A stretch of DNA of 64,000 nucleotides from an uncultured Pelagimonas sp. GTDB taxonomy: Bacteria; Pseudomonadota; Alphaproteobacteria; Rhodobacterales; Rhodobacteraceae. Shown piece after piece: positions 1 to 64,000 of the stretch. The notes under the pieces were generated by a model that worked only from the letters and a program-made list of their open reading frames with translations, did no database searches and was not told the origin of the DNA. Location: the NCBI RefSeq assembly GCF_947498515.1, contig NZ_CANMKO010000009.1, positions 124,001 to 188,000 on the forward strand, in the 5' to 3' direction. The position numbers and the translations under genes were made by a program. The stretch's first letter is position 1, and the number at the start of each line of letters is the position of its first letter.

Positions 1-36
1 AAGACGTAAAGTGTCGAGACACATCACCGTCTACGT

Positions 37-426
37 CTAGACGGTCTTTGGTGTAGCAAGCCACCAGACATTGCCGCTCGGGTCCTTGATCCCGGCCATG
101 CGATCGCCATGGGGCCGGGTGTTCGGGGCCATGAGGGATGTTGCCCCCGCTGCCAGAGCTGCTTTGCAACAGCTATCGGCATCATCCACATAAAGATGCA
201 TTTGTGAGGTGTTGGCCGGGTAATCCTCGTTTGCTTCGTTCAGCATGAGAATTGAGGTGCCAACACATAGGCGGGCGTGTTGGATGCGACCGGTTTCATA
301 TCGATCATCTTTGATGACTTTGGCGCCAAAAACGGTCTTAGCAAATTTTATGAACGCGTCGGCATCGGGCACGGTAAAATACGGTGTGATTGATCCATAG
401 CCTTCGGGAATGATTTCGCGGGTCAT
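37..426 (-). CDS. VOC family (glyoxalase/PhnB-like) protein
   Basis: A 129-residue protein of the vicinal-oxygen-chelate fold, the size of one two-module VOC subunit. The N-terminus (GYGSITPYFTVPDADAFIKF) and the C-terminal stretch HGDRMAGIKDPSGNVWWLAT are typical of the PhnB-like subgroup, whose members bind small metabolites or antibiotics, often with a divalent metal. The reading frame is open for 32 more codons upstream, but the ATG at 426 is preferred because AGGAGA lies 5-6 bases before it and the family starts there. It is divergent from smpB with about 135 bp between. The substrate cannot be deduced; the fold assignment is strong and the function unknown. Confidence 0.8.
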   Translation of the reverse strand: MTREIIPEGYGSITPYFTVPDADAFIKFAKTVFGAKVIKDDRYETGRIQHARLCVGTSILMLNEANEDYPANTSQMHLYVDDADSCCKAALAAGATSLMAPNTRPHGDRMAGIKDPSGNVWWLATPKTV

Positions 427-561
427 AGCGGTCTCCTGAAAACACTTTGAAATGAGGGTCGGGCCAAAGATGGCTTTGCGCAAGTCAGTTTTGGCATCGC
501 GATGTGGCATTGGGTCGGGCAACGGATGGACATGGCTTAGTGCAATGACTATCTACGCGCT

Positions 562-1035
562 ATGGCTAAGAAACCCGTATCAGACCCGAATTACAAAGTG
601 ATCGCCGAAAACCGGCGCGCGCGTTATGACTATGCGATTGCCGATGACATCGAATGCGGCATCATCCTGTCGGGCTCTGAGGTGAAATCCCTGCGGGTGA
701 ACTCCGCCAATATCGCCGAAAGCTATGCCGCCGTCGAAGAGGGTGAGCTGTGGCTCGTGAACTCTTATATCGCACCCTATGACCGGGCGATGTTTAGCCA
801 TGAAGAGCGCAAGCGCCGCAAGCTATTGGTGTCGCGCAAAGAGATGTCGCGCCTGTGGAATGACACCCAGCGCAAGGGGATGACCCTTGTGCCGCTGGTT
901 ATGTATTTCAACCACAAGGGCATCGTGAAGATCAAAATTGGCATCGCTAAGGGTAAGAAAAACCACGACAAACGCGAAACCGATGCCAAGCGTGATTGGG
1001 GCCGCCAAAAGGCGCGTTTGCTTAAGCAAAGCTAA
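562..1035 (+). CDS. smpB: SsrA-binding protein SmpB
   Basis: A 157-residue protein matching SmpB over its whole length, including the core [13 protein letters not shown], the motif [20 protein letters not shown] and the basic C-terminal tail that enters the decoding centre ([15 protein letters not shown]). SmpB binds the tRNA-like domain of tmRNA and brings it to stalled ribosomes for trans-translation, a cytoplasmic role. The ATG at 562 gives the normal length. The tmRNA gene itself is not in this window. It stands alone, with a glycine-rich small protein gene downstream. Confidence 0.97.
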
Positions 1036-1138
1036 AGGGGGAACGCCGCCGCGTTCTTCCCGTACCGCTGTTAGCGCCCAATCTGTACGTTCTGCGCCGT
1101 AACCCCGATCAATTCGGGACGGTGTGGAGGGAACACTC

Positions 1139-1429
1139 ATGGAAATGATTATTGGTCTGATCTCAGGCGCGATTGGTGGCAACGCCGCTGGTGGTTTGTT
1201 TAAGAACCTCAACCAAGGCGTGCTTATCAACTCGCTTGCCGGGATTGTCGGCGGTGGCCTTGGTGGCACGATTCTATCGGCGCTGGGCGTTGGCGGGATG
1301 GAAGGCGCGGCCGGGGCGATGGGCTCGTTCGATGTTGGCTCGATCCTCACCCAAGTTGCCGGTGGCGGCGTAGGTGGTGGTGTGGTTCTGGCGATTGTTG
1401 GGATGATCCGCAACAAAATCACCGGCTAA
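1139..1429 (+). CDS. Small glycine-rich hydrophobic protein
   Basis: A 96-residue hydrophobic protein rich in Gly and Ala, with repeated GxxxG-like spacing (GAIGGNAAGG, GIVGGGLGGT, GGGVGGGVV) that suggests glycine-zipper membrane helices. It ends in a basic residue pair before ITG. The ATG at 1139 has GGAGG eight bases upstream; a GTG five codons earlier overlaps that ribosome site and is less likely. I recognise no firm family; it resembles small membrane proteins loosely grouped with GlsB/YeaQ-type proteins, but this is weak. It lies between smpB and the sulfurtransferase gene, in the same direction. Confidence 0.7.
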   Translation: MEMIIGLISGAIGGNAAGGLFKNLNQGVLINSLAGIVGGGLGGTILSALGVGGMEGAAGAMGSFDVGSILTQVAGGGVGGGVVLAIVGMIRNKITG

Positions 1430-1522
1430 AGCGCATTTTAAGCAGCTGTTTGCGCTGTCTGACTTGCATGACGCTGCCCCCGGGCCTATGGACACAATGA
1501 TCCATCACACCGGGGGTATGCC

Positions 1523-2380
1523 ATGTCTTACGACGATCCCAAAACCCTTGTGTCGACCGAATGGTTGGCCAAGCATATCAAAGACCCCGATCTGCGCATT
1601 CTTGATGCCAGCTGGTATCTGCCCGCCATGGGCCGCGATCCCAAGGCCGAATATGACGCCGCGCATATTCCCGGCGCACGCTTCTTTGACATTGATGACG
1701 TGTCTGACAATCGGTCCGATCTGCCGCATATGGCTCCGACGGTTGAAAAATTCATGTCACGCCTGCGGGCAATGGGCGTTGGTGATGGCCATCAGGTTGT
1801 TGTCTATGACGGTATGGGTCTGTTCTCGGCGGCGCGTGTTTGGTGGTTGTTCCGTTTGATGGGGCAAGACAACATTGCGGTTCTGGATGGCGGTTTGCCG
1901 AAATGGCAGGCCGAAGGGCGTGAGGTCGAAGACCTGCCCCCGGTGATCCGAGATCGCCACATGACCGTGCGCCGTCAGGCCCATTTGGTCAAAGATGTCA
2001 CCCAAGTGTCGGCGGCCTCTAAGCTGCGCGATTATGTGCTCATTGATGCGCGTGGGGCTGGCCGCTTCCGAGGTGAGGAGCCAGAGCCGCGTGAAGGCAT
2101 GCGGTCGGGCCATATTCCCGGCGCTAAAAACGTCCCCTTTGGGATGCTATTGACTGAAAATGGCACGATGAAAGACCCAGACGGATTGCGCGCGGCTTTT
2201 GCTGCGGCGGGTGTTGATCTTGGTAAACCTGCCATCACATCCTGCGGGTCTGGTGTGACCGGAACCATTATCAACCTAGCGCTTGAGGTGCTGGGGAAGC
2301 GGGATCATTCCCTTTATGACGGGTCTTGGAGCGAATGGGGGCAGTTCCCCACTCTGCCCGTCGCCACCGGAGAAGACTGA
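1523..2380 (+). CDS. sseA: 3-mercaptopyruvate sulfurtransferase
   Basis: A 285-residue tandem-rhodanese protein. The N-terminal, inactive rhodanese domain spans about residues 8-130 (STEWLAKHIKDPDLRILDASWY) and the catalytic domain about 160-280. The active-site loop SCGSGVT carries the nucleophilic Cys241; CGSGVT-type loops mark mercaptopyruvate rather than thiosulfate sulfurtransferases. It moves sulfur from 3-mercaptopyruvate, the transamination product of cysteine, to thiol or cyanide acceptors in the cytoplasm. Its stop codon overlaps the start of the following aminotransferase by one base (TGATG), so the two are translationally coupled. That suits a step in which an aminotransferase makes mercaptopyruvate, an inference from context. 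Confidence 0.93.
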   Translation: MSYDDPKTLVSTEWLAKHIKDPDLRILDASWYLPAMGRDPKAEYDAAHIPGARFFDIDDVSDNRSDLPHMAPTVEKFMSRLRAMGVGDGHQVVVYDGMGLFSAARVWWLFRLMGQDNIAVLDGGLPKWQAEGREVEDLPPVIRDRHMTVRRQAHLVKDVTQVSAASKLRDYVLIDARGAGRFRGEEPEPREGMRSGHIPGAKNVPFGMLLTENGTMKDPDGLRAAFAAAGVDLGKPAITSCGSGVTGTIINLALEVLGKRDHSLYDGSWSEWGQFPTLPVATGED

Positions 2381-3564
2381 TGTTCGAAACTCTCAAAGAG
2401 CAACCTGCCGATAAAATCCTGCAGTTGATGCAGCTTTTTCGTGAAGATCCGCGCGAGGATAAAATTGACCTCGGTGTTGGCGTCTACAAGGATGCAACGG
2501 GCAAGACGCCTGTGATGCGCGCGATCAAGGCAGCGGAAAAGAAGCTGTGGGAAGAGCAAGACACCAAAGCGTACACCGGTCTTGCCGGTGATCCGGCGTT
2601 TGGCGATGCGATGATCAATCTGGTTCTGTCTGATTCAGTTGCCCGTGAGAACGTCGCCGCTGTGGCAACACCCGGCGGCACCGGTGCCGTGCGTCAGGCG
2701 TTTGAGCTGGCCCGTCTGGCGAAATCCGACGTGCGGGTTTTCGTGTCTGATCCGACTTGGCCGAACCACGTGTCGATCCTGAAATACCTCGGTATCGAAA
2801 CCGTGGCCTATCGCTATTTCGATGGCGAAACCCGCGGAGTGAACTTCGACGGTATGCTGGAAGATCTGGCTAAGGCCGGCCCTGGCGATATCATTTTGCT
2901 GCATGGCTGCTGCCACAACCCAACCGGGGCAAACCTGAACCTGAGCCAATGGCAAGAGGTTGTCGACCTGTTGAACAAAACCGGTGCGGTTCCGATGATC
3001 GACATCGCCTATCAGGGCTTTGGTGACGGTCTGGAAGAAGATGCGGCGGCGGTGCGTTTGGTGGCGTCATCCGTGCCCGAATGCCTTATCGCGGCCAGTT
3101 GCTCCAAGAACTTTGGCGTGTATCGCGAACGCACTGGCTTGTTGATGTCGGTTGCGGCAGATGCGTCCAAAACCAAGCTCAACCAGGGCACATTGGCGTT
3201 TTTGAACCGCCAGAACTATTCCTTTCCACCAGATCACGGCGCGCGCGTTGTGACCATGGTTCTGACTGATCCAGTGCTGCGCGCGGATTGGGCGAAGGAG
3301 CTGGAAGAGGTGCGGACCTCGATGCTGGGCCTGCGTGAACAGCTTGCCGCCGAGCTACAGCGGGCGTCGGGTTCGGATCGGTTTGGTTTCATTGCGCAGC
3401 ACCGTGGCATGTTCTCGCGTCTCGGGGCGGCTCCTGAACTGGTGCAGAAATTACGTGAAGAGCACGCGATTTATATGGTCGGTGACAGCCGCCTGAATAT
3501 CGCTGGTTTGAACAAGCAATCGGTTCCAATTCTGGCGGATGCGATCATCAAGGTCGGTATCTGA
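2380..3564 (+). CDS. Aspartate/aromatic aminotransferase, class Ia
   Basis: A 394-residue PLP enzyme of the AspC/TyrB family. It begins MFETLKEQPADKILQLM, carries the family signature DLGVGVYKD, and has the Schiff-base Lys243 in ASCSKNFGVYRERTG. The C-terminal region holds the substrate-carboxylate arginine region (GDSRLNIAGL). It would interconvert aspartate or aromatic amino acids with their 2-oxo acids. The ATG at 2380 overlaps the sseA stop; a longer frame beginning at 2326 only reads through the end of sseA. The one-base overlap with a mercaptopyruvate sulfurtransferase suggests it could also transaminate cysteine. AspC and TyrB substrate ranges cannot be told apart from sequence alone. 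Confidence 0.93.
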   Translation: MFETLKEQPADKILQLMQLFREDPREDKIDLGVGVYKDATGKTPVMRAIKAAEKKLWEEQDTKAYTGLAGDPAFGDAMINLVLSDSVARENVAAVATPGGTGAVRQAFELARLAKSDVRVFVSDPTWPNHVSILKYLGIETVAYRYFDGETRGVNFDGMLEDLAKAGPGDIILLHGCCHNPTGANLNLSQWQEVVDLLNKTGAVPMIDIAYQGFGDGLEEDAAAVRLVASSVPECLIAASCSKNFGVYRERTGLLMSVAADASKTKLNQGTLAFLNRQNYSFPPDHGARVVTMVLTDPVLRADWAKELEEVRTSMLGLREQLAAELQRASGSDRFGFIAQHRGMFSRLGAAPELVQKLREEHAIYMVGDSRLNIAGLNKQSVPILADAIIKVGI

Positions 3565-3581
3565 TTGAACTGTCAAAAGGG

Positions 3582-3631
3582 GCGGGCCAAGGCCCGCGCT
3601 TGATGCCTCAGCCCCCGCCTTGTGCGGGGGC
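3582..3631 (+). terminator. Two GC-rich hairpins after the aminotransferase
   Basis: Two stems lie 18-67 bases after the aminotransferase stop: GCGGGCC/GGCCCGC (3582-3597) and GCCCCCGC/GCGGGGGC with a 5-base loop (3611-3631). The second is a strong terminator-like stem, although only a weak T-rich stretch follows. They correspond to the stem part of the dispersed repeat whose tail follows at 3700-3728. Confidence 0.6.
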
Positions 3632-3699
3632 TTCGCGTTGGCGCACTTGGCACATGTCGCGTTCAACAAAGAAAGTATTTGCTTGGATATGAGGTTGCC

Positions 3700-3728
3700 T
3701 CCGGCGGTGATATTTGAGGAAAGAAGAA
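3700..3728 (+). repeat. Tail module of dispersed GATATTT repeat (copy R0)
   Basis: The stretch ends in GATATTTGAGGAAAGAAGAA (3709-3728), preceded by a small CCTCCGGCGG stem. It matches the tails of the copies at 3742-3806, 16173-16229 and 29376-29440. It faces the next copy tail to tail: 3743-3762 is its near reverse complement (17 of 20 bases), with 14 bases between, so the pair could form one hairpin between two convergent genes. Confidence 0.7.
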
Positions 3729-3741
3729 GGCTTACTGATGG

Positions 3742-3806
3742 TTTCTTCTTTCGCTAAATATCCTGGGGGTGAGTGCGGGTTTACCCGCAGAGGGGGCCAG
3801 CCCCCT
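3742..3806 (-). repeat. Three-part dispersed repeat (copy R1), overlaps dnaE2 end
   Basis: Read on the minus strand it has stem 1 (GGGGG/CCCCC, 3792-3805), stem 2 (GCGGGT/ACCCGC around two bases, 3775-3788), and the tail with AAATATC on the plus strand followed by TTCTTCTTT in reverse (3743-3762). The dnaE2 stop codon at 3781-3783 lies inside stem 2, and the last ten dnaE2 codons are stem 1 sequence. The same three parts in the same order occur after rlmH and before queG. Confidence 0.75.
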
Positions 3807-6726
3807 TGCCAGCAGTTTGTGCTTCGGGTGTTAGGATGGGTCTCAACAAGCCAACAGGATGGTTTTGCAGAGACAGTCTGGTGGCGACGTAATCTTCGAC
3901 CACAGCTTCCCCAAACGTCATTTCGGGTAGGTTGGCGGTTGGTTCGGCGATGGCCTCCCCATCCATATCCAGAGCAAAGAGCGGGAGTTCAGGCCCTTTG
4001 GTTAGGGCGCGGGTGTCCCATTGGGCGTCACGGCGGTTTTGGCCGGTACTGGTGAAGGCGTTGGCCTCGGCGAGGCGGGTGAGGATGTCCGGCCCCAGCC
4101 CGGCCTTGCGCCAGACATCGCGTACCGATTGATAGCCATTGCCGCGTGCAGCGGTGATCCATCCCGCGTCTTCTTCGCTAAGCCCTTTAATCTGGCGGAA
4201 GCCGAGCCGTAGGGCCAGCCCGCCATCGTCGTCAGGTTCCATCATATTGTCCCAAAAGCTGGCATTGATGCAAACCGGGCGCACCTCGACCCCATGTTCG
4301 CGGGCATCGCGGACGATTTGCGCGGGGGCGTAAAAGCCCATGGGTTGGGAGTTGAGCAGCGCGCAGGCAAAGATGCCGGGATGGTGGCATTTGATCCAAG
4401 CTGAGGCATAGACCAAGAGCGCAAAACTGGCGGCGTGGCTTTCGGGAAAGCCATAGGAGCCAAAGCCCTCGATCTGGGAAAAGCAACGGGCGGCAAAGTC
4501 TTCCTCATAGCCGTTTTTGCGCATACCACGCATGAAGAGGGTACGAAATTCCGAGACGTTGCCGTGTTTCTTGAAAGTGGCGAGCGAGCGGCGCAATCTG
4601 TCAGCTTCGGAGGGGGAAAACCCGGCCCCGATGATGGCGATTTGCATGGCTTGTTCCTGAAACAGCGGCACGCCCATGGTTTTTCCCAGCACCGCACCAA
4701 GGGCGTCGGAGGGGAAGCTAACCTCTTCTTCGCCATTACGTCGGCGAATATAGGGGTGGACCATGTCCCCCTGAATCGGACCGGGGCGGATGATGGCGAC
4801 CTCGATGACCAGATCGTAGAAATTGCGGGGTTTCATCCGCGGCAGGAAGTTCATCTGTGCGCGGGATTCGACCTGAAACACCCCGATACTGTCGGCTTGG
4901 CAGAGCATATCGTACACGCGCGGATCCTCTTGCGGGAGGTTGGCGAGCGTATGCGATGGGCCGTGATGGCGAGTGATGAGATCGAAAGCTTTGCGGATGC
5001 AGGTGAGCATGCCCAAGGACAAAACATCGACCTTGAGAATGCCAAGCGCGTCGATGTCATCCTTGTCCCAGCAAATCACGGTGCGTTCATCCATGCTGGC
5101 GTTTTCGATGGGGACCAGCTCATCAAGGCGGCCTTCGGTGATGATGAAACCGCCAACATGTTGGGACAGGTGGCGGGGGAAGCCGATGATTTCATAGACC
5201 AGTTCAAGGGTGAGTTGCAGCTGGCGATCATTGGGATCAAGGCCGATCTCACGCATGCGGCTTTCTTCTAACCCTTTGGCAGAGAAGAAGCCCCAAAGTT
5301 GGGAGCTGAGCGCGCCGATGGTGTCTTGGGATAGGCCCATGGCGGTGCCGACTTCGCGGATGGCACGTTTGCCACGATAGTGGATCACCGTGGCACAAAG
5401 CCCGGCGCGGTGGCGGCCGTAGCGTTCGTAGATATGTTGTATGACCTCTTCGCGGCGCTCATGTTCGAAATCAACGTCAATGTCGGGCGGTTCATCGCGG
5501 GCCTCTGAGACAAAGCGTTCAAAGACCATCGTGCCGATTTCGGGACTCACCGAGGTCACTCCAAGGCAGTAGCAGACCACGGAATTGGCCGCAGAGCCGC
5601 GCCCTTGGCACAGGATGTCGCGGGATCGGGCAAAGGCGACGATGTCGCGCACGGTGAGGAAGTAGGGTTCGTATTTCAGTTTGCCGATCAGGGTGAGTTC
5701 ATGTTCGAGCATGGCGCGCACTTTGTCCGGTGCGCCATGGGGATAGCGCCAGCGCAGGCCGTCTTCGGAGAGGCGTCGCAAGCGGCCTTTGGGGGTTTCA
5801 TCGTCGGTGATTTCAGAGGGGTATTCATAGCGCAGGCTGGCAAGATCAAATTGACAGCGTTCGGCGAGTTGGGCGGCGCGTGTCACGGCTTCGGCATGGG
5901 GGCTATGGGGGCCGAGGATTTTGCGCATCTCGGTTTCTGAACGCAGGCGTTGTTCGCCATTGGCGAGGCTGTTGCGGCCAAGCCGATCAACGCGGGTGCC
6001 GGTACGAATGGCCGTGAGAACATCGGCAAGGCGACGGCGGCGGCCATGATGCATACGCGGCGCGGCGCTGGCGACGGTGGGGATGTTCAGGGTTTGGGCC
6101 AGTTCGGCGTGATGGTCAAAGCGCTGGGGGTCTTGTCCGTCATATTGCGGCGACAGGGCGAGGTATGTGTTCTGGGGGAGGCGGCGCGTCAGCTGTTGCG
6201 CCTGTTGCAGCCACATGTCCGCGCCGCGCGGCGGCTGTTGCATTTGTGGAGAGGGGTGCAGGATCAGGATCAGCCCGCTCAGATCATCGGGAAGGTCGGA
6301 CATATGGAGCGTGCAGCTGCCTTTTTCCGCCCGCAACCGTCCTGTGGAGAGCAGTCGACACAGGGTCGCCCAGCCTTGACGGGTGGCAGTGAGGGCGGTG
6401 GCCTCGATCCCGTCGGTAAAGCACAGGCGGGCCGCGGGGATGAGGCGGGGCACATTGGTGATGGGAAGTGAGGCTGGTTTGGCCAGATGCTTGGGGGCCG
6501 GTGGGCCAATGGGGCCATCGCGGGTTTCAAGGTCGATCCGTTCGCGAACCTGTCGGGCGATGTCACGCATTTTGGTATGGGCGCGCACGATCCCGGCGAC
6601 GGAGTTCACATCGGCAATGGCAATTGCACTGAGCCCGATCAGGGCGGCACGGTCCATGTAGTCCTCGGGGTGGGAGGCCCCGGTGAGAAAGGTGAAGTTG
6701 GATGTGATGCTAAGTTCGGCAAACAT
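3781..6726 (-). CDS. dnaE2: Error-prone DNA polymerase DnaE2, C-terminally shortened
   Basis: A 981-residue C-family polymerase, an SOS-mutagenesis translesion enzyme. It has the PHP domain at the N-terminus (AELSITSNFTFLTGASHPEDY), the palm with the catalytic aspartates in PPDIDVDFEHER, the fingers and beta-clamp region, and helix-hairpin-helix motifs near 850-930 (GFRQIKGLSEEDAG). DnaE2 proteins are usually about 1020-1080 residues and end in an OB-fold. Here the frame stops soon after SLQNHPVGLLRP and closes with AGKGAGPLCG, which is encoded by a dispersed intergenic repeat. No imuA or imuB lies next to it, although that is a common arrangement. The ATG at 6726 is 12 bases from a LexA-like site. 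Activity may be altered by loss of the OB domain. Confidence 0.93.
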   Translation of the reverse strand: MFAELSITSNFTFLTGASHPEDYMDRAALIGLSAIAIADVNSVAGIVRAHTKMRDIARQVRERIDLETRDGPIGPPAPKHLAKPASLPITNVPRLIPAARLCFTDGIEATALTATRQGWATLCRLLSTGRLRAEKGSCTLHMSDLPDDLSGLILILHPSPQMQQPPRGADMWLQQAQQLTRRLPQNTYLALSPQYDGQDPQRFDHHAELAQTLNIPTVASAAPRMHHGRRRRLADVLTAIRTGTRVDRLGRNSLANGEQRLRSETEMRKILGPHSPHAEAVTRAAQLAERCQFDLASLRYEYPSEITDDETPKGRLRRLSEDGLRWRYPHGAPDKVRAMLEHELTLIGKLKYEPYFLTVRDIVAFARSRDILCQGRGSAANSVVCYCLGVTSVSPEIGTMVFERFVSEARDEPPDIDVDFEHERREEVIQHIYERYGRHRAGLCATVIHYRGKRAIREVGTAMGLSQDTIGALSSQLWGFFSAKGLEESRMREIGLDPNDRQLQLTLELVYEIIGFPRHLSQHVGGFIITEGRLDELVPIENASMDERTVICWDKDDIDALGILKVDVLSLGMLTCIRKAFDLITRHHGPSHTLANLPQEDPRVYDMLCQADSIGVFQVESRAQMNFLPRMKPRNFYDLVIEVAIIRPGPIQGDMVHPYIRRRNGEEEVSFPSDALGAVLGKTMGVPLFQEQAMQIAIIGAGFSPSEADRLRRSLATFKKHGNVSEFRTLFMRGMRKNGYEEDFAARCFSQIEGFGSYGFPESHAASFALLVYASAWIKCHHPGIFACALLNSQPMGFYAPAQIVRDAREHGVEVRPVCINASFWDNMMEPDDDGGLALRLGFRQIKGLSEEDAGWITAARGNGYQSVRDVWRKAGLGPDILTRLAEANAFTSTGQNRRDAQWDTRALTKGPELPLFALDMDGEAIAEPTANLPEMTFGEAVVEDYVATRLSLQNHPVGLLRPILTPEAQTAGKGAGPLCG

Positions 6727-6737
6727 GGGGGTAGCAT

Positions 6738-6752
6738 ATTCACGTTTCGTTC
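6738..6752 (-). promoter_or_regulatory. Candidate LexA (SOS) box upstream of dnaE2
   Basis: On the minus strand the site reads GAACGAAACGTGAAT, that is GAAC-N7-GAAT, one base off the alphaproteobacterial LexA consensus GAAC-N7-GAAC (equally GTTC-N7-GTTC). It ends 12 bases before the dnaE2 ATG, where a bound repressor would block transcription or early elongation. DnaE2 genes are known SOS-regulated genes in this class. Confidence 0.5.
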
Positions 6753-6854
6753 TAATTTGGAGTCCTGAGTTTCCTAAGTGTCAGAGAGTGATTTTCCCAT
6801 GAAAAAGCGGGCCTTTGGGGGGAGATTAACGGGCAAGGTGAAAGGGACCGGACC

Positions 6855-7760
6855 CTAAGCGTGTCGGTGGGGCGCGAAAAGCGCCGCGAGGGTGAGAATC
6901 AAGCCCGACACCGTGGCGATCATACCTGCAGCGGAGACAGAGGCGGAGGCTCCGATCCAAAGCGGGCCATAACCAGCAAAGATATATCCGAGGATGGCCG
7001 ATGCGCAGGCAAAGATCAGCGACCACGCGATCTGCGTTTCAAGCCGATTGGTCATGAGGCGCGCGGCCGCCGGGGGGCAGATGAACATCGCAATCACAAT
7101 GATAGACCCGACGGCGTCAAAAGCCGCCACTGCGGCCAAGGCCGCCATCACAACGACGCCGAGGCTGATCAGAGTGGTTGGTAGGCCGAGAGAGCGGGCA
7201 AAACCTTCGTCGAAGGTTGAGAGCTTCAGCGGGCGCCAGAACAGCCATGTCAACGCGCCGACAATCAGCAGAGCAAAGCCCATGCGGAACAGTTCCGGCG
7301 GCAAACCCGCCAAAGCGGTTGGATCAACGAGGGAGGACCAGCCGACCGCGTCAAGCCAGATCAGGCTTTCGAGATTGCCGTAAAGGGCGTGTTCGACATC
7401 AAGGTGCACGCCGGATGTATCGGATTGCTCCAACAGCAACACACCGGCGGCAAACATGGCGGTAAAGACCACGCCCATGGCGGCCCCGGGTTCGACTTTG
7501 CCAAGGCGGCGGATGGCCTCGATCAGGACCACGGCAACAAGCGCCGCGCCCGCCGCGCCAAACATCATTGGTAGCGTAGTGATGGCCCCGGTGATGAGAA
7601 AGGCCACAACAATGCCGGGAAGAACGACATGGGAAATGGCGTCTCCAATAAGGGATTGACGGCGCAAGAGCAGGAAGTTGCCGGGCAAGGCGCAGGCCAT
7701 CGCGGCCAACATGCCAATCACCATCGGCGGTAACGACAGGGCGACAAATTCATATCCCAT
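6855..7760 (-). CDS. Mn/Zn-type ABC transporter permease (second subunit)
   Basis: A 301-residue inner-membrane protein of the ABC-3 family with eight or nine predicted hydrophobic helices. It carries the family signature near residue 40 (GDAISHVVLPGIVVAFLITG) and the later segment DAVGSIIVIAMFICPPAAARLM. It would form the pore of a Mn, Zn or Fe importer together with the adjacent permease. Its ATG at 7760 shares one base with the stop of the upstream permease gene (TGATG); a GTG one codon earlier is possible. It is the last gene of a four-gene operon running down the minus strand from 10717. Confidence 0.92.
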   Translation of the reverse strand: MGYEFVALSLPPMVIGMLAAMACALPGNFLLLRRQSLIGDAISHVVLPGIVVAFLITGAITTLPMMFGAAGAALVAVVLIEAIRRLGKVEPGAAMGVVFTAMFAAGVLLLEQSDTSGVHLDVEHALYGNLESLIWLDAVGWSSLVDPTALAGLPPELFRMGFALLIVGALTWLFWRPLKLSTFDEGFARSLGLPTTLISLGVVVMAALAAVAAFDAVGSIIVIAMFICPPAAARLMTNRLETQIAWSLIFACASAILGYIFAGYGPLWIGASASVSAAGMIATVSGLILTLAALFAPHRHA

Positions 7761-8956
7761 CACACGGCTCCTTGGGGGCTGAGGCGGGTGTCGATTAACT
7801 TGACCTGATCGGAGGTTAGCACTTCGTCGATACGGGTCAGGCCGTCATCACGAATGGCGAGGCTGGCGAGTTCTTCGATACGGCGCAGTTCCTGCCAGCG
7901 GTTTTCATCCAAAAGCGCTTGGGCGGCGGCATTGCGGCCTTCGTCGGTTGGGACGCCATCGGCGCGCATCAAGCCCCGGCCGCGCAGCATGCGCTGGGTC
8001 ATGGTTTCATATACCGGCTGCCCGTGGGCGAGGGCCAAAAGCCCCTGACGCAGGTGGACTTCGTGTTGCAGGCGGCGGTGACGCAGAGCGGATGCAAGGA
8101 CACCGCGCGACGGGGCGAAAAGCAACGACAAAGCAAAGAGCGCAAAGGCGACCAAGACGATGATCGGGCCAGTGGGGAGGTCAGGGGCCGTTGCAGACAG
8201 GGCCGCGCCGACATAGCCCGATAACCCGCCGAACAGCGCGGCAAGTTGCGCAACGCGGCTTGCGTTTTCGGTCCAAAACCGGGCGGCAACGGCGGGAATG
8301 ATCAGCATCGCGACAATCAGGATGAGGCCGACGATTTTGAGGCCAACAACCGTGACGGCCAAAACCAGCACCATCAGCGCCATGTCGATGCGCGCCGTAT
8401 TAAGCCCTTGAACTTGCGCATACCCCTCGTCAAAGGCGGTCATCAACATCGGGCGGCGTAGCAACATCGTGGCCAGCAAAACCAGCGCCCCGCCTGTGGC
8501 GATCACCAGGGCGTCGGCACGTAACATGCCGGCGGTCGAGCCGAGCAAGAACCCTTCTAACCCGGCTTGGCGACCCGATTGCATGGTTTGGATCACAGTG
8601 AGCAACACGATCCCGAACCCGAAAAAGACTGACAAGACAGCACCAATGGCCGCGTCTTCGGGGAGGCGGGTTTTGCGGGTGATCCAGCTTACCACATAGA
8701 GGCCAGCCCAGGCCGACAGGGCCGAACCAAGCATCAGACCGGGCAAAAACCGCCCTTCGCCACCAAGCGCAACCATGACCAAAAAGGCCAGTGCCAGGCC
8801 GGGAAGGGTCGCGTGGCTAATCGCATCGGACACAAGGGCGCGTTTGCGCAGATAAAGAAACGCCCCAACCGCACCCGCCGCCACGCCCAAAGCCGTGGAG
8901 CCAAGCGTCACCAATACGGCGTTATAGCCGAGCTGAAGTGTCAGAGCCTCAAGCAT
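7760..8956 (-). CDS. Mn/Zn-type ABC permease with C-terminal regulatory-like domain
   Basis: A 398-residue protein with two parts. Residues 1-270 are an ABC-3 family permease (RALVSDAISHATLPGLALAF; VVGLKIVGLILIVAMLIIPA). Residues about 275-398 form a charged, soluble extension (RHRRLQHEVHLRQGLLALA; RGLMRADGVPTDEGRNAAAQ) that looks like a winged-helix domain related to the DtxR/MntR group. Permeases of this family without the extension are about 280-300 residues. Some relatives carry such an extension, but its role is not established to my knowledge. It starts six bases after the ATPase gene and overlaps the next permease. Confidence 0.9.
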   Translation of the reverse strand: MLEALTLQLGYNAVLVTLGSTALGVAAGAVGAFLYLRKRALVSDAISHATLPGLALAFLVMVALGGEGRFLPGLMLGSALSAWAGLYVVSWITRKTRLPEDAAIGAVLSVFFGFGIVLLTVIQTMQSGRQAGLEGFLLGSTAGMLRADALVIATGGALVLLATMLLRRPMLMTAFDEGYAQVQGLNTARIDMALMVLVLAVTVVGLKIVGLILIVAMLIIPAVAARFWTENASRVAQLAALFGGLSGYVGAALSATAPDLPTGPIIVLVAFALFALSLLFAPSRGVLASALRHRRLQHEVHLRQGLLALAHGQPVYETMTQRMLRGRGLMRADGVPTDEGRNAAAQALLDENRWQELRRIEELASLAIRDDGLTRIDEVLTSDQVKLIDTRLSPQGAV

Positions 8957-8962
8957 GTGGCT

Positions 8963-9757
8963 TTATCCTGTGCGGGCAATCAACCCGTCGCCCAAACGGC
9001 CGCCATAGGTGGCGTGCAGAGCGTCTTGGGTAAAGGCATCGGCGACCGACCCTTCGCCCATGCGACGGCGATTGATCAGGAACACGCGGTCAAAATAATC
9101 TTCGACGGTTGATAGATCGTGATGCACGGCGACAACGGTCTTACCCTCATCACGCAGCTCTTTGAGCACGGCGATAATGGCGGCTTCGGTGGCGGCATCA
9201 ACCCCGGCAAAAGGTTCGTCGAGTAGGTAAAGATCGGCCTCTTGGGCCAAAGCGCGGGCCAAGAAAACCCGTTGCTGTTGGCCGCCAGACAATTGACCAA
9301 TCTGACGGTCGGCAAAATCTTGCATCCCGACCCGCGTCAGGCACTCCATCACTTTGTCATGATGCTTGGCGCGCACCCGGCGCAACAAGCCAAGTTCGCG
9401 AAACAGACCCATCATGACCACGTCACGCACCTGTGTCGGGAAATCCCAATCAATGCTGGCGCGTTGTGGCACATAGGCAATGCGCTGGCGCTGGGCGTCG
9501 AGCGATTTGCCCCATGTCGTCACACGGCCCGCGAGTGGTTTGACAATGCCAAGCGCGGCTTTCAATAGCGTTGATTTCCCAGCACCATTCGGGCCGATAA
9601 TCGCGGTCATTGTGCCGGTTTGGATGGTCATGTCGACGGAAAAAACCACCGGCTCATTGCCATAGGACACCGTGACCCCGCGCAACGCCAAGGGGCTGTT
9701 GTCGAGGTTTTCGGCAATGGTCTGGCCATTTTCGGCGGCGAGTTCAATCGCGGTCAT
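8963..9757 (-). CDS. Mn/Zn-type ABC transporter ATP-binding protein
   Basis: A 264-residue ABC ATPase. It has Walker A GPNGAGKST, Q-loop YVPQRASIDWDFP, signature LSGGQQQRVFLARAL, Walker B DLYLLDEPF and H-loop VAVHHD, all intact. The Q-loop region PQRASIDWDFPTQVRDVVMMG is characteristic of the metal-transport ZnuC/TroB/SitB branch. It drives uptake through the two permeases encoded downstream. The ATG is three bases after the stop of the binding-protein gene. Confidence 0.95.
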   Translation of the reverse strand: MTAIELAAENGQTIAENLDNSPLALRGVTVSYGNEPVVFSVDMTIQTGTMTAIIGPNGAGKSTLLKAALGIVKPLAGRVTTWGKSLDAQRQRIAYVPQRASIDWDFPTQVRDVVMMGLFRELGLLRRVRAKHHDKVMECLTRVGMQDFADRQIGQLSGGQQQRVFLARALAQEADLYLLDEPFAGVDAATEAAIIAVLKELRDEGKTVVAVHHDLSTVEDYFDRVFLINRRRMGEGSVADAFTQDALHATYGGRLGDGLIARTG

Positions 9758-9760
9758 CTT

Positions 9761-10717
9761 TTATACCCCATGGCTCAGCTTGCCATCCATGCCGCCGGTC
9801 GGCACGTCGGCCCCTAAAGCACCAGCAATGACAGAAACGTTGTGGTCGATCATGCCGACATAGGTGCCTTCATAGCTGCCCGGTTCGCCCATCGCGTCCG
9901 AGAACAGCTCGCCACCAATTTTGACGTCGTGACCTTGGGCGGCGGCCCCTTCGATCAACGCGCGAATGTTGCGATCGGACACCGAGCTTTCGACAAAAAC
10001 AGCGCCGATTTCGCGGGTGACGATCTCGTCGACAAGTGTGCGGATGCGCAGCAATCCGGCTTCAGAATCGGTGGAAATGCCTTGGATACCCATAACCTCA
10101 AAGCCAAACTGGCGGCCGAAATAGCCAAAGGCATCATGCGCCGTCACCAACACACGGGCCTGATCCGGCACTTGCTCTGTCATCTTGCTGGCATAGGTGC
10201 CAACGCGGTCAACCTCGGCCAGATAGATGTCGGCATTGGCGGCAAACACGGCGGCGTTTTCGGGGCGCTGGGCAATCATCGCGTCGCGTATGGCCGCAAC
10301 CGTATGGTGCCAAAGCTGCGGGGCCATCCAGACATGCGGATCGGGGCGATTTTCATAGTCGGCGTGGTGAAGCAACTGATCCTTAGGGGTCGCTTCGGCC
10401 ACGGCGGCGACAGGCACACGCTTGGAGAGTGTTTCGATGAAATGCTCAAGCTGCGCTTCTAGGTAGAGGCCGTTCCAGAGCAACAAATCGGCGCGGGTCA
10501 TTGCGACAATGTCAGAGCGGGTTTGGCGATAGCCATGCGGATCAACGCCGGGGCCCATCAGGGCCTGAACTGTCACCAGATCACCACCAATGGCGCGGGC
10601 GGCATCGGCAATCATTCCAGTTGTGGCAACCATGCTCAACGGCCCAGCGGCAAATGCGCCTGTTCCAATCAACGGTGTTGCGGCCAGCCCAGCCAGAATC
10701 GCTCTGCGAGAAAGCAT
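9761..10717 (-). CDS. Periplasmic Mn/Zn-binding protein, TroA family
   Basis: A 318-residue solute-binding protein of the cluster 9 (TroA/ZnuA/MntC) fold. It has an export signal at residues 1-23 (MLSRRAILAGLAATPLIGTG). The four expected metal ligands are visible: His in GVDPHGY, His in DPHVWM, His in TAHDAFGYF, and Asp in GGELFSDAMG. A His-His-His-Asp set is that of TroA-like proteins, which bind Zn and Mn; PsaA/MntC-type Mn binders have Glu at the third place. It lacks the long His-rich loop of dedicated ZnuA proteins. It opens the operon, so the system is best called a Mn/Zn importer, with the metal unresolved. Confidence 0.92.
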   Translation of the reverse strand: MLSRRAILAGLAATPLIGTGAFAAGPLSMVATTGMIADAARAIGGDLVTVQALMGPGVDPHGYRQTRSDIVAMTRADLLLWNGLYLEAQLEHFIETLSKRVPVAAVAEATPKDQLLHHADYENRPDPHVWMAPQLWHHTVAAIRDAMIAQRPENAAVFAANADIYLAEVDRVGTYASKMTEQVPDQARVLVTAHDAFGYFGRQFGFEVMGIQGISTDSEAGLLRIRTLVDEIVTREIGAVFVESSVSDRNIRALIEGAAAQGHDVKIGGELFSDAMGEPGSYEGTYVGMIDHNVSVIAGALGADVPTGGMDGKLSHGV

Positions 10718-10754
10718 AAAAGTCTCCCTTTCGAACCCTGAATATGATAATCAT

Positions 10755-10790
10755 TCGCAAGAAGTCAATGTTCTTGCGACTTATTCGCAA
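10755..10790. promoter_or_regulatory. Overlapping palindromic operators upstream of the metal importer
   Basis: Two inverted repeats share the half-site TTGCGA. TCGCAAGAA and TTCTTGCGA flank 7 bases (10755-10779), and TTGCGA and TCGCAA flank 5 bases (10774-10790). Just outside them is TGATAATCA (10745-10753), a Fur-like core. The sites lie 38-73 bases before the binding-protein ATG. Fur/Mur-type metal-dependent repressors commonly bind such AT-rich palindromes in alphaproteobacteria, so metal repression is the natural inference; the regulator is not in the window. Confidence 0.7.
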
Positions 10791-10936
10791 TAAGAGTTCG
10801 GCAATTTGCCGTGTATTGCCTAGAAAATGAACATTACCGAACGTTTCAAAATCTGACTATTTGGTCAGAATAGCTTGAAACCTAGCCCGAGTGGGGGCTA
10901 GGGTGCGGTTTGCCTTTCGCTCTTTCGGAGGACATT

Positions 10937-11941
10937 ATGGCGCAGTTAACAACGCAAGCCGGGGCCAGTTTGGACACACATCAGCTTCCTCAGACGATCG
11001 AACCTCGTAATCCGGGGATGGATCTGGACATGGACCGCGTCATGCATGCGCGCGCCAATCGCTCGGCCATTGAGCGCCGGGCCAAAACACTGCCCGGACG
11101 GCGGTCGGTCAAAAAGGACTATCAGGCCGCGTGGTTGGCGCGGGCGATTTCCTGTATCGACCTGACCACTTTGGCTGGGGATGATACCGCCGGTCGGGTG
11201 CTGCGTCTGTGCGCCAAGGCGAAACAGCCGGTGCGTGCCGATCTGCTAGAGACACTAGGTCTTGAAGGGCTGACCACCGGGGCGGTTTGTGTCTATCACG
11301 ACATGATCCCCCATGCGCTCAGAGCCTTGGACGGAACCGGCATTCCGGTTGCTGTGGTGTCGACCGGGTTTCCGGCGGGTCTATCGCCGTTTCACCTGCG
11401 CATTGCCGAGATCGAAGAAAGCGTCAAAGCCGGTGCCGAAGAGATCGACATCGTGATCTCTCGCCGTTTGGTTTTGAACGGCGATTGGCAGGGGCTTTAT
11501 GACGAAATGAAAACCATGCGCGCCGCCTGTGGTGATGCCCATGTCAAAGCGATCCTTGCGACCGGTGAACTTGAAACTCTGCAAAACGTCGCGCGCGCCT
11601 CGCTTGTCTGCATGATGGCCGGTGCGGATTTCATCAAAACCTCGACGGGCAAGGAAAGCGTCAATGCGACCCTGCCGGTCAGCTTGGTGATGATGCGCGC
11701 CATTCGTGAATATTACGAAGAAACCGGTTTCCGCGTTGGCTACAAACCGGCTGGCGGGATTTCCAAGGCCAAGGATTCGATCAACTATCTGGCTTTGGTC
11801 AAAGAGGAACTTGGGGATCGCTGGCTGCGCCCCGATCTGTTCCGCTTTGGGGCCTCTTCGCTTTTGGGTGATATCGAACGCCAGCTCGAACACCACGTCA
11901 CCGGGGCCTATTCAGCCTCTTGGCGTCATGCGGCCGGATAG
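10937..11941 (+). CDS. deoC: Deoxyribose-phosphate aldolase
   Basis: A 334-residue class I aldolase of the longer DeoC type. The Schiff-base lysine is in FIKTSTGKESVNATLPVS and the second conserved lysine in GYKPAGGIS. It splits 2-deoxyribose 5-phosphate to acetaldehyde and glyceraldehyde 3-phosphate in nucleoside catabolism. The ATG at 10937 follows GGAGG by 5-6 bases; an in-frame codon at 10910 has no ribosome site. The next gene encodes an aldehyde dehydrogenase likely to consume the acetaldehyde. It is divergent from the metal importer. Confidence 0.95.
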   Translation: MAQLTTQAGASLDTHQLPQTIEPRNPGMDLDMDRVMHARANRSAIERRAKTLPGRRSVKKDYQAAWLARAISCIDLTTLAGDDTAGRVLRLCAKAKQPVRADLLETLGLEGLTTGAVCVYHDMIPHALRALDGTGIPVAVVSTGFPAGLSPFHLRIAEIEESVKAGAEEIDIVISRRLVLNGDWQGLYDEMKTMRAACGDAHVKAILATGELETLQNVARASLVCMMAGADFIKTSTGKESVNATLPVSLVMMRAIREYYEETGFRVGYKPAGGISKAKDSINYLALVKEELGDRWLRPDLFRFGASSLLGDIERQLEHHVTGAYSASWRHAAG

Positions 11942-11993
11942 GTGATACATATGCGGCGATCCCTCGCCCGGCCCTGTGCCAGGCAGCGCCGGA

Positions 11994-12018
11994 CCGCCCC
12001 CACACGGGGCGGCGTTTT
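11994..12018 (+). terminator. Intrinsic terminator after deoC
   Basis: CCGCCCC (11994-12000) and GGGGCGG (12006-12012) flank a five-base loop, followed by CGTTTT. It lies 53 bases after the deoC stop. The aldehyde dehydrogenase gene begins 145 bases further on, so it may have its own promoter or depend on partial readthrough. Confidence 0.65.
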
Positions 12019-12162
12019 CCCTATCCGTCAGCTTGTTACTGACACTTTGAATGTTCCACAGCCGGCTGGCCTGCCCTTGAATCGCACCACGCGGTCGGGC
12101 GCGGCCCTTTGTGGCCCAATCACGCTTTCACAACGCATCTTTGCATGCGGGAGACCTCCAAA

Positions 12163-14505
12163 ATGACCATCAAGGACATCTTCGAAACCATGGACTACGG
12201 CCCAGCCCCTGAATCCGCAGGCGACGCATTGGCTTGGATCGTTGATCAAGGCAGCAAGTTCGGCCATTTCATCGACGGCAGCTTTACCGCTCCCGGCGAC
12301 GGGTTTGATAGCCGCAACCCGGCCACCGGCGAAGTATTGGCGACATTGACCCAAGCCACCCAATCCGACGTCGATAGTGCCGCCGCCGCCGCGCGCAAGG
12401 CGCAACCGGCATGGGCGAAGCTTGGCGGGGCTGGTCGTGCGCGATACCTTTATGCCTTGGCGCGGTTGCTGCAAAAGCATTCGCGCCTTTTTGCGGTTCT
12501 CGAAAGCCTTGATAACGGCAAACCGATCCGCGAGGCGCGTGACATCGACGTGCCCCAAGCCCAGCGGCATTTTTATTACCACGCGGGCATGGCCCAGCTG
12601 ATGGACAGCGAACTACCCGATGCCGAGGCGTTGGGTGTTTGCGGTCAGATCATCCCGTGGAATTTCCCTCTGTTGATGCTGTCATGGAAGATCGCTCCGG
12701 CGCTGGCCATGGGCAACACCGTGGTGCTGAAACCGGCGGAATGGACGTCGCTCACCGCCCTGTGCTTCGCAGATATTTGCCGTCAGGCGGGTCTGCCCAA
12801 GGGGGTGGTCAATATCGTCACTGGTGACGGCGCCGTGGGCGAGATGATCGTCAAATCCGACGTCAACAAAATCGCCTTTACCGGATCGACCGCTGTTGGC
12901 CGCCGCATCCGCGAAGCGACCGCCGGAACCGGCAAGGCGCTGACTTTGGAACTGGGCGGAAAATCCCCCTACATCGTCTTTGAAGATGCCGATATTGACT
13001 CCGCCGTCGAAGGATTGGTGGACGCGATTTGGTTTAATCAAGGGCAGGTGTGTTGCGCCGGATCACGTCTCTTGGTCCAAGAAGGCATTTCCGAGAAATT
13101 CCACGCCAAACTGCGCGCCCGTATGGACAAGCTACGCATTGGCAATCCGCTGGATAAATGCATCGACGTTGGCGCCATCGTAGACCCGGTTCAGCGTGAT
13201 CGCATTGCGGCGCTGGTCGATGCCCATGGCGGTGAAGGCGAGGTCTATCAACCGGCCTGTGACTTGCCCGTGGGTTGTTTTTACCCGCCAACTTTGGTTT
13301 CCAACCTCGCTTCGGCTTCGGCATTAATGCAGGATGAAATCTTTGGTCCGGTTCTGGTCTCAACCACCTTCCGCACCCCGTCCGAAGCCGTCATGTTGGC
13401 CAACAACACCCGCTACGGCCTTGCGGCGTCGGTTTGGTCGGAAAACATCAACGTTGCGCTGGATATGGCCCCGCAGCTGGTTGCCGGAATCGTGTGGATC
13501 AACGGCACCAATATGATGGACGCCGCCGCCGGATTTGGCGGCGTGCGCGAAAGCGGCTTTGGTCGCGAAGGTGGTTGGGAAGGGCTCAGCGCCTACACCA
13601 AACCCAAAGGCAAAGCCAAAGCCTTGAAGCCGGTTGAAGCCTTCAAGGGGGACACGGCCGAACCACAGCCGGTGGATCGCACCGCCAAGCTCTATGTTGG
13701 TGGCAAGCAGGCGCGCCCCGATGGCGGCTATGCCCGCAACGTTTTTGACAAAGCGGGCAAGCTGATCGGGCAGGCCCCGATTGGCAACCGCAAAGATGTC
13801 CGCAACGCCGTCGAAGCGGCCCGTGCCGCCAAGGGATGGACGGGGGCAACCGCGCATAACCGCGCGCAGGTCTTGTATTTCCTGGCTGAAAACCTTGCGA
13901 CTAGAAAAGAGGAATTCGCCAGCCAGATCAACCGCCTGACCGGTGGCAAAACCGGCGCAGCCGAGGTTGATGCCTCGGTTGATCGGCTGTTTACCTATGC
14001 GGCTTGGGCCGACAAGTTTGATGGCCAAGTGCGCCAAGTGCCGATGCGAGGTGTGGCCTTGGCCATGCGCGAGGCCTGCGGTGTGATCGGGGCGCTTTGC
14101 CCGGATGATGTACCCTTACTTGGTTTGGTCTCGGTCATGGCCCCGGCCATTGCCATGGGCAACCGTGTGGTGCTTGTCGCGTCTGAACCCTTCCCATTAG
14201 TCGCAACCGATTTCTACCAAGTGCTTGAAACATCTGATGTTCCGAGCGGTGTCGTAAACATCCTGACCGGCAATCACGCCGAACTTGCCCCGGCACTTGC
14301 CACCCATATGGATGTCGAAGCCGTCTGGTCTTTCTCGGGGGCGGATGTGTCGGCGGCCATCGAGGCCGGCGGCGCGGGTAACCTGAAACGGACGTGGGTC
14401 AATAATGGTTTGGCGCGTGATTGGATGGGGGCTGAGGGCGCTGGCCGTGACTTCCTTGATGCTGCGACCGAAGTCAAAACCGTTTGGGTGCCCTACGGCG
14501 CATAA
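12163..14505 (+). CDS. Two-module aldehyde dehydrogenase (ALDH16 type)
   Basis: A 780-residue protein, far longer than the usual 480-500 residues. Residues about 35-500 form a full aldehyde dehydrogenase with the cofactor motif [20 protein letters not shown], the general base Glu near 262 in LELGGKSPY, and the catalytic Cys near 296-297 in GQVCCAGSR. Residues about 520-780 form a second ALDH-like module ([20 protein letters not shown]) without catalytic Cys. This is the layout of bacterial ALDH16, in which the second module is structural. Beside deoC it probably oxidises acetaldehyde to acetate. The ATG at 12163 follows GGGAGA; the longer upstream frame has no ribosome site. Confidence 0.92.
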
Positions 14506-14642
14506 CGCTGGTGGCGCGGGGGCTCCCTCGCGCCTTACCTCATCCATTGGCGACGACGGACAAAAATATCATGGGGCATCGCGTTGTAAATCGATGTTTG
14601 TTTGACGTAAGACGGTAACAAGTTTTCCATAAGGGGATTTTA

Positions 14643-15170
14643 ATGGGGCGCATTTGGGTTTTGGCATTGGCTTTGGCCGGTTGTACCGCAATTGATGTGG
14701 CAACCGTGAATAAGCTCAATCAACTTGACCCGATCGAAGCCGATCCGGCGGATTTTGAGATCATTGCCCACCTGCCCAAAGGGTTGGAGCTTGTTCCCGA
14801 GAGTGCGCGATTGAAGATCGAGGCCAGCAATGGCAGCGATTCTTTGGTTGAGAAATACCTATTGGATCAGGTTGCCGAAAATGGCCGCTATTCGCTTTCG
14901 TTGACGGACGAAGATGTCGAGCGTATGCGCGAATTGCAGACCGAAGCCCGCGCATGGGAAGAGCAAAGCCCCGATGACACCAAAGGTAGTTTGGGTGTCG
15001 ACGTAGGCGTTTGTTTGCGCGATGACGGGCCAGATTTACAAGAACCAGTCTCGATCGACATCTCGGTTGGGTCGTTTGGTGTTCTGCCCCTGCTGCACCC
15101 GATCCCCGCTGAACTCTACCTGCAAGAGTTGAAATCAGCCGGACAACCGGTTGGTCCTTGCCTGTTTTAG
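14643..15170 (+). CDS. Predicted lipoprotein of unknown function
   Basis: A 175-residue protein with a short signal and a lipobox ending in Cys (VLALALAGC, Cys at residue 13-14), so it is probably lipid-anchored after export. The mature part is acidic and contains no motif I recognise. One segment (LTDEDVERMRELQTEARAWE) is predicted helical, and three further cysteines or cysteine-containing turns occur near the C-terminus (GVCLRDDG, GPCLF). The ATG follows AAGGGG by several bases. It stands alone between the ALDH and rsfS genes. Confidence 0.7.
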   Translation: MGRIWVLALALAGCTAIDVATVNKLNQLDPIEADPADFEIIAHLPKGLELVPESARLKIEASNGSDSLVEKYLLDQVAENGRYSLSLTDEDVERMRELQTEARAWEEQSPDDTKGSLGVDVGVCLRDDGPDLQEPVSIDISVGSFGVLPLLHPIPAELYLQELKSAGQPVGPCLF

Positions 15171-15272
15171 GTCCTGACTAAGGCCCCTCATTGAGATTTT
15201 ACCTTTGCGGTGTTATCTTGGAGTCGTTGCCCTGCGCCGGGGCTGTGACGGCGCGCTACGAATAGGAGGACA

Positions 15273-15329
15273 ATGTCCTGTCATCTTTGGCAAATGCGGG
15301 TGATACCGCTGAGCAGGGGAACCCCATGA
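15273..15329 (+). CDS. Mini-ORF overlapping the rsfS start
   Basis: An 18-codon ORF encoding MSCHLWQMRVIPLSRGTP. Its ATG follows AGGAGGA (15264-15270), the strongest ribosome site in the region but only 2-3 bases away. Its TGA overlaps the rsfS ATG in an ATGA junction. If translated it would couple translation into rsfS. The peptide itself resembles nothing I know, and the ORF may be chance. Confidence 0.35.
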   Translation: MSCHLWQMRVIPLSRGTP

Positions 15330-15700
15330 GCGGCGCACCCCAGGTTAACGCGACAAGTGAAGATATCCTTGCCGCAACTCTCGAAATTCTCGACGACAAC
15401 AAAGCCGAAGACGTTGTGCAGGTTAACCTGCGCGGCAAATCTTCTGTGTGCGATAGCATGGTGATCTGTTCTGGTCGTTCTTCGCGTCAGGTGTCTGCGA
15501 TTTCCGATAAACTGGTCGAAGAGCTTAAGCATCGTCTTGGCGTTCTGTCCAAGATCGAAGGCAAAGACACCGGCGATTGGGTTTTGATTGATGCGGGTGA
15601 CGTGGTGGTTCATGTGTTCCGCCCTGAAGTCCGCGAGTTCTATCAGCTCGAAAAAATGTGGGTGCCCTTGTCCAAGGGTGTGGCCCCAACAGCGCAGTAA
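15326..15700 (+). CDS. rsfS: Ribosome silencing factor RsfS
   Basis: A 124-residue protein of the RsfS/Iojap/DUF143 family. Visible family motifs are DNKAEDVVQVNLRGKSSVCD, SMVICSGRSSRQV, and GDWVLIDAGDVVVHVFRPE followed by FYQLEKMW. It binds ribosomal protein uL14 on the large subunit and blocks subunit joining during starvation. The ATG at 15326 is preferred to an upstream TTG at 15287 because GGGGA precedes it and the family starts near here. Its stop touches the rlmH start, a very common gene pair. Confidence 0.93.
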   Translation: MSGAPQVNATSEDILAATLEILDDNKAEDVVQVNLRGKSSVCDSMVICSGRSSRQVSAISDKLVEELKHRLGVLSKIEGKDTGDWVLIDAGDVVVHVFRPEVREFYQLEKMWVPLSKGVAPTAQ

Positions 15701-16171
15701 ATGCGCGTCCATCTTTGCGTGGTGGGGCGGCTTCGTGCCGGCCCCGAACGCGATTTGATCGACGATTATCTAAAACGCTTTGACAAAACCGGGCGGGCCC
15801 ATGGCCTTGGTCCGGTTTCTGTTCATGAGGTCGAAGACAAAAAAGGCGGCGGGATGGCCGCCGAAGCCGTTTTGTTGCGACGTGTCGTGCCCAAAGGCGC
15901 GGTGATCTGTGCGTTGGATGAGCGGGGGGAGGTCATGACCTCACCCGATTTTGCCGGGCGCATGGAACGCTGGCGCGATAACGGGGCACAGGACTTGGCC
16001 TTTGTCATCGGAGGGGCCGATGGAATTGAGCCCTCGTTACGGGCAGATGCTGACCGGTTGCTAAGCTTTGGCAAAATGGTTTGGCCGCATATGCTTGTGC
16101 GCGTGATGCTGTCAGAACAGCTTTATCGCGCGGCTAGCATTCTGGGCGGAAGCCCCTATCATCGGGTATAA
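15701..16171 (+). CDS. rlmH: 23S rRNA pseudouridine-1915 N3-methyltransferase RlmH
   Basis: A 156-residue SPOUT-class methyltransferase. The C-terminal trefoil-knot motifs are FVIGGADGIEPSLRADADRL and LVRVMLSEQLYRAASILGGSPYHR; the last segment is diagnostic for RlmH. It methylates pseudouridine 1915 in helix 69 of 23S rRNA after 70S assembly. The ATG directly abuts the rsfS stop (TAAATG), so the two are co-translated. A dispersed GC-stem repeat begins one base after the stop. Confidence 0.96.
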   Translation: MRVHLCVVGRLRAGPERDLIDDYLKRFDKTGRAHGLGPVSVHEVEDKKGGGMAAEAVLLRRVVPKGAVICALDERGEVMTSPDFAGRMERWRDNGAQDLAFVIGGADGIEPSLRADADRLLSFGKMVWPHMLVRVMLSEQLYRAASILGGSPYHRV

Positions 16172-16172
16172 A

Positions 16173-16229
16173 GGGGCGCTGCCCCCGCCCGCAAGCGGGC
16201 TTACCCGGGGATGTTTTTAGAAAGAAAAA
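16173..16229 (+). repeat. Three-part dispersed repeat (copy R3) after rlmH
   Basis: Stem 1 is GGGGC/GCCCC with a 3-base loop (16173-16185), stem 2 is GCCCGC/GCGGGC around AA (16187-16200), and the tail is CCGGGG then GATGTTTTTAGAAAGAAAAA (16210-16229). The order of parts equals that of the copies at 3742-3806 and 29376-29440. It starts right after the rlmH stop, so it may also serve as the terminator for rlmH and, on the other strand, uppP. Confidence 0.72.
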
Positions 16230-16235
16230 GCCGAA

Positions 16236-17039
16236 TTAGGAGTAGGCGATGATCAAAAGGACCACGCCAAGGATGACACGGTAAATGACGTAGGGCGTGA
16301 AGCTGACTGTCTTTAGGAGGCGCATCATCAGGGTCAGAGCTGCGAGCGCCGAAACAAAGGCCATCGCGGCAGCAATGGCCCCGTCGCGGGCGGCTTGAGC
16401 GTCGGCTGTGCTGGCGACTTCTAATCCCAGAAGTGTGCCCGAGGCGATGATGGTCGGGATCGACATCAACATCGATAGTTTGGCGGCGTCATGGCGTGTG
16501 TAGCCAAGTTTGCGCGCGCCGGTAATTGTGATGCCTGAGCGGGACGTGCCGGGGATGAGCGCGACGGCCTGCCATAGGCCCATAATCATCGCGTCTTTGA
16601 GGGTCCAATCAGTCTCGGTCTTGATTTCGGGTCCGGTGCGGTCGGCCCAGTAAAGAACAAGACCGAATCCCAGCATGGTCCAACCGATAACCGCGGTTGA
16701 GCGCATCATATCGTTAAGCCCTGTGAGTTTCAGGAACAGCCCAGCGAGAATGACGGGAATGGTTGCTATAATCAAAAGGAAGGCGAGCCGCGCCCCCGGG
16801 GTGTCTGCTTTGCCGACTAGGAGCCGGGGCAGGCCAAGTAAAACTTGTTTAACATCCGCCCAAAAGTAGAGGATGACCGCGAACAACGTGCCGACGTGGA
16901 CGGCGACATCGATGACCTGTCCTTGGTCCTGAGCGCCAGTGAGATTCGGAAGAAGAATCAGGTGCCCAGAGGAAGAAACCGGTAGAAATTCGGTAATACC
17001 TTGGATCAAAGCGAGAATTAGCAAATAGGTATAGGTCAT
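16236..17039 (-). CDS. uppP: Undecaprenyl-diphosphate phosphatase UppP (BacA)
   Basis: A 267-residue polytopic membrane protein of normal family length. The first conserved region is LIQGITEFLPVSSSGHLILL with the catalytic Glu-containing motif, and the second is PGTSRSGITITGARKLGYTR. It dephosphorylates undecaprenyl diphosphate on the outer face of the inner membrane, recycling the carrier lipid for cell-wall synthesis; overproduction gives bacitracin resistance. The ATG is at 17039. It is convergent with rlmH and divergent from gltD. Confidence 0.96.
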   Translation of the reverse strand: MTYTYLLILALIQGITEFLPVSSSGHLILLPNLTGAQDQGQVIDVAVHVGTLFAVILYFWADVKQVLLGLPRLLVGKADTPGARLAFLLIIATIPVILAGLFLKLTGLNDMMRSTAVIGWTMLGFGLVLYWADRTGPEIKTETDWTLKDAMIMGLWQAVALIPGTSRSGITITGARKLGYTRHDAAKLSMLMSIPTIIASGTLLGLEVASTADAQAARDGAIAAAMAFVSALAALTLMMRLLKTVSFTPYVIYRVILGVVLLIIAYS

Positions 17040-17170
17040 TGGCTTAGCCCAAAGCTACAATTTCGCATGTGTATAACCTATTGTATTCTTTTGGAAAGCT
17101 TTATGTTAAGTCCGAATGGGACCTTTAAAGCGCATCTAAACCTAGGTTTGAACTGTGATGTCCGTGTGAC

Positions 17171-17211
17171 AAAGTGAATAAGGGTCAGCTTTACTGACTT
17201 TTATTCACTTT
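17171..17211. promoter_or_regulatory. Long hairpin in the gltD leader region
   Basis: The left arm AAAGTGAATAAGGGTCAG (17171-17188) and right arm CTGACTTTTATTCACTTT (17194-17211) pair over 18 positions around a 5-base loop CTTTA. Sixteen are Watson-Crick pairs and two are G-T. It ends 54 bases before the gltD start, in the space between divergent uppP and gltD. No long T-run follows, so it is not a simple terminator. It could be a 5' leader stem of gltD mRNA or a dimeric operator. Confidence 0.75.
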
Positions 17212-17265
17212 CAGGCTTGTATATGCAGGCCCGACCCAAGTTCTTTCGAGAAAGAGGCAATGCCG

Positions 17266-18702
17266 ATGGCCAAGCAGCCGATGCTCAAGTTTGTGAATGT
17301 AGATCGTGATATGCCGGAGAAGCGGGATGCTGATCTGCGCAACCAGGATTTCGATGAGATCTATGCGGAGTTCGCCGCGGCGAAAGCTGAGGAGCAGGCG
17401 AGCCGCTGTAGCCAATGTGGTGTCCCCTATTGTCAGAGCCACTGCCCGCTGCACAACAATATTCCTGACTGGCTGCGCCTTACGGCGACCGGCCGTTTGG
17501 AAGAGGCCTATCAGGTCAGCCAAGCCACCAACACCTTTCCGGAAATCTGTGGCCGTATCTGCCCACAGGACCGTTTGTGCGAAGGCAACTGCGTGATCGA
17601 ACAGTCCGGCCACGGCACTGTGACCATCGGGTCGGTTGAGAAGTACATCACTGATACTGCTTGGGAAAAAGGCTGGGTCAAGCCTGTGACCCCCACCCAT
17701 GAGCGCACCGAAAGCGTTGGCATCATCGGCGCTGGCCCCGGTGGCCTTGCGGCGGCGGATATGCTGCGCCGCGCCGGTGTGCAGGTCACGGTTTATGACC
17801 GCTATGACCGCGCAGGCGGCCTTCTGACCTATGGTATCCCCGGCTTTAAGCTGGAAAAAGACATTGTCATGCGTCGCAACAAACAGCTGGAAGACAGCGG
17901 TGTTGAGTTTGTGATGAACTGCGAAATCGGCAAGGACGTGTCCTTTGCGGAGCTGCGTGAAAAGCATGATGCGATCATCGTCGCCACAGGCGTTTACAAG
18001 AGCCGTGACCTTGGTGGGCCGGGTGCCGGTGCCACGGGTATCGTCAAGGCGATCGACTATCTAACTGCTTCTAATCGTGCAGCAAATTTTGGTGACACGG
18101 TTGCGGAATTTGAGAGCGGCGAGCTTAATGCTGAGGGCAAAAAGGTTGTTGTCATCGGTGGGGGTGATACGGCGATGGACTGTGTGCGCACAGCCATTCG
18201 TCAGGGCGCGACAAGCGTCAAATGTCTCTATCGTCGTGACCGCGCCAACATGCCGGGATCGCAGCGCGAAACCCAAAACGCCGAAGAAGAAGGCGTTCAG
18301 TTTGAATGGCTGACCGCGCCCAAAGGTTTCAAAGGTGACGCAGTTGAAGCGGTGATCGTTGAGAAAATGCGCCTTGGGGCCCCGGATGCGTCGGGCCGCC
18401 AAAGCCCTGAAGTTATTGACGGTTCTGAGTATGATGAGCCTGCTGACCTTGTGATCAAGGCGCTTGGCTTCTCCCCCGAGGACCTGCCAACACTTTGGGA
18501 TCAACCCGAGCTGGAAGTGACCCGTTGGGGCACCATCAAGGCCGAGTTCACCACAGGCCGCACGGCAATGCCGGGCGTCTATGCCATTGGCGATATCGTG
18601 CGTGGCGCGAGCCTTGTTGTCTGGGCGATCCGCGACGGGCGCGACTGTGTCGAGGCGGTGTTAACCGACCTTAACGCCAAGGCCGCCGTCGCCGCTGAGT
18701 GA
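17266..18702 (+). CDS. gltD: Glutamate synthase (NADPH) small subunit
   Basis: A 478-residue iron-sulfur flavoprotein that passes electrons from NADPH to the large subunit. The N-terminal domain has two cysteine clusters (CSQCGVPYCQSHCPLHNNIP; CGRICPQDRLCEGNC) for 4Fe-4S centres. It is followed by FAD-binding GAGPGGLAAADML and NADPH-binding GGGDTAMDCVRTA, and ends with the FAD motif YAIGDIVRGASLVVWAI. The ATG at 17266 (MAKQPMLKFV) is chosen over 17260 because AGAGG lies 8 bases upstream of it and the family begins so. gltB lies about 1.3 kb further on, behind two GFA genes. Confidence 0.96.
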   Translation: MAKQPMLKFVNVDRDMPEKRDADLRNQDFDEIYAEFAAAKAEEQASRCSQCGVPYCQSHCPLHNNIPDWLRLTATGRLEEAYQVSQATNTFPEICGRICPQDRLCEGNCVIEQSGHGTVTIGSVEKYITDTAWEKGWVKPVTPTHERTESVGIIGAGPGGLAAADMLRRAGVQVTVYDRYDRAGGLLTYGIPGFKLEKDIVMRRNKQLEDSGVEFVMNCEIGKDVSFAELREKHDAIIVATGVYKSRDLGGPGAGATGIVKAIDYLTASNRAANFGDTVAEFESGELNAEGKKVVVIGGGDTAMDCVRTAIRQGATSVKCLYRRDRANMPGSQRETQNAEEEGVQFEWLTAPKGFKGDAVEAVIVEKMRLGAPDASGRQSPEVIDGSEYDEPADLVIKALGFSPEDLPTLWDQPELEVTRWGTIKAEFTTGRTAMPGVYAIGDIVRGASLVVWAIRDGRDCVEAVLTDLNAKAAVAAE

Positions 18703-18710
18703 TCTAGGGA

Positions 18711-18860
18711 CGGGCAATCAGTCCAAAACCCATCGTCGATGGGGGAGATTGCCCCGCCCAAAATCCGGCCCCCACGTGGGGTGATTTTGGCAATCTGTGC
18801 AAAACACCCCGCGTTTGGGGGAGATTGCCCCGAAACCAAGCCGCAGCCCCGGATGGGGGG
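18711..18860. repeat. Array of related nested palindromes after gltD
   Basis: Three or four imperfect palindromes of about 35-45 bases follow one another. Unit 1 has GGGCAATC/GATTGCCC (18712-18754) around CCCATCG/CGATGGG. Unit 2 has CCAAAATC/GATTTTGG (18758-18790) around the perfect CCCCACGTGGGG. Unit 3 has GGCAATC/GATTGCC (18789-18829) around CCCC/GGGG. Unit 4 keeps only CCCC/GGGG and a CGATT end. Units 1 and 3 also share the linker CAAAAC and the end GGGGGAGATTGCCCCG. The array fills the space between gltD and the first GFA gene. Confidence 0.75.
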
Positions 18861-18936
18861 CGATTCAAGATTAACACAGCTTAAGCGGCAGAGGGGTTGA
18901 CCCAAACACCGCCAAACCTTGCGAAAGGGTAAAGCA

Positions 18937-19380
18937 ATGACAGAGAAGATGGGAGGATGCATGTGCGGAGCGGTTCGTTTCACGGCGCGTGATGTGCCGA
19001 CCAAATTCGGGGCCTGTCATTGTGAGATGTGTCGCCGCTGGACCGGATCGGCCTTGCTTGGGGTGACGGTGCCCGAGGGTAATGTCAGCTGGGATGATGA
19101 AACGCATTTGAAGCGGATCACGTCGAGCCATTGGGCCGAGCGTGGGTTTTGTGACCAATGCGGGTCGGGGATGTTTTTCCGGGTGACGATGCAAGGCGAG
19201 TGGTCGGGCAACCTTGAGTTTCCGATTGGCGTGTTTGACGACCCAAATGGGTTTGAGATGAGCAACGAGATTTACATCGACCACAAGCCCGACAGCTTTG
19301 CCTATGCGGGCGAGGGGCGGACGGTTTTGACGCGGGCGGATTGTGTCGCGAAGTTTGGTGTTTTGGATGAGGGGGCGTGA
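18937..19380 (+). CDS. GFA (Gfa-like/Mss4-fold) family protein, copy 1
   Basis: A 147-residue zinc protein of the glutathione-dependent formaldehyde-activating (GFA) family. The zinc and structural cysteines are in GGCMCGAVRF, CHCEMCRRWTGSA and CDQCGSGMFF. Family members are proposed to help form S-hydroxymethylglutathione, but most have no proven substrate. The ATG at 18937 is preferred to a TTG six codons earlier. A second, diverged GFA gene follows at 19606, about 40% similar by eye, suggesting an old duplication between gltD and gltB. Confidence 0.9.
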   Translation: MTEKMGGCMCGAVRFTARDVPTKFGACHCEMCRRWTGSALLGVTVPEGNVSWDDETHLKRITSSHWAERGFCDQCGSGMFFRVTMQGEWSGNLEFPIGVFDDPNGFEMSNEIYIDHKPDSFAYAGEGRTVLTRADCVAKFGVLDEGA

Positions 19381-19605
19381 GGATGATCACTGAGGGACGC
19401 GCCCGAGCCTGGGTGGGCGCTTGTGACGGTGTTTCATCGAGAAGCATCTCGGTCGTGCCTAACTTTGATTGGCTATCCAGCATCGAGAATGCGCCCTCCC
19501 GTCACGCGAAAAGCGTGCCGACGACTTTGGCGCACCTTTGGGTGCGACGGGACGGTCGGGCGCGGCCCGGCCTGAAGGCCGGGCGGTACGATGCGGAGGT
19601 CCGTT
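19381..19605. other. Intergenic stretch with hairpins between the GFA genes
   Basis: This 225-base gap holds no convincing gene. A strong stem GCCCGGCC/GGCCGGGC with a TGAA loop occupies 19565-19584, and a smaller GCACC/GGTGC stem precedes it near 19530-19545. The stem lies just before the ribosome site (GGAGG, 19595-19599) of the second GFA gene and could lower its translation or end readthrough from the first. Confidence 0.55.
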
Positions 19606-20055
19606 ATGTCTGAGAAAACCGGACAATGCCTCTGTGGTGCTGTCAAATTGACGGCGAAGAATGTGCCGAGCACGTTCAACATCTGCTATTGCGACATGTG
19701 CAAACGCTGGGCCGGTGGCCGCTGGATGGGGCTTCATGTTCCCAAAGGTGACTTGGCCGTGACGGGCATGGATGCGGTCACGACGATTGTCTCTTCGGAC
19801 TGGGCAGAGCGCGCGTTTTGCAACACATGCGGCAGTTCGCTTTGGTACAAACTGACCGAGGGGCCATATGCGGATGCTTGTAGCATTAGCGTTGGCCTTT
19901 TGGATGACACCAGCGATCTGACGCTGAAGAACGAATATTACACTGATCGAAAAACCTGTGCTTACGATTTCCCCAAAGGGCGTAAGCAACTGACCGAGGC
20001 GGAAGTGCTAGCACTGTTTGCGCCCACTGACGCCGAAGAAGGAGAGCCAGAATGA
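19606..20055 (+). CDS. GFA (Gfa-like/Mss4-fold) family protein, copy 2
   Basis: A 149-residue protein of the same zinc family, with GQCLCGAVKL, CYCDMCKRWAGG and CNTCGSSLWYK. The ATG at 19606 has GGAGG six bases upstream. Its stop overlaps the gltB start in an ATGA junction, so it is translationally coupled to glutamate synthase. The coupling suggests a shared expression need, but no role for GFA proteins in nitrogen assimilation is known to me. Confidence 0.9.
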   Translation: MSEKTGQCLCGAVKLTAKNVPSTFNICYCDMCKRWAGGRWMGLHVPKGDLAVTGMDAVTTIVSSDWAERAFCNTCGSSLWYKLTEGPYADACSISVGLLDDTSDLTLKNEYYTDRKTCAYDFPKGRKQLTEAEVLALFAPTDAEEGEPE

Positions 20056-23000
20056 CCAAATATGATGAAAATTGGGTCGCAGCCGAGAAAGCCAAGCGCG
20101 CATGGATGGCCGAAAACGGCCTTTATGACGAAAGCGAAGAGCATTCGTCTTGTGGTGTTGGTTTGGCGGTGTCGATTGATGGCAAGCCGAGCCGCAAGGT
20201 GGTTGAGGCCGGTATCACTGCGCTGAAAGCGATTTGGCACCGCGGCGCGGTTGATGCCGACGGCAAGACCGGTGACGGCGCGGGCATTCACGTGCAAATC
20301 CCGGTGAATTTCTTTTACGATCAGGTCGAGCGCACAGGGCACCGCCCGCGCAAAGATGAGCTGATTGCGGTGGGGCAGGTGTTCCTGCCACGTACCGATT
20401 TTGGCGCGCAAGAGACATGCCGGACCATCGTGGAAACCGAAGTTCTGCGCATGGGGTACTACATTTATGGCTGGCGCCATGTGCCGGTGCATGTGGCGTG
20501 CTTGGGTGAGAAGGCCAATGCGACCCGCCCTGAGATCGAGCAGATTTTGATCTCGAACTCTAAGGGTGTGGACGAAGAGCAGTTTGAGCGTGAGCTTTAT
20601 GTGATCCGTCGCCGGATTGAAAAGGCGGCTGCGGCTGCGGCCGTGGGTGAGCTTTATATTGCGTCGCTGTCGTGCCGGTCGATCATTTACAAGGGCATGA
20701 TGTTGGCCGAGCAGGTGGCGGAGTTCTATCCCGACCTGCAGGACGAGCGGTTTGAATCGTCTTTCGCGATTTATCACCAGCGGTATTCGACCAACACCTT
20801 CCCGCAGTGGTGGTTGGCACAGCCGTTCCGCATGTTGGCGCATAACGGCGAGATCAACACGCTTAAGGGCAACGTCAACTGGATGAAATCGCACGAGATC
20901 CGCATGGCGTCGGCGTCGTTTGGTGATTTCGCAGAAGACATCAAGCCGATCATTTCCAACGGCGCGTCGGATTCGGCGGCTTTGGATGGGGTGTTTGAGG
21001 TGCTGGTGCGCGCGGGTCGTAGCGCCCCGATGGCGAAAACCATGTTGGTCCCTGAAAGCTGGTCCAAGCAGGCGGTGGAATTGCCGCAGGCGTGGCGCGA
21101 TATGTATAGCTATTGCAACGGTGTGATGGAGCCATGGGATGGCCCGGCCGCCTTGGCGATGACCGATGGCCGTTGGGTTTGTGGTGGTCTTGACCGGAAT
21201 GGTCTGCGCCCGATGCGTTATGTTGTGACCGGTGACGGGATGCTGATCGCCGGGTCGGAAACCGGGATGGTGCCGACCGATGAGGGCACGGTTCGCGAAA
21301 AAGGCGCGCTTGGGCCGGGTCAGATGATTGCGGTCGATATGAAAGACGGCAAGCTCTACCACGACACTGAAATCAAAGACCGCCTGTCTTCGGCGCTGCC
21401 GTTTGGCGAGTGGGTTCAAAAGATCACCGAGCTTGACGGGCCATTGGGTGCGTTGACCGAGAAGGCGATGTTTGAGGGCGCGGAATTGCGCACCCGTCAG
21501 ATCGCCGCCGGCTATAGTGTTGAAGAGCTTGAGCAAATCCTTGCGCCGATGGCCGAGGATGGCAAAGAAACGTTGGCCTCGATGGGGGATGACACCCCAA
21601 GCGCGGTTCTGTCGAAGAAATACCGCCCGCTGAGCCATTATTTCCGTCAGAACTTTAGCCAGGTGACCAACCCGCCGATCGATTCATTGCGCGAATATCG
21701 CGTCATGTCGCTTAAGACGCGGTTCGGAAACCTCAAGAACGTTTTGGATGAAAGCAGCGCGCAGACCGAGATTTTGGTTCTGGACACGCCGTTTGTTGGC
21801 AACGCTCAGTTTGATGAGCTGCAAAAGCAGTTCAACTCGCCCTGTGTGACCATTGATTGTACCTTTGAAGCGGGTTCCGGTGCGCTTCGCGAAGGCTTGG
21901 ATCGTATCCGTTCGGAAGCCGAAGACGCGGTGCGCTCGGGTTCCGGCCACATCATCCTAACCGACGAAAACGTTGGCGCGGACAAAGTGGCGATGCCGAT
22001 GATCTTGGCCACCAGCGCGGTGCATAGCCATCTGACCCGCAAGGGCCTTCGGACCTTCTGTAGCCTCAACGTGCGCAGCGCCGAATGTATCGACCCGCAT
22101 TACTTTGCGGTTCTGATCGGCTCGGGTGCGACCGTGGTCAACGCCTATCTGGCCGAAGACAGCCTTGCCGACCGGATCAATCGCGGGTTGCTTGACCTGA
22201 CCTTGACCGAAGCCGTTGCGAAGTATCGCGAAGCGGTGGATCAGGGCCTTCTCAAGATCATGTCCAAAATGGGGATTTCGGTGATTTCCTCCTATCGTGG
22301 TGGTTTGAACTTTGAGGCCGTTGGCCTGTCGCGGGCGATGTGTGCAGAATTCTTCCCCGGCATGATCAGCCGTATTTCTGGCATCGGCCTTGGCGGTTTG
22401 CAGAAAAAAGCCGAAGAAATCCACGCCTTGGCCTATGCCAATGGTCAGGATGTCTTGCCGATTGGTGGTTTTTACAAAGCGCGTAAATCCGGTGAAACCC
22501 ACGCGTGGGGCGCACAGACCATGCATTTGCTGCAATCGGCCTGTGACCGTGCCAGCTATGAGATGTGGAAGACCTATTCCAAAGCGATGCAGGCCAACCC
22601 GCCGATCCATCTTCGCGATCTGTTGGCGATCAAGCCCTTGGGCGAGCCGATCAACATCGAAGAAGTGGAAAGCATCACTTCGATCCGCAAGCGTTTCGTG
22701 ACGCCGGGCATGTCCCTTGGCGCGCTGTCGCCTGAGGCGCATAAAACGCTTAACGTGGCGATGAACCGGATCGGTGCAAAGTCGGATTCCGGTGAGGGCG
22801 GCGAAGATCCGGCACATTTTGTACCGGAGCCAAATGGCGACAACCCGAGTGCGAAGATCAAGCAGGTGGCCTCGGGTCGGTTTGGTGTCACAGCCGAATA
22901 TCTGAACCACTGTGAAGAGCTTGAGATCAAGGTAGCTCAGGGCGCGAAACCCGGTGAGGGTGGTCAGCTTCCGGGGATGAAAGTCACCGATCTGATTGCG

Positions 23001-24587
23001 CGTCTGCGCCATTCGACCAAAGGCGTGACGCTTATTTCGCCGCCTCCGCATCACGACATCTATTCGATCGAAGACCTTGCGCAGCTGATCTATGACCTTA
23101 AGCAGATCAACCCGCGCTGTAAGGTGACGGTGAAATTGGTGGCGTCCTCGGGCGTTGGCACAATTGCCGCCGGTGTGGCCAAGGCCGAGGCCGATGTGAT
23201 CCTGATTTCGGGTCACAATGGCGGCACAGGTGCCTCGCCTGCGACCTCGATCAAACACGCCGGTTTGCCATGGGAAATGGGTCTGACCGAAGCGCATCAG
23301 GTTCTGGCGATGAACAAGCTGCGCGACCGGGTGACATTGCGGACCGATGGCGGTTTGCGCACCGGGCGTGACATTGTCATGGCGGCGATGCTGGGGGCCG
23401 AGGAGTATGGTATCGGCACCGCGGCGCTGATCGCGATGGGCTGTATCATGGTCCGTCAGTGTCAGTCCAACACCTGCCCGGTTGGGGTTTGTACGCAGGA
23501 TCAAGACCTGCGCGACAAGTTCACCGGTTCGGCGGATAAGGTTGTGAACCTGATCACCTTCTACGCACAAGAAGTGCGTGAGATTTTGGCCTCGATTGGT
23601 GCCAAAACCTTGGACGAAGTGATTGGCCGTGCTGATCTGTTGTCTCAGGTGTCGCGTGGGTCCGAGCATCTGGATGACCTGGATTTGAACCCGTTGTTGA
23701 TCCGTGTCGATGGGTCGGATGACATCGTTTATGACCGGGATCGTGGTCGTAACGAGGTGCCTGATACGCTAGATGCGGAGATCGTGCGCGACGCGGCCCG
23801 CTTCCTTGAGGATGGGGAGAAGATGCAGCTGTCTTATGCGGTGATGAACACCCATCGGACCGTGGGCACACGGACATCGAGCCACATCGTGCAGAAGTTC
23901 GGCATGCGCAACGCGTTGCAGCCCGATCATTTGCACGTCAAGCTGACCGGCTCGGCGGGTCAGTCGTTGGGGGCCTTTGCGGCACCGGGGCTGAAGATCG
24001 AAGTGTCGGGTGATGCGAACGACTATGTTGGCAAGGGCCTTTCGGGGGGCACGGTTGTTGTGCGTCCACCGTTGGTGTCGCCGCTGACCGCGTCGGAAAA
24101 CACCATCATCGGCAACACGGTTTTGTACGGTGCGACAGACGGTTACCTGTTTGCAGCGGGCCGCGCCGGTGAGCGTTTTGCGGTTCGGAACTCGGGTGCG
24201 AGCGTGGTGATTGAGGGCTGTGGCAGCAACGGTTGTGAATATATGACCGGTGGTGTTGCGGTGATCCTTGGCTCGATCGGGGCGAACTTTGGCGCGGGGA
24301 TGACCGGCGGCATGGCGTATCTTTATGACCCTGAAGGTTTGGCCGATGATCTGATGAACATGGAAGGTTTGGTAACCTGTCCGGTGGTGACGCCGGAATG
24401 GGAAGCCCAGCTTTTGGGATTGATCGAGCGCCATGTGGCCGAGACCCGGAGCCGCAAGGGTGAGGAAATCTTGCAGAACTGGGATCTTGAGAAGGCCAAT
24501 TTCGTGCAGGTTTGCCCGAAGGAGATGTTGGACAAGATCAAGCACCCGCTTGGGATTGAGGATCAACTGGCCGTTCCTGCGGAGTAA
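20052..24587 (+). CDS. gltB: Glutamate synthase (NADPH) large subunit
   Basis: A 1511-residue enzyme that makes two glutamates from glutamine and 2-oxoglutarate. A 33-residue propeptide precedes Cys34 (SSCGVGLAV), the N-terminal nucleophile of the class II glutaminase domain (to about 430). A central domain follows, then the FMN synthase domain (about 830-1200) with GGEDPAHF, ISGHNGGTGASP and the 3Fe-4S cysteines of CIMVRQCQSNTCPVGVC. The C-terminal part is the GXGXG beta-helix (GANFGAGMTGGMAYLYDPEG). All key residues are present. The ATG overlaps the stop of GFA copy 2. Several long antisense frames here are shadows. Confidence 0.98.
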   Translation: MTKYDENWVAAEKAKRAWMAENGLYDESEEHSSCGVGLAVSIDGKPSRKVVEAGITALKAIWHRGAVDADGKTGDGAGIHVQIPVNFFYDQVERTGHRPRKDELIAVGQVFLPRTDFGAQETCRTIVETEVLRMGYYIYGWRHVPVHVACLGEKANATRPEIEQILISNSKGVDEEQFERELYVIRRRIEKAAAAAAVGELYIASLSCRSIIYKGMMLAEQVAEFYPDLQDERFESSFAIYHQRYSTNTFPQWWLAQPFRMLAHNGEINTLKGNVNWMKSHEIRMASASFGDFAEDIKPIISNGASDSAALDGVFEVLVRAGRSAPMAKTMLVPESWSKQAVELPQAWRDMYSYCNGVMEPWDGPAALAMTDGRWVCGGLDRNGLRPMRYVVTGDGMLIAGSETGMVPTDEGTVREKGALGPGQMIAVDMKDGKLYHDTEIKDRLSSALPFGEWVQKITELDGPLGALTEKAMFEGAELRTRQIAAGYSVEELEQILAPMAEDGKETLASMGDDTPSAVLSKKYRPLSHYFRQNFSQVTNPPIDSLREYRVMSLKTRFGNLKNVLDESSAQTEILVLDTPFVGNAQFDELQKQFNSPCVTIDCTFEAGSGALREGLDRIRSEAEDAVRSGSGHIILTDENVGADKVAMPMILATSAVHSHLTRKGLRTFCSLNVRSAECIDPHYFAVLIGSGATVVNAYLAEDSLADRINRGLLDLTLTEAVAKYREAVDQGLLKIMSKMGISVISSYRGGLNFEAVGLSRAMCAEFFPGMISRISGIGLGGLQKKAEEIHALAYANGQDVLPIGGFYKARKSGETHAWGAQTMHLLQSACDRASYEMWKTYSKAMQANPPIHLRDLLAIKPLGEPINIEEVESITSIRKRFVTPGMSLGALSPEAHKTLNVAMNRIGAKSDSGEGGEDPAHFVPEPNGDNPSAKIKQVASGRFGVTAEYLNHCEELEIKVAQGAKPGEGGQLPGMKVTDLIARLRHSTKGVTLISPPPHHDIYSIEDLAQLIYDLKQINPRCKVTVKLVASSGVGTIAAGVAKAEADVILISGHNGGTGASPATSIKHAGLPWEMGLTEAHQVLAMNKLRDRVTLRTDGGLRTGRDIVMAAMLGAEEYGIGTAALIAMGCIMVRQCQSNTCPVGVCTQDQDLRDKFTGSADKVVNLITFYAQEVREILASIGAKTLDEVIGRADLLSQVSRGSEHLDDLDLNPLLIRVDGSDDIVYDRDRGRNEVPDTLDAEIVRDAARFLEDGEKMQLSYAVMNTHRTVGTRTSSHIVQKFGMRNALQPDHLHVKLTGSAGQSLGAFAAPGLKIEVSGDANDYVGKGLSGGTVVVRPPLVSPLTASENTIIGNTVLYGATDGYLFAAGRAGERFAVRNSGASVVIEGCGSNGCEYMTGGVAVILGSIGANFGAGMTGGMAYLYDPEGLADDLMNMEGLVTCPVVTPEWEAQLLGLIERHVAETRSRKGEEILQNWDLEKANFVQVCPKEMLDKIKHPLGIEDQLAVPAE

Positions 24588-24592
24588 GTTAG

Positions 24593-24702
24593 AGCCTGTT
24601 CAGTTCAAATGAATTCACCTAGCAGAGCGAACGCGTTGTGCTTTGCAAACGCTGCCTCGCGCTGCTGAGTGAATGCTTGAATCCGATCAAACTGAACACG
24701 CT
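24593..24702. repeat. 110-base imperfect inverted repeat after gltB
   Basis: The ends AGCCTGTTCAGTT (24593-24605) and AACTGAACACGCT (24690-24702) are complementary with one mismatch. Inside, GAATTCACCTAGCAGAGCGA pairs with the copy near 24658-24677 at about 16 of 20 positions, with some unpaired bases on the right arm. The loop holds a smaller stem, GCGTT/AACGC. No ORF lies inside. It looks like a small non-autonomous mobile element or a structured RNA; it begins 6 bases after the gltB stop. Confidence 0.6.
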
Positions 24703-24774
24703 GTAGACGGGTGCGGCGCTATTTGCGATGCAAAGGCGCCCCGCCCACCGTCCCATTTGGCGCTAAAGATAAAG

Positions 24775-24802
24775 CCCCGCTGACTTTGGTCGGCGGGGTT
24801 TT
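24775..24802 (+). terminator. Intrinsic terminator downstream of gltB
   Basis: CCCCGCTGAC (24775-24784) pairs with GTCGGCGGGG (24789-24798) over ten positions, one of them T-G, around the loop TTTG. TTTT follows. It is about 190 bases after gltB and beyond the 110-base inverted repeat, so transcription of gltB may run through that element. Confidence 0.85.
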
Positions 24803-24964
24803 GCATTACGCAGGGTAAATTACCTTGATTTTGCCACAAATCCGGCACGCCTCCGGCAGGATTGGTGAGCAGGGTTAACGTATTGCAAAAGTGTGGGTGA
24901 CGAGTGACCCAGTATTGTTTGAAAATGTTGCCCGGATGCCCCTGGTTTATTCAGTCCGGGATAG

Positions 24965-24996
24965 GGCACCCCGCGTCTGTGGGGTGCCGCGCTTTT
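24965..24996 (+). terminator. Hairpin with T-run before mtgA
   Basis: GGCACCCC (24965-24972) and GGGGTGCC (24981-24988) flank an 8-base loop, and GCGCTTTT follows. It sits 42 bases before the mtgA start. No gene precedes it closely, so it could be a second terminator for gltB or a leader attenuator for mtgA. The remaining bases 24803-24964 show nothing I can name. Confidence 0.5.
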
Positions 24997-25037
24997 CAGG
25001 TTTTGAGTCTGGTGTGTGGGCGGTATAGAACGTGATT

Positions 25038-25784
25038 ATGGCAGCAAAGAAGACATCCCCAAAGAGCGGTAAAACGGCGGGTAAACCGCGCAAAGCGAAA
25101 CCAGCGGCTCGGTTTCGGCCGATCCGATGGTTGATACGCAAGGCGATTTGGGCAGGAGTGATTGGCATGGGCATTATGATGTTGGCCGTGGTGATTTACG
25201 CCGGGCTTAATCCGCCGACGACCCATACGATGTGGTCCGAGGGCAAGCGTTTGGGCCATGTTGATCAGCATTGGGTCGATGTGGATGAGGTTGCGCCGGT
25301 GATGTTGCGGTCGGTTGTTGCGGCGGAGGACGCGAATTTCTGCAACCACTGGGGGTTTGACATGGATGCGATCCGGGCGGCGATTGCCGAAGGCGCGCAG
25401 CGTGGGGGCAGCACGATTTCCCAGCAGGTGGTGAAGAACGTCTATTTCTGGCAGGAGCGCAGCTATGTACGCAAAGCGCTGGAAGGGGTGATGACGCCGA
25501 TGGTGGAAGCGGTGTGGAGCAAGCGGCGGATTTTGGAAGTTTACCTGAATGTGGCTGAATTTGATCAGGGTGTGTTTGGGGTTGAGGCGGCGGCGCAGCA
25601 TTATTTTGGCGTGGCCCCGGATCGGTTGAGCGCGCGTCAAGCGGCGTTGTTGGCGGCCGTTTTGCCAAGCCCGAAAAAGCGCAGCGCCTCGCGCCCCTCG
25701 ACATTTGTGAGCAAACGCGCGCGGGTTATTCAGGACGGCGCGGCGACGATCAAACGGGATGGGCGCGCCGATTGTTTTGAGTGA
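25038..25784 (+). CDS. mtgA: Monofunctional peptidoglycan glycosyltransferase MtgA
   Basis: A 248-residue membrane-anchored family 51 glycosyltransferase. A basic cytoplasmic tail (residues 1-30) is followed by one membrane helix (about 35-56). The catalytic domain carries VVAAEDANFCNHWGFD, with the catalytic Glu, then RGGSTISQQVVKNVYFW and the second Glu region RILEVYLNVAEFDQGVFG. It polymerises lipid II into glycan strands and lacks a transpeptidase domain. The ATG at 25038 is chosen over a GTG two codons earlier; neither has a clear ribosome site. Confidence 0.94.
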   Translation: MAAKKTSPKSGKTAGKPRKAKPAARFRPIRWLIRKAIWAGVIGMGIMMLAVVIYAGLNPPTTHTMWSEGKRLGHVDQHWVDVDEVAPVMLRSVVAAEDANFCNHWGFDMDAIRAAIAEGAQRGGSTISQQVVKNVYFWQERSYVRKALEGVMTPMVEAVWSKRRILEVYLNVAEFDQGVFGVEAAAQHYFGVAPDRLSARQAALLAAVLPSPKKRSASRPSTFVSKRARVIQDGAATIKRDGRADCFE

Positions 25785-25799
25785 AAACAAGGTGTTGGC

Positions 25800-26644
25800 T
25801 TGGATTTTCGACGGCTCCAGGTTTTGTATGATTTAAACGCCGCCGCTCAAAGCATGGGCCGGAGCGCGATATTGGATCTTGATGATCTATCGGGGATGTC
25901 TGGGCGGTGGGATGCCGAGTTCAACGACGATGTGTGGGGTGACGCGGTTGGGGCGGAGGATGATCCCGACGGTTGTCTTGTGGCGTCGCTACAGCTTTTG
26001 GCGGGCGCGGTTTTAGGGTCGGACAAGGCGCAGGGGCTGGATTGGCTTTGGGACGAGAACCGCGATTTTTATCACGCGGCCCCGGTGATGGTGCGCGCGG
26101 CGATCATGCAGGCGCTGGGTTGGGTTGCCCGGTATGGCGGGCAGGTGTTTGAACCGATGCCCAATGCAGAGGCGCGTTTGTCGCGGGATTTGCCCGAGGT
26201 TGAAGCGCAACTGATTGCGGTGGCCAAGGCGATGACGGCGGAGGAAGTTGATGCCGTTACCAGGGTTGTTTGGTGCGATGACTGGCGAAGGCATAAGGCC
26301 GCTTTGCAAGGCATGTTGGCGAGTGCCGATGTGGCCTATCCGGCAGAGGACAAGACCTGGTATCCGGCAGAGGCGGTGGAATCGACCGCGCATATGCCTA
26401 AGTCTGTGGGATATGCCCCTTGTTTGGCAATTGTAGTTTTGATGCGGTGCGCGGCGGCGATGTGCGCGACTTTTTGATGGGCAGCTTTGGGCAGATTGTT
26501 CGGACGGCTCGTGAATTTCCGACGGTCCAACGGCGCGCAGTGATGGCTGGTATGCGGTATCTTTACGAGAGCAACTCCGATTGGGGCCCCGGATCAGAGA
26601 TTCAGGTTGGTCTGCGGTCCTGTCTGGACAGCGCAATCATTTAA
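25800..26644 (+). pseudogene. Unknown gene, probably frameshifted
   Basis: A first frame (25800-26477) encodes a plausible acidic, Trp-rich protein for about 205 residues, then degrades to CLAIVVLMRCAAAMCATF. A second frame, open from 26402 to 26644, carries plausible sequence from about CSFDAVRGGDVRDFLMG onward and ends RSCLDSAII. Joining them between 26402 and 26440 would give about 280 residues. The start is a TTG at 25800 after AAGGTG. I recognise no family in either half. It follows mtgA by 15 bases. Either the gene is broken by an indel, or the sequence has an error there. Confidence 0.6.
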
Positions 26645-26656
26645 CCATCCGAGCGG

Positions 26657-27388
26657 CTAAATAAGGGTGTTCGCCTCGATCGTGTCCTTGAAACGGTCCT
26701 GAGGGAGCAATTTGAAACGGTCTTCGGTTCCAGTCGCCGAAATGATCCGGTCGCATCGAAAGGTGCGCGGCGATTTGCGCAGGTGGTCAAAAGCGAGAAC
26801 GTACCAGATCGGGTAGTTGAGCAGCAGGTAATGCGGTTCGATTGTGCGAGTAGAGGGTGTTGTGTCTTCGCGTTGATAGCGGATTGTGAGCGCGGATTGA
26901 TCGAGAAAGGCCTGATGCAGGCGCTGAACGGCGCGAGGCGGGGCGCTTGCCTTTGTGGATTGAACATGGGGTGAGGCCGATGTGCCGATCAGGATACGGG
27001 ATTTCAACCGCGCCACCCGCGCCCGTTTGTCAGGGGAAAACGAGGCGATCAGCTGGCGGCGGACCGACCCGAGCTTGGCCAGAAAAAGCGGCGATTGCAT
27101 TTGTTCGGCGACGGCAAGGGAAATGAGCAAATCCACCGCTTCGGGGTAAGACAGGTTGAGCCGCCCAACGCCCCAGTGATGGTCAAGACGCACTCCGCCA
27201 CCGCGGCCACGATCAGCCTCAATCGGGAGACCTTGGTCGCGCAGAATTTGCAAATCACGGGTGAGCGTTCGGTTGCTGACGCCGTGTTCCTTTGCCAGAT
27301 CGGCAATGGTGTGCGGGCGATCCTGTTTCAGGGTGGCGGTCAGGCGATCCAGCCGCTCCAATCGGGTTAGGGCAGAGCTACGGGGCAT
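26657..27388 (-). CDS. HTH/WYL-domain transcriptional regulator
   Basis: A 243-residue regulator. The N-terminal winged helix-turn-helix is DeoR-like (TIADLAKEHGVSNRTLTRDL, then LPIEADRGRGGGVRLD). The C-terminal WYL domain contains LTIRYQRED and EPHYLLLNYPIWYVLAFDHL, with the W-Y-x-L core recast as IWYVLAF, and RCDRI. WYL domains sense small ligands or nucleic acid. It is divergent from a small monooxygenase-like gene, and a GTCAT-AAA-ATGAC palindrome lies between them, so it probably controls both genes. Confidence 0.88.
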   Translation of the reverse strand: MPRSSALTRLERLDRLTATLKQDRPHTIADLAKEHGVSNRTLTRDLQILRDQGLPIEADRGRGGGVRLDHHWGVGRLNLSYPEAVDLLISLAVAEQMQSPLFLAKLGSVRRQLIASFSPDKRARVARLKSRILIGTSASPHVQSTKASAPPRAVQRLHQAFLDQSALTIRYQREDTTPSTRTIEPHYLLLNYPIWYVLAFDHLRKSPRTFRCDRIISATGTEDRFKLLPQDRFKDTIEANTLI

Positions 27389-27399
27389 TAAACAAATAG

Positions 27400-27439
27400 G
27401 TCATAAAATGACGTATTTAGCAATATCTGATGATCATCA
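27400..27439. promoter_or_regulatory. Palindromic operators between the WYL regulator and its neighbour
   Basis: Two perfect inverted repeats lie in the 70-base divergent gap: GTCAT-AAA-ATGAC (27400-27412) and TGATGATCATCA (27428-27439). The first is 12 bases from the regulator start. Autoregulatory operators in this position are usual for regulators divergent from their targets. Confidence 0.6.
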
Positions 27440-27458
27440 CAGGAATAGGAGATGACAG

Positions 27459-27791
27459 ATGGAAAACGTCACAGTTTTTGCCCCGATCCGCTTGGCCCAA
27501 GGTAAAACCGAAGCAGATTTGCTTGCGGCGTCAGCGGTGTTTCAACGGGAGTTTGTGGATTTAGAACCGGGCGTTTTACGCCGAGAGTTGGTGCGCAAGC
27601 CGGATGGGAGTTATTTGGATATCGTGCAGTTTCGCAGTGCACAGGATTACGAAGAGGTCACGCGCAAAGAAATGCAATCGCCTGTTTGCGCTGCGTTTTT
27701 TGCGGTGATGGATATGAGCACGGCGGAGGAAGATATGGCGGCGATGGAGGTTATGGTCTCGCTTGAAAGCCATGTACGCGGGGCAGGTTAA
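27459..27791 (+). CDS. Small monooxygenase-like dimeric alpha+beta barrel protein
   Basis: A 110-residue protein with the pattern of the antibiotic-biosynthesis-monooxygenase/ferredoxin-like fold: a beta strand (NVTVFAPIRLAQG), a helix (EADLLAASAVFQREFV), a second strand pair (GVLRRELVRKPDGSYLDIVQF) and a helix with sequence around SAQDYEEV. Such proteins dimerise, and some oxidise aromatic compounds without cofactors. The family call is from the secondary-structure pattern and is moderate. It starts ATG at 27459 after AGGAG and is divergent from the WYL regulator. Confidence 0.65.
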   Translation: MENVTVFAPIRLAQGKTEADLLAASAVFQREFVDLEPGVLRRELVRKPDGSYLDIVQFRSAQDYEEVTRKEMQSPVCAAFFAVMDMSTAEEDMAAMEVMVSLESHVRGAG

Positions 27792-27808
27792 AGAGAGCCG
27801 CGCAAGGC

Positions 27809-27870
27809 GGGCGCGTCTAAAATCCATCCATGGATTTTGCAAATTCCGTGCACGGAATTTGGATGCGCCC
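27809..27870. repeat. Paired AT-rich palindromes with GC outer stem (copy Y1)
   Basis: Arm A is AAAATCCA-TCCA-TGGATTTT (27819-27838). Arm B is a perfect 22-base palindrome (27840-27861) with half CAAATTCCGTG. An outer stem GGGCGCGTC (27809-27817) pairs with GATGCGCCC (27862-27870), one pair being G-T. The whole can fold into a three-way junction. It lies between two convergent genes, 18 bases before the stop of the TPMT-like gene at 27889. Related copies are at 53340-53393 and 60423-60481. Confidence 0.75.
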
Positions 27871-27888
27871 GGTCTTTGCGAGATCGCC

Positions 27889-28527
27889 CTATTTTCGGGT
27901 CAGGAGCCAGGTTTCTTCGAGGCCTTGGGTGCGTTCGCCGAGCGGGCCATCCAGCGGGTGTTGTGCCAGTTTGGTCAACGCGTAGGTCGCGGCGTAGTGG
28001 TTTATCAGCTCTGGCTGAGGGACAGAGAAAGGTGGGCCATCCGATAGGGTTTGGTCGTAGTCAAAGCTTATCAGAAGCTGGGGCGCGGATTGGGTGATTT
28101 CGGTGATATGCGCCGCGTATTGTTGGCGCGTTTCCGGGGGCAGGGCAACGATGGCGGCCCGGTCATAGATCGCATTGATAGGGCTGAGGAAGTCGGCGGT
28201 GAGGTCAAAAATGTCGCCGCAAAAGAGGGTGAGGTTGCCGGCAGATGTCCGGGTGAGCGCGCCGATGTTTTGTCTCTCGGGGATGAGGTCGAGACGATCA
28301 AAGACCTCATCGACGGCGTCTTGATGGAATTCGATGCCAATGACATGCAGGTCGCGGGACAGAAGCCAATCGAGATCGAGGCTTTTGCCGCAGAGCGGTA
28401 CAAATACCGTGTCGCCGGGGCGCAGGTTGAGGGTTTTAAAATGGGTGATGAGCAAGGGGTTTGCCGCCGGTTCGTGAAAGCCTATCCGACCCTCTTGCCA
28501 GCGCGCTTGCCAGAATGATTTTTCCAT
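27889..28527 (-). CDS. TPMT-family SAM-dependent methyltransferase
   Basis: A 212-residue enzyme like bacterial thiopurine S-methyltransferases (about 218 residues). Family motifs are FWQARWQEGRIGFHEPAANP at the start and VFVPLCGKSLDLDWLL, the SAM-binding loop, then DIFDLTADFLSPINAIYDRAAIVALP. Members methylate thiols, or selenium and tellurium compounds. The ATG at 28527 has GAGG upstream and matches the family start; 24 further codons upstream look unreal. It is convergent with the small monooxygenase-like gene, across a palindromic element. Confidence 0.88.
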   Translation of the reverse strand: MEKSFWQARWQEGRIGFHEPAANPLLITHFKTLNLRPGDTVFVPLCGKSLDLDWLLSRDLHVIGIEFHQDAVDEVFDRLDLIPERQNIGALTRTSAGNLTLFCGDIFDLTADFLSPINAIYDRAAIVALPPETRQQYAAHITEITQSAPQLLISFDYDQTLSDGPPFSVPQPELINHYAATYALTKLAQHPLDGPLGERTQGLEETWLLTRK

Positions 28528-28696
28528 AGGTGCCTCGTTTGCGTAATGATCAACGCGATGATTTGTAGAACTTGAAGTGTGATTTAGGTCAAGCGCCAAA
28601 ATGCCGAAGTTGGATTCCCCCTATCAGGGGAGTTGAAACCCATGCGGTTTCGCGGATATTAGGGCAGTGTTTCCCGTATCAGGATAAGTGTCGCAC

Positions 28697-29362
28697 ATGG
28701 CCAAGCTCTATCACGTTCCGCTCTCTCCGTTTTGCCGCAAGGTACGCTTGTCGCTGGCGGAAAAGAAGATTGAATGCGAGTTGGTCGAGGAGCGCTATTG
28801 GGAGAAAGACGCCGATTTTCTGCGCCGCAATCCGGCGGCCAAGGTGCCGGTTCTGAAGATCGACGGCAAGACCATGGCCGAAAGCGCGGCGATTTGCGAA
28901 TGGGTTGAGGAAAAGTACCCTGAGCCGAGCCTTATGCCGAAGTCGGCGGATGCGCGGTACGAGGTGCGTCGGATTGTGAGCTGGTTTGACGATAAGTTTC
29001 ATAATGAGGTGACGTCGAAGCTTCTCTATGAGCGGGTCAACAAAAAGATCATGAAAGCCGGGTTCCCCGATAGTGGCAATGTCAAAGCCGGGGCCAAGGC
29101 GGTCAAATATCACCTCGACTATATGTCCTGGCTTTTGGATCATCGCCGTTGGTTGGCGGGGGATTCCATGACCTTGGCGGATTTTGCCGCCGCCGCGCAT
29201 TTGTCATCGCTCGACTATATTTCGGATGTGGATTGGAACCGCTCTGAGGTGGTCAAGGATTGGTATGCCAAGATCAAGTCGCGTCCGGCGTTTCGGGCGA
29301 TTTTGCAGGATCAGGTGCCGGGTTTCCCGCCGCCTGCGCATTATGCCGATCTTGATTTTTGA
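28697..29362 (+). CDS. Glutathione S-transferase family protein
   Basis: A 221-residue protein with an N-terminal thioredoxin-like domain (AKLYHVPLSPFCRKVRLSLA), the glutathione-binding turn AKVPVLKIDGKTMAESAAIC with the cis-proline and Glu-Ser pair, and an all-helical C-terminal domain (DSMTLADFAAAAHLSSLDYI). The active-site segment SPFC has a Ser-Cys arrangement like beta and omega classes. Substrate unknown. A GTG at 28688 is an alternative start. It precedes queG in the same direction with an 80-base gap filled by a repeat element. Confidence 0.92.
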   Translation: MAKLYHVPLSPFCRKVRLSLAEKKIECELVEERYWEKDADFLRRNPAAKVPVLKIDGKTMAESAAICEWVEEKYPEPSLMPKSADARYEVRRIVSWFDDKFHNEVTSKLLYERVNKKIMKAGFPDSGNVKAGAKAVKYHLDYMSWLLDHRRWLAGDSMTLADFAAAAHLSSLDYISDVDWNRSEVVKDWYAKIKSRPAFRAILQDQVPGFPPPAHYADLDF

Positions 29363-29375
29363 TGTGGCGTTAGGG

Positions 29376-29440
29376 AGGGGCGCGGCCCCTCTTGGCCCAT
29401 GCGGGCCAATTCACCCCGGGATATTTGGGGAAAGAAGAAA
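29376..29440 (+). repeat. Three-part dispersed repeat (copy R2) before queG
   Basis: Stem 1 is AGGGGC/GCCCCT with a 3-base loop (29376-29390), stem 2 is TTGGCCC/GGGCCAA with loop ATGC (29392-29409), and the tail is CACCCCGG then GATATTTGGGGAAAGAAGAA (29420-29439). The tail ends 3 bases before the queG ATG, so its AAGAAG supplies the nearest ribosome-site-like sequence. The stems lie just after the GST stop and may act as its terminator. Confidence 0.75.
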
Positions 29441-29442
29441 CC

Positions 29443-30510
29443 ATGAGTGGTGATCTCAAGGCGGCTTTGGTTGCAGAGGCCGAGGCGGTTGGATTTGCCG
29501 ATTGCCGGGTCTGTCGCCCCGATGCGGTGCCGCAGGTTATGGAGCGGTTGCAGGCCTATTTGGACGATGGGCGGCATGGGCAGATGGGCTGGATGGCGGA
29601 GCGGGTGCATTGGCGCGGGGCACCAGATGCGCTTTGGCCCGAAGCGAAATCGGTCATCATGTTGGCAGAGAATTATGGCCCCGATGTCGATCCACGCGCG
29701 GTTTTGGAGCAGCGGGATTGCGGGGCGATCAGCGTTTATGCCCAGAACAAGGATTACCACGACGTTGCCAAAAAGCGGTTGAAGCGGTTGGGACGCTGGT
29801 TGATCGAGGCGGCGGGCAAGCAGGGGCAAGAGGCGCAGATCAAGGTGTTTGTCGATACCGCTCCGGTGATGGAAAAGCCGCTTGGCATGGCCGCCGGGTT
29901 AGGTTGGCAGGGCAAGCACAGCAATCTGGTCAGTCGCAAACTGGGATCGTGGTTTTTCCTTGGGGCGATCTTTACGACTCTGGAGTTTAAGCCAGATGAG
30001 GCGGGGGTGGATCGCTGTGGTCAATGCCGCGCCTGTTTGGATGTCTGCCCGACAGATGCCTTTCCGGCCCCCTATCAGGTCGATGCGCGGCGCTGTATTT
30101 CCTACCTGACGATCGAGCACAAAGGACCGGTGGATCTGGGGCTGCGCAAGGGATTGGGCAATCACATCTATGGCTGTGACGATTGTCTGGCCGCTTGCCC
30201 GTGGAACAAGTTTGCGCAGGTGGCCTCGGAGATGAAATACCATGCCCGTGATGAGTTGCTTGCTCCGAAGCTGGCCGAGTTGGCGGTTTTGGATGATGCT
30301 GGGTTCCGGGCGTATTTCGCCGGGTCACCGATCAAGCGGGTTGGACGCGATCGATTTGTGCGCAACGTGTTATACGCCATCGGGAACTCGAATGATCCCG
30401 CCTTGCGCCCCGTGGCGCAGAGCCTATGCGAAGATGAGGATGACACCGTCGCCGAGGCGGCGCGTTGGGCGGTGGCCGAGCTGGATCACTCCGGAGCGGC
30501 AGGCAGCTAG
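29443..30510 (+). CDS. queG: Epoxyqueuosine reductase QueG
   Basis: A 355-residue cobalamin-dependent iron-sulfur enzyme that reduces epoxyqueuosine to queuosine in tRNA, the last step of the pathway. The N-terminal DUF1730 region includes [20 protein letters not shown] and [14 protein letters not shown]. It is followed by two 4Fe-4S motifs, [16 protein letters not shown] and [18 protein letters not shown]-terminal HEAT-like part follows ([20 protein letters not shown]). The ATG at 29443 gives the normal N-terminus; 17 more codons upstream run through a repeat and are not credible. Confidence 0.95.
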
Positions 30511-30511
30511 A

Positions 30512-30540
30512 GGGGCGTCAGGCTGCCATCCCGACGCCCC
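30512..30540 (+). terminator. Hairpin after queG
   Basis: GGGGCGTC (30512-30519) and GACGCCCC (30533-30540) flank 13 bases, starting two bases after the queG stop. No T-run follows, so the call as a terminator rests on position and stem strength. Confidence 0.55.
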
Positions 30541-30703
30541 AGGTAATAGCCTAGTTCTTGGGAGAAATAGGGCTGTCACCCGCCGTTTACATAGGTGAAC
30601 CGAGCGAATTTTGCGAGTCTTTCTCAAGCCTTCGTGAGCGATGTGACGCAAGGGTTTGCATCCGGGCCACGACGCCCTTTATCTAGGGGGTAGGAGAACG
30701 CGC

Positions 30704-31153
30704 ATGACAAAATATGAGAAACGGGCCGAGGTGATTGAGACACTGACGCCGGAACAATTCCGCATCACGCAGCAAAATGGCACCGAACGCCCCGGCACGG
30801 GCGCCTATTTGGACAACAAAAAGACCGGTATTTATGTAGATATCGTATCGGGTGAGCCGCTTTTTGCCTCGGCTGCCAAATACGAGAGCGGCTGTGGGTG
30901 GCCGAGTTTTGTCAAACCGATTGAGCCGGACAATATCGTCGAGCTGCGCGACACCAGCGCCGGGATGATCCGCACCGAGGTACGCTCGCGCCATGGCGAT
31001 AGCCATCTGGGGCATGTCTTTCCCGATGGGCCGATGGATCAGGGCGGGATGCGCTATTGCATCAATTCGGCCGCGCTTCGGTTTATCGCCAAAGAGGACA
31101 TGGAAGGTGAGGGCTATGGCCAATACCTACACCAAGTGGAGGATGTGACATGA
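30704..31153 (+). CDS. msrB: Peptide methionine (R)-S-oxide reductase MsrB
   Basis: A 149-residue protein with the MsrB core: [29 protein letters not shown] and the catalytic Cys in [11 protein letters not shown]. The Cys in SGCGWPSF is the usual recycling cysteine of the type without zinc; the zinc CxxC pairs are absent. It reduces methionine-R-sulfoxide in oxidised proteins. The ATG at 30704 follows AGGAG by seven bases. Its stop overlaps msrA in an ATGA junction, so both stereospecific reductases are made together. Confidence 0.95.
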
Positions 31154-31647
31154 GCGAACGCGCGGTTCTGGCCGGTGGCTGTTTCTGGGGCATGCAGGAT
31201 TTGATCCGCAAGCTTCCCGGTGTGGAAAAGACGCGGGTTGGCTATACCGGTGGCGATGTCGAAAACGCCACCTATCGCAACCACGGCACCCACGCCGAAG
31301 GGATCGAGATTTGGTTTGACCCGGCCAAGACCAGCTATCGCAAGCTGTTGGAGGTGTTTTTCCAGATTCACGATCCGACCACGGTCAACCGGCAGGGCAA
31401 TGACGTTGGCATGTCGTACCGTTCCGCGATCTATTTCGTGACGGATGATCAACGCGCCGAGGCGATGAACACCATTGCCGATGTCGATGCCAGCGGGCTT
31501 TGGCCCGGCAAGGTGGTCACCGAAGTCGAACCGGTTGGGGATTTCTGGGAAGCAGAACCCGAGCATCAGGACTACCTTGAACGGTTGCCAAACGGCTATA
31601 CCTGCCATTTCGCGCGGCCCGATTGGGTGTTGCCCAAGCGCGGGTAA
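31150..31647 (+). CDS. msrA: Peptide methionine (S)-S-oxide reductase MsrA
   Basis: A 165-residue MsrA of the short form. Catalytic Cys11 is in GGCFWGMQD, and the family motifs [14 protein letters not shown] (residues 32-45) and [18 protein letters not shown] are intact. It reduces the S-epimer of methionine sulfoxide. It overlaps msrB by four bases, and a strong terminator follows within 100 bases, giving a clear two-gene operon. Confidence 0.96.
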
Positions 31648-31734
31648 CGCAGATCGCCAAAACGCTTTGCTGAACCCATCATTGCCGTGCCCGTTTTGCG
31701 TTTTGGCATTGAGGGTTTTGGTGGCACGATAAAG

Positions 31735-31765
31735 AAGCCCCCGAATTGGTTTTCGGGGGCTTTTT
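31735..31765 (+). terminator. Intrinsic terminator of the msrBA operon
   Basis: AAGCCCCCGAA (31735-31745) pairs perfectly with TTCGGGGGCTT (31752-31762) around a six-base loop, and the T-run continues to 31765. It is 88 bases after the msrA stop. Confidence 0.92.
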
Positions 31766-31922
31766 GGCGCGTTGCCGATAGCGGCATTTTTTAGCGCCTT
31801 ACGGGCAAGTTGCTCGGGCTATGCCAGCCCGGCCAGCATGAGCCGTGAAAGCCAAGATGCTGCGGTTATCATGAAGGTCTGCTACTCAAAGGGGCCAGAC
31901 CCTAGGGACCTGAAAGGCATTC

Positions 31923-32654
31923 ATGAGGTCATTGAGTGATTGTTGCGACAAGTTTCTAGATGAGTGGCCTCGGCTCCCCAATGTCCACGACGACATGATG
32001 AAAGAAGCCCGGTGCAAGTTGCGCGGATCGCTGGAAGATTGAGCTTGGCGTCGTGAAGCGTTTGAACACCCCAAAAAAACGGTGGTTCGTTATCAGCTTG
32101 TTTTCAAAGCATCCCGTCCCAAAGCGGCTTCTGCGATGGTTGCGACTGAGGGTGACGTCGATAACCCATCGACAAACAGGCGGTTGCAAGAGATGCACTA
32201 TACTGGGTGCGCTTTGCCCCCAGAAACCAAGAGCTTTCCAAAGAACGTGTGTTGCTAACAACTCGAACAGATTTTGGACGAGGATGACCCGCTATTTTGG
32301 AGGTGTACGGCGAAAGCCCGCCTTCAAAAAGGTGGCCACACACTGCATCGAGTTAAGGTACAATTGGACGAGTCTAACGGGCTTCTTCGGATGCTTCTCT
32401 GGCGAAACGCGTGATCATGTTATGACGTCCTGAGCAACAGCAGACATTTTGACCTATACCGCGACTGGCAGCTAAATCACGCACTGTTGGCATCTCCCCG
32501 AGTGGTTCAGGCAAGGTTTCTCAATGACCGGCTTTCGCGGGAATGGCTATGTGAAATTGCACTGTGGGTGATTTGCGCTGGCTTGGTGGGCCAGCGTGAT
32601 TTCGTTTTTTCGAGGGGTCTCACAAGGCCAGTGTTTTGCCCCGGTGAATCCTAG
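31923..32654 (+). pseudogene. Decayed gene of unknown family with three in-frame stops
   Basis: Frame 1 from the ATG at 31923 stays readable for 243 codons, with stops only at codons 40 (TGA, 32040), 112 (TAA, 32256) and 164 (TGA, 32412) before a final TAG at 32652. Roughly ten stops would be expected by chance. The translated segments look like real protein with balanced charge, for instance FLDEWPRLPNVHDDMMKEAR, TVVRYQLVFKASRPKAASAM and KVQLDESNGLLRMLL. I recognise no family. Base composition is more AT-rich than the flanks. A 126-codon frame in another phase (32053-32433) is very basic and Cys/Trp-rich, as expected of a shadow. Confidence 0.55.
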
Positions 32655-32700
32655 TTTGCCGGTTTGAACCGAAGCACAAAACCGGCAAGAGGCTGTTTTC

Positions 32701-34818
<2,118 letters not shown>

Positions 34819-34881
34819 TCACACGATCCGCTTTACGTTGTCACCGCCTACGTCACGTCAGGAGCTTATTCAAACCTTACG

Positions 34882-34939
34882 TTACCTTAACCTAAGTCAA
34901 GGTAAGTTATGCTACAACGCATACATAACGTTTACCTTA
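34882..34939. promoter_or_regulatory. Repeated TTACCTT operator-like sites before the globin gene
   Basis: TTACCTT (34882-34888) and AAGGTAA (34899-34905) form an inverted repeat with 10 bases between, and TTACCTTA recurs at 34932-34939. They lie in the 229-base gap between divergent fadH and the globin gene, 25-80 bases before the globin start. A TetR- or GntR-type repressor is possible, but no regulator gene is adjacent. Confidence 0.5.
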
Positions 34940-34963
34940 CTGATACATATTCTTACGAGTGAT

Positions 34964-35419
34964 ATGCTGACATTTGATCCAAGTTACCTTTTGGAACACT
35001 TCCCGAAAGTGTTTCAGAAAAAGGGCCAGTTTCGGGATGCCTTTTATGGCAAACTGCTTGAGCAGACGCCCGAGCTGCAGCCGCATTTTGACCGCTATCC
35101 AATTGCCAAAACCCATATGATGGAACGGTTTATGATGGATTTGGTCAAATCCGCTTCGACCGGCACCGGCATCGCCGATCTCGCGACCAGCTTTGCCGCC
35201 TCACATGGCAAGTTTCACCTTGTGGATCGCCATTTTACCGCCTGTGAAATCGCCATGAAACATGCGTTTTCTGAGGTCAGTCAGGACCAATCATCAATCC
35301 CCTCCGATGCGGAACTCAACTTCCATATGTTCTTGGAGATTGTCTTTCATGAATTGCGCAAAGCCGGTCAGAGCGCAGGGGAAGCCCCCGCTACCCTGAC
35401 CGCTTACGCGCGACGATAA
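34964..35419 (+). CDS. Single-domain globin
   Basis: A 151-residue globin resembling the heme domain of flavohemoglobins. The early helices read FQKKGQFRDAFYGKLLEQTP and the proximal heme ligand is His81 in AASHGKFHLVDRHF. The reductase part of a flavohemoglobin is absent. It would bind O2 or NO; whether it is enzymatic or a sensor cannot be told. The ATG at 34964 is chosen because the region before it (34808-34963) contains repeated operator-like sites rather than coding sequence. Its last 29 bases overlap the convergent methyltransferase gene. Confidence 0.85.
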   Translation: MLTFDPSYLLEHFPKVFQKKGQFRDAFYGKLLEQTPELQPHFDRYPIAKTHMMERFMMDLVKSASTGTGIADLATSFAASHGKFHLVDRHFTACEIAMKHAFSEVSQDQSSIPSDAELNFHMFLEIVFHELRKAGQSAGEAPATLTAYARR

Positions 35420-36008
35420 AGCGGCTGATGTTCTGCTTGGGAAAGAACATCATCTCTTCTACGTCGAACCCGGCGTCTTCCAACATCGCTTTCAATCGGT
35501 TTGGTCGCAAGGAATGAACCGGTTTGGGCGCTTTGCCGACCAGCTGCATTAACGCGATCAATGGGATGAACCATGGCTTATTGCCCAAACAGGGGGTCTT
35601 GGAAATGAACAGTCCGCCTTCGGGCAATTGGCTATGCACATGGGCCAGCGTCGCCTCGGGATCGGCGACCAGATGGATCAGGTTGAAAGCCAGAACTGCA
35701 TCATAGTGGCCCGGCGCACGCCCGGCGTCGGCCACGTCAAAGGTTAAGTTCTCGACGCCATCCCCGACACGCTTTTCGTTGGCGATTTTGATCATTTCGC
35801 TCGAAATATCCGTGCCCGTATAGTGCCCCGCCGCATCGGCGAGTTTGAGCGCGGTTGTCCCGGTACCACACCCGATCTCCAGCACCGACATGTCGGGCGT
35901 GATCAACTCGCGCACCCGCGCCAGCGTCGCCTCATAGGCGGGCATGTTGCCAATTGGGTCATTGGCGTATTTGCGGGCGATCTTGTCCCAAAACTGTGCG
36001 TGTTCCAT
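35391..36008 (-). CDS. Class I SAM-dependent methyltransferase
   Basis: A 205-residue enzyme with a complete Rossmann methyltransferase core: motif I VLEIGCGTGTTALKLA, acidic motif II YTGTDISSEMIKIA, motif III-like YDAVLAFNLIHLV, and a small C-terminal cap. It resembles UbiE/arsenite-type small-molecule methyltransferases, but the substrate is unknown. Its stop lies inside the end of the convergent globin gene, so transcripts overlap by at least 29 bases. Confidence 0.88.
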   Translation of the reverse strand: MEHAQFWDKIARKYANDPIGNMPAYEATLARVRELITPDMSVLEIGCGTGTTALKLADAAGHYTGTDISSEMIKIANEKRVGDGVENLTFDVADAGRAPGHYDAVLAFNLIHLVADPEATLAHVHSQLPEGGLFISKTPCLGNKPWFIPLIALMQLVGKAPKPVHSLRPNRLKAMLEDAGFDVEEMMFFPKQNISRFIVARKRSG

Positions 36009-36245
36009 CGGGTTGTCCTATGCGCTGTGTTCAAATCTGACTGGGGCATAGTTAGGCGCCCTGCGTGGGTATTGAAATTGCCGCATTTGGCAGAGGGCCC
36101 ATGCAATTCTGCATGTATCACCGCACAGCTGTCCAAAACCGGCCAATCCCCGCCACCGCGTTGCCCTACTCCTTAAAACCTCTGGCAAAACTGGCCAACC
36201 TGTTCACAATGGGGAAAAATCCCCTGTTTTGGAGCCTCATTGGTG

Positions 36246-37478
36246 ATGCGTTTTCTCATTCTTGTCCTCTGCCTGACCGTCGTCCCGGCCATGTCTTCGG
36301 CCCAGGATCGCAAGGCCGTTGAGCGGCAATTCCAAACTTGGCTGCAACAAACCATTTGGCCCGCTGCGCGCAAAAAGGGCGTGTCGCGCGCCGTCTACGA
36401 GGCGTCTTTGTCTGGTGTGTCCTTGAATTGGAAATTGCCCGGCCTTGTGCCGCCGGGCGCAAAATCCGTACCGCGTCAGCAATCGCAGGCTGAATTTGGC
36501 GCGCCATCGCGCTATTTCCGCCGCCAATCTATTGATGGGGCTACCCGTGGTGGACGCCAAATGGCCAAGGTCCACGCCAAATCCTTGGCGGCGGCGGAAC
36601 GCAAAACCGGGGTGCCGGGGCGGATTATTCTCGGCATTTGGGGGCGTGAAAGCGGGTATGGCAAGGTGCCGATACGCCACAACACCTTTGAAGTCCTTGC
36701 AACCAAAGGGTTTATGAGCACCCGCAAACCCTATTTCACCGGCGAACTCATCGCGGCGCTGCAAATCGTGCAGGCCGGGCATATTCGCGGTCAAAACATG
36801 AAAAGCAGCTGGGCGGGGGCCCTTGGTCAGCCGCAATTCATGCCCTCCAGTTTCCTCAAATATGCCGCCGATGGGAGTGGCGACGGACGCGCCGATATTT
36901 GGGGCTCCGAAGCCGATACCATCGCCTCGATTGCCAATTACCTCAAACGCCATGGTTGGCAAAAGGGTCGCGATTGGGGGTTCGAAGTCACGGTTCCCGC
37001 GACGGTCTCATGCGCGCTCGAAGGGCCGGATCAGGGCCGCAAATTCCGGGATTGGGCCAAGATGGGGGTGCGCCGCACATCTGGAAAACCGTTTCCAGAC
37101 AGCGAGTTACGCCGCGATGGTTTCTTGCTAATGCCTGCCGGTCGTCACGGCCCGGCCTTTGTTGTCACGCCCAATTTCTACGTGCTGAAAGACTACAACA
37201 CCAGCGATCTCTATGCGCTTTTCGTGGGCCATGTCGGGGATCGTATCCAATACGGTATGGGCGATTTTAGCGCGTCTTGGGGTAAGATCGACAAGATGCT
37301 GCGCTCGGACATCGCCGCGATGCAACGGGGTCTTGAAGCGCGTGGACATGATGTGGGCGGGGCCGATGGCCTTCCCGGCTACAAAACCCGCCGATCAATT
37401 GGACGCTGGCAAGAGGCCAACGGCCAAGCAGCCACCTGTTTCCCGCGCGCCAAAATGAAAGCCCAATTGGCGCGCTAA
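36246..37478 (+). CDS. Lytic murein transglycosylase, MltB family
   Basis: A 410-residue exported protein. A signal peptide (MRFLILVLCLTVVPAMSSAQ) leads to the SLT_2 domain (about 30-330), with the catalytic Glu in GIWGRESGYGKVP and family motifs GALGQPQFMPSSFLKYAAD and IASIANYLKRHGWQ. A peptidoglycan-binding domain follows at the end (DIAAMQRGLEARGHDVGGAD). It cleaves glycan strands to anhydro-muropeptides in the periplasm. TTG and GTG codons one or two codons before the ATG could also start, as GGAG lies at 36231-36234. No lipobox is seen, unlike E. coli MltB. Confidence 0.93.
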   Translation: MRFLILVLCLTVVPAMSSAQDRKAVERQFQTWLQQTIWPAARKKGVSRAVYEASLSGVSLNWKLPGLVPPGAKSVPRQQSQAEFGAPSRYFRRQSIDGATRGGRQMAKVHAKSLAAAERKTGVPGRIILGIWGRESGYGKVPIRHNTFEVLATKGFMSTRKPYFTGELIAALQIVQAGHIRGQNMKSSWAGALGQPQFMPSSFLKYAADGSGDGRADIWGSEADTIASIANYLKRHGWQKGRDWGFEVTVPATVSCALEGPDQGRKFRDWAKMGVRRTSGKPFPDSELRRDGFLLMPAGRHGPAFVVTPNFYVLKDYNTSDLYALFVGHVGDRIQYGMGDFSASWGKIDKMLRSDIAAMQRGLEARGHDVGGADGLPGYKTRRSIGRWQEANGQAATCFPRAKMKAQLAR

Positions 37479-37629
37479 AGCGTAAACGAGGCCATGCCGA
37501 CCAAGCGCCAATGGTGCCGTTTCGGTCAAAGTGATTGGGGGTTGAATCGTTCGAAGGGCAGAGACACCCTTGGCGGCTTATGCCGTTGGGTTGGCCGCTT
37601 TGTCATGGTCGCGCATGTCTGGCACCGCG

Positions 37630-37932
37630 TTACATTTTGCGCAGGTAAGCCCAAGAGACATGTCCTTTTAGCCCTCTGGCGCCCTTTAAGGATACACGAC
37701 ACCAACGCGTGCTACCGGTTTGTTGGCAGCTGTGGACCCGCAAGACGGTGCCGTTCGGAAGGCCAAGGATGACTTTGTAACCCGTCCCAGGGCCAGCCCG
37801 CATTTTCAACATATCGTCGTTCTCGACGCCAAAGACCTCATAAGCTCCGAGCGAGGCCGCCATTGCCGGTTTTGGGTCCAAGGTGGCCCCCAAGGTCATT
37901 GCGATCAACGCGACAAGGATAGCTTTGCTCAT
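37630..37932 (-). CDS. Exported SH3-domain protein
   Basis: A 100-residue protein with a signal peptide (residues 1-26, ending in AMAA) and one bacterial SH3 (SH3b) domain: DDMLKMRAGPGTGYKVILGL then NGTVLRVHSC, with CRVSLKGARGLKGHVSWAYL. Two cysteines may form a disulfide. SH3b domains often bind cell-wall or protein ligands in the periplasm. The ATG at 37932 has AGGAGAG upstream; a longer frame to 38133 has none. It is convergent with the lytic transglycosylase gene, which may be a functional hint only. Confidence 0.82.
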   Translation of the reverse strand: MSKAILVALIAMTLGATLDPKPAMAASLGAYEVFGVENDDMLKMRAGPGTGYKVILGLPNGTVLRVHSCQQTGSTRWCRVSLKGARGLKGHVSWAYLRKM

Positions 37933-38140
37933 CGTTCTCTCCTGTGTCCTGTTTTTTGAAAGATGTAGTCGTTCAGGCCATCGCGCACAAACGGTTGTTG
38001 GGGGGCACAGGTTGTCGTTTTGCACAAACCGAAGGTCCGGCGCATTCCAGACAAGTGCCATTGGGCCAACGCCACGGTGTAGTTTGATCAAAGCCACCAC
38101 ACGATCTTGGTTGGGATCATTCGAATGAAGCACTCAGCAT

Positions 38141-38182
38141 TTGCATTGCGTGCTATGTAAATGTATATAGCTTGCAATGTAA
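38141..38182. promoter_or_regulatory. Two MarR-operator-like sites before the membrane flavoreductase
   Basis: On the minus strand 38141-38161 matches the site at 39909-39929, upstream of the MarR gene, at 17 of 21 positions (shared core CATAGCA and AATGCAA). A weaker direct copy follows at 38163-38182 (GTATATAGCTTGCAATGTAA, 13 of 20). They lie 24-65 bases before the gene start. Confidence 0.65.
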
Positions 38183-38205
38183 ATGGAATCACTTTGGAGA
38201 CAGCC

Positions 38206-39339
38206 ATGAAAACCCGTGTCCATGCAATCGCAGGAGCACTTGGCCTTCTGACAATTCTCACCTTCTGGACCTCGACCATCATATCCGAGGTTTTTGGGTC
38301 CTATGAGACCATCGCCATGGTGAAGGGGATGATCCTAAAGGGGATGTTTATCCTGATCCCGGCGATGGCCATTGTCGGAGCATCGGGCGCGTCGCTTGGC
38401 AAAGGCCGACGTGATGCCTTGGTCTCAGCAAAAATGAAACGGATGCCGATCATCGCGGCCAATGGCCTGTTGATCTTGGTGCCCATGGCCTTTTTGCTGG
38501 AAGCCCGCGCTTCGGCCGGGACGTTTGACGGTCTGTTCTATCTGCTGCAGGGGGTTGAGCTTGTTGCCGGTGCCGTGAACCTGACTTTGATGGGTTTGAA
38601 TATGCGTGACGGCATCCGCCTAAGTGGCAAAGGCACATCACAGGACGGTGTCAAACTGACCGGTCGTGAAACGGTTGCCGAGGGCACAATGGCCTTTCAC
38701 ATGACCAAACCTGAGGGGTTTGATCATAAGCCCGGTCAATGGATTCGGATGACTCTGCCGAACAATGGAGGTTCTCGTGTGCTTTCGATCGTCAGTGCAC
38801 CGCACGAAGCGCAGCTGACCGTGGCAACCCGTATGACCGACAGTGCCTTCAAACGGGGTCTAAAAGACCTGCCCGAGGGGGCCGAATTGAAGATCGCCGG
38901 TCCCAGTGGCAATTTCACCTTGCATGAGGACGCGGCCGGCCCGGTGGTCTTTATTGCCGGTGGCATCGGGATAACGCCCTTTCTGTCGATGATCCGCCAC
39001 GCGGCACAGACCAACTCAGCCCGCAACATGAAGCTATTCTATTCCAACCGTGATCCGTCCGCCGCGGCGTTCCTTGCTGAATTGGAAACCCTGGCAGCGG
39101 CCAATCCAAATTTCCAATTGGTCGCAACCATGACCGGGCTTGAGGCGGGCACTTCGGCATGGAACGGCGAAACTGGCCTTGTTGATCTCAAGATGTTGGC
39201 CCGGTACCTGCCTGATCCCAAGGCCCCGGTTTACTACTGCGTTGGCCCTGCTGGGATGGTCTCGGGGACCAAAGAGATGCTTGCGGGGGCCGGAATCGCC
39301 AATGATCGGATCGTCGTTGAAACCTTCACCGGTTACTAA
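38206..39339 (+). CDS. Membrane-anchored FAD/NAD(P)-dependent oxidoreductase
   Basis: A 377-residue fusion. Residues 1-130 contain four hydrophobic helices (such as AIAGALGLLTILTFWTSTII and GMILKGMFILIPAMAIVGAS) with no heme-ligand histidines apparent. From about 145 onward is a ferredoxin-reductase-type module: FAD motif GQWIRMTLPNNGGSRVLSIV, the NAD(P) motif VVFIAGGIGITPFLSMIRHA and the end VVETFTGY. It would pass electrons between NAD(P)H and a membrane or small partner, which is not in the neighbourhood. The ATG at 38206 follows GGAGA. Its promoter shares a motif with the MarR gene at 39463, which points to that regulator. Confidence 0.82.
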   Translation: MKTRVHAIAGALGLLTILTFWTSTIISEVFGSYETIAMVKGMILKGMFILIPAMAIVGASGASLGKGRRDALVSAKMKRMPIIAANGLLILVPMAFLLEARASAGTFDGLFYLLQGVELVAGAVNLTLMGLNMRDGIRLSGKGTSQDGVKLTGRETVAEGTMAFHMTKPEGFDHKPGQWIRMTLPNNGGSRVLSIVSAPHEAQLTVATRMTDSAFKRGLKDLPEGAELKIAGPSGNFTLHEDAAGPVVFIAGGIGITPFLSMIRHAAQTNSARNMKLFYSNRDPSAAAFLAELETLAAANPNFQLVATMTGLEAGTSAWNGETGLVDLKMLARYLPDPKAPVYYCVGPAGMVSGTKEMLAGAGIANDRIVVETFTGY

Positions 39340-39370
39340 CGAAAGACTTCAAGTGATCCGCAGATGTGAG

Positions 39371-39399
39371 GCCCCTGTTCCAAAGGATCGGGGGCTTTT
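39371..39399. terminator. Terminator between flavoreductase and MarR genes
   Basis: GCCCC (39371-39375) pairs with GGGGC (39391-39395), extended inside by TTCC/GGA pairs, and TTTT follows. It serves the flavoreductase gene and may also act against the convergent MarR gene. Confidence 0.75.
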
Positions 39400-39462
39400 C
39401 CCGTGCAGATGTGTTCGGAAAATCAAGCGCCAGTCCAAAAGCTCGGATGACACAGCGACGAT

Positions 39463-39894
39463 TTAGTCTTTTTGCAAAGCCTCAATTGTGCGTTGCATGA
39501 AGTTCACGAACTGCGTGCGCTCTTCTGGTGACAAGGCGACCAAAGCTTTGTCATTGACCATCGAAGCCGCTGTGTAGGCTTGGTCCCGAACCGCGCGGGC
39601 CTTTTGAGTCAGGCAGATGGTTTTTGCCCGCCGGTCCGTTGGATGATCCTTGCGTTCGATCAACCCGTCCCGCTCCATCCGGTTAAGTGTGTTGGCCATG
39701 GTTGCCTGTTCGACGTCGAGTTTTTCGACCAATTCCCGTTGCGTTTGCCCGTCTTGTTGCCACAGGGCCAGAAGCGCCGGAAATTGCCCGGGCACGATAC
39801 CCAAGGGGTCAATTTCTGCGCGCAGTTCTTCAAAGAACAGCCGGGCCATATGGTTAACGAGATACCCGGCGGACGTGGTGTGATCGAAAGTCAT
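39463..39894 (-). CDS. MarR-family transcriptional regulator (near flavoreductase)
   Basis: A 143-residue winged-helix regulator. The recognition region is REIVE-like here as TQRELVEKLDVEQATMANTL, followed by the wing DGLIERKDHPTDRRAKTICL, the MarR DxRxxx signature. A palindrome TTGCAT-N8-ATGCAA lies 16-35 bases before its start and recurs before the flavoreductase gene, which is convergent. This suggests autoregulation and control of that gene. MarR proteins often respond to phenolics or oxidants through cysteines, but this one has few cysteines. Confidence 0.92.
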   Translation of the reverse strand: MTFDHTTSAGYLVNHMARLFFEELRAEIDPLGIVPGQFPALLALWQQDGQTQRELVEKLDVEQATMANTLNRMERDGLIERKDHPTDRRAKTICLTQKARAVRDQAYTAASMVNDKALVALSPEERTQFVNFMQRTIEALQKD

Positions 39895-39908
39895 GGGGGC
39901 AATTTATA

Positions 39909-39929
39909 ATTGCATAGCAAGGAATGCAA
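39909..39929. promoter_or_regulatory. MarR autoregulatory operator
   Basis: ATTGCATAGCAAGGAATGCA plus a final A holds the inverted repeat TTGCAT/ATGCAA. It matches the site at 38141-38161 (17 of 21 on the opposite strand). A second small palindrome CAATT-TAT-AATTG adjoins it at 39900-39912. Confidence 0.65.
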
Positions 39930-40116
39930 CTGGTTGCGGGCCGCGCGATCCTCTCACCGTTGCAGTTGTGTTTTCTGTGCAGTCACAGCAGTTTAATCGC
40001 CTTCAAAACCCGCTGCACGGGGTTTGCCGCGCCTGACGGTTTGCCCGCCCACATTTTGACAACGCCGTCCCACCGCGGTGGTCAAACTTTGCGATAGGGC
40101 AAAAAAAAGAGGCCGA

Positions 40117-40356
40117 TTAATCGCCTCCGTCGCCGTCTCCATCATTGTCCCATTCGCCTCCGGGGTCAGAGGGGTCGGTGTCTGAGCGCCGCTCGCCGCC
40201 GTGCCATTCGACCCAGACGTAGGTGCCGTCGGCGTCTTGGCGTAGTGTTTTGCGCCGGACGCGATCCCGATAGATCGAGAAGGCGAATATGGCAATGACG
40301 AAGGCCCATTGGATAGGATCGAAATCCGAACCAGTGTCCCAGCTGAAGCTTAGCAT
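40117..40356 (-). CDS. Small single-helix membrane protein
   Basis: A 79-residue protein with one hydrophobic segment near residues 13-27 (QWAFVIAIFAFSIY), then a basic stretch RDRVRRKTLRQD and an acidic, Gly/Asp-rich tail (DPGGEWDNDGDGDGGD). The basic stretch predicts a cytoplasmic C-terminal side. The ATG at 40356 has AAGGAC upstream, which together with the membrane pattern supports a real gene. No family recognised. Confidence 0.6.
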   Translation of the reverse strand: MLSFSWDTGSDFDPIQWAFVIAIFAFSIYRDRVRRKTLRQDADGTYVWVEWHGGERRSDTDPSDPGGEWDNDGDGDGGD

Positions 40357-40674
40357 CGCTAAGTCCTTTGTGTTGTTGTGGAAGGTTAGACGCAAAGCGT
40401 TTGCGGGGATGATCCGACGACAAGGGTTTGTTCCACCCGCGCCTCTTATCAATCCTGTTCAATCGAAACTGCTTCATGTCTGGTTATTTGCTAGCACGGG
40501 CAATGTAACAGAATTGCGACGCAGGCTTGTTTGTCCAAAACGCGTGCAAGGCGGAAACATGCCGGGCTGGTATTTTTACCCCTCGCGCCTGCGCAAAATC
40601 TGCACATCTTATGCGCAAGGTCTTTGCCGCCCGCGTGTCACAACCGGGGCGGAATTAAAAAGTAGGAGAGAGTG
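40357..40674. other. 318-base intergenic region before creD
   Basis: This gap between two divergent genes holds no credible gene; the frame open at 40289-40675 is poor in coding character. I see the creD ribosome site AGGAG at 40663-40667. Two TGCGCA words near 40592 and 40611 flank a partly symmetrical stretch (AAAATC...ATCTTA) and might be a regulatory site. I cannot assign promoters with confidence. Confidence 0.5.
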
Positions 40675-42159
40675 ATGCTCAAATCCCCCGGTCGCCGGTT
40701 CATTATTGTCGGCATTCTTGTTTTATTGATGTTCATCCCGCTGTTTTTCGCAGCCGAAGTGATCAATTCACGCAAATTCTATTCCCAAGACACCATTCGC
40801 AATGTCGGTATGGAATGGGGCGGGCAACAGACCCTATCGGGACCGTTTTTGGTTATCCCGGTAGAGCGCGAGGTCACAACGTTGAAATCACGCCCCAAGA
40901 TTGACCCCGACACCGGGTTGGTGATGACCCACCCGGACACCGGCGAAGAGCTTAAGGTGCGCTATGAGGAAACGGTGATCAAATCCGGGCCAAGCGTCTT
41001 TTTGTTGCCGCGCAAGTTTGATGCCGATTTGGCAACCCAAACCCAGATGCGGGCGCGCGGGATTTTTCAGGTCCCGGTTTATACGGCACAGGTGGGCATG
41101 GCGTTTGATTTCGACACAAGCGCGGCCGAGCCGTTGCTTGCCAGCAATGAGACCCTGTTGTGGGACAAGGCGCGGATCGAGGTCGAGGTTTCTAACAACA
41201 AAGCGTTGCGCGGCAAGGCCGAGATGTTGGCGGATGGAGAGTCCTTACCTATGGCGCCAATGGCCGGACGGCACGGGTTTACGGCCACCACGGGCGACCC
41301 GCGCGGGCGTGGCGAATACAATCTGGCGCTGGGCCTAAACGGGGCGCAAAGCCTTATGGTGACGCCGGTTGGGCTAACCAGTCAGATCAGCATGACAAGC
41401 GATTGGCCACACCCATCGTTTAGCGGTGCGTTTTTGCCCGATGGCCATGAGGTGAGCGAAAGTGGCTTTACCGCGAATTGGACAATCCCACATCTGGCGC
41501 GCCCTTTGCCGCAGGCGGGGCGCGAAGACGTGGCCGCCTCGGCGCGGCAGGTGTCGGGCTTTGGGGTGCGTTTGATCGAGCCGAATGATTTCTACCAAAA
41601 GGCCTATCGCGCCGCCAACTATGGCATCTTGTTTATCGCACTGACATTCCTGACGATCCTGTTGATCGAACGCGGCGCGGGCAAACCCGTCCATGCGGTG
41701 CAATACATATTGGTCGGCCTGACCCAATCGGTCTTTGTGCTATTGATGGTGGCCTATGCGGAACAGATCGGCTTTGCCGCGGCCTATGCAGTGTCTGCGG
41801 GGGCGGTGATCGCCTTGTTGACGATGTTTGGGTTTATGGCGCTGAAACTGGGGCGGCGGGCCTTGGTTTTGGGCGCGGTATTGGTTGTGGTCTATGCGGT
41901 GCTATACCTGATTCTGGATAGCGCGGATTACGCTTTGTTGGCCGGATCGACCTTTGCGTTCTGTGCGATTGCGTTGACGATGTTTGCCACCCGAAATGAG
42001 GATTGGTTTGGCCCCGAAAAGGAAAAAGGCCCCGGTTTGATGACGCGGATGTTTGGCCCGACGCGGCCTGTTGCGCCAGTCACTCCGCCAGTCACTCCGG
42101 TGGTTGGGCCTCCGAGCACTGGCCAAACCCCGCCTAAGGACCCGCCCAGGGACAGGTAA
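40675..42159 (+). CDS. creD: Inner-membrane protein CreD
   Basis: A 494-residue protein of the CreD/Cet family. One N-terminal helix (RFIIVGILVLLMFIPLFFAA) precedes a large periplasmic domain with the family motif RNVGMEWGGQQTLSGPFLVI and a later FGVRLIEPNDFYQKAYRAAN. About five or six helices follow from residue 320 (YGILFIALTFLTILLIERGA). A proline-rich cytoplasmic tail closes it (PVTPPVTPVVGPP). CreD tends to be linked to envelope stress and the CreBC system in enterics, but no CreBC is here. The ATG at 40675 is chosen over an adjacent GTG. Confidence 0.92.
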   Translation: MLKSPGRRFIIVGILVLLMFIPLFFAAEVINSRKFYSQDTIRNVGMEWGGQQTLSGPFLVIPVEREVTTLKSRPKIDPDTGLVMTHPDTGEELKVRYEETVIKSGPSVFLLPRKFDADLATQTQMRARGIFQVPVYTAQVGMAFDFDTSAAEPLLASNETLLWDKARIEVEVSNNKALRGKAEMLADGESLPMAPMAGRHGFTATTGDPRGRGEYNLALGLNGAQSLMVTPVGLTSQISMTSDWPHPSFSGAFLPDGHEVSESGFTANWTIPHLARPLPQAGREDVAASARQVSGFGVRLIEPNDFYQKAYRAANYGILFIALTFLTILLIERGAGKPVHAVQYILVGLTQSVFVLLMVAYAEQIGFAAAYAVSAGAVIALLTMFGFMALKLGRRALVLGAVLVVVYAVLYLILDSADYALLAGSTFAFCAIALTMFATRNEDWFGPEKEKGPGLMTRMFGPTRPVAPVTPPVTPVVGPPSTGQTPPKDPPRDR

Positions 42160-42234
42160 ACCCCCATGGGCGAAGTCGCGCGCTTTTGCTATACTTATGG
42201 CGGAGCGCGCGACACCCTATGAAAGGACATCGCC

Positions 42235-42933
42235 ATGGCAAAAGCCTCGACAAAAACCCAAGCCGAGAAGACAAAACCGGAATCGGTTCCATCGGCCTAT
42301 CAGCCCTATTTGGACGGCGATCCACGCACCCGCGATCCGATGATTTTGCCGGAAGTGGATGGGTTGATGTTGTCCCTTCAAGGTGGCGTACGCAGCACCG
42401 TCGGCGATGATTTCGATTTGGCCGATGCGCCGGTGCCAATTGATCCGAAAACACTTAACCGCCATTTGATCAGCTGCACCGCCTTTACCCGTGACGTGAA
42501 GGGCAATGTCAGTTTCTTTTCCTCGCTGTTCAAAGCCGAGGCCGAGGGCAAAAAGGTTGGCGTGGTTCAAGAAGCCAAGGTGTTTTTCGTCAAGACGGAT
42601 AGCAATGGCGTGGCGGTTGAGCATGGCGTCGCGGTGCGGTTGCAGGTGGATGCGTCTAAGTTCAGCGCCGAGGCCAATGTCTCGATCCCCAATATCGCCG
42701 CCGAAGCCCAACTTGGCATGAGCGATGCGCAGATGGAGATTAGCGTGCGCGGGTTTTCCGGGTTTTTGGGCGCTCTGTTGCCCGCACCCGATACGGTCAA
42801 CCTAACCAGCTATGCCGCCTATATGGAGGCGTTCCAGAAGATACAAAAACACGTGTTTTGCGAAGAAAACGCCGAATATTTGGTGCCGGTGGTCTTGGGT
42901 AAGCACAAGCCGGTGGAACAGCTCGCTTCATAA
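42235..42933 (+). CDS. Conserved-looking protein of unknown function
   Basis: A 232-residue soluble protein that I do not recognise. A disordered Lys/Thr-rich N-terminus (1-30) is followed by a mixed region containing DPMILPEVDGLMLSLQGG, then alternating hydrophobic strands (KVFFVKTDSNGVAVEHGVAV) and GFSGFLGALLPAPDTVNLTS. No signal peptide or membrane segment is seen. The ATG follows GAAAGGAC. It sits 75 bases after creD in the same direction and ends in a clear terminator, so the two may form a transcript. Codon use looks normal for the window. Confidence 0.75.
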   Translation: MAKASTKTQAEKTKPESVPSAYQPYLDGDPRTRDPMILPEVDGLMLSLQGGVRSTVGDDFDLADAPVPIDPKTLNRHLISCTAFTRDVKGNVSFFSSLFKAEAEGKKVGVVQEAKVFFVKTDSNGVAVEHGVAVRLQVDASKFSAEANVSIPNIAAEAQLGMSDAQMEISVRGFSGFLGALLPAPDTVNLTSYAAYMEAFQKIQKHVFCEENAEYLVPVVLGKHKPVEQLAS

Positions 42934-42938
42934 TGAAG

Positions 42939-42964
42939 GGCCCCGGTTTGCGCCGGGGCCTTTT
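42939..42964 (+). terminator. Intrinsic terminator
   Basis: GGCCCCGG (42939-42946) pairs with CCGGGGCC (42953-42960) around six bases, followed by TTTT. It is six bases after the stop of the preceding gene and also lies just before the stop of the convergent DUF4399 gene. Confidence 0.9.
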
Positions 42965-42968
42965 GGGT

Positions 42969-43415
42969 TTACTCTACGGTGATGGTGATGACCTCGGACA
43001 CGATGGGCGTGCTATGGGGCACATGTCCGGCGTCGCCCATAACCAATTGCAAGGTGTGCATGCCGGGAGAGAGATCAAGCGTGACCTCGGTTTGCCCGCC
43101 GCCGAAATGGCGGTGATGGTCATCCGAGGGCAGGCCCATCATCATTTCCTCTTTGCCATCTTCGCCCATGCCAAGCGGCGGGCGATCAATCAAAAGATGG
43201 TGGTGACCGGTGTTTTCTTGTTCGACACCAGCGGGCGCAACGCCCATCCCCGAGAGACCAAAGATCACAATCACCGGATTGGTCACCGTGTCACCATCGG
43301 ACATATTGGCGAAATAGACATAGGCCCCGTCGGGCGCCGGGGTTTCGCCACCCTCGGCCCAAAGCGGCGAAGAGAGCATCAATGAGGTGGCAACAAGCGC
43401 AGTTCGAAAAAACAT
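42969..43415 (-). CDS. Exported DUF4399-type protein
   Basis: A 148-residue protein with a signal peptide (MFFRTALVATSLMLSSPLWA). The mature part matches the DUF4399 pattern: VYFANMSDGDTVTNPVIVIF, GHHHLLIDRP, and a final strand-rich half with TLDLSPGMHTLQLVMGDAGH. The histidine cluster GHHHLLID and DDHHRHFGGG could bind metal, but no function is established. The ATG at 43415 follows GGAG. It is convergent with the preceding gene. Confidence 0.85.
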   Translation of the reverse strand: MFFRTALVATSLMLSSPLWAEGGETPAPDGAYVYFANMSDGDTVTNPVIVIFGLSGMGVAPAGVEQENTGHHHLLIDRPPLGMGEDGKEEMMMGLPSDDHHRHFGGGQTEVTLDLSPGMHTLQLVMGDAGHVPHSTPIVSEVITITVE

Positions 43416-43592
43416 GTTTGGCTCCAGTTTGATGGAATCGAATAAGGTGAGCGTAGCATGACTCTTTTGTTTCCCTAGCGTCAATTTTGCGGGCTTGCGT
43501 GTGACCGGGCTTTGGTGTTTTCAGAACGGGCTACGTGCGCGGCCTCTTGGCCGGGTCGGTTTTGCGCAGGTCATTTCTGAAATGGGGCCACG

Positions 43593-44504
43593 ATGATTTT
43601 CACCACAATCCTACTTGGCCTGCTGCCGTCGTTTTTGATGGTTATCCTTGGTGGTTTGCTGCGCAATCGGCTAAGCGAGAATGCTTGGCAGGGGTTGGAC
43701 AAGCTGAACTTTGAAATCCTGTTTCCGGCGCTGATCTTTGTTGCGGCCTCGGGGCGACCCATTGCCGTGGCGGATGTGTTTCGCATCGCCCCAGCGGTCT
43801 GGGCGATCTTAGCGGCGGGCATGGCGCTTGGCTATTTGGCGCGCCGCTATGGGCCCGAGCGGTTCTTGGATTTCGCCGGCGGCTGGCAAACCGCGTGGCG
43901 GTTCAACACGGCCATGGGGTTTATCGCCGTGGCGGTTTTGCCGGGGGCCGATTTGGGGATTTTGGCGGTCGCCGTGGGCATGGCGATCCCGATGGCGAAT
44001 TTGATGGCGGTGACGGCCCTGTCGCGCGGCGGCAGTTTGGGGTTGGGCGCGACGTTGAAAAAGATCGCGGTGAACCCGTTTTTATTGGCCTCGGTCTCGG
44101 GGGTTTTGGTCGGCCTGTCGGGGCTGAAAATCCCGGCCCCGGTTTTGGCCCCGGTTGAGATGTTGTCGGCGGCGGCAATCCCGGTGGCGTTGATTTCTAT
44201 CGGGGCAACGATGGATTGGCGCGCTTTGGCGCGGCTGGATCGGTTCAGCGCGATATTATGTGGTGTGAAGTTGATTGCCCTTCCGGCGCTGACCTTTGCG
44301 GCCTGTGCCGCTTTGTCGGTTGAGGCCAGCCTTATGGGCGTGTTGGTTGTATTTGCGGCGTTGCCAACGGCGTCGGCGGCGCATGTTTTGGCGGCCGGGT
44401 TTGGCGCGGATCGCCGGTTGGTGGCGACATTGATCGCGCAAAGCACCTTGCTGGCGGCGCTGACCCTGCCATTATGGATCGCGGTTGTGATGTTGGTGGG
44501 GTAG
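43593..44504 (+). CDS. AEC-family transporter
   Basis: A 303-residue membrane protein with about ten helices, of the auxin efflux carrier (AEC) family. Family marks include an N-terminal half with GLLRNRLSENAWQGLDKLNF and FPALIFVAAS, and a C-terminal half with IPVALISIGATMDW and the segment ALPTASAAHVLAAGFGAD. Bacterial members export or exchange organic acids such as malonate or malate; the substrate here is not predictable. A secreted-protein gene follows four bases later. Confidence 0.92.
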   Translation: MIFTTILLGLLPSFLMVILGGLLRNRLSENAWQGLDKLNFEILFPALIFVAASGRPIAVADVFRIAPAVWAILAAGMALGYLARRYGPERFLDFAGGWQTAWRFNTAMGFIAVAVLPGADLGILAVAVGMAIPMANLMAVTALSRGGSLGLGATLKKIAVNPFLLASVSGVLVGLSGLKIPAPVLAPVEMLSAAAIPVALISIGATMDWRALARLDRFSAILCGVKLIALPALTFAACAALSVEASLMGVLVVFAALPTASAAHVLAAGFGADRRLVATLIAQSTLLAALTLPLWIAVVMLVG

Positions 44505-44508
44505 GTGC

Positions 44509-45042
44509 ATGCGCGGTTTGGTTCTGGTGGTGTTGTTTTGGTGCAGTGCGGCGGCGGTGGTGGCGGCGGATGACCGGATGGAGCGGCTGCGCAATGGTCA
44601 GGCGCTGGAGTGGATCGAGGCAACCGGCCATTGGGACGTGACCTTTTCGGATCGCCAGATGGTGATGATCTGCACGACATGTGATGGGATGGTTGAGGTC
44701 GTGTTGGAGGCTCTGCCGTTTCTATCAAACGACCGGCTCTGGCATTGGGAAGCCGATTACATGGCGGAGCGGAAACGGTTTTGTTCATCGCTTGTGCAAG
44801 AGGGCGGGCGTTGCCTTGGAACCGACAATTCGGGTTTCAGGGGCAGGGCACTGCGTGGGTTTCAGTCATCGCACGACCATCAGGGTGTCAAAACAACTGA
44901 TGTCATTTGGTACAACAATAGCCGAGAATACGGGCCGGAGTTACTACGTACTCGGGTCAAAGCCGAACAGGGTCACGTGGCCCCAGAAGGAACCGCCAAT
45001 TTGATCTATTCGGCCATGGCCCAACTGACGAATTATTGGTGA
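44509..45042 (+). CDS. Exported protein of unknown function
   Basis: A 177-residue protein with a signal peptide (residues 1-20, VLFWCSAAAVVAA). The mature part has two cysteine pairs, one in CTTCDGM and others at RFCSSL and GRCLG, suggesting disulfides. It is followed by HDHQGVKTTDVIWYNNSREY and a helix near the end. I do not recognise the family. It begins four bases after the transporter gene stop and is therefore likely co-expressed, and it is convergent with a reductase-like gene whose stop abuts it. Confidence 0.75.
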   Translation: MRGLVLVVLFWCSAAAVVAADDRMERLRNGQALEWIEATGHWDVTFSDRQMVMICTTCDGMVEVVLEALPFLSNDRLWHWEADYMAERKRFCSSLVQEGGRCLGTDNSGFRGRALRGFQSSHDHQGVKTTDVIWYNNSREYGPELLRTRVKAEQGHVAPEGTANLIYSAMAQLTNYW

Positions 45043-45579
45043 CTAGCTGCGATCACGTCGATAGTGGCGTTTGACCATTTGCCGAAGCAGGATTTGGACA
45101 TTGTCGAGCTCAAAGGCCAATTCGTGATCCAAGAGATCAAATAGACGGGTGCCGCCGCCAAGCAAGATTGGGATTTCGGTGAGGATCATCTCGTCGATCA
45201 GATCGGCATCCAGAAACCGGCGGATTGTGGCTCCGCCATCTATATAGAGGTTCTTGTGGCCAAGCGCGTCGGCCTTTTCCACGATGTCAGCGGGTTTGCC
45301 GCGCATCAGGGTGACGTGATCCTCAAACCCCTTGGGCACGTCGCTTAGGGTGCGGCTAAGGACAATCCCCGGTTTGGGATAGGGCCAGCCGATGCCGAAG
45401 CCCTGAACCGCTTCAAAGGTGGTGCGCCCCATCACCACCGCATCAATCTGCGTCATGAAATCGGCAAAACCCAAATCATCGCCATCCGGGTTGGGCACGC
45501 GGCTTAGCCACTCAAGCCCGCCGTTGCGATCAGTGATATAGCCATCAAGGCTTGTGGCGATGTAAACGGTGTTGGGCAT
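45043..45579 (-). CDS. Dihydrofolate-reductase/RibD-fold family protein
   Basis: A 178-residue protein of the RibD C-terminal/DHFR-like fold. Landmarks are VYIATSLDGYITDRNGGLEW at the start, AVVMGRTTFEAV in the nucleotide-binding part, and YIDGGATIRRFLDADLIDEM near the NADPH site. It probably reduces a small substrate with NADPH, but the family is broad and true dihydrofolate reductase activity is unlikely. Its stop directly abuts the preceding gene, and it is divergent from a LysR regulator that could control it. Confidence 0.88.
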   Translation of the reverse strand: MPNTVYIATSLDGYITDRNGGLEWLSRVPNPDGDDLGFADFMTQIDAVVMGRTTFEAVQGFGIGWPYPKPGIVLSRTLSDVPKGFEDHVTLMRGKPADIVEKADALGHKNLYIDGGATIRRFLDADLIDEMILTEIPILLGGGTRLFDLLDHELAFELDNVQILLRQMVKRHYRRDRS

Positions 45580-45764
45580 GGCTGATTATTCCTGATTTCA
45601 AGCTCTGTTTATCAGACGTTCGGTTGGATGGCATAGGGGTTTGCCCGTTTCCAGAACAAAAACAGAGACCAATAAAACCCCGATATTGTCGCGGGCCTGC
45701 CCCAGTCCTGCCTGATTGTCCCGGCAAAACTCATCACAAGAATTAGATGAAGAGGGACCCGAGC

Positions 45765-46670
45765 ATGGATCGCCTGACGGAAATGGAAGCGTTCGCCACA
45801 GTGGTGGATCAGGGTGGCTTTACCGATGCCGCCAAGAAGATGGGGATTTCAAAATCCGCTGTCTCGAAACACGTGTCATCACTAGAAGCGCGCCTTGGCG
45901 CACGGCTTTTGAACCGCACCACACGCCGGGTAAGCCCGACCGAAATTGGTCTTGCTTATTATGACCGGGCGCGTCGGGTTTTGAACGATGCAGGTGAGGC
46001 GGATGCCCTTGTCACATCGATGCAAAGCGCGCCGTCTGGCTTGTTGCGCATTTCGGTGGCCACCGATTTTGGTGTGAACCACCTGAGCCCGCAATTGGGC
46101 GATTTCCTTGCCGAATTCCCCGATATTACGGTGAATATGGTGCTCAACAACCGCTATGTTGAGCTAATCTCGGAAGGGTTTGACATGGCGATCCGCATTG
46201 GGGAGCTTGAAGACAGCACCCTGCGGGCCCGCAAGCTAACCGAAACAAGCAAGCGCATGATCGCCTCGCCCAAGTATTTTGAGCAATATGGCCGTCCGCA
46301 GCGCATTGACGATCTTAACGAACACAAGCTTTTACATTATTCGAACCAGTCTTCGGGCAATGTTTGGAAGCTGACCGCGCCATCGGGTGAAAAACGCCAA
46401 GTGCGCACCGCCGGTTGGTTGACGGTGAATGACGGGCAGTCGCTCTTGAATGCTTGTGTTGCCGGTCTCGGCATCGCCTACCTGCCGTCTTATTTGTATC
46501 ACGAAGCCATGGAGCAAGGGTTGGTCGAGGATGCGATCCCCGATCTGCCGCAGGAAACCCAAGGCATCTACGCGGTCTACCCACCCGGCCGCTTTACCCA
46601 GCCCAAAGTGCGCGCCTTTATCGATTACCTGGTGCATGCCTTTGCGGAAAAAGGCCCGAACGCCTGGTGA
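45765..46670 (+). CDS. LysR-family transcriptional regulator
   Basis: A 301-residue LysR protein. The N-terminal helix-turn-helix reads FTDAAKKMGISKSAVSKHVS, followed by the linker helix and a substrate-binding domain (about 90-295) with MAIRIGELEDSTLRARKL and GLGIAYLPSYLYHEAMEQG. It resembles the CrgA/AaeR-type group. The ATG at 45765 is chosen over 45747 because GAGGG lies eight bases before it. Divergence from the reductase gene 185 bases away suggests that gene as a target. Confidence 0.93.
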   Translation: MDRLTEMEAFATVVDQGGFTDAAKKMGISKSAVSKHVSSLEARLGARLLNRTTRRVSPTEIGLAYYDRARRVLNDAGEADALVTSMQSAPSGLLRISVATDFGVNHLSPQLGDFLAEFPDITVNMVLNNRYVELISEGFDMAIRIGELEDSTLRARKLTETSKRMIASPKYFEQYGRPQRIDDLNEHKLLHYSNQSSGNVWKLTAPSGEKRQVRTAGWLTVNDGQSLLNACVAGLGIAYLPSYLYHEAMEQGLVEDAIPDLPQETQGIYAVYPPGRFTQPKVRAFIDYLVHAFAEKGPNAW

Positions 46671-46720
46671 TCGGACCCTTTAACCTTCTTCCATAGCCCG
46701 TTGGATCGGGCCACCTTTTG

Positions 46721-46745
46721 CCCGGGCCATTTGGTCCGGGTTTTT
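46721..46745 (+). terminator. Intrinsic terminator after the LysR gene
   Basis: CCCGGGCC (46721-46728) pairs with GGTCCGGG (46733-46740), one pair G-T, around loop ATTT, followed by TTTTT. It lies 50 bases after the stop. Confidence 0.9.
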
Positions 46746-46821
46746 CCGTTTTTGGACCGTTGGGTTCGGGTCAAGTAACTAGTGTCTAATGATTTAGACC
46801 CGATGACTTAAGCCTGATGAT

Positions 46822-47295
46822 TTACATCCGACGCTCCCCAAAGAGTTTGGGCTTGAAGGCCCCAATGATCAGTTCGGTCAAAAGCGGCAATACGTTTGTT
46901 TGCCCAATCAGCGCTTCGGTGGCTTCGAGGTCATGAAACGCTTGCGGTAACGGCGCGCTTGCAGCGGCGGCGGCGGCCATGGCGCGCAGTTCCGGCATCA
47001 TCGGCACCAAAAAGACAAAGGCGTTGATGGCCAAAAGGACCTGAGCCCCCAATTTGATCTTCATCCAGTGATCGCGAACTCCGTAGCCGTAGAACAGTGT
47101 CAGGTCGCAGGCCAGTTTGAGCGCCAATCCGGGCAAGATGAGGATATAGGCGCTAAGCTCTTTGTAGGTATAAACATTGAGCGCGGTTTGCCCATCAGGT
47201 GAGCCGAGAACAGCGCCAATAACGATGTGGCTAAGGATGCCGCCGACATACATGATGCCGGCGATTTCGTTAACAAAATCGAGGGTTTTACGCAT
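46822..47295 (-). CDS. Four-helix membrane protein, DUF2269-like
   Basis: A 157-residue membrane protein with four hydrophobic stretches, starting FVNEIAGIMYVGGILSHIVI and including YILILPGLALKLACDLTLFY. The size and helix pattern resemble DUF2269 membrane proteins, a moderate call. A possible heme or metal His lies in the first helix. Its start overlaps the end of the cytochrome b561 gene by eight bases, so it is translationally coupled and may be a partner of that electron carrier. Confidence 0.75.
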   Translation of the reverse strand: MRKTLDFVNEIAGIMYVGGILSHIVIGAVLGSPDGQTALNVYTYKELSAYILILPGLALKLACDLTLFYGYGVRDHWMKIKLGAQVLLAINAFVFLVPMMPELRAMAAAAAASAPLPQAFHDLEATEALIGQTNVLPLLTELIIGAFKPKLFGERRM

Positions 47296-47833
47296 TTCCG
47301 CCCCCGGAACGCTTGTCAAACCACATCCGGGACAACAGCCCGTCGCGGCGCACAAATTGGTGATAAAGCGCGGCGCCAACATGGCCAAGGATGGTGAGTC
47401 CTAACAAGGTCGCCAGCAGGCCATGTGCGGCACGGGGCGGGAAGGCCGAGAAATCAGCGGGCAGTGGCGCACCAGATCCGCCAAACACGATGTCAGGCAG
47501 GCCAGCCATCAGGGAAATGCCAATGCCGGACGCAACCATGCCAAACACCAAGGCATAAAGCCCCCAATGCGCGGCCTGTCCTAATTTGTTGAGCGTGGCG
47601 TTGCCGATATCGGCATGGGGTGGCTTGGTCGTGAACAACCTGGTGCCAAGGCGGATGAGCGTCAAAACCCCAATCACCATGCCCAATGACATGTGCATTC
47701 TTAGGGAAAACAATTTGGCAGGGTCAGTGTTGGCGGTTTGGGCCAAAACGCGGCCGCCCATGACCAGTCCGACAATAACCATAAGGGCGAGGATCCAATG
47801 CAGGGCAACAAGTAGCGGGTGATAACGAGTCAT
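47288..47833 (-). CDS. Cytochrome b561-type membrane protein
   Basis: A 181-residue protein with four membrane helices and the histidines of a dihaem cytochrome b561: an early HPLLVALHWILAL, FSLRMHMSLGMVIG, AHWGLYALV, and the late AHGLLATLLGLTILGHVGAA. It likely moves electrons from quinol or another donor across the inner membrane. The ATG at 47833 follows GGAGA; 23 more codons upstream run into operator sequence. It is divergent from a MarR gene whose putative operator lies between. Confidence 0.9.
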   Translation of the reverse strand: MTRYHPLLVALHWILALMVIVGLVMGGRVLAQTANTDPAKLFSLRMHMSLGMVIGVLTLIRLGTRLFTTKPPHADIGNATLNKLGQAAHWGLYALVFGMVASGIGISLMAGLPDIVFGGSGAPLPADFSAFPPRAAHGLLATLLGLTILGHVGAALYHQFVRRDGLLSRMWFDKRSGGGNA

Positions 47834-47874
47834 GAGGGTCTCCAATCTGTCTAATTGAGGTATAGATTGCACTG

Positions 47875-47901
47875 GCAACTGTTGCAAATGCAAATGTTGC
47901 A
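47875..47901. promoter_or_regulatory. Operator-like palindromes between cytochrome b561 and MarR genes
   Basis: GCAAC-T-GTTGC (47875-47885) overlaps TGCAA-N9-TTGCA (47883-47901), and further TTGCA/TGCAA half-sites crowd the 98-base divergent gap. MarR proteins bind such inverted repeats of 16-20 bases. It is the likely control point for both divergent genes. Confidence 0.6.
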
Positions 47902-47931
47902 CGTATGTTGTGCGCTAAATAGGAGGTGGCC

Positions 47932-48381
47932 ATGACTTTGCAAGACGAAACGCGCGCCGTTCGGTTGTCTAGCTTTGGCTGGATGGCCCAGAGATTGGTG
48001 GCAGACCTAGACCGGCAGATGGCGGTGGAGTTGGAAGAACTCGGGCTGACCATGGCGAAATTTCCGCTGATCATGATGGTGAGCGAGCTTGGACCCGTGA
48101 CGCAAGCCGACATTGCCCGCCGGTTCAGCCGACCGGCTTATTCGATCAGCCGCAGCCTTGATTATCTGGTCAAAGATGGTTTGCTTGAGCGCCGACCCCA
48201 TCCGACATCTCGGCGCGCCCATGAAATTGTCGCGACACCAAAGGGGCAAGCTTTGGCCCCTAAACTGCATGATATTGTGCGCCGGGTGAATGCGCGGGTT
48301 TTGTCGCCGCTCTCGCCGGAGGAACAGCAACAGATCACCCTATTGATGGAAAAACTGGTCCCGAACGAAGACCGATATTAG
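47932..48381 (+). CDS. MarR-family transcriptional regulator (near cytochrome b561)
   Basis: A 149-residue winged-helix regulator. The recognition segment is TQADIARRFSRPAYSISRSL, and the wing reads DGLLERRPHPTSRRAHEIVA. The ATG at 47932 follows AGGAGG by five bases. Its position, divergent from the cytochrome b561 pair and separated by palindromes, makes those genes the likely targets. The ligand is unknown. Confidence 0.92.
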   Translation: MTLQDETRAVRLSSFGWMAQRLVADLDRQMAVELEELGLTMAKFPLIMMVSELGPVTQADIARRFSRPAYSISRSLDYLVKDGLLERRPHPTSRRAHEIVATPKGQALAPKLHDIVRRVNARVLSPLSPEEQQQITLLMEKLVPNEDRY

Positions 48382-48383
48382 CC

Positions 48384-49313
48384 CTATTCGGTGGAGATCA
48401 GAACCGCTTCGATCCGACGATTGGCTTCGCGGCCTTCGGGGGTGAGGTTACTGGCAACAGGGGACAAATACCCAACGCCATTCGCGCCGATTTGATCGGC
48501 TGGGATGTTGTGGCGGTTGCGCAGATAGGTCACCGCAGCCGAGGCGCGTTTGCGCGACAATGCTTGGTTGCCCTCAAGCGAACCAACTGCATCGGTGTGA
48601 CCGACAAAGAGAATGCGGCGGGTCGGGTTGGTTTTCAGGTAATCGGCAATCGCATCAAGCGAGGCCGCCGGACCATCCCCCAAAGACGACGACCCGGTTC
48701 GAAAAACCAGATCGGCCAGAATGGCATGGCCGTCTCGCTCCAATTGACTGGCAATATCGCTATTGGTGACAACGCTTGGCGTGATCGCTTTGGCGGTGGC
48801 CTGCACGGTGCCGCGTGCATCGCCAGCGCGGATGATTTGCACAAAACCCGCCGTCTTGTCCTTGCTTGCCAAAAGCGAAATCGCCTCGCCTTTGGGGCCG
48901 GTGGCGGCGACAAAGTGGTAGTCCGTCAGGCTGACAAACATATCCGGACCCGGAAGCACAAAGGTTTGAAAGCGAAAATCAAACCCGCCGCAGGCATCCG
49001 CGATACAGTCAAATTCAACGTCAAAACCCCCGGCCTGCAACTGATCTCGCAAGGGGGTTAGCAATTGCAGCGAGGTGAGACCGGTTGCGTCAATGCGCCA
49101 AGCCTGAACCGAAACGGCCCCCTCGATCCGGCGCGTTGGCAAGCCGCCTTCTTCGGTCCACGGACCAATAGGAAGCGCATAGGCCCCATTGCGCTGTGAC
49201 ACCTCGCGGGTCAGCTTGGCCCCCTTGGGGAGGGCCAAATCTTGCGCCGCAAGCGGGCAGGCCCACAGCGCACAAACCGCCGCCTTAGCGAGATTGCGCG
49301 TGATAGTCATCAT
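48384..49313 (-). CDS. OmpA-family envelope protein
   Basis: A 309-residue exported protein. It has a signal peptide (ending near PLAAQ), an uncharacterised N-terminal region (25-190) with a CIADACGG cysteine pair, and a C-terminal OmpA domain (200-305) with FVGHTDAVGSLEGNQALSRK, which binds peptidoglycan. No outer-membrane barrel is predicted. The start codons ATGATG at 49313/49310 overlap the end of the AhpD-like gene by about 29 bases, placing it at the end of a four-gene run. It is convergent with the MarR gene. Confidence 0.88.
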   Translation of the reverse strand: MMTITRNLAKAAVCALWACPLAAQDLALPKGAKLTREVSQRNGAYALPIGPWTEEGGLPTRRIEGAVSVQAWRIDATGLTSLQLLTPLRDQLQAGGFDVEFDCIADACGGFDFRFQTFVLPGPDMFVSLTDYHFVAATGPKGEAISLLASKDKTAGFVQIIRAGDARGTVQATAKAITPSVVTNSDIASQLERDGHAILADLVFRTGSSSLGDGPAASLDAIADYLKTNPTRRILFVGHTDAVGSLEGNQALSRKRASAAVTYLRNRHNIPADQIGANGVGYLSPVASNLTPEGREANRRIEAVLISTE

Positions 49314-49854
49314 TGGGGCGCATATCAGTGGCACTTGCTACTCGGTTTGTCATGTTGAAGAAACCCGCCACATTGGCGATGTCCCAGATATCGCGATCGG
49401 TAAATCCGGCGTCGCGGAGCGCTTGGCGATCTTGTTCCATGATCTCGGCGCTGGCTTTGGTCATCTTTTCGGCAAAGGTCAGCATGGCGAACTGGCGCTC
49501 CGATAGGTCAGCCACCCGCCAGTTCATCACCATCATTTCGCCAAGCATAGGGTCGCCGGACAACTCACGCACCGCCGCACCATGGGCGGTCAGGCAGTAA
49601 AAGCATTTGTTGATCGAGGAAACGACCACGGCAATCAGCTCGCGCTCAAGCTTGCTTAGCCCGCTATCGGCCAGCATCAGATCGTTATACAGCGTGGTAA
49701 AAGCGTTGAGTTTGTCGATGTCAAAGGCATAGGCGCGCAAGACATTGGGCACCATGCCCAGCTTGTCCTGACAAATGTCGAAATACTTCTGGGTGTCCGC
49801 CGGAAGAGGATCGGCCATCGGCAGGTTCAGGGCGGTGGGCAAATCTTGGGTCAC
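49285..49854 (-). CDS. AhpD-like peroxidase-related protein
   Basis: A 189-residue protein of the carboxymuconolactone decarboxylase/AhpD superfamily, closest by pattern to the uncharacterised peroxidase-related branch. The redox motif with the CxxC and downstream His is in KCFYCLTAHGAAVREL. The flanking helices are DSGLSKLERELIAVVVSSIN and FAEKMTKASAEIMEQDRQAL. It could reduce peroxides with a thiol donor. It overlaps the GNAT gene by four bases (ATGA), a close operon. Confidence 0.92.
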   Translation of the reverse strand: MTQDLPTALNLPMADPLPADTQKYFDICQDKLGMVPNVLRAYAFDIDKLNAFTTLYNDLMLADSGLSKLERELIAVVVSSINKCFYCLTAHGAAVRELSGDPMLGEMMVMNWRVADLSERQFAMLTFAEKMTKASAEIMEQDRQALRDAGFTDRDIWDIANVAGFFNMTNRVASATDMRPNDDYHAQSR

Positions 49855-50588
49855 ATGTCCTCGCTTTCGGCATCTCTGAGGATGCGGTAGTGATATTGAC
49901 CAACGGTATTCAGGTTCAGCGACGCATATAGCCCGTTGGCATGATCATTGGCTTGGGTCACTAGCGCGCCAATCCAACGCGCACCCTTGCGTTCGGCCCA
50001 GATGGCGGCGCAGCGCATCATCCACGCGCCAAGCCCCTTGCCGCGATGTTCCTCGCGGATTTCCAAGGCATGAACAAGCGCGATCCCATCATGAATGGCG
50101 CAAAAACCCGATCCGGCGGGGCGGTCGCTTACCCGGCCAAACAACCCGGTTTTCGGGGCGGCGCAACGTTCCATCACGTTTAGGCGCGCCGGGTCCAACC
50201 CGCCTTCGTCCCAAATCTCGTGCATAACGGCCAGTGGTTCCCAAACGGAAAAAGCCGTCACCGGAGGAAGCGCGCGGTCGGTCAGCGTGTCGATTGGGGC
50301 AAGGCGAATATTGGTGGGATCAACCGCATCATAGTCGCGCGCCAAAAGGGTTTGATCAAGCAGATCATCGCCTTTGCGGATCATGAAAAGCGGGTCTTGC
50401 CCCATCAAACGCATGGCGCTTTCGGCGGCGGCCACATCATCGGGGAGCCACGGGCCGCGAATGGTCGCTGCCGACACCCGTTTTCCTCCGCCGCGCCCTT
50501 CGCGCAGCAACCAAGGGCCTGCCTCAACCAGTGCGGCGGCGGGCCATGTGCCATCAACCGCAGCAAAAAGGCGCTCAGCGGTGGGCAT
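49851..50588 (-). CDS. GNAT-family N-acetyltransferase
   Basis: A protein of about 245 residues with a C-terminal acetyltransferase domain: strand ALVHALEIREEHRGKGLGAW holds the acetyl-CoA-binding Q/RxxGxG loop, followed by RWIGALVTQANDHANGLYAS. The N-terminal part (WPAAALVEAGPWLLREGRGG) is family specific. The substrate is unknown. The start is uncertain: ATG at 50588 matches family starts best, with a GTG at 50612 and ATG at 50648 as alternatives. It precedes the AhpD-like gene. Confidence 0.85.
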   Translation of the reverse strand: MPTAERLFAAVDGTWPAAALVEAGPWLLREGRGGGKRVSAATIRGPWLPDDVAAAESAMRLMGQDPLFMIRKGDDLLDQTLLARDYDAVDPTNIRLAPIDTLTDRALPPVTAFSVWEPLAVMHEIWDEGGLDPARLNVMERCAAPKTGLFGRVSDRPAGSGFCAIHDGIALVHALEIREEHRGKGLGAWMMRCAAIWAERKGARWIGALVTQANDHANGLYASLNLNTVGQYHYRILRDAESEDM

Positions 50589-50688
50589 GTCCAAATTCGA
50601 ATATGTCGTCACGCCCTGTTTATGGCGCGGCGCGGCACCACTGTCCATGATCGCGATGCGCTTTGGCCGGTTTGACGCGGAGGATTGT

Positions 50689-51414
50689 TCAGTCCTGCGG
50701 GAAAAGTGCCGCCAAAGCCGACATGGCCTTGTCCACTTGGTCCCCATCGGCACCACGGATCACAATGTTGGCCCCGTAAATGCCATCCTTTTGAAACGGA
50801 TAGGAGCCGATGGACAGAACGGGGTATTCTGCGGCCAGTTTGCCAAGCGGTTCGGCGATTTCGCCCTCGCCCCGGTAAATGCGCAAGGATTGGCTGAGCA
50901 ATGGGGCACCGCCGGTCAGGTTGGGTAGAAGGCTAGCCACCATGGCCTGAAACACCGCCGGGACACCGGCCATGACATGAACGTTTTCGATGCTAAAGCC
51001 CGGTGCGATTGAGACCGGATTGTCGATCAAACACGCCCCGTCGGGAATGCGCGCCATGCGCAAGCGCGCGGCGTTAAGCTCGGTGCCCTGACGGTCATAA
51101 TGGGCCTGCAAAAGCGCGCGCGCATCATCGCGAATATCGATGGGGACGCCAAAGGCCTTGGCGACACAATCGGCAGTGATGTCGTCGTGGGTGGGGCCAA
51201 TGCCGCCCGATGTCACCACAAGATCATGGGCGGTGCGCAACGCGGTGATCGCGTCGACAATGGCATCCGGATCATCGGAGACCACCCGCACTTCTTTGAG
51301 GTCAATGCCATGTTTGGTGAACTCACCGGCAAGATAGTACATATTGGCATCGCGGGTCCGCCCCGAGAGGATTTCATCCCCGATGACAAGCATGGCGGCG
51401 CTGGGATTGGTCAT
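50689..51414 (-). CDS. CinA-type molybdopterin-binding domain protein
   Basis: A 241-residue stand-alone MoaB/MogA-like domain, like the N-terminal half of CinA. Motifs are GDEILSGRTRDANMYYLAGE, VVTSGGIGPTHDDITADCVA and VHVMAGVPAVFQAMVAS. The NMN-deamidase half of CinA is missing, which is usual for one of two versions in proteobacteria. It may have nucleotide pyrophosphatase activity. It heads the GNAT-AhpD-OmpA run and is divergent from sfsA. Confidence 0.92.
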   Translation of the reverse strand: MTNPSAAMLVIGDEILSGRTRDANMYYLAGEFTKHGIDLKEVRVVSDDPDAIVDAITALRTAHDLVVTSGGIGPTHDDITADCVAKAFGVPIDIRDDARALLQAHYDRQGTELNAARLRMARIPDGACLIDNPVSIAPGFSIENVHVMAGVPAVFQAMVASLLPNLTGGAPLLSQSLRIYRGEGEIAEPLGKLAAEYPVLSIGSYPFQKDGIYGANIVIRGADGDQVDKAMSALAALFPQD

Positions 51415-51521
51415 GGGATGTCTCCTTCGTGCTTGTGGTCAAGATAGCGGGCATGGGCGTGGCTGCAAGCGCGGCTTTTCATATGCTTTTCTTATACCGG
51501 GGCGCGGGCTATTGCTGGGGC

Positions 51522-52232
51522 ATGAAGTTTGACACGCCCCTGATCCCCGCCACGCTGATCCGCCGCTACAAACGCTTTCTTGCCGATTGTCGGCTTGAGG
51601 ATGGGCGCGAGATCACCGCCCATGTGGCCAATCCCGGCTCGATGCTGGGGCTCAAGGACGAAGGGTTGCGGATCTGGCTCGAACCCAATGACGACCCCAA
51701 GCGCAAGTTGAAATTCGGCTGGCGGCTGGTCGAACATCCCGGCGGGCATTTCACCGGAGTTGATACCGGTGTGCCCAATAAAATGCTCAAGGCGGCGTTG
51801 ATGGCCGGACAGGTGCCGGGGTTGACGGGCTACGATCTGGTCCGTCCCGAAGTCAAATACGGCGAAAACAGCCGGATCGATTTCCTGCTAAGTGGCGGTG
51901 GCAAAGCGGATTGCTATGTCGAGGTCAAATCCGTGACCCTATCGCGCCAGTCCGGATTGGCTGAATTCCCCGATAGTGTCACAGCACGAGGCACCAAACA
52001 TCTGGGTGAGCTGGCCGAGGTTGCGCATTCTGGTGGGCGGGCGGTGATGCTCTATCTGATCCAACGCACCGATTGCACGTCGATGACGCTCGCGGCGGAC
52101 ATAGACACGAAATATGCCGTCGCCTTTGCCAAGGCGACAGCAAGCGGGGTTGAAACCCTTTGTTTTGATTGCAAGCTTTCGCCCGGTGGGGTGGAGCTTG
52201 GCACAGCGGTGCCTTTCCAAAGCCCTATCTAA
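51522..52232 (+). CDS. sfsA: SfsA DNA/RNA-binding (sugar fermentation stimulation) protein
   Basis: A 236-residue SfsA of normal length. Family motifs are ATLIRRYKRFLADCRLEDGR, AHVANPGSMLGL, and the nuclease-like core YGENSRIDFLLSGGGKADCY then VEVKSVTL. The fold is OB plus restriction-endonuclease-like; the role remains poorly defined. The ATG at 51522 gives the expected start; the frame from 51429 is not coding. Map is the next sfsA neighbour in many relatives but is about 9 kb away here. Confidence 0.95.
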   Translation: MKFDTPLIPATLIRRYKRFLADCRLEDGREITAHVANPGSMLGLKDEGLRIWLEPNDDPKRKLKFGWRLVEHPGGHFTGVDTGVPNKMLKAALMAGQVPGLTGYDLVRPEVKYGENSRIDFLLSGGGKADCYVEVKSVTLSRQSGLAEFPDSVTARGTKHLGELAEVAHSGGRAVMLYLIQRTDCTSMTLAADIDTKYAVAFAKATASGVETLCFDCKLSPGGVELGTAVPFQSPI

Positions 52233-52286
52233 TAGAAAAAGAGGCGACATTCCTGCCGCCCCTTCTTGATCTTGTTTGATAAACTC

Positions 52287-52303
52287 CGGGGGGCTGGCCC
52301 CCG
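52287..52303. terminator. Hairpin between convergent sfsA and ppaC
   Basis: CGGGGG (52287-52292) pairs with CCCCCG (52298-52303) around five bases. No T-run follows on the plus strand. It lies between two convergent stops and may limit both transcripts. Confidence 0.5.
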
Positions 52304-52320
52304 TCTCAATTGATCTGAGA

Positions 52321-53241
52321 TCAGACTTTGAGGTTCGGAATGATCTGCTTTTTGCGGCTCATGATGCCGGGAAGGACAACGGCGTCCCCGTCAACAGTCG
52401 CGCCAAAGCTCTTTTCCGCAACGCCTTTGATCACGTCGTTAGGAACCAAAAGGGTGGCTTCTTCTTTCAGAATGTCGACAACAAACAACAACACCTGATC
52501 AACGCCATCTTCCGCCTGAACGGAGGCATAGGTTTCCATGATCGACGCCTTGCGGTCCAAGGGGATCTCAGGCGCAGTGGTTTCCAGAACGGAAACGCGG
52601 AATTTCACACCGTCGACTTCGTATTCCTTGCTGTCCATGCGGATCAGTTCGGCGTCGGAAAAGGCCGAGACGTCGGATTTCGCGGCGAACATTTCGGCGG
52701 CGTATTCGGTGACATTGATGCCCAGATCAGCGGCAAGAGCAGCGACGACTTCGCGATCGCGGTCGGTTGTGGTCGGCGAGCGGAATTCAAGCGTGTCCGA
52801 GAGGATACAGGTCAGCGCCGCGCCTTTGATGTAATCGGGCATCTTGGCAACATCGTTGCCCATCAGGTCATACATGATGGTGGCGGTACAGGCGAGCGGA
52901 CGGATGGTGATGTCGATGGGGCCTTTGGTTTCCAGACCACCGACCAGCTTGTGATGGTCAATGATGGCCTGAACGTCGGCACCGTTGATGTTGGCAGGCA
53001 GCTCGGCGGGGTTGTTGGTGTCAACAATCACACAGGTCTGGCCGTCTTCAATATCGGAGATGATGCGTGGCTTGGGCAGGTCCCAACGGGTCAGCATCCA
53101 GGCCGCTTCGGTGTTGGGCTCACCCAACAATACCGCTTCGGCGGAGCCGCCTTTGACTTCGTTCATGTACCACGCCCAGATGATCGGGCTGCCGGTGCTA
53201 TCGGTGTCGGGGGATTTATGGCCAAATACCAGGGTCGTCAT
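52321..53241 (-). CDS. ppaC: Manganese-dependent (family II) inorganic pyrophosphatase
   Basis: A 306-residue DHH-family enzyme that hydrolyses pyrophosphate. Metal ligands are seen in FGHKSPDTDS (His8, Asp12, Asp14), CVIVDTNNPAEL and the signature IIDHHKLVG. The C-terminal DHHA2 domain has SRKKQIIP, the substrate-binding Arg-Lys-Lys. Need for Mn or Co ties it in principle to the metal importer in this window, but no regulatory link is visible. The ATG at 53241 follows AAGGAA. Confidence 0.96.
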   Translation of the reverse strand: MTTLVFGHKSPDTDSTGSPIIWAWYMNEVKGGSAEAVLLGEPNTEAAWMLTRWDLPKPRIISDIEDGQTCVIVDTNNPAELPANINGADVQAIIDHHKLVGGLETKGPIDITIRPLACTATIMYDLMGNDVAKMPDYIKGAALTCILSDTLEFRSPTTTDRDREVVAALAADLGINVTEYAAEMFAAKSDVSAFSDAELIRMDSKEYEVDGVKFRVSVLETTAPEIPLDRKASIMETYASVQAEDGVDQVLLFVVDILKEEATLLVPNDVIKGVAEKSFGATVDGDAVVLPGIMSRKKQIIPNLKV

Positions 53242-53339
53242 GATGCATTCCTTGAACAAAAGGTCCTGTTTGCGCGCCTTCTAGCGCCCAGAGCGGCCCT
53301 TGTCACCCTGTACGAACTGGGGTGCGACCCTAAAGGCCT

Positions 53340-53393
53340 GCGCCCCAAATTTCATCGATGAAATTTGCAAATTCCGTGAACGGAATTTTGCGC
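53340..53393. repeat. Paired AT-rich palindromes (copy Y2)
   Basis: Arm A is a perfect 22-base palindrome with half CAAATTTCATC (53346-53367). Arm B is AAATTCCGT-GA-ACGGAATTT (53369-53388), which matches arm B of the copy at 27809 in all but its two central bases. GCGC at 53340 and at 53390 can close the junction. The last base is adjacent to the stop codon of the alkB gene (53394). Confidence 0.75.
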
Positions 53394-54539
53394 TCATCTC
53401 GGCATTGGCGTTTTTAGCTTGTTGTAGTCGGACCAATCGGTGACTTCGGGGTAATACATTTGCCGCCAGCGTTTCACTTTGGGGTTCATGACCTTTTTCC
53501 ACAGCGGCGGCATCATCGCGCAAACCGACATGAACGGATAGCCATAGGGCAGTTGCGGGGCCTCGGCGTCGGAATAGTTTTGCAACAAAGGAAACCGACG
53601 GTCCGGTTTGTAGTGGTGATCGGAATGGCGTTGCAGGTTGATCATCAACCAATTGGTGGCCTTATGCGCGGCGTTCCAGCTGTGATGAGGTTTCACATGT
53701 TCGTATTTGCCGTCGCCAAGGTGCAAGCGGGTTAGACCATAGTGTTCAACGTAGTTGACGACTTCAAGCTGCCAGATTGCGACGCTTGCCTGGAAGATGA
53801 ACAGCAAAACCCCAAGCCATCCGCCGACGACAAAGGCGCAGAGCATCATCACAAGCTGAAGCCCCCAATAGCGCCAGAAGGGGTTGGATTTGTGATGCCA
53901 AGGTAGGTTTTTGCGGGCCAGCATATCGCGTTCGGCTTTGAAGGACGACGTCAGGCTTTGCCACAATACGCGCGGATAAAAGCGGTGAAACCCTTCGTTG
54001 TAGCGCGCGGTGACCGGGTCGCGCGGGGTGCCGACATAGCGGTGATGCACCAAAAGGTGTTCAGAACGGAAATGCGAGTAGAGCACCATCGCCATGAGTA
54101 GATCGCCCAGCAGGCGCTCAAACTTGTTCTTCTGGTGCATCAGCTCGTGACTATAGACAATACCCACCGTGCCGCTCATCACGCCAACACCAAACATCAC
54201 CCCAAAGACTTCCCAACCGCCAAGATGTTCGGCGCGAACGGTGTAGGCGATCAGCCCCATCATCGTCAGGAATTGCAGCGGCACCCAAATTTGGGTGAGC
54301 AGTTTGTACCAATAAAGCTGATCCTCGGTGGTTTCCAAATCGGCGTTTTCGGTGTTGAGCCCGACCAGCAGGTCAATCGCCGAAAACAGGTACCATGTGA
54401 CAAGCGGTGTGATCACCACCCACCAGCCGCCCAAAAGCGCCCCGGTCCAGACCAAGGGTATGAGGATAAAGGACAAAAAGAACGGCAAGGCCGATGTGAA
54501 TTTGGCGATTTTTGCGGCGGGGATCATTGCTTGGGTCAT
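53394..54539 (-). CDS. alkB: Alkane 1-monooxygenase AlkB
   Basis: A 381-residue membrane di-iron hydroxylase. The histidine boxes are HELMH, HLLVHHRYVGTP and LQRHSDHHYKPDRRFPLL, with the AlkB-type NYVEHYGL between; LQRHSDHH with HYG separates AlkB from fatty-acid desaturases. Six helices are predicted. It adds oxygen to the terminal carbon of alkanes, needing rubredoxin and a reductase; neither gene is in the window. The ATG is at 54539. Rhodobacterales often carry single alkB genes of this type. Confidence 0.92.
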   Translation of the reverse strand: MTQAMIPAAKIAKFTSALPFFLSFILIPLVWTGALLGGWWVVITPLVTWYLFSAIDLLVGLNTENADLETTEDQLYWYKLLTQIWVPLQFLTMMGLIAYTVRAEHLGGWEVFGVMFGVGVMSGTVGIVYSHELMHQKNKFERLLGDLLMAMVLYSHFRSEHLLVHHRYVGTPRDPVTARYNEGFHRFYPRVLWQSLTSSFKAERDMLARKNLPWHHKSNPFWRYWGLQLVMMLCAFVVGGWLGVLLFIFQASVAIWQLEVVNYVEHYGLTRLHLGDGKYEHVKPHHSWNAAHKATNWLMINLQRHSDHHYKPDRRFPLLQNYSDAEAPQLPYGYPFMSVCAMMPPLWKKVMNPKVKRWRQMYYPEVTDWSDYNKLKTPMPR

Positions 54540-54611
54540 GTGACGCGCTCTTGCATTTGGTTTGGCGCAGCGTGGCCCTATCGCGGCGCTAAGGCAAGGC
54601 CAAGCGCTGCG

Positions 54612-55658
54612 TCATTCGGTTTTGGCAAGATCATAGGCTTTGCGCATCACAGTGGGCAGGTTGTCGCGATCAAAGGTTTCCGCGTCGACAAACTCTCCGC
54701 GGGTGGGGGTGCGATCCATTGGCACAAGCGCGGTCAAAATCCGCAGGCGCAAATGGAAATGGGTAAAGGTGTGGCGGGCTTCGCCAGCAATCTCTTTCCA
54801 TTCGGCGCGAATGGGTGGAGCCTCGGCTGGATCATCGCCCCATTCGGAACCGGGCCAGCCGAGCATCCCACCAAGCAAGCCCTTGTCGGGGCGGGTTTCG
54901 AGCAACCATGCGCCATCAACGCGCCGGGCGAGATAGGCGATGCCCAATCGGGTTGGCTTGCGCTTCTTTGGGGTCTTCTTGGGGAGGTCGGTTGCGGTCC
55001 CGGCCAGCCATGCGGCGCAATTGCCCCGCCAAGGGCACAACCCACAGGCAGGATTCTTGGGTGTGCAGATCGTCGCGCCCAAATCCATCACTGCCTGAGC
55101 GTAGTCACCGGGGCGCTGTTGTGGGGTCAGTTGGGCGGCATAGGCGTGAAACACCGGTTTGGCCGCGGGTAGGGCGGTATGATCATCGAAAATCCGCGCC
55201 ATCACCCGTTCGACATTGCCATCCAACACCGTTTCGGGCGCATCAAAGGCGATCGAAGAGATCGCCGCCGCCGTATAGGGGCCGATGCCGGGCAATTGCA
55301 AAAGCGCGTCATGGTCGTTGGGAAAGCTGCCGCCATGCTCGGCGGCGACAACCCGCGCACATTTCAGCAAGTTGCGCGCACGGGCATAATAGCCAAGCCC
55401 GGCCCAAGCCGCCATGACATCCGCATCTTCGGCATTGGCGAGATCGGTGACGGTGGGCCAGCGGGCGGTGAAGGCTTCGAAATAACTTTTGACTGCAACA
55501 ACAGTGGTTTGCTGCAACATGATCTCGGACATCCAGACCCGGTAAGGATCGGGATCAACCCCGGCCAAACGCGCCTTTGGCGGCACACGCCACGGCAAAT
55601 CGCGGGCGTGGCGGTCGTACCATGTCAAAAGGTCGTCTGATTTCGGCAAGTCACGCAA
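54612..55658 (-). CDS. mutY: A/G-specific adenine glycosylase MutY
   Basis: A 348-residue base-excision repair enzyme removing adenine opposite 8-oxoguanine. The catalytic Glu45 is in WMSEIMLQQT, the helix-hairpin-helix is LPGIGPYTAAAISSIAF with the Asp in VLDGNVERV, and the 4Fe-4S cysteines are in CTPKNPACGLCPWRGNC. The C-terminal NUDIX-like domain (WLLETRPDKGLLGGMLGWPG) recognises 8-oxoG. The frame begins at a TTG (55658); GGAAA lies upstream. It is divergent from the DUF721 gene. Confidence 0.96.
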   Translation of the reverse strand: MRDLPKSDDLLTWYDRHARDLPWRVPPKARLAGVDPDPYRVWMSEIMLQQTTVVAVKSYFEAFTARWPTVTDLANAEDADVMAAWAGLGYYARARNLLKCARVVAAEHGGSFPNDHDALLQLPGIGPYTAAAISSIAFDAPETVLDGNVERVMARIFDDHTALPAAKPVFHAYAAQLTPQQRPGDYAQAVMDLGATICTPKNPACGLCPWRGNCAAWLAGTATDLPKKTPKKRKPTRLGIAYLARRVDGAWLLETRPDKGLLGGMLGWPGSEWGDDPAEAPPIRAEWKEIAGEARHTFTHFHLRLRILTALVPMDRTPTRGEFVDAETFDRDNLPTVMRKAYDLAKTE

Positions 55659-55744
55659 TGGTGAGTTTCCTTTATTTCATCATATCGGGGCTAGCACCCA
55701 TTGTCCGGACAGATACAATAGCGCCCGTCAAAGGGATTCACACT

Positions 55745-56254
55745 ATGCCAAAGCGCAAGACAACCACATATGGCTTTGCCCGCACGTCAAACCTGCTGCA
55801 AAATCAGGTGCGCAAGGCATCCGAAAGCCGTGGTTTCGCGCAAAGCCGGGTGTTGACCCATTGGGAAGAGATCGTCGGCGAAGACGTCGCCGGCATGTCG
55901 CGACCGGTTGACATTAGCTATGGGCGGGGTGGATTCGGCGCGACGCTGTCGGTTTTGACCAACGGGGCCAATGCGCCGCTGTTGCAGATGAAACGCGAAG
56001 AAATCCGCACGCGTATCAATGCGGTCTATGGCTATAATGCCATCGCCCGTATCCGCGTGACCCAAACCGCCAAGACCGGATTTTCCGAAGGGCAGGTGGA
56101 TTTTACCCACCGCAAAAAGCCACAAAAACCCGCGCCAAGCCGCGAAACAATTGCCAAAGCCCAAGAGGTTACGCATGAGGTTGCTGATGACAGCCTTCGC
56201 GCGGCGCTTGAACGCTTGGCAACAAACGTCATATCGAAAAGCAACCGGGCCTGA
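55745..56254 (+). CDS. DUF721/DciA-like protein
   Basis: A 169-residue basic protein with the DUF721 N-terminal domain (residues 10-110): FAQSRVLTHWEEIVGEDVAG, LSVLTNGANAPLLQMKREEI and RINAVYGYNAIARIRV. DUF721 proteins include DciA, which loads the replicative helicase; the extra C-terminal helices here (TIAKAQEVTHEVADDSLRAA) are common in this class. The ATG at 55745 follows AAGGGA. The mutY-DUF721-dsbA order is familiar in Rhodobacterales. Confidence 0.88.
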   Translation: MPKRKTTTYGFARTSNLLQNQVRKASESRGFAQSRVLTHWEEIVGEDVAGMSRPVDISYGRGGFGATLSVLTNGANAPLLQMKREEIRTRINAVYGYNAIARIRVTQTAKTGFSEGQVDFTHRKKPQKPAPSRETIAKAQEVTHEVADDSLRAALERLATNVISKSNRA

Positions 56255-56286
56255 CCCGGATCGCCACCAAAGAGGAAGAGGCAAGA

Positions 56287-56955
56287 ATGATGAACAAGAT
56301 CCTTCCGGCGGGCGCAGTTGCGCTGGCCCTGATCGCAGGCGGTGCCTGGTATATGACCCAAGGGTCAACCCCCGGCACTTCCGCACTTCCTGGCGCTGCC
56401 AACGCACAGGCGTCTGATGTTGATACTTCGGCTGTGATCGAGATGGTCGAAGGCAATGCCGATGCGTCGGTTCAGGTGATTGAATATGCGTCCTTTACCT
56501 GTCCGCATTGCGCCACGTTCCATGAGAACACCTACAAGCAGCTCAAGGTCGATTATATCGACACCGGCAAGATCGGCTTTACCTTCCGCGAAGTCTATTT
56601 CGACAAGTTCGGCATGTGGGCGTCGATGATCGCACGCTGTGATGGACCCGAGAAGTTCTTTGGCGTGACCGATCTGATGATGAAAGGTCAAAGCACCTGG
56701 GCGCGCGCCGGTTCCGAAGCCGCGATTGCCGATGAGCTGCGCAAAGTGGGCCGTTTGGCCGGTATGGAAAGCGACCAGATCGAAGCCTGTCTGACCGATG
56801 GTGACAAGCTGCAAACACTGGTGGCGTGGTACCAACAGAACGTGACCGAGCACGACATCGAGTCGACGCCGTCGTTCATCATCAACGGCGAAAAGTTCTC
56901 AAACATGAGCTATGCCGATTTCAAAGCGGTTTTGGACGAGAAACTCGGCGAATGA
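56287..56955 (+). CDS. DsbA-family thiol:disulfide oxidoreductase
   Basis: A 222-residue exported protein. An N-terminal membrane/signal helix (residues 8-23) and a short linker precede the thioredoxin fold. The active site is Cys72-Pro-His-Cys75 (ASFTCPHCATFH), the CPHC redox motif of DsbA. The cis-Pro loop lies in ESTPSFIINGEKF. It should oxidise or reshuffle disulfides in the periplasm. The gene starts ATG at 56287 and shares ATGA with the CoA-transferase gene that follows. Confidence 0.92.
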   Translation: MMNKILPAGAVALALIAGGAWYMTQGSTPGTSALPGAANAQASDVDTSAVIEMVEGNADASVQVIEYASFTCPHCATFHENTYKQLKVDYIDTGKIGFTFREVYFDKFGMWASMIARCDGPEKFFGVTDLMMKGQSTWARAGSEAAIADELRKVGRLAGMESDQIEACLTDGDKLQTLVAWYQQNVTEHDIESTPSFIINGEKFSNMSYADFKAVLDEKLGE

Positions 56956-58082
56956 TGCCAAGATCGGTTTCGGCCCCTAACGGCCCGCTTGAAGGTGTGA
57001 AAGTCATTGAATTGGCGCGCATTCTGGCTGGCCCATGGGCTGGTCAGACCTTGGCCGACCTTGGGGCCGAGGTCATCAAAATCGAAGCCCCGGCGGGGGA
57101 TGACACCCGCCAATGGGGCCCCCCCTTTATTGAGCGCGAGGATGACACCTCGGCGGCTTATTTCCATTCCTGTAACCGTGGCAAAGCCTCTGAGGTGGTT
57201 GATCTGACCTCAGACGCGGGGCAAGCGCGGATGCGGGAGTTGGTTGCCGATGCGGATATCCTGATCGAGAATTTCAAGCTTGGTGGGTTGAAGAAATACG
57301 GTATGGACTATGAGAGCCTGTCGGCGCTCAACCCGCGCCTGATCTATTGCTCGATCACCGGATTTGGCCAAGATGGGCCTTACGCCCATCGCGCCGGGTA
57401 TGACTACATCATCCAAGGTATGAGCGGTTTCATGTCGATCACCGGTGACCCGGATGGTCAACCACAACGTGCCGGTGTCGCCATTACCGATTTGTTTACA
57501 GGGCTTTATTCGGTATCGGGTATCCTCTCGGCGCTTTATCAACGCGAACGCACCGGCAAGGGGCAGCATATCGATATGGCGCTGCTTGATTGTGCGGTAT
57601 CGGCGATGGCGAACCAATCCTTGAACTACCTCAGCACCGGAACACCTCCTGGCCGCACCGGGAACTACCACCCGAACCTGACACCTTATCAGGTGTTTGA
57701 TTGCGCGGATGGTCACATCATCATTGCCACGGGCAATGATGGGCAATACCAGCGGTTATGTGGTTTGCTGGGCTTGGATGACATGGCAACCGACCCGGAT
57801 TACCTGAAAAACGCCGATCGCGTCGCCAATCGTGATGCTATGATAGCCCGGCTATCGGCGGCAACTGCGACGATGACCAAGGCCGATTTGCTATCCGCTT
57901 GCGAAGCCCAAGGGGTTCCGGCCGGACCAATCAATGACATGGCTGATGTCTTTGACGACCCACAGGTTCAAGCCCGAGGGATGCAAATCACCCCCGATGG
58001 CATTGCCGGTGTGCGTAGCCCGTTCAAGTTTTCAGATGCTGAGCTGGTTTTGGACCGATCTGCGCCGAAACTGGGTAAATAA
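56952..58082 (+). CDS. CaiB/BaiF-family CoA-transferase
   Basis: A 376-residue class III CoA transferase. Marks are GPLEGVKVIELARILAGPWA at the N-terminus, NFKLGGLKKYGMDY, and the active-site region GYDYIIQGMSGFMSITGDPD; a DEIG-like aspartate is in GQHIDMALLDC. It transfers CoA between acyl compounds, but which ones cannot be told. It starts at the dsbA stop (ATGA), and a large inverted-repeat terminator follows. In many relatives smc follows dsbA here, which is from recalled synteny. Confidence 0.93.
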   Translation: MMPRSVSAPNGPLEGVKVIELARILAGPWAGQTLADLGAEVIKIEAPAGDDTRQWGPPFIEREDDTSAAYFHSCNRGKASEVVDLTSDAGQARMRELVADADILIENFKLGGLKKYGMDYESLSALNPRLIYCSITGFGQDGPYAHRAGYDYIIQGMSGFMSITGDPDGQPQRAGVAITDLFTGLYSVSGILSALYQRERTGKGQHIDMALLDCAVSAMANQSLNYLSTGTPPGRTGNYHPNLTPYQVFDCADGHIIIATGNDGQYQRLCGLLGLDDMATDPDYLKNADRVANRDAMIARLSAATATMTKADLLSACEAQGVPAGPINDMADVFDDPQVQARGMQITPDGIAGVRSPFKFSDAELVLDRSAPKLGK

Positions 58083-58133
58083 TCGAACGGTCAAACTGGC
58101 TTCTGAGTCATTTGTTTCAGAGTCTTGCTGAAA

Positions 58134-58157
58134 GTGCGAGGGGCTAGCCCCTCGCAC
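58134..58157. terminator. Perfect palindromic bidirectional terminator
   Basis: A perfect 24-base palindrome with half GTGCGAGGGGCT lies between the convergent CoA-transferase and saccharopine-dehydrogenase genes, 51 and 24 bases from their stops. Its central CTAG has no loop, so it would form a strong DNA cruciform or RNA stem on either strand. No T-run is obvious. Confidence 0.65.
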
Positions 58158-58181
58158 CAAAGATCGTGACGCGCCCGATTC

Positions 58182-59309
58182 TTAAAGATGATCGACGACC
58201 ATGACATGCTGGGCCAAAATCTGGACTTCGTCCATCCAGCGGGTGATCAGTTTTGGATCGGAAGGAGCGGCCATGACGCCAACGGGCACTTCGCGGTTCA
58301 ACACCGCCTCGACCGCCAAGGACACTGGCACCGACACCAAACGCGCCATGGCTGTGCCGCGCGCATCGCCCCATGCGTCCATGGTGTAGGTCTTGTGCCA
58401 GACCGGAACACCGTCTTTTTCCGCCAAGAAGGACACGCACATGATCACGCGGTCGGGTTCGCCTTCGTCATAGGCGTTGTCCTTGAGAAGTTGATCGGCG
58501 ATTTCGGTCAGACGCTCATCAGTTGCGGTGCCTGCTTCGGCAAAGATGTCTTTCCACGCTTCGGACCAGCCGTTCAGGCGTAGGGTGCCACGGACGAAAT
58601 CTTTGATCGGCCATTTGGGATCAAAGTTGTATTCTTCCATAAACGGGATTGAATCCCGATTTGGGTAAACCTCAAAGCTTTCCGGTGTCGCCAGTGGCGC
58701 GTCATAACGGGTGATCGCATCCCAAGGTTTGGAGACGTTGAGTTCGGAAAAATGCCGAATGGAGCGTGATGGCGAGCGCAAGGCTTTGAGCACGCCAACC
58801 GGGGCCCAGCTGAACTTGTAACGAAACGCATTGGCGATTTTCGGAACACCGCCGCAATAGGAGGTGAAGCTAATGGCGTTGTCGGCGTCATAGGCGGGTG
58901 ATGCCTTGTAGTCGGCAACCAAGGCGTGGGCCATCAGGTGGTCGATGCCCGGATCGAGGCCAACTTCGTTGATCACCCGAACCCCTGCGGCGCGTGCTTT
59001 GCTATCCAGATCGCGCATCTCCGGCGCGATATAGGACGATGACACAAAATGCGCACCGGTTTTGATGGCCAGTTCCGCCAAAGGCACATGCCAATCACCG
59101 GGCAACATCGAGACAACGATGTCCTCTGCCTTTAGATCGGACTCTAACGCGTTAATGTCAAAGGTCCGGATGTCTTTGGTTAGGTCGCCGACTGCCTCTT
59201 CGGCCTTAGCAATCGTGCGGTTCCAGACAGTCACGGGATGACCGGCTTCGATTAGGCGACGCAGGCCGGGGATGGCCGAAAGGCCGGTGCCACACCAATG
59301 GATTGTCAT
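58182..59309 (-). CDS. Saccharopine dehydrogenase family protein (LYS9-like)
   Basis: A 375-residue Rossmann dehydrogenase. It begins MTIHWCGTGLSAIPGLRRLI, the glycine-rich NADP loop of the saccharopine reductase type, and carries GLDPGIDHLMAHALVADYKA, the typical GVDPGxxH-like motif. The C-terminal domain is the all-alpha/beta substrate cap (GGVPKIANAFRYKFSW). It is next to a LYS1-like gene, three bases apart, suggesting one lysine-saccharopine operon. The order is LYS1-like first, then this gene. Confidence 0.9.
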   Translation of the reverse strand: MTIHWCGTGLSAIPGLRRLIEAGHPVTVWNRTIAKAEEAVGDLTKDIRTFDINALESDLKAEDIVVSMLPGDWHVPLAELAIKTGAHFVSSSYIAPEMRDLDSKARAAGVRVINEVGLDPGIDHLMAHALVADYKASPAYDADNAISFTSYCGGVPKIANAFRYKFSWAPVGVLKALRSPSRSIRHFSELNVSKPWDAITRYDAPLATPESFEVYPNRDSIPFMEEYNFDPKWPIKDFVRGTLRLNGWSEAWKDIFAEAGTATDERLTEIADQLLKDNAYDEGEPDRVIMCVSFLAEKDGVPVWHKTYTMDAWGDARGTAMARLVSVPVSLAVEAVLNREVPVGVMAAPSDPKLITRWMDEVQILAQHVMVVDHL

Positions 59310-59312
59310 GTC

Positions 59313-60368
59313 TTAAACCTCGGGCTTGTGCTGAGAATAGGTGTCAAAGGCGCGGCCCCATACGCCGCCGTCCAGATCGTTCAGGGTTTCCAGATGGGGG
59401 AGCAATTGACCGGCGAAATCTTCGGAAGATTCAAGGGGCAAGAGCGAGGGCAGGTTGTCGATTGCCATCACATCAAGCGGCGGCGCGTCATAGGCGCGGG
59501 TCACCGGATGGGTCCAAGTGGTTTCTAGGTCATAGACCTTGACCGGGGAAAATTCGCTTTGTGGATCGCAGGCAATGTCGCCAATCACCGCCAAACGGCG
59601 CAGATCGGTTTTGGCCGATGCAGGCACAAAGACCGGGCAGCCGGGAGCGGCGAGGATACAGTTAAAGAACAAGTCATGTTCCAAGATTTGCGGGAAGGGG
59701 CCGCCGGATGCGGTTTCGGCCATATCCCAATCCGTTGTGACAACACCCATCTGTTTGCAAAGATCGCGCGCGCCGGTGCCGACGCGACCCATCGCGCCAA
59801 TAACGATGGCGTTGGGTCGTTCACTGCTGGCGCGGTCAAGCGCGGCTTTCAACTCGGTTTGCAAGCTCTCGGAATTGGGCCAAGTCGAAACAGGGGGACA
59901 GGTGCCACCCTGTTTTTGCGCCGCCCACGCAAAGAGCGATACAGCCGCGCCAGCGTAGCCCGCCCAATAGCCAAAGGCGGCAACACGGCGACCGTTTTCC
60001 TCGACCAGATATTCCAAATCATAAAGCGCGCCACCGCCTGCGGCGAAACGTTGTAGCAAACGCGCGCCGGCCTCTTGGCCCTTGTAGGCATGGCCAAACA
60101 TGATGTGTCGATGGATCAGCGGCGTGTCGGCTTCGGGGAGTTCTTTGAGGCCAAAGATGATCGCATCCTGCGGTGCTTCGGGCCAGCTGCCCTCTTCGGC
60201 CAACTTGGCCCCGGCGGCAACAAAAGGGGCGCTTGGCATGATGCGGGTTGCGCTATCCTCAATCGTGACACGAAAACCCTTGGCGACCAGCTTGGCGACC
60301 CCTTCGGGGGTGATGCCCACTCGTTCTTCGTTGGCGCGGCTTTCGGCGCGAATCCATAGATGGGTCAT
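59313..60368 (-). CDS. Saccharopine dehydrogenase, lysine-forming type (LYS1-like)
   Basis: A 351-residue NAD-dependent enzyme of the alanine-dehydrogenase-like fold. The catalytic pair is visible as Lys75 in GLKELPEAD and His93 in HIMFGHAYKGQ, at the places of yeast Lys77 and His96. Further marks are VIGAMGRVGTGARDLCKQMG (nucleotide loop). It joins lysine and 2-oxoglutarate to saccharopine or reverses that. With the LYS9-like neighbour it points to a bacterial saccharopine route. Direction (synthesis or degradation) is not decided by sequence. Confidence 0.92.
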   Translation of the reverse strand: MTHLWIRAESRANEERVGITPEGVAKLVAKGFRVTIEDSATRIMPSAPFVAAGAKLAEEGSWPEAPQDAIIFGLKELPEADTPLIHRHIMFGHAYKGQEAGARLLQRFAAGGGALYDLEYLVEENGRRVAAFGYWAGYAGAAVSLFAWAAQKQGGTCPPVSTWPNSESLQTELKAALDRASSERPNAIVIGAMGRVGTGARDLCKQMGVVTTDWDMAETASGGPFPQILEHDLFFNCILAAPGCPVFVPASAKTDLRRLAVIGDIACDPQSEFSPVKVYDLETTWTHPVTRAYDAPPLDVMAIDNLPSLLPLESSEDFAGQLLPHLETLNDLDGGVWGRAFDTYSQHKPEV

Positions 60369-60422
60369 TGCCTCTCCCTCATTGCAATCACAACGGATTG
60401 GTCATTTCACACCCGTGCGACC

Positions 60423-60481
60423 GGGCGCAAGAATTTTCCAAAATTCTTGTAAAATTCGTGCACGAATTTTGGGCGGTGCCC
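60423..60481. repeat. Paired AT-rich palindromes (copy Y3)
   Basis: Arm A is CAAGAATTTT-CC-AAAATTCTTG (60428-60449). Arm B is the perfect palindrome AAAATTCGTGCACGAATTTT (60451-60470). GGGC (60423-60426) and GCCC (60478-60481) can close the junction. It starts 13 bases after the histidine-phosphatase stop at 60483 on the minus strand. The same A-B layout is found at 27809 and 53340. Confidence 0.75.
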
Positions 60482-60482
60482 T

Positions 60483-61142
60483 TTAGAGGTGCGTGCGGGC
60501 AAAGGCGCGCTCCGGGGTATCCAGATGTGGGATCGCGTTGAATTGCGTCATAACGAGGCCCGTCGACATCGGCTGGACCCGGTGCAGAGAGCTGTTTTCG
60601 ATCGACAAGCACATATGCGACAGTGCTTCGATATCGAGCCGCAGGATCAGGCGCATTGCCATGCCGATCAACCCGCCCGAGGTCACAACCAAGGCCCGTC
60701 CGTCACCCTCAGCAATCTCATGCAGGGCGTCACGCACCCGCGCTTCGAACTCGGAAAACCGTTCTGGCACGTCTTCGATTTTGTCCTGCTGCCAATAAGT
60801 GAATAGCTTGGGCAGGTGTTCGATAAACCCCTCGCGCTCACCGGGAATGGCAAGCCCGTGTTGTTCCTCAAGGCGCTGGGCGACGTCGAAATAGCTCATC
60901 TCGTTCAGGCGGGCATCGTGCACCATCTCAACCGGACAATCCGCATCAATCCCCTGCGCGGTTTCGATGTGGCGGGTCAGGGTGCCGGTATAAACGCGGG
61001 CAAAGACCTCGCCGGTTTGACGAAAGTGATCGCCAAGCCAACGCGCCTGCTGCCAGCCCAGATCAGAGAGTTTGTCGTAGCTGATCTCATCGCGGGCTTC
61101 GGTGTTGGCCTGACCGTGGCGAACAAGGGTGATATGGGACAT
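60483..61142 (-). CDS. Histidine phosphatase (phosphoglycerate mutase-like) protein
   Basis: A 219-residue protein with the branch-1 histidine phosphatase motif LVRHGQANTEARDE, RVYTGTLTRHIETAQ (second Arg-His), ARLNEMSYFD and the catalytic VVTSGGLIGMAMRLIL, though the usual HG near the end is replaced by SGG. It likely removes phosphate from a small metabolite; true mutase activity is unlikely given its size. The missing HG histidine leaves catalysis uncertain. It is divergent from map. Confidence 0.88.
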   Translation of the reverse strand: MSHITLVRHGQANTEARDEISYDKLSDLGWQQARWLGDHFRQTGEVFARVYTGTLTRHIETAQGIDADCPVEMVHDARLNEMSYFDVAQRLEEQHGLAIPGEREGFIEHLPKLFTYWQQDKIEDVPERFSEFEARVRDALHEIAEGDGRALVVTSGGLIGMAMRLILRLDIEALSHMCLSIENSSLHRVQPMSTGLVMTQFNAIPHLDTPERAFARTHL

Positions 61143-61262
61143 GTGCGCACTCCTTTAAGCCCGTCTTAGGGGGAATGTGTGACCGGGAAAAGAGGCGTTT
61201 GCTCTGGTCTTGGCCCCTCAAAGCCCCTAAGTAACGGCAAAGTTTTGATGGAGCGTTTCGTG

Positions 61263-62075
61263 ATGAACGATAAAGGACGCGTGACCCGCGACGGAATTCG
61301 GATTTACCAGCCCGGTGATTTTGCCGGAATGCATGCGGCCGGGCAAATCACGGCGCAGATCCTGGATGAAGTTGCAGAACATGTCTTTGTTGGCCAAACC
61401 ACGGGCGCAATTGATGATTTTATCCGTAAACGGGTTGAAGAGCTTGGCACCACGTCGGCCACTATCGGCTATAAGGGCTATCAGCACGCCAGCTGTATCA
61501 GCGTCAACCACGTGGTGTGTCATGGTATTCCGGGCGAGAAAAAGATCAAAGACGGCGACATTTTGAACATCGATGTCACGGTGATCAAAGACGGCTGGTT
61601 TGGTGATTCATCGCGCATGTATGTGGCCGGAAAACTGTCACGCAAGGCCGAGCGGTTGATCCAAGTCACCCATGACGCGTTGATGATGGGGATTGATGCG
61701 GTCAAGCCGGGCAACACCTTTGGCGATATTGGCCACGCGATCCAAACCTATGCGGAAAGCCAGCGCATGTCGGTTGTGCGTGATTTCTGTGGTCATGGCT
61801 TGGGGCAGGTGTTCCACGCGCCGCCCAATGTGTTGCACTATGGCCGGGCTGGCACGCGCGAGGTGCTTGAGGAAGGCATGTTTTTCACCATCGAGCCGAT
61901 GATCAACCTAGGCCGCGCCGAAACCAAGGTTTTGGCCGATGATTGGACCGCCGTGACGCGGGATAAATCCCTTTCGGCGCAGTTTGAGCATTCTATTGGT
62001 GTAACTGCGGACGGGTGTGAGATTTTCACCCTCTCCCCCGGCGGGATGTTTCACCCGACCTATAGCAAGGGGTGA
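61263..62075 (+). CDS. map: Methionine aminopeptidase type I
   Basis: A 270-residue metalloprotease that removes the initiator methionine. The metal ligands are seen in NIDVTVIKDGWFGDSSRMYV (two Asp), FCGHGLGQVFHAPPNV (His), FFTIEPMINLG (Glu) and FEHSIGVTADG (Glu, with the C-terminal His). VNHVVCHGIPGEK carries the substrate His. The ATG at 61263 (MNDKGRV) follows GGAG; an ATG at 61248 is the alternative. It is divergent from the phosphatase gene. Confidence 0.97.
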   Translation: MNDKGRVTRDGIRIYQPGDFAGMHAAGQITAQILDEVAEHVFVGQTTGAIDDFIRKRVEELGTTSATIGYKGYQHASCISVNHVVCHGIPGEKKIKDGDILNIDVTVIKDGWFGDSSRMYVAGKLSRKAERLIQVTHDALMMGIDAVKPGNTFGDIGHAIQTYAESQRMSVVRDFCGHGLGQVFHAPPNVLHYGRAGTREVLEEGMFFTIEPMINLGRAETKVLADDWTAVTRDKSLSAQFEHSIGVTADGCEIFTLSPGGMFHPTYSKG

Positions 62076-62096
62076 CGTAACGGCGAACCGCGGCCA

Positions 62097-62131
62097 ACCG
62101 GTCACTCGATTAGACGCGTCGAATGACCGGT
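62097..62131. terminator. Hairpin between convergent map and RidA genes
   Basis: ACCGGTCACTCGA (62097-62109) pairs with TCGAATGACCGGT (62119-62131) with one C-A mismatch around nine bases. It lies between the map stop and the RidA stop at 62145. A T-rich stretch follows on the plus strand (TTTGTTGTCCTTT). Confidence 0.75.
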
Positions 62132-62144
62132 GCTTTGTTGTCCT

Positions 62145-62540
62145 TTAGCTGTTCGCAGTTGCTTCGATTTCAAACAGCAGGCTTGGGATCGCCAAACGAG
62201 TCACACCCAAAAGCGTCATCGGTGGCGCGACTTGGTGGGGGCCAAATCGCATCCCCATCAGGTCAAAGTTTTTTAGCGCCTCATCGACATCTGTCGCATA
62301 GACGACAAGACGGGTGACATTGCTGAGGTTCATCCCGGCTTCTGTCAACACGGCCTCAAGGTTGTCCAAAGCCAGAGCGATCTGAGCGCGCATATCGCCG
62401 GGATGTTGTGGGATGCCTGCTCCGTCGACGGCGGTTTGACCGGCGCAAATGACCTGACGCGATGCGCCTTCGATCACCTCGGCTTGATTGTAACCAAGCT
62501 TCAAAGACCAGTCCCAGGGGTTAACAGCCGTGCGTTTCAT
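62145..62540 (-). CDS. RidA-family protein
   Basis: A 131-residue protein of the RidA (YjgF) deaminase family. The pattern VICAGQTAVDGAGIPQHPGD and VTRLVVYATDVDEALKNFDL is clear. The hallmark active-site arginine of canonical RidA, in the CIRVEA-like motif, is not evident near the end (LLFEIEATANS), so it may be a non-canonical member. RidA enzymes hydrolyse reactive imines. It is divergent from a WYL regulator, across a perfect 17-base palindrome. Confidence 0.88.
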   Translation of the reverse strand: MKRTAVNPWDWSLKLGYNQAEVIEGASRQVICAGQTAVDGAGIPQHPGDMRAQIALALDNLEAVLTEAGMNLSNVTRLVVYATDVDEALKNFDLMGMRFGPHQVAPPMTLLGVTRLAIPSLLFEIEATANS

Positions 62541-62590
62541 GAGGTGTTTCTCCTTTTTGCGTATCGTTGAAAAAGGCTTAGAATGAAATA

Positions 62591-62607
62591 GTGCCAAAAT
62601 ATGGCAC
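62591..62607. promoter_or_regulatory. Perfect operator palindrome between RidA and WYL regulator
   Basis: GTGCCA-AAATA-TGGCAC is a perfect 17-base inverted repeat. It lies 21 bases from the regulator ATG and about 50 bases from the RidA ATG. It is the only strong symmetry in the 88-base gap, so the regulator probably binds it and controls both genes. Confidence 0.7.
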
Positions 62608-62628
62608 CATTTGTGCTATGCTTGCAAA

Positions 62629-63348
62629 ATGACTGTTCGACTAAGACATGATGCCATCGTGCGAAGCCTCCGCCGCAACGGAACCTCAACCATTGATAAG
62701 TTGGCGGAGGAAGTCGGCGCGTCGCGCCGCACGGTGCTGCGCGATATCAGCGCTCTTCGGGATGAGGGCTTTGTCATTCACTCTGATGTGGGGCGTGGCG
62801 GCGGCCTTCAGCTTGACCCACTTTCGATGCAAACCACCGCTCGGCTTTCGGTGCCCGAGGTTTTTGCTCTGTTGATCAGCGTTGCCGCGATGCGGGCGGC
62901 GGGAAACCTGCCCTTCTCTGACCTTGCGGATACAGGGTTGGCCAAGATCGAAAAGGCTTTGCCGCGCGAGAAGGTGAGAGATTTGCGCTCTTTCCTTGCC
63001 TGTCTCCATATTGGCCAGCTTTCGCCGCTACAAAACCTGTCAGATGTCGGAAAAATGGATTCCGAGCTTTTGACTGTTTTTGAGATTTGCTTTTTGAAGC
63101 AGCACTACATTCACTTTGAATATCGCGACGCAAAGGGCCGCAAGACCAAGCGAGAGGTCGAGCCTCAAGCCATGCTGATCTTGCCGCCACTTTGGTATCT
63201 CGTCGCGTGGGATCCGACACGCGACGATTTTCGCCATTTTCGGATGGATCGGATAAGCAGCCCTGTGGCGGTGGACACACGCAGCTTTCGCCGCCGTCAT
63301 GTGCCTTTCGAAGATGACGTATGCCCTTACAGCGATCTGGTTCCTTGA
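62629..63348 (+). CDS. HTH/WYL-domain transcriptional regulator (near RidA)
   Basis: A 239-residue regulator of the DeoR-HTH plus WYL type. The HTH is TIDKLAEEVGASRRTVLRDI followed by VIHSDVGRGGGLQLDPLSMQ, and the WYL domain has FEYRDAKGRKTKREVEPQAM and LPPLWYLVAWDPTRDDFRHF, the conserved WYLVA core. It resembles the regulator at 26657 in layout (each divergent from a small gene), but the two are not close copies. The ATG at 62629 is the first that fits the family start. Confidence 0.9.
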   Translation: MTVRLRHDAIVRSLRRNGTSTIDKLAEEVGASRRTVLRDISALRDEGFVIHSDVGRGGGLQLDPLSMQTTARLSVPEVFALLISVAAMRAAGNLPFSDLADTGLAKIEKALPREKVRDLRSFLACLHIGQLSPLQNLSDVGKMDSELLTVFEICFLKQHYIHFEYRDAKGRKTKREVEPQAMLILPPLWYLVAWDPTRDDFRHFRMDRISSPVAVDTRSFRRRHVPFEDDVCPYSDLVP

Positions 63349-63413
63349 CGTCCTTTTAACAACGATATTTGCCGGTGCTTAAGTCGCGCTCCAAGAGCTG
63401 GAATAGATTTGGG

Positions 63414-64000
63414 TCACCATTTCCAAAGTGCGGGCACAAACCGATAGGTACCGCCGTCCTTCATCACGTTGCCCACGCCCGGAAACGGGAAGTGGTAGCC
63501 CAGAACGGCGATGTCATCGGCAACGGCCATATCAAGTAACCGGCGGCGGGTGGCGGCGGTTTGGTCGCCGTCCATGTCAAAGCCGTTGACCCAATCGGGA
63601 TGGGCAAAGTTCATCCAAGCGTGGTTCATCGCGTCGCCCACAGCCATCAATTGCTGGCCATCCGATTCAACCACCACGGCCATATGCCCCGGTGTGTGGC
63701 CCGGCGTGTCGATGACGCGGATGCCCGGAGCGATCTCGCCGTCATTGGACATAAGCTGCCATTCGGCCCCGTCGACATTGATCGAGTTCTGTGCCCCAAC
63801 GATGAATTGCTGGGCCTCGGGCGGGGCAGAGGCGAGCAGATCGTCTTGCATCCAATGGGTGTGTTCAGTGCCGCCGATGAAATATTGCGCGTCGGGAATG
63901 ATCGCCTCGTCGAAATCATCGCGCACGCCCCAGATGTGATCGGGGTGGGCGTGGGTGATGACCACATGGGTGATGGTGCTGGCGTCGATCCCGGCGGATT
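63414..64000 (-). CDS. MBL-fold metallohydrolase (5' end cut by window)
   Basis: The last 195 codons of a metallo-beta-lactamase-fold protein are visible; the start lies beyond base 64000. The first zinc motif THAHPDHIWG, the second His in DTPGHTPGHMAVVV, the Asp in VGDAMNHAWM and the last His in VLGYHFPFPGVG are intact. Read from the window edge the frame begins before IDASTITHVVITHAHPDH, which is the usual family run-in. The substrate is unknown. Confidence 0.9.
   Translation of the reverse strand, partial: SAGIDASTITHVVITHAHPDHIWGVRDDFDEAIIPDAQYFIGGTEHTHWMQDDLLASAPPEAQQFIVGAQNSINVDGAEWQLMSNDGEIAPGIRVIDTPGHTPGHMAVVVESDGQQLMAVGDAMNHAWMNFAHPDWVNGFDMDGDQTAATRRRLLDMAVADDIAVLGYHFPFPGVGNVMKDGGTYRFVPALWKW

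Follow-up and report, generated by a model that had tools for sequence, protein, structure and literature searches.

An 18-pair inverted repeat lies upstream of gltD in the 64-kb stretch of DNA analysed here (64,000 nucleotides from an uncultured Pelagimonas sp., hereafter the window), and it is likely to be the proximal member of a phased operator pair at which one dimeric factor would activate gltD, the same factor repressing a gene for indolepyruvate ferredoxin oxidoreductase (ior) elsewhere in the genome. Comparison of the upstream regions showed that the predicted operator motif is conserved, that the spacing between the two putative sites is fixed and changes by one helical turn between groups of genomes, and that the motif recurs at ior. 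A phased operator pair is a familiar kind of arrangement, and the operator reading reaches far beyond the single sequence in which the stem was noticed; the pair is probably used by a protein that controls glutamate synthesis in many Alphaproteobacteria.

The inverted repeat occupies 17171-17211 (no strand assigned), with arms at 17171-17188 and 17194-17211 and a 5-nt loop. A recount gave the same coordinates and the same pairing at all 18 positions as the preliminary description, with 16 Watson-Crick pairs and two adjacent G-T pairs. When the whole 64 kb was scanned for stems (G-T allowed, loop 3-12), this was the sole stem of at least 18 pairs, and no stem of at least 16 pairs turned up in 12 first-order Markov versions of the window. 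The 18-pair stem is real and unusual for the window. The runners-up in the window were at 24770-24803 (15 pairs) and 31732-31765 (14 pairs), and the former lies 183 bp 3' of gltB and could be the gltB terminator.

The stem is located between two genes that face apart, uppP (undecaprenyl-diphosphate phosphatase, 16236-17039, minus strand) and gltD (glutamate synthase small subunit, 17260-18702, plus strand), both above the curated NCBIfam cut-offs. It had been described as lying away from any gene end and as lacking a terminator T-run, and both statements agree with what we found: an intrinsic terminator was rejected, with no terminator-like site and no combination of a G+C stem and a T-run in 17000-17300. 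The true start of gltD may be 17266, and relatives mostly begin at the equivalent ATGGCN as judged by eye. The large-subunit gene gltB (20052-24587, plus strand, assigned by NCBIfam) is separated from gltD by two GFA-family (PF04828) genes at 18919-19380 and 19591-20055 on the plus strand.

Conservation of the region was visible only when gltD was used as an anchor, since direct sequence searches gave no matches elsewhere. The 161-bp region matched only itself in its own genome, the 123-bp region had no match in 148 further family genomes out of the 149 searched, and the perfect TAGGTCAG-N5-CTGACCTA arrangement was found in none of 295 family genomes. Using GltD as the anchor, we assembled a family set of 83 gltD upstream regions, comprising the best 80 of 595 GltD matches, the window locus and two congeners; by record title the best 80 were mostly from Rhodobacteraceae-type genera, with a few MAGs labelled Proteobacteria, Alphaproteobacteria or Rhodobacterales. 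In this set, the palindrome tAGGTCAGnnnnnCTGACTTTTatt was present at the position of the stem in 82 of the 83 regions. The proximal operator is predicted at 17181-17201 on the plus strand (centre 17191), where the window reads AGGGTCAGCTTTACTGACTTT and the family consensus is TAGGTCAGnAtnnCTGACTTT. A consensus match of at least 12/16 was obtained in 82/83 loci of this best-80-of-595 set, compared with 5/830 shuffled controls (dinucleotide shuffles, with simple shuffles as a fallback), the consensus and matrix having been derived from the same 83 sites that were then scored; the distal and class scans described below used other positions or genomes. The exception, L028, scored 10, which is inside the control range, and in L074 and L085 the best match lay unusually far out, at 186 and 136 nt before the gene. 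In the ungapped alignment of the 83 loci on the motif, G2, A5, T13, C16 and T18 were invariant.

A second conserved element accompanies the motif at a fixed distance. In the same set drawn from the best 80 of 595 matches, a TA dinucleotide lies 40-41 nt downstream of the first A of the motif (T in 71/83 loci and A in 75/83), and in the window it falls at 17222-17223 within a -10-like element, TATATGCA (17220-17227, plus strand). From this TA, gltD transcription is predicted to begin 3' of the stem, near 17231-17234, so that the centre of the predicted proximal operator would be at about -41 to -43. The -35 region given by a 17-bp spacing is a poor one, TTTTAT at 17199-17204 (plus strand), and the right half of the proximal operator overlaps it; no consensus sigma-70 promoter was found on the plus strand in 17000-17300. 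Across the family loci the dyad keeps both its sequence and its position in the promoter, and a motif with a TA at constant distance is what a putative operator beside a -10 element is expected to look like.

In the 83 family loci (best 80 of 595), sequence information increases again 50-77 nt ahead of the proximal site, and here a distal operator is predicted. In the window it is an imperfect copy, TTAAGTCCGAATGGGACCTTT (17106-17126, plus strand), with a centre-to-centre distance of 75 bp from the proximal site. This distal site would not convince from the window alone, where it agrees at 6/10 symmetric positions compared with 7/10 for an unconserved neighbour at 17134-17153. When the proximal matrix was applied to the segment about 60-99 bp upstream, a score of at least 5 was reached in 38/83 loci of the best-80-of-595 set, compared with 12/1660 simple shuffles, and 35 of these 38 sites were at 74-75 bp centre to centre. 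Other family loci carry a variant distal palindrome of the TTAGGTCCGAATCGGACCTAA type. Scored as a palindrome, the distal site reached at least 9 in 38/83 loci of this set (8.7% in simple shuffles) and did not in 45/83, and the spacing was 73-75 bp in 33 of the 38. The use of one motif at either position suggests that a single protein serves the two. As a side observation, a sigma-70-like promoter directed toward uppP (TTAACA-18-TACAAT, 10/12) was found at 17080-17109 on the minus strand, where 0.5 is the chance expectation in the region; its first hexamer overlaps the edge of the distal operator, and uppP may be affected too.

The same arrangement was found beyond the family. Our class sample consisted of 114 genomes, 54 with a strong GltD match, and 49 upstream regions were scored, five of the 54 gltD-bearing genomes (G000, G321, G358, G365 and G386) being left out. 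The proximal motif was detected at p <= 0.02 by simple shuffling in 33 of the 49 regions, and 16 had no significant proximal site. For the distal scan, 31 of the 33 loci were used, one family member and one locus short of sequence being excluded. In 20/31 class loci a distal TTAG...CTAA-type palindrome scored at least 9, compared with 7.3% of simple shuffles, and in 11/31 none reached this score. Of these 20 sites, 16 were at 83-85 bp from the proximal site, two at 74-75 bp, and the others at 49 and 64 bp. The family and class spacing modes are therefore 10 bp apart, which is one helical turn, and we read this difference as apparent selection that keeps the two predicted sites facing the same side of the double helix. 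A second, like site thus lies at a whole number of turns from the first, some loci having no scorable second site. In class loci gltD mostly precedes gltB by coordinates, and the upstream regions of gltB in 30 class loci gave no score above within-gene controls. One genome from a different family (L157 position 1478, G296:C34) has two GltB-like genes, and the motif (score 23.7) was observed before the second, a gltB-like gene of 45% identity.

A search of the window's own genome with the first pattern, allowing at most one mismatch, returned gltD and only one other place, with none in the control. This other place lies between a LysR gene and the divergent ior. Over its first 499 residues, the ior product hits indolepyruvate ferredoxin oxidoreductase models at E 4e-190, which falls short of the curated cut-off as the stretch is cut; the ior stretch gave no match in Pfam. 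Among the best 30 loci anchored on the LysR protein, 26 carry (A/G)GGTCA-N7-TGACCT(A/T) between lysR and ior, and in 21 of these 26 a hexamer matching TATAAT at no fewer than 4/6 positions lies at the edge of the motif, so the motif at ior appears to overlap the core promoter. In the four loci without the site, inspection by eye revealed no oxidoreductase start adjoining the LysR gene, and thus the site seems to follow the oxidoreductase gene.

No wider regulon was apparent: the symmetric pattern with two mismatches was found at 13 places in the window's own genome and at 16 with the reversed control. A relaxed motif gave 55 matches in 25 family genomes compared with 12 for the reversed control, and no enrichment in 16 genomes outside the family (10 compared with 15). 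Of 50 motif loci, 20 of them hand-picked from the list and with some places counted twice, 17 were at GltD, 13 at the oxidoreductase, two at GltB and 18 at none of these. The further matches away from gltD and ior look, at least in part, like chance. Two places are recorded as observations. In a single genome, a near-perfect symmetric copy, TAAGTCAGCATTGCTGACTTA (score 30.3; L133 position 1502, G018:C12:392645), lies upstream of an ORF resembling dihydroorotase by eye, and a congener carries two motif copies 134 bp apart close to a contig end (L154 positions 1486 and 1620, G002:C7), where no target gene could be seen.

From these features, the following mechanism can be proposed. One dimeric factor would bind both palindromes, the proximal one with its centre some 42 bp ahead of the gltD start and the related distal one whole helical turns further upstream. 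Two dimers bound in this way would sit on the same side of the helix and could touch if the DNA between them bends. Activator-dependent promoters typically combine a poor -35 with a site centred near -42. As the proximal site lies over the poor -35 and next to the conserved -10, the factor most likely activates gltD, and as the motif lies over the core promoter of ior, it most likely represses ior; in both cases the sign is taken from geometry alone. The same operators could instead serve a factor that represses gltD by two-site looping and occlusion of the -35. The overlap of the proximal site with the -35 position, the helical phasing, which suits a repression loop equally well, and the location of the site over the core promoter at ior all speak for such repression. 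However, the -42 centre combined with a poor -35, and the lack of a consensus sigma-70 promoter on the plus strand of 17000-17300, are more in keeping with an activator, and we regard repression of gltD as rather unlikely.

The preliminary description had offered either a leader stem or an operator, and of these the operator has gained support from the motif kept in 82/83 family loci (best 80 of 595) and in 33/49 class loci. An RNA hairpin acting in cis from the gltD leader would account for the 18 pairs and for the RNA fold of 17140-17259, which has a z of -3.44 against 200 shuffles. However, only the core at about 17181-17205 is conserved, the outer arms being specific to the window genome; starting at the loop, pairing in the window runs for 18 positions without a break, whereas the next best of the other 82 loci (best 80 of 595) reach nine, and the first pair already fails in 37/83. 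Covariation in relatives, which had been put forward as a check on the stem, was absent at the 18 pairs in the 83 loci of the best-80-of-595 set, as pairing counts were close to the column expectation. Rfam gave no match at the stem at curated thresholds and a single one, SNORA27 (E 1.3), at E <= 5, and the -10-like element at 17220-17227 lies downstream of the stem. The two G-T pairs, taken earlier as a sign of an RNA role, need no such explanation, because the operator itself is asymmetric and the window carries one change: nearly all relatives have a right half-site ending in CTGACT, not CTGACC (offset 17 is T in 78/83 loci), and at offset 0 the window has G where 78 of the 82 relatives have A, both in the best-80-of-595 set. 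The stem is probably not an RNA switch, and we consider a leader hairpin highly improbable. It can also be asked whether the outer arms are functional, for example as a lineage-specific operator of higher affinity, since so many extra pairs seem unlikely to have arisen by chance. The comparison with the two congeners, which suggests how the long stem may have arisen, argues against this: L004 has the left outer arm AAAGTGAAT without its right-hand complement, L003 has neither arm, both read TTA in place of the window's AAG, and the arms are unconserved in the family. A functional role of the arms is therefore very unlikely, and their perfect pairing is most likely an accident of the window lineage, which illustrates that an operator can be lengthened by accident into a striking stem in a single genome.

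As for the protein that would use the predicted operators, the LysR gene divergent from ior is the first candidate to consider. It is present in 58/61 family genomes, and its product is close to Agrobacterium tumefaciens LsrB (PDB 9HH1, PMC11975290; phmmer E 1.4e-72). In 26 of the best 30 loci the site is found in the lysR-ior interval; it fits T-N11-A and can be aligned in register with the box reported for VtlR, GCAT-N3-TG-N3-T (PMC7486931). In the gltD site, however, only the TG and T of this box are conserved in register and the GCAT part is weak, with C7 in 38/83 loci (best 80 of 595). The gltD site is also not confined to genomes with the gene: it is kept in 5/9 gltD-bearing genomes without the LysR gene (no match at E <= 1e-45), compared with 28/40 with it (Fisher p 0.45; simple shuffles served as controls in this gene-presence comparison). 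When the nine genomes were searched permissively, five gave only LysR proteins of 25-35% identity and four gave no match, and the four LysR loci without an adjoining ior start also lack the site. For the persistence of the site in gene-less genomes with only distant LysR proteins, LsrB was not assigned to it, and an LsrB/VtlR-type factor encoded beside ior is unlikely to be the gltD/ior regulator. A search with Rfam for the abcR sRNA beside lsrB gave no match in 15 of 30 loci. Near gltBD, inspection by eye of the 40 ORF clusters listed for 20 class neighbourhoods and the window revealed no transcription-factor gene except an RpoN-like gene, seen in eight loci; that the factor might be an Lrp/AsnC-type protein is no more than a guess from analogy.

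The predicted operators can be compared with known systems. NtrC sites are of the form TGCAC-N-GTGCA, which the gltD motif does not resemble. The target genes are nevertheless the same, as NtrC is reported to control gltBD in some alphaproteobacteria (PMC5343134). As in E. coli gltBDF, which involves Lrp and IHF, a glutamate synthase promoter would be run from upstream sites whose helical phase matters; there, a 5-bp insertion upstream of gltB reportedly lowers expression and a 10-bp insertion does not (PMC1784095). In contrast, the Lrp sites described there are at -152, -215 and -246, whereas those predicted here are at about -42 and -117 from the inferred start, and the sequence of the sites and the regulators differ. 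The box published for VtlR/LsrB, GCAT-N3-TG-N3-T (PMC7486931, PMC8844928), shares with our motif a register-compatible core, the generic T-N11-A and a homologous LysR gene beside one target; unlike that box as presented in these sources, our motif has additional conserved GGT/ACC outer half-sites, and its gltD copy persists in gene-less genomes. Among open-licence PMC papers, we found no description of the motif at gltD.

In conclusion, the stem upstream of gltD is best read as part of a predicted phased operator pair. We tentatively propose that it may belong to an undescribed core alphaproteobacterial regulator, which would activate glutamate synthase by looping and repress indolepyruvate oxidoreductase, and whose gltD operators would have stayed in register since early in the class while their spacing shifted by a full turn. 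Glutamate synthase is a main entry of nitrogen into amino acids, and a gltD promoter design that is kept across many alphaproteobacterial families, with a one-turn shift in spacing, points to an important regulator acting here, for which the conserved motif can be used as bait.
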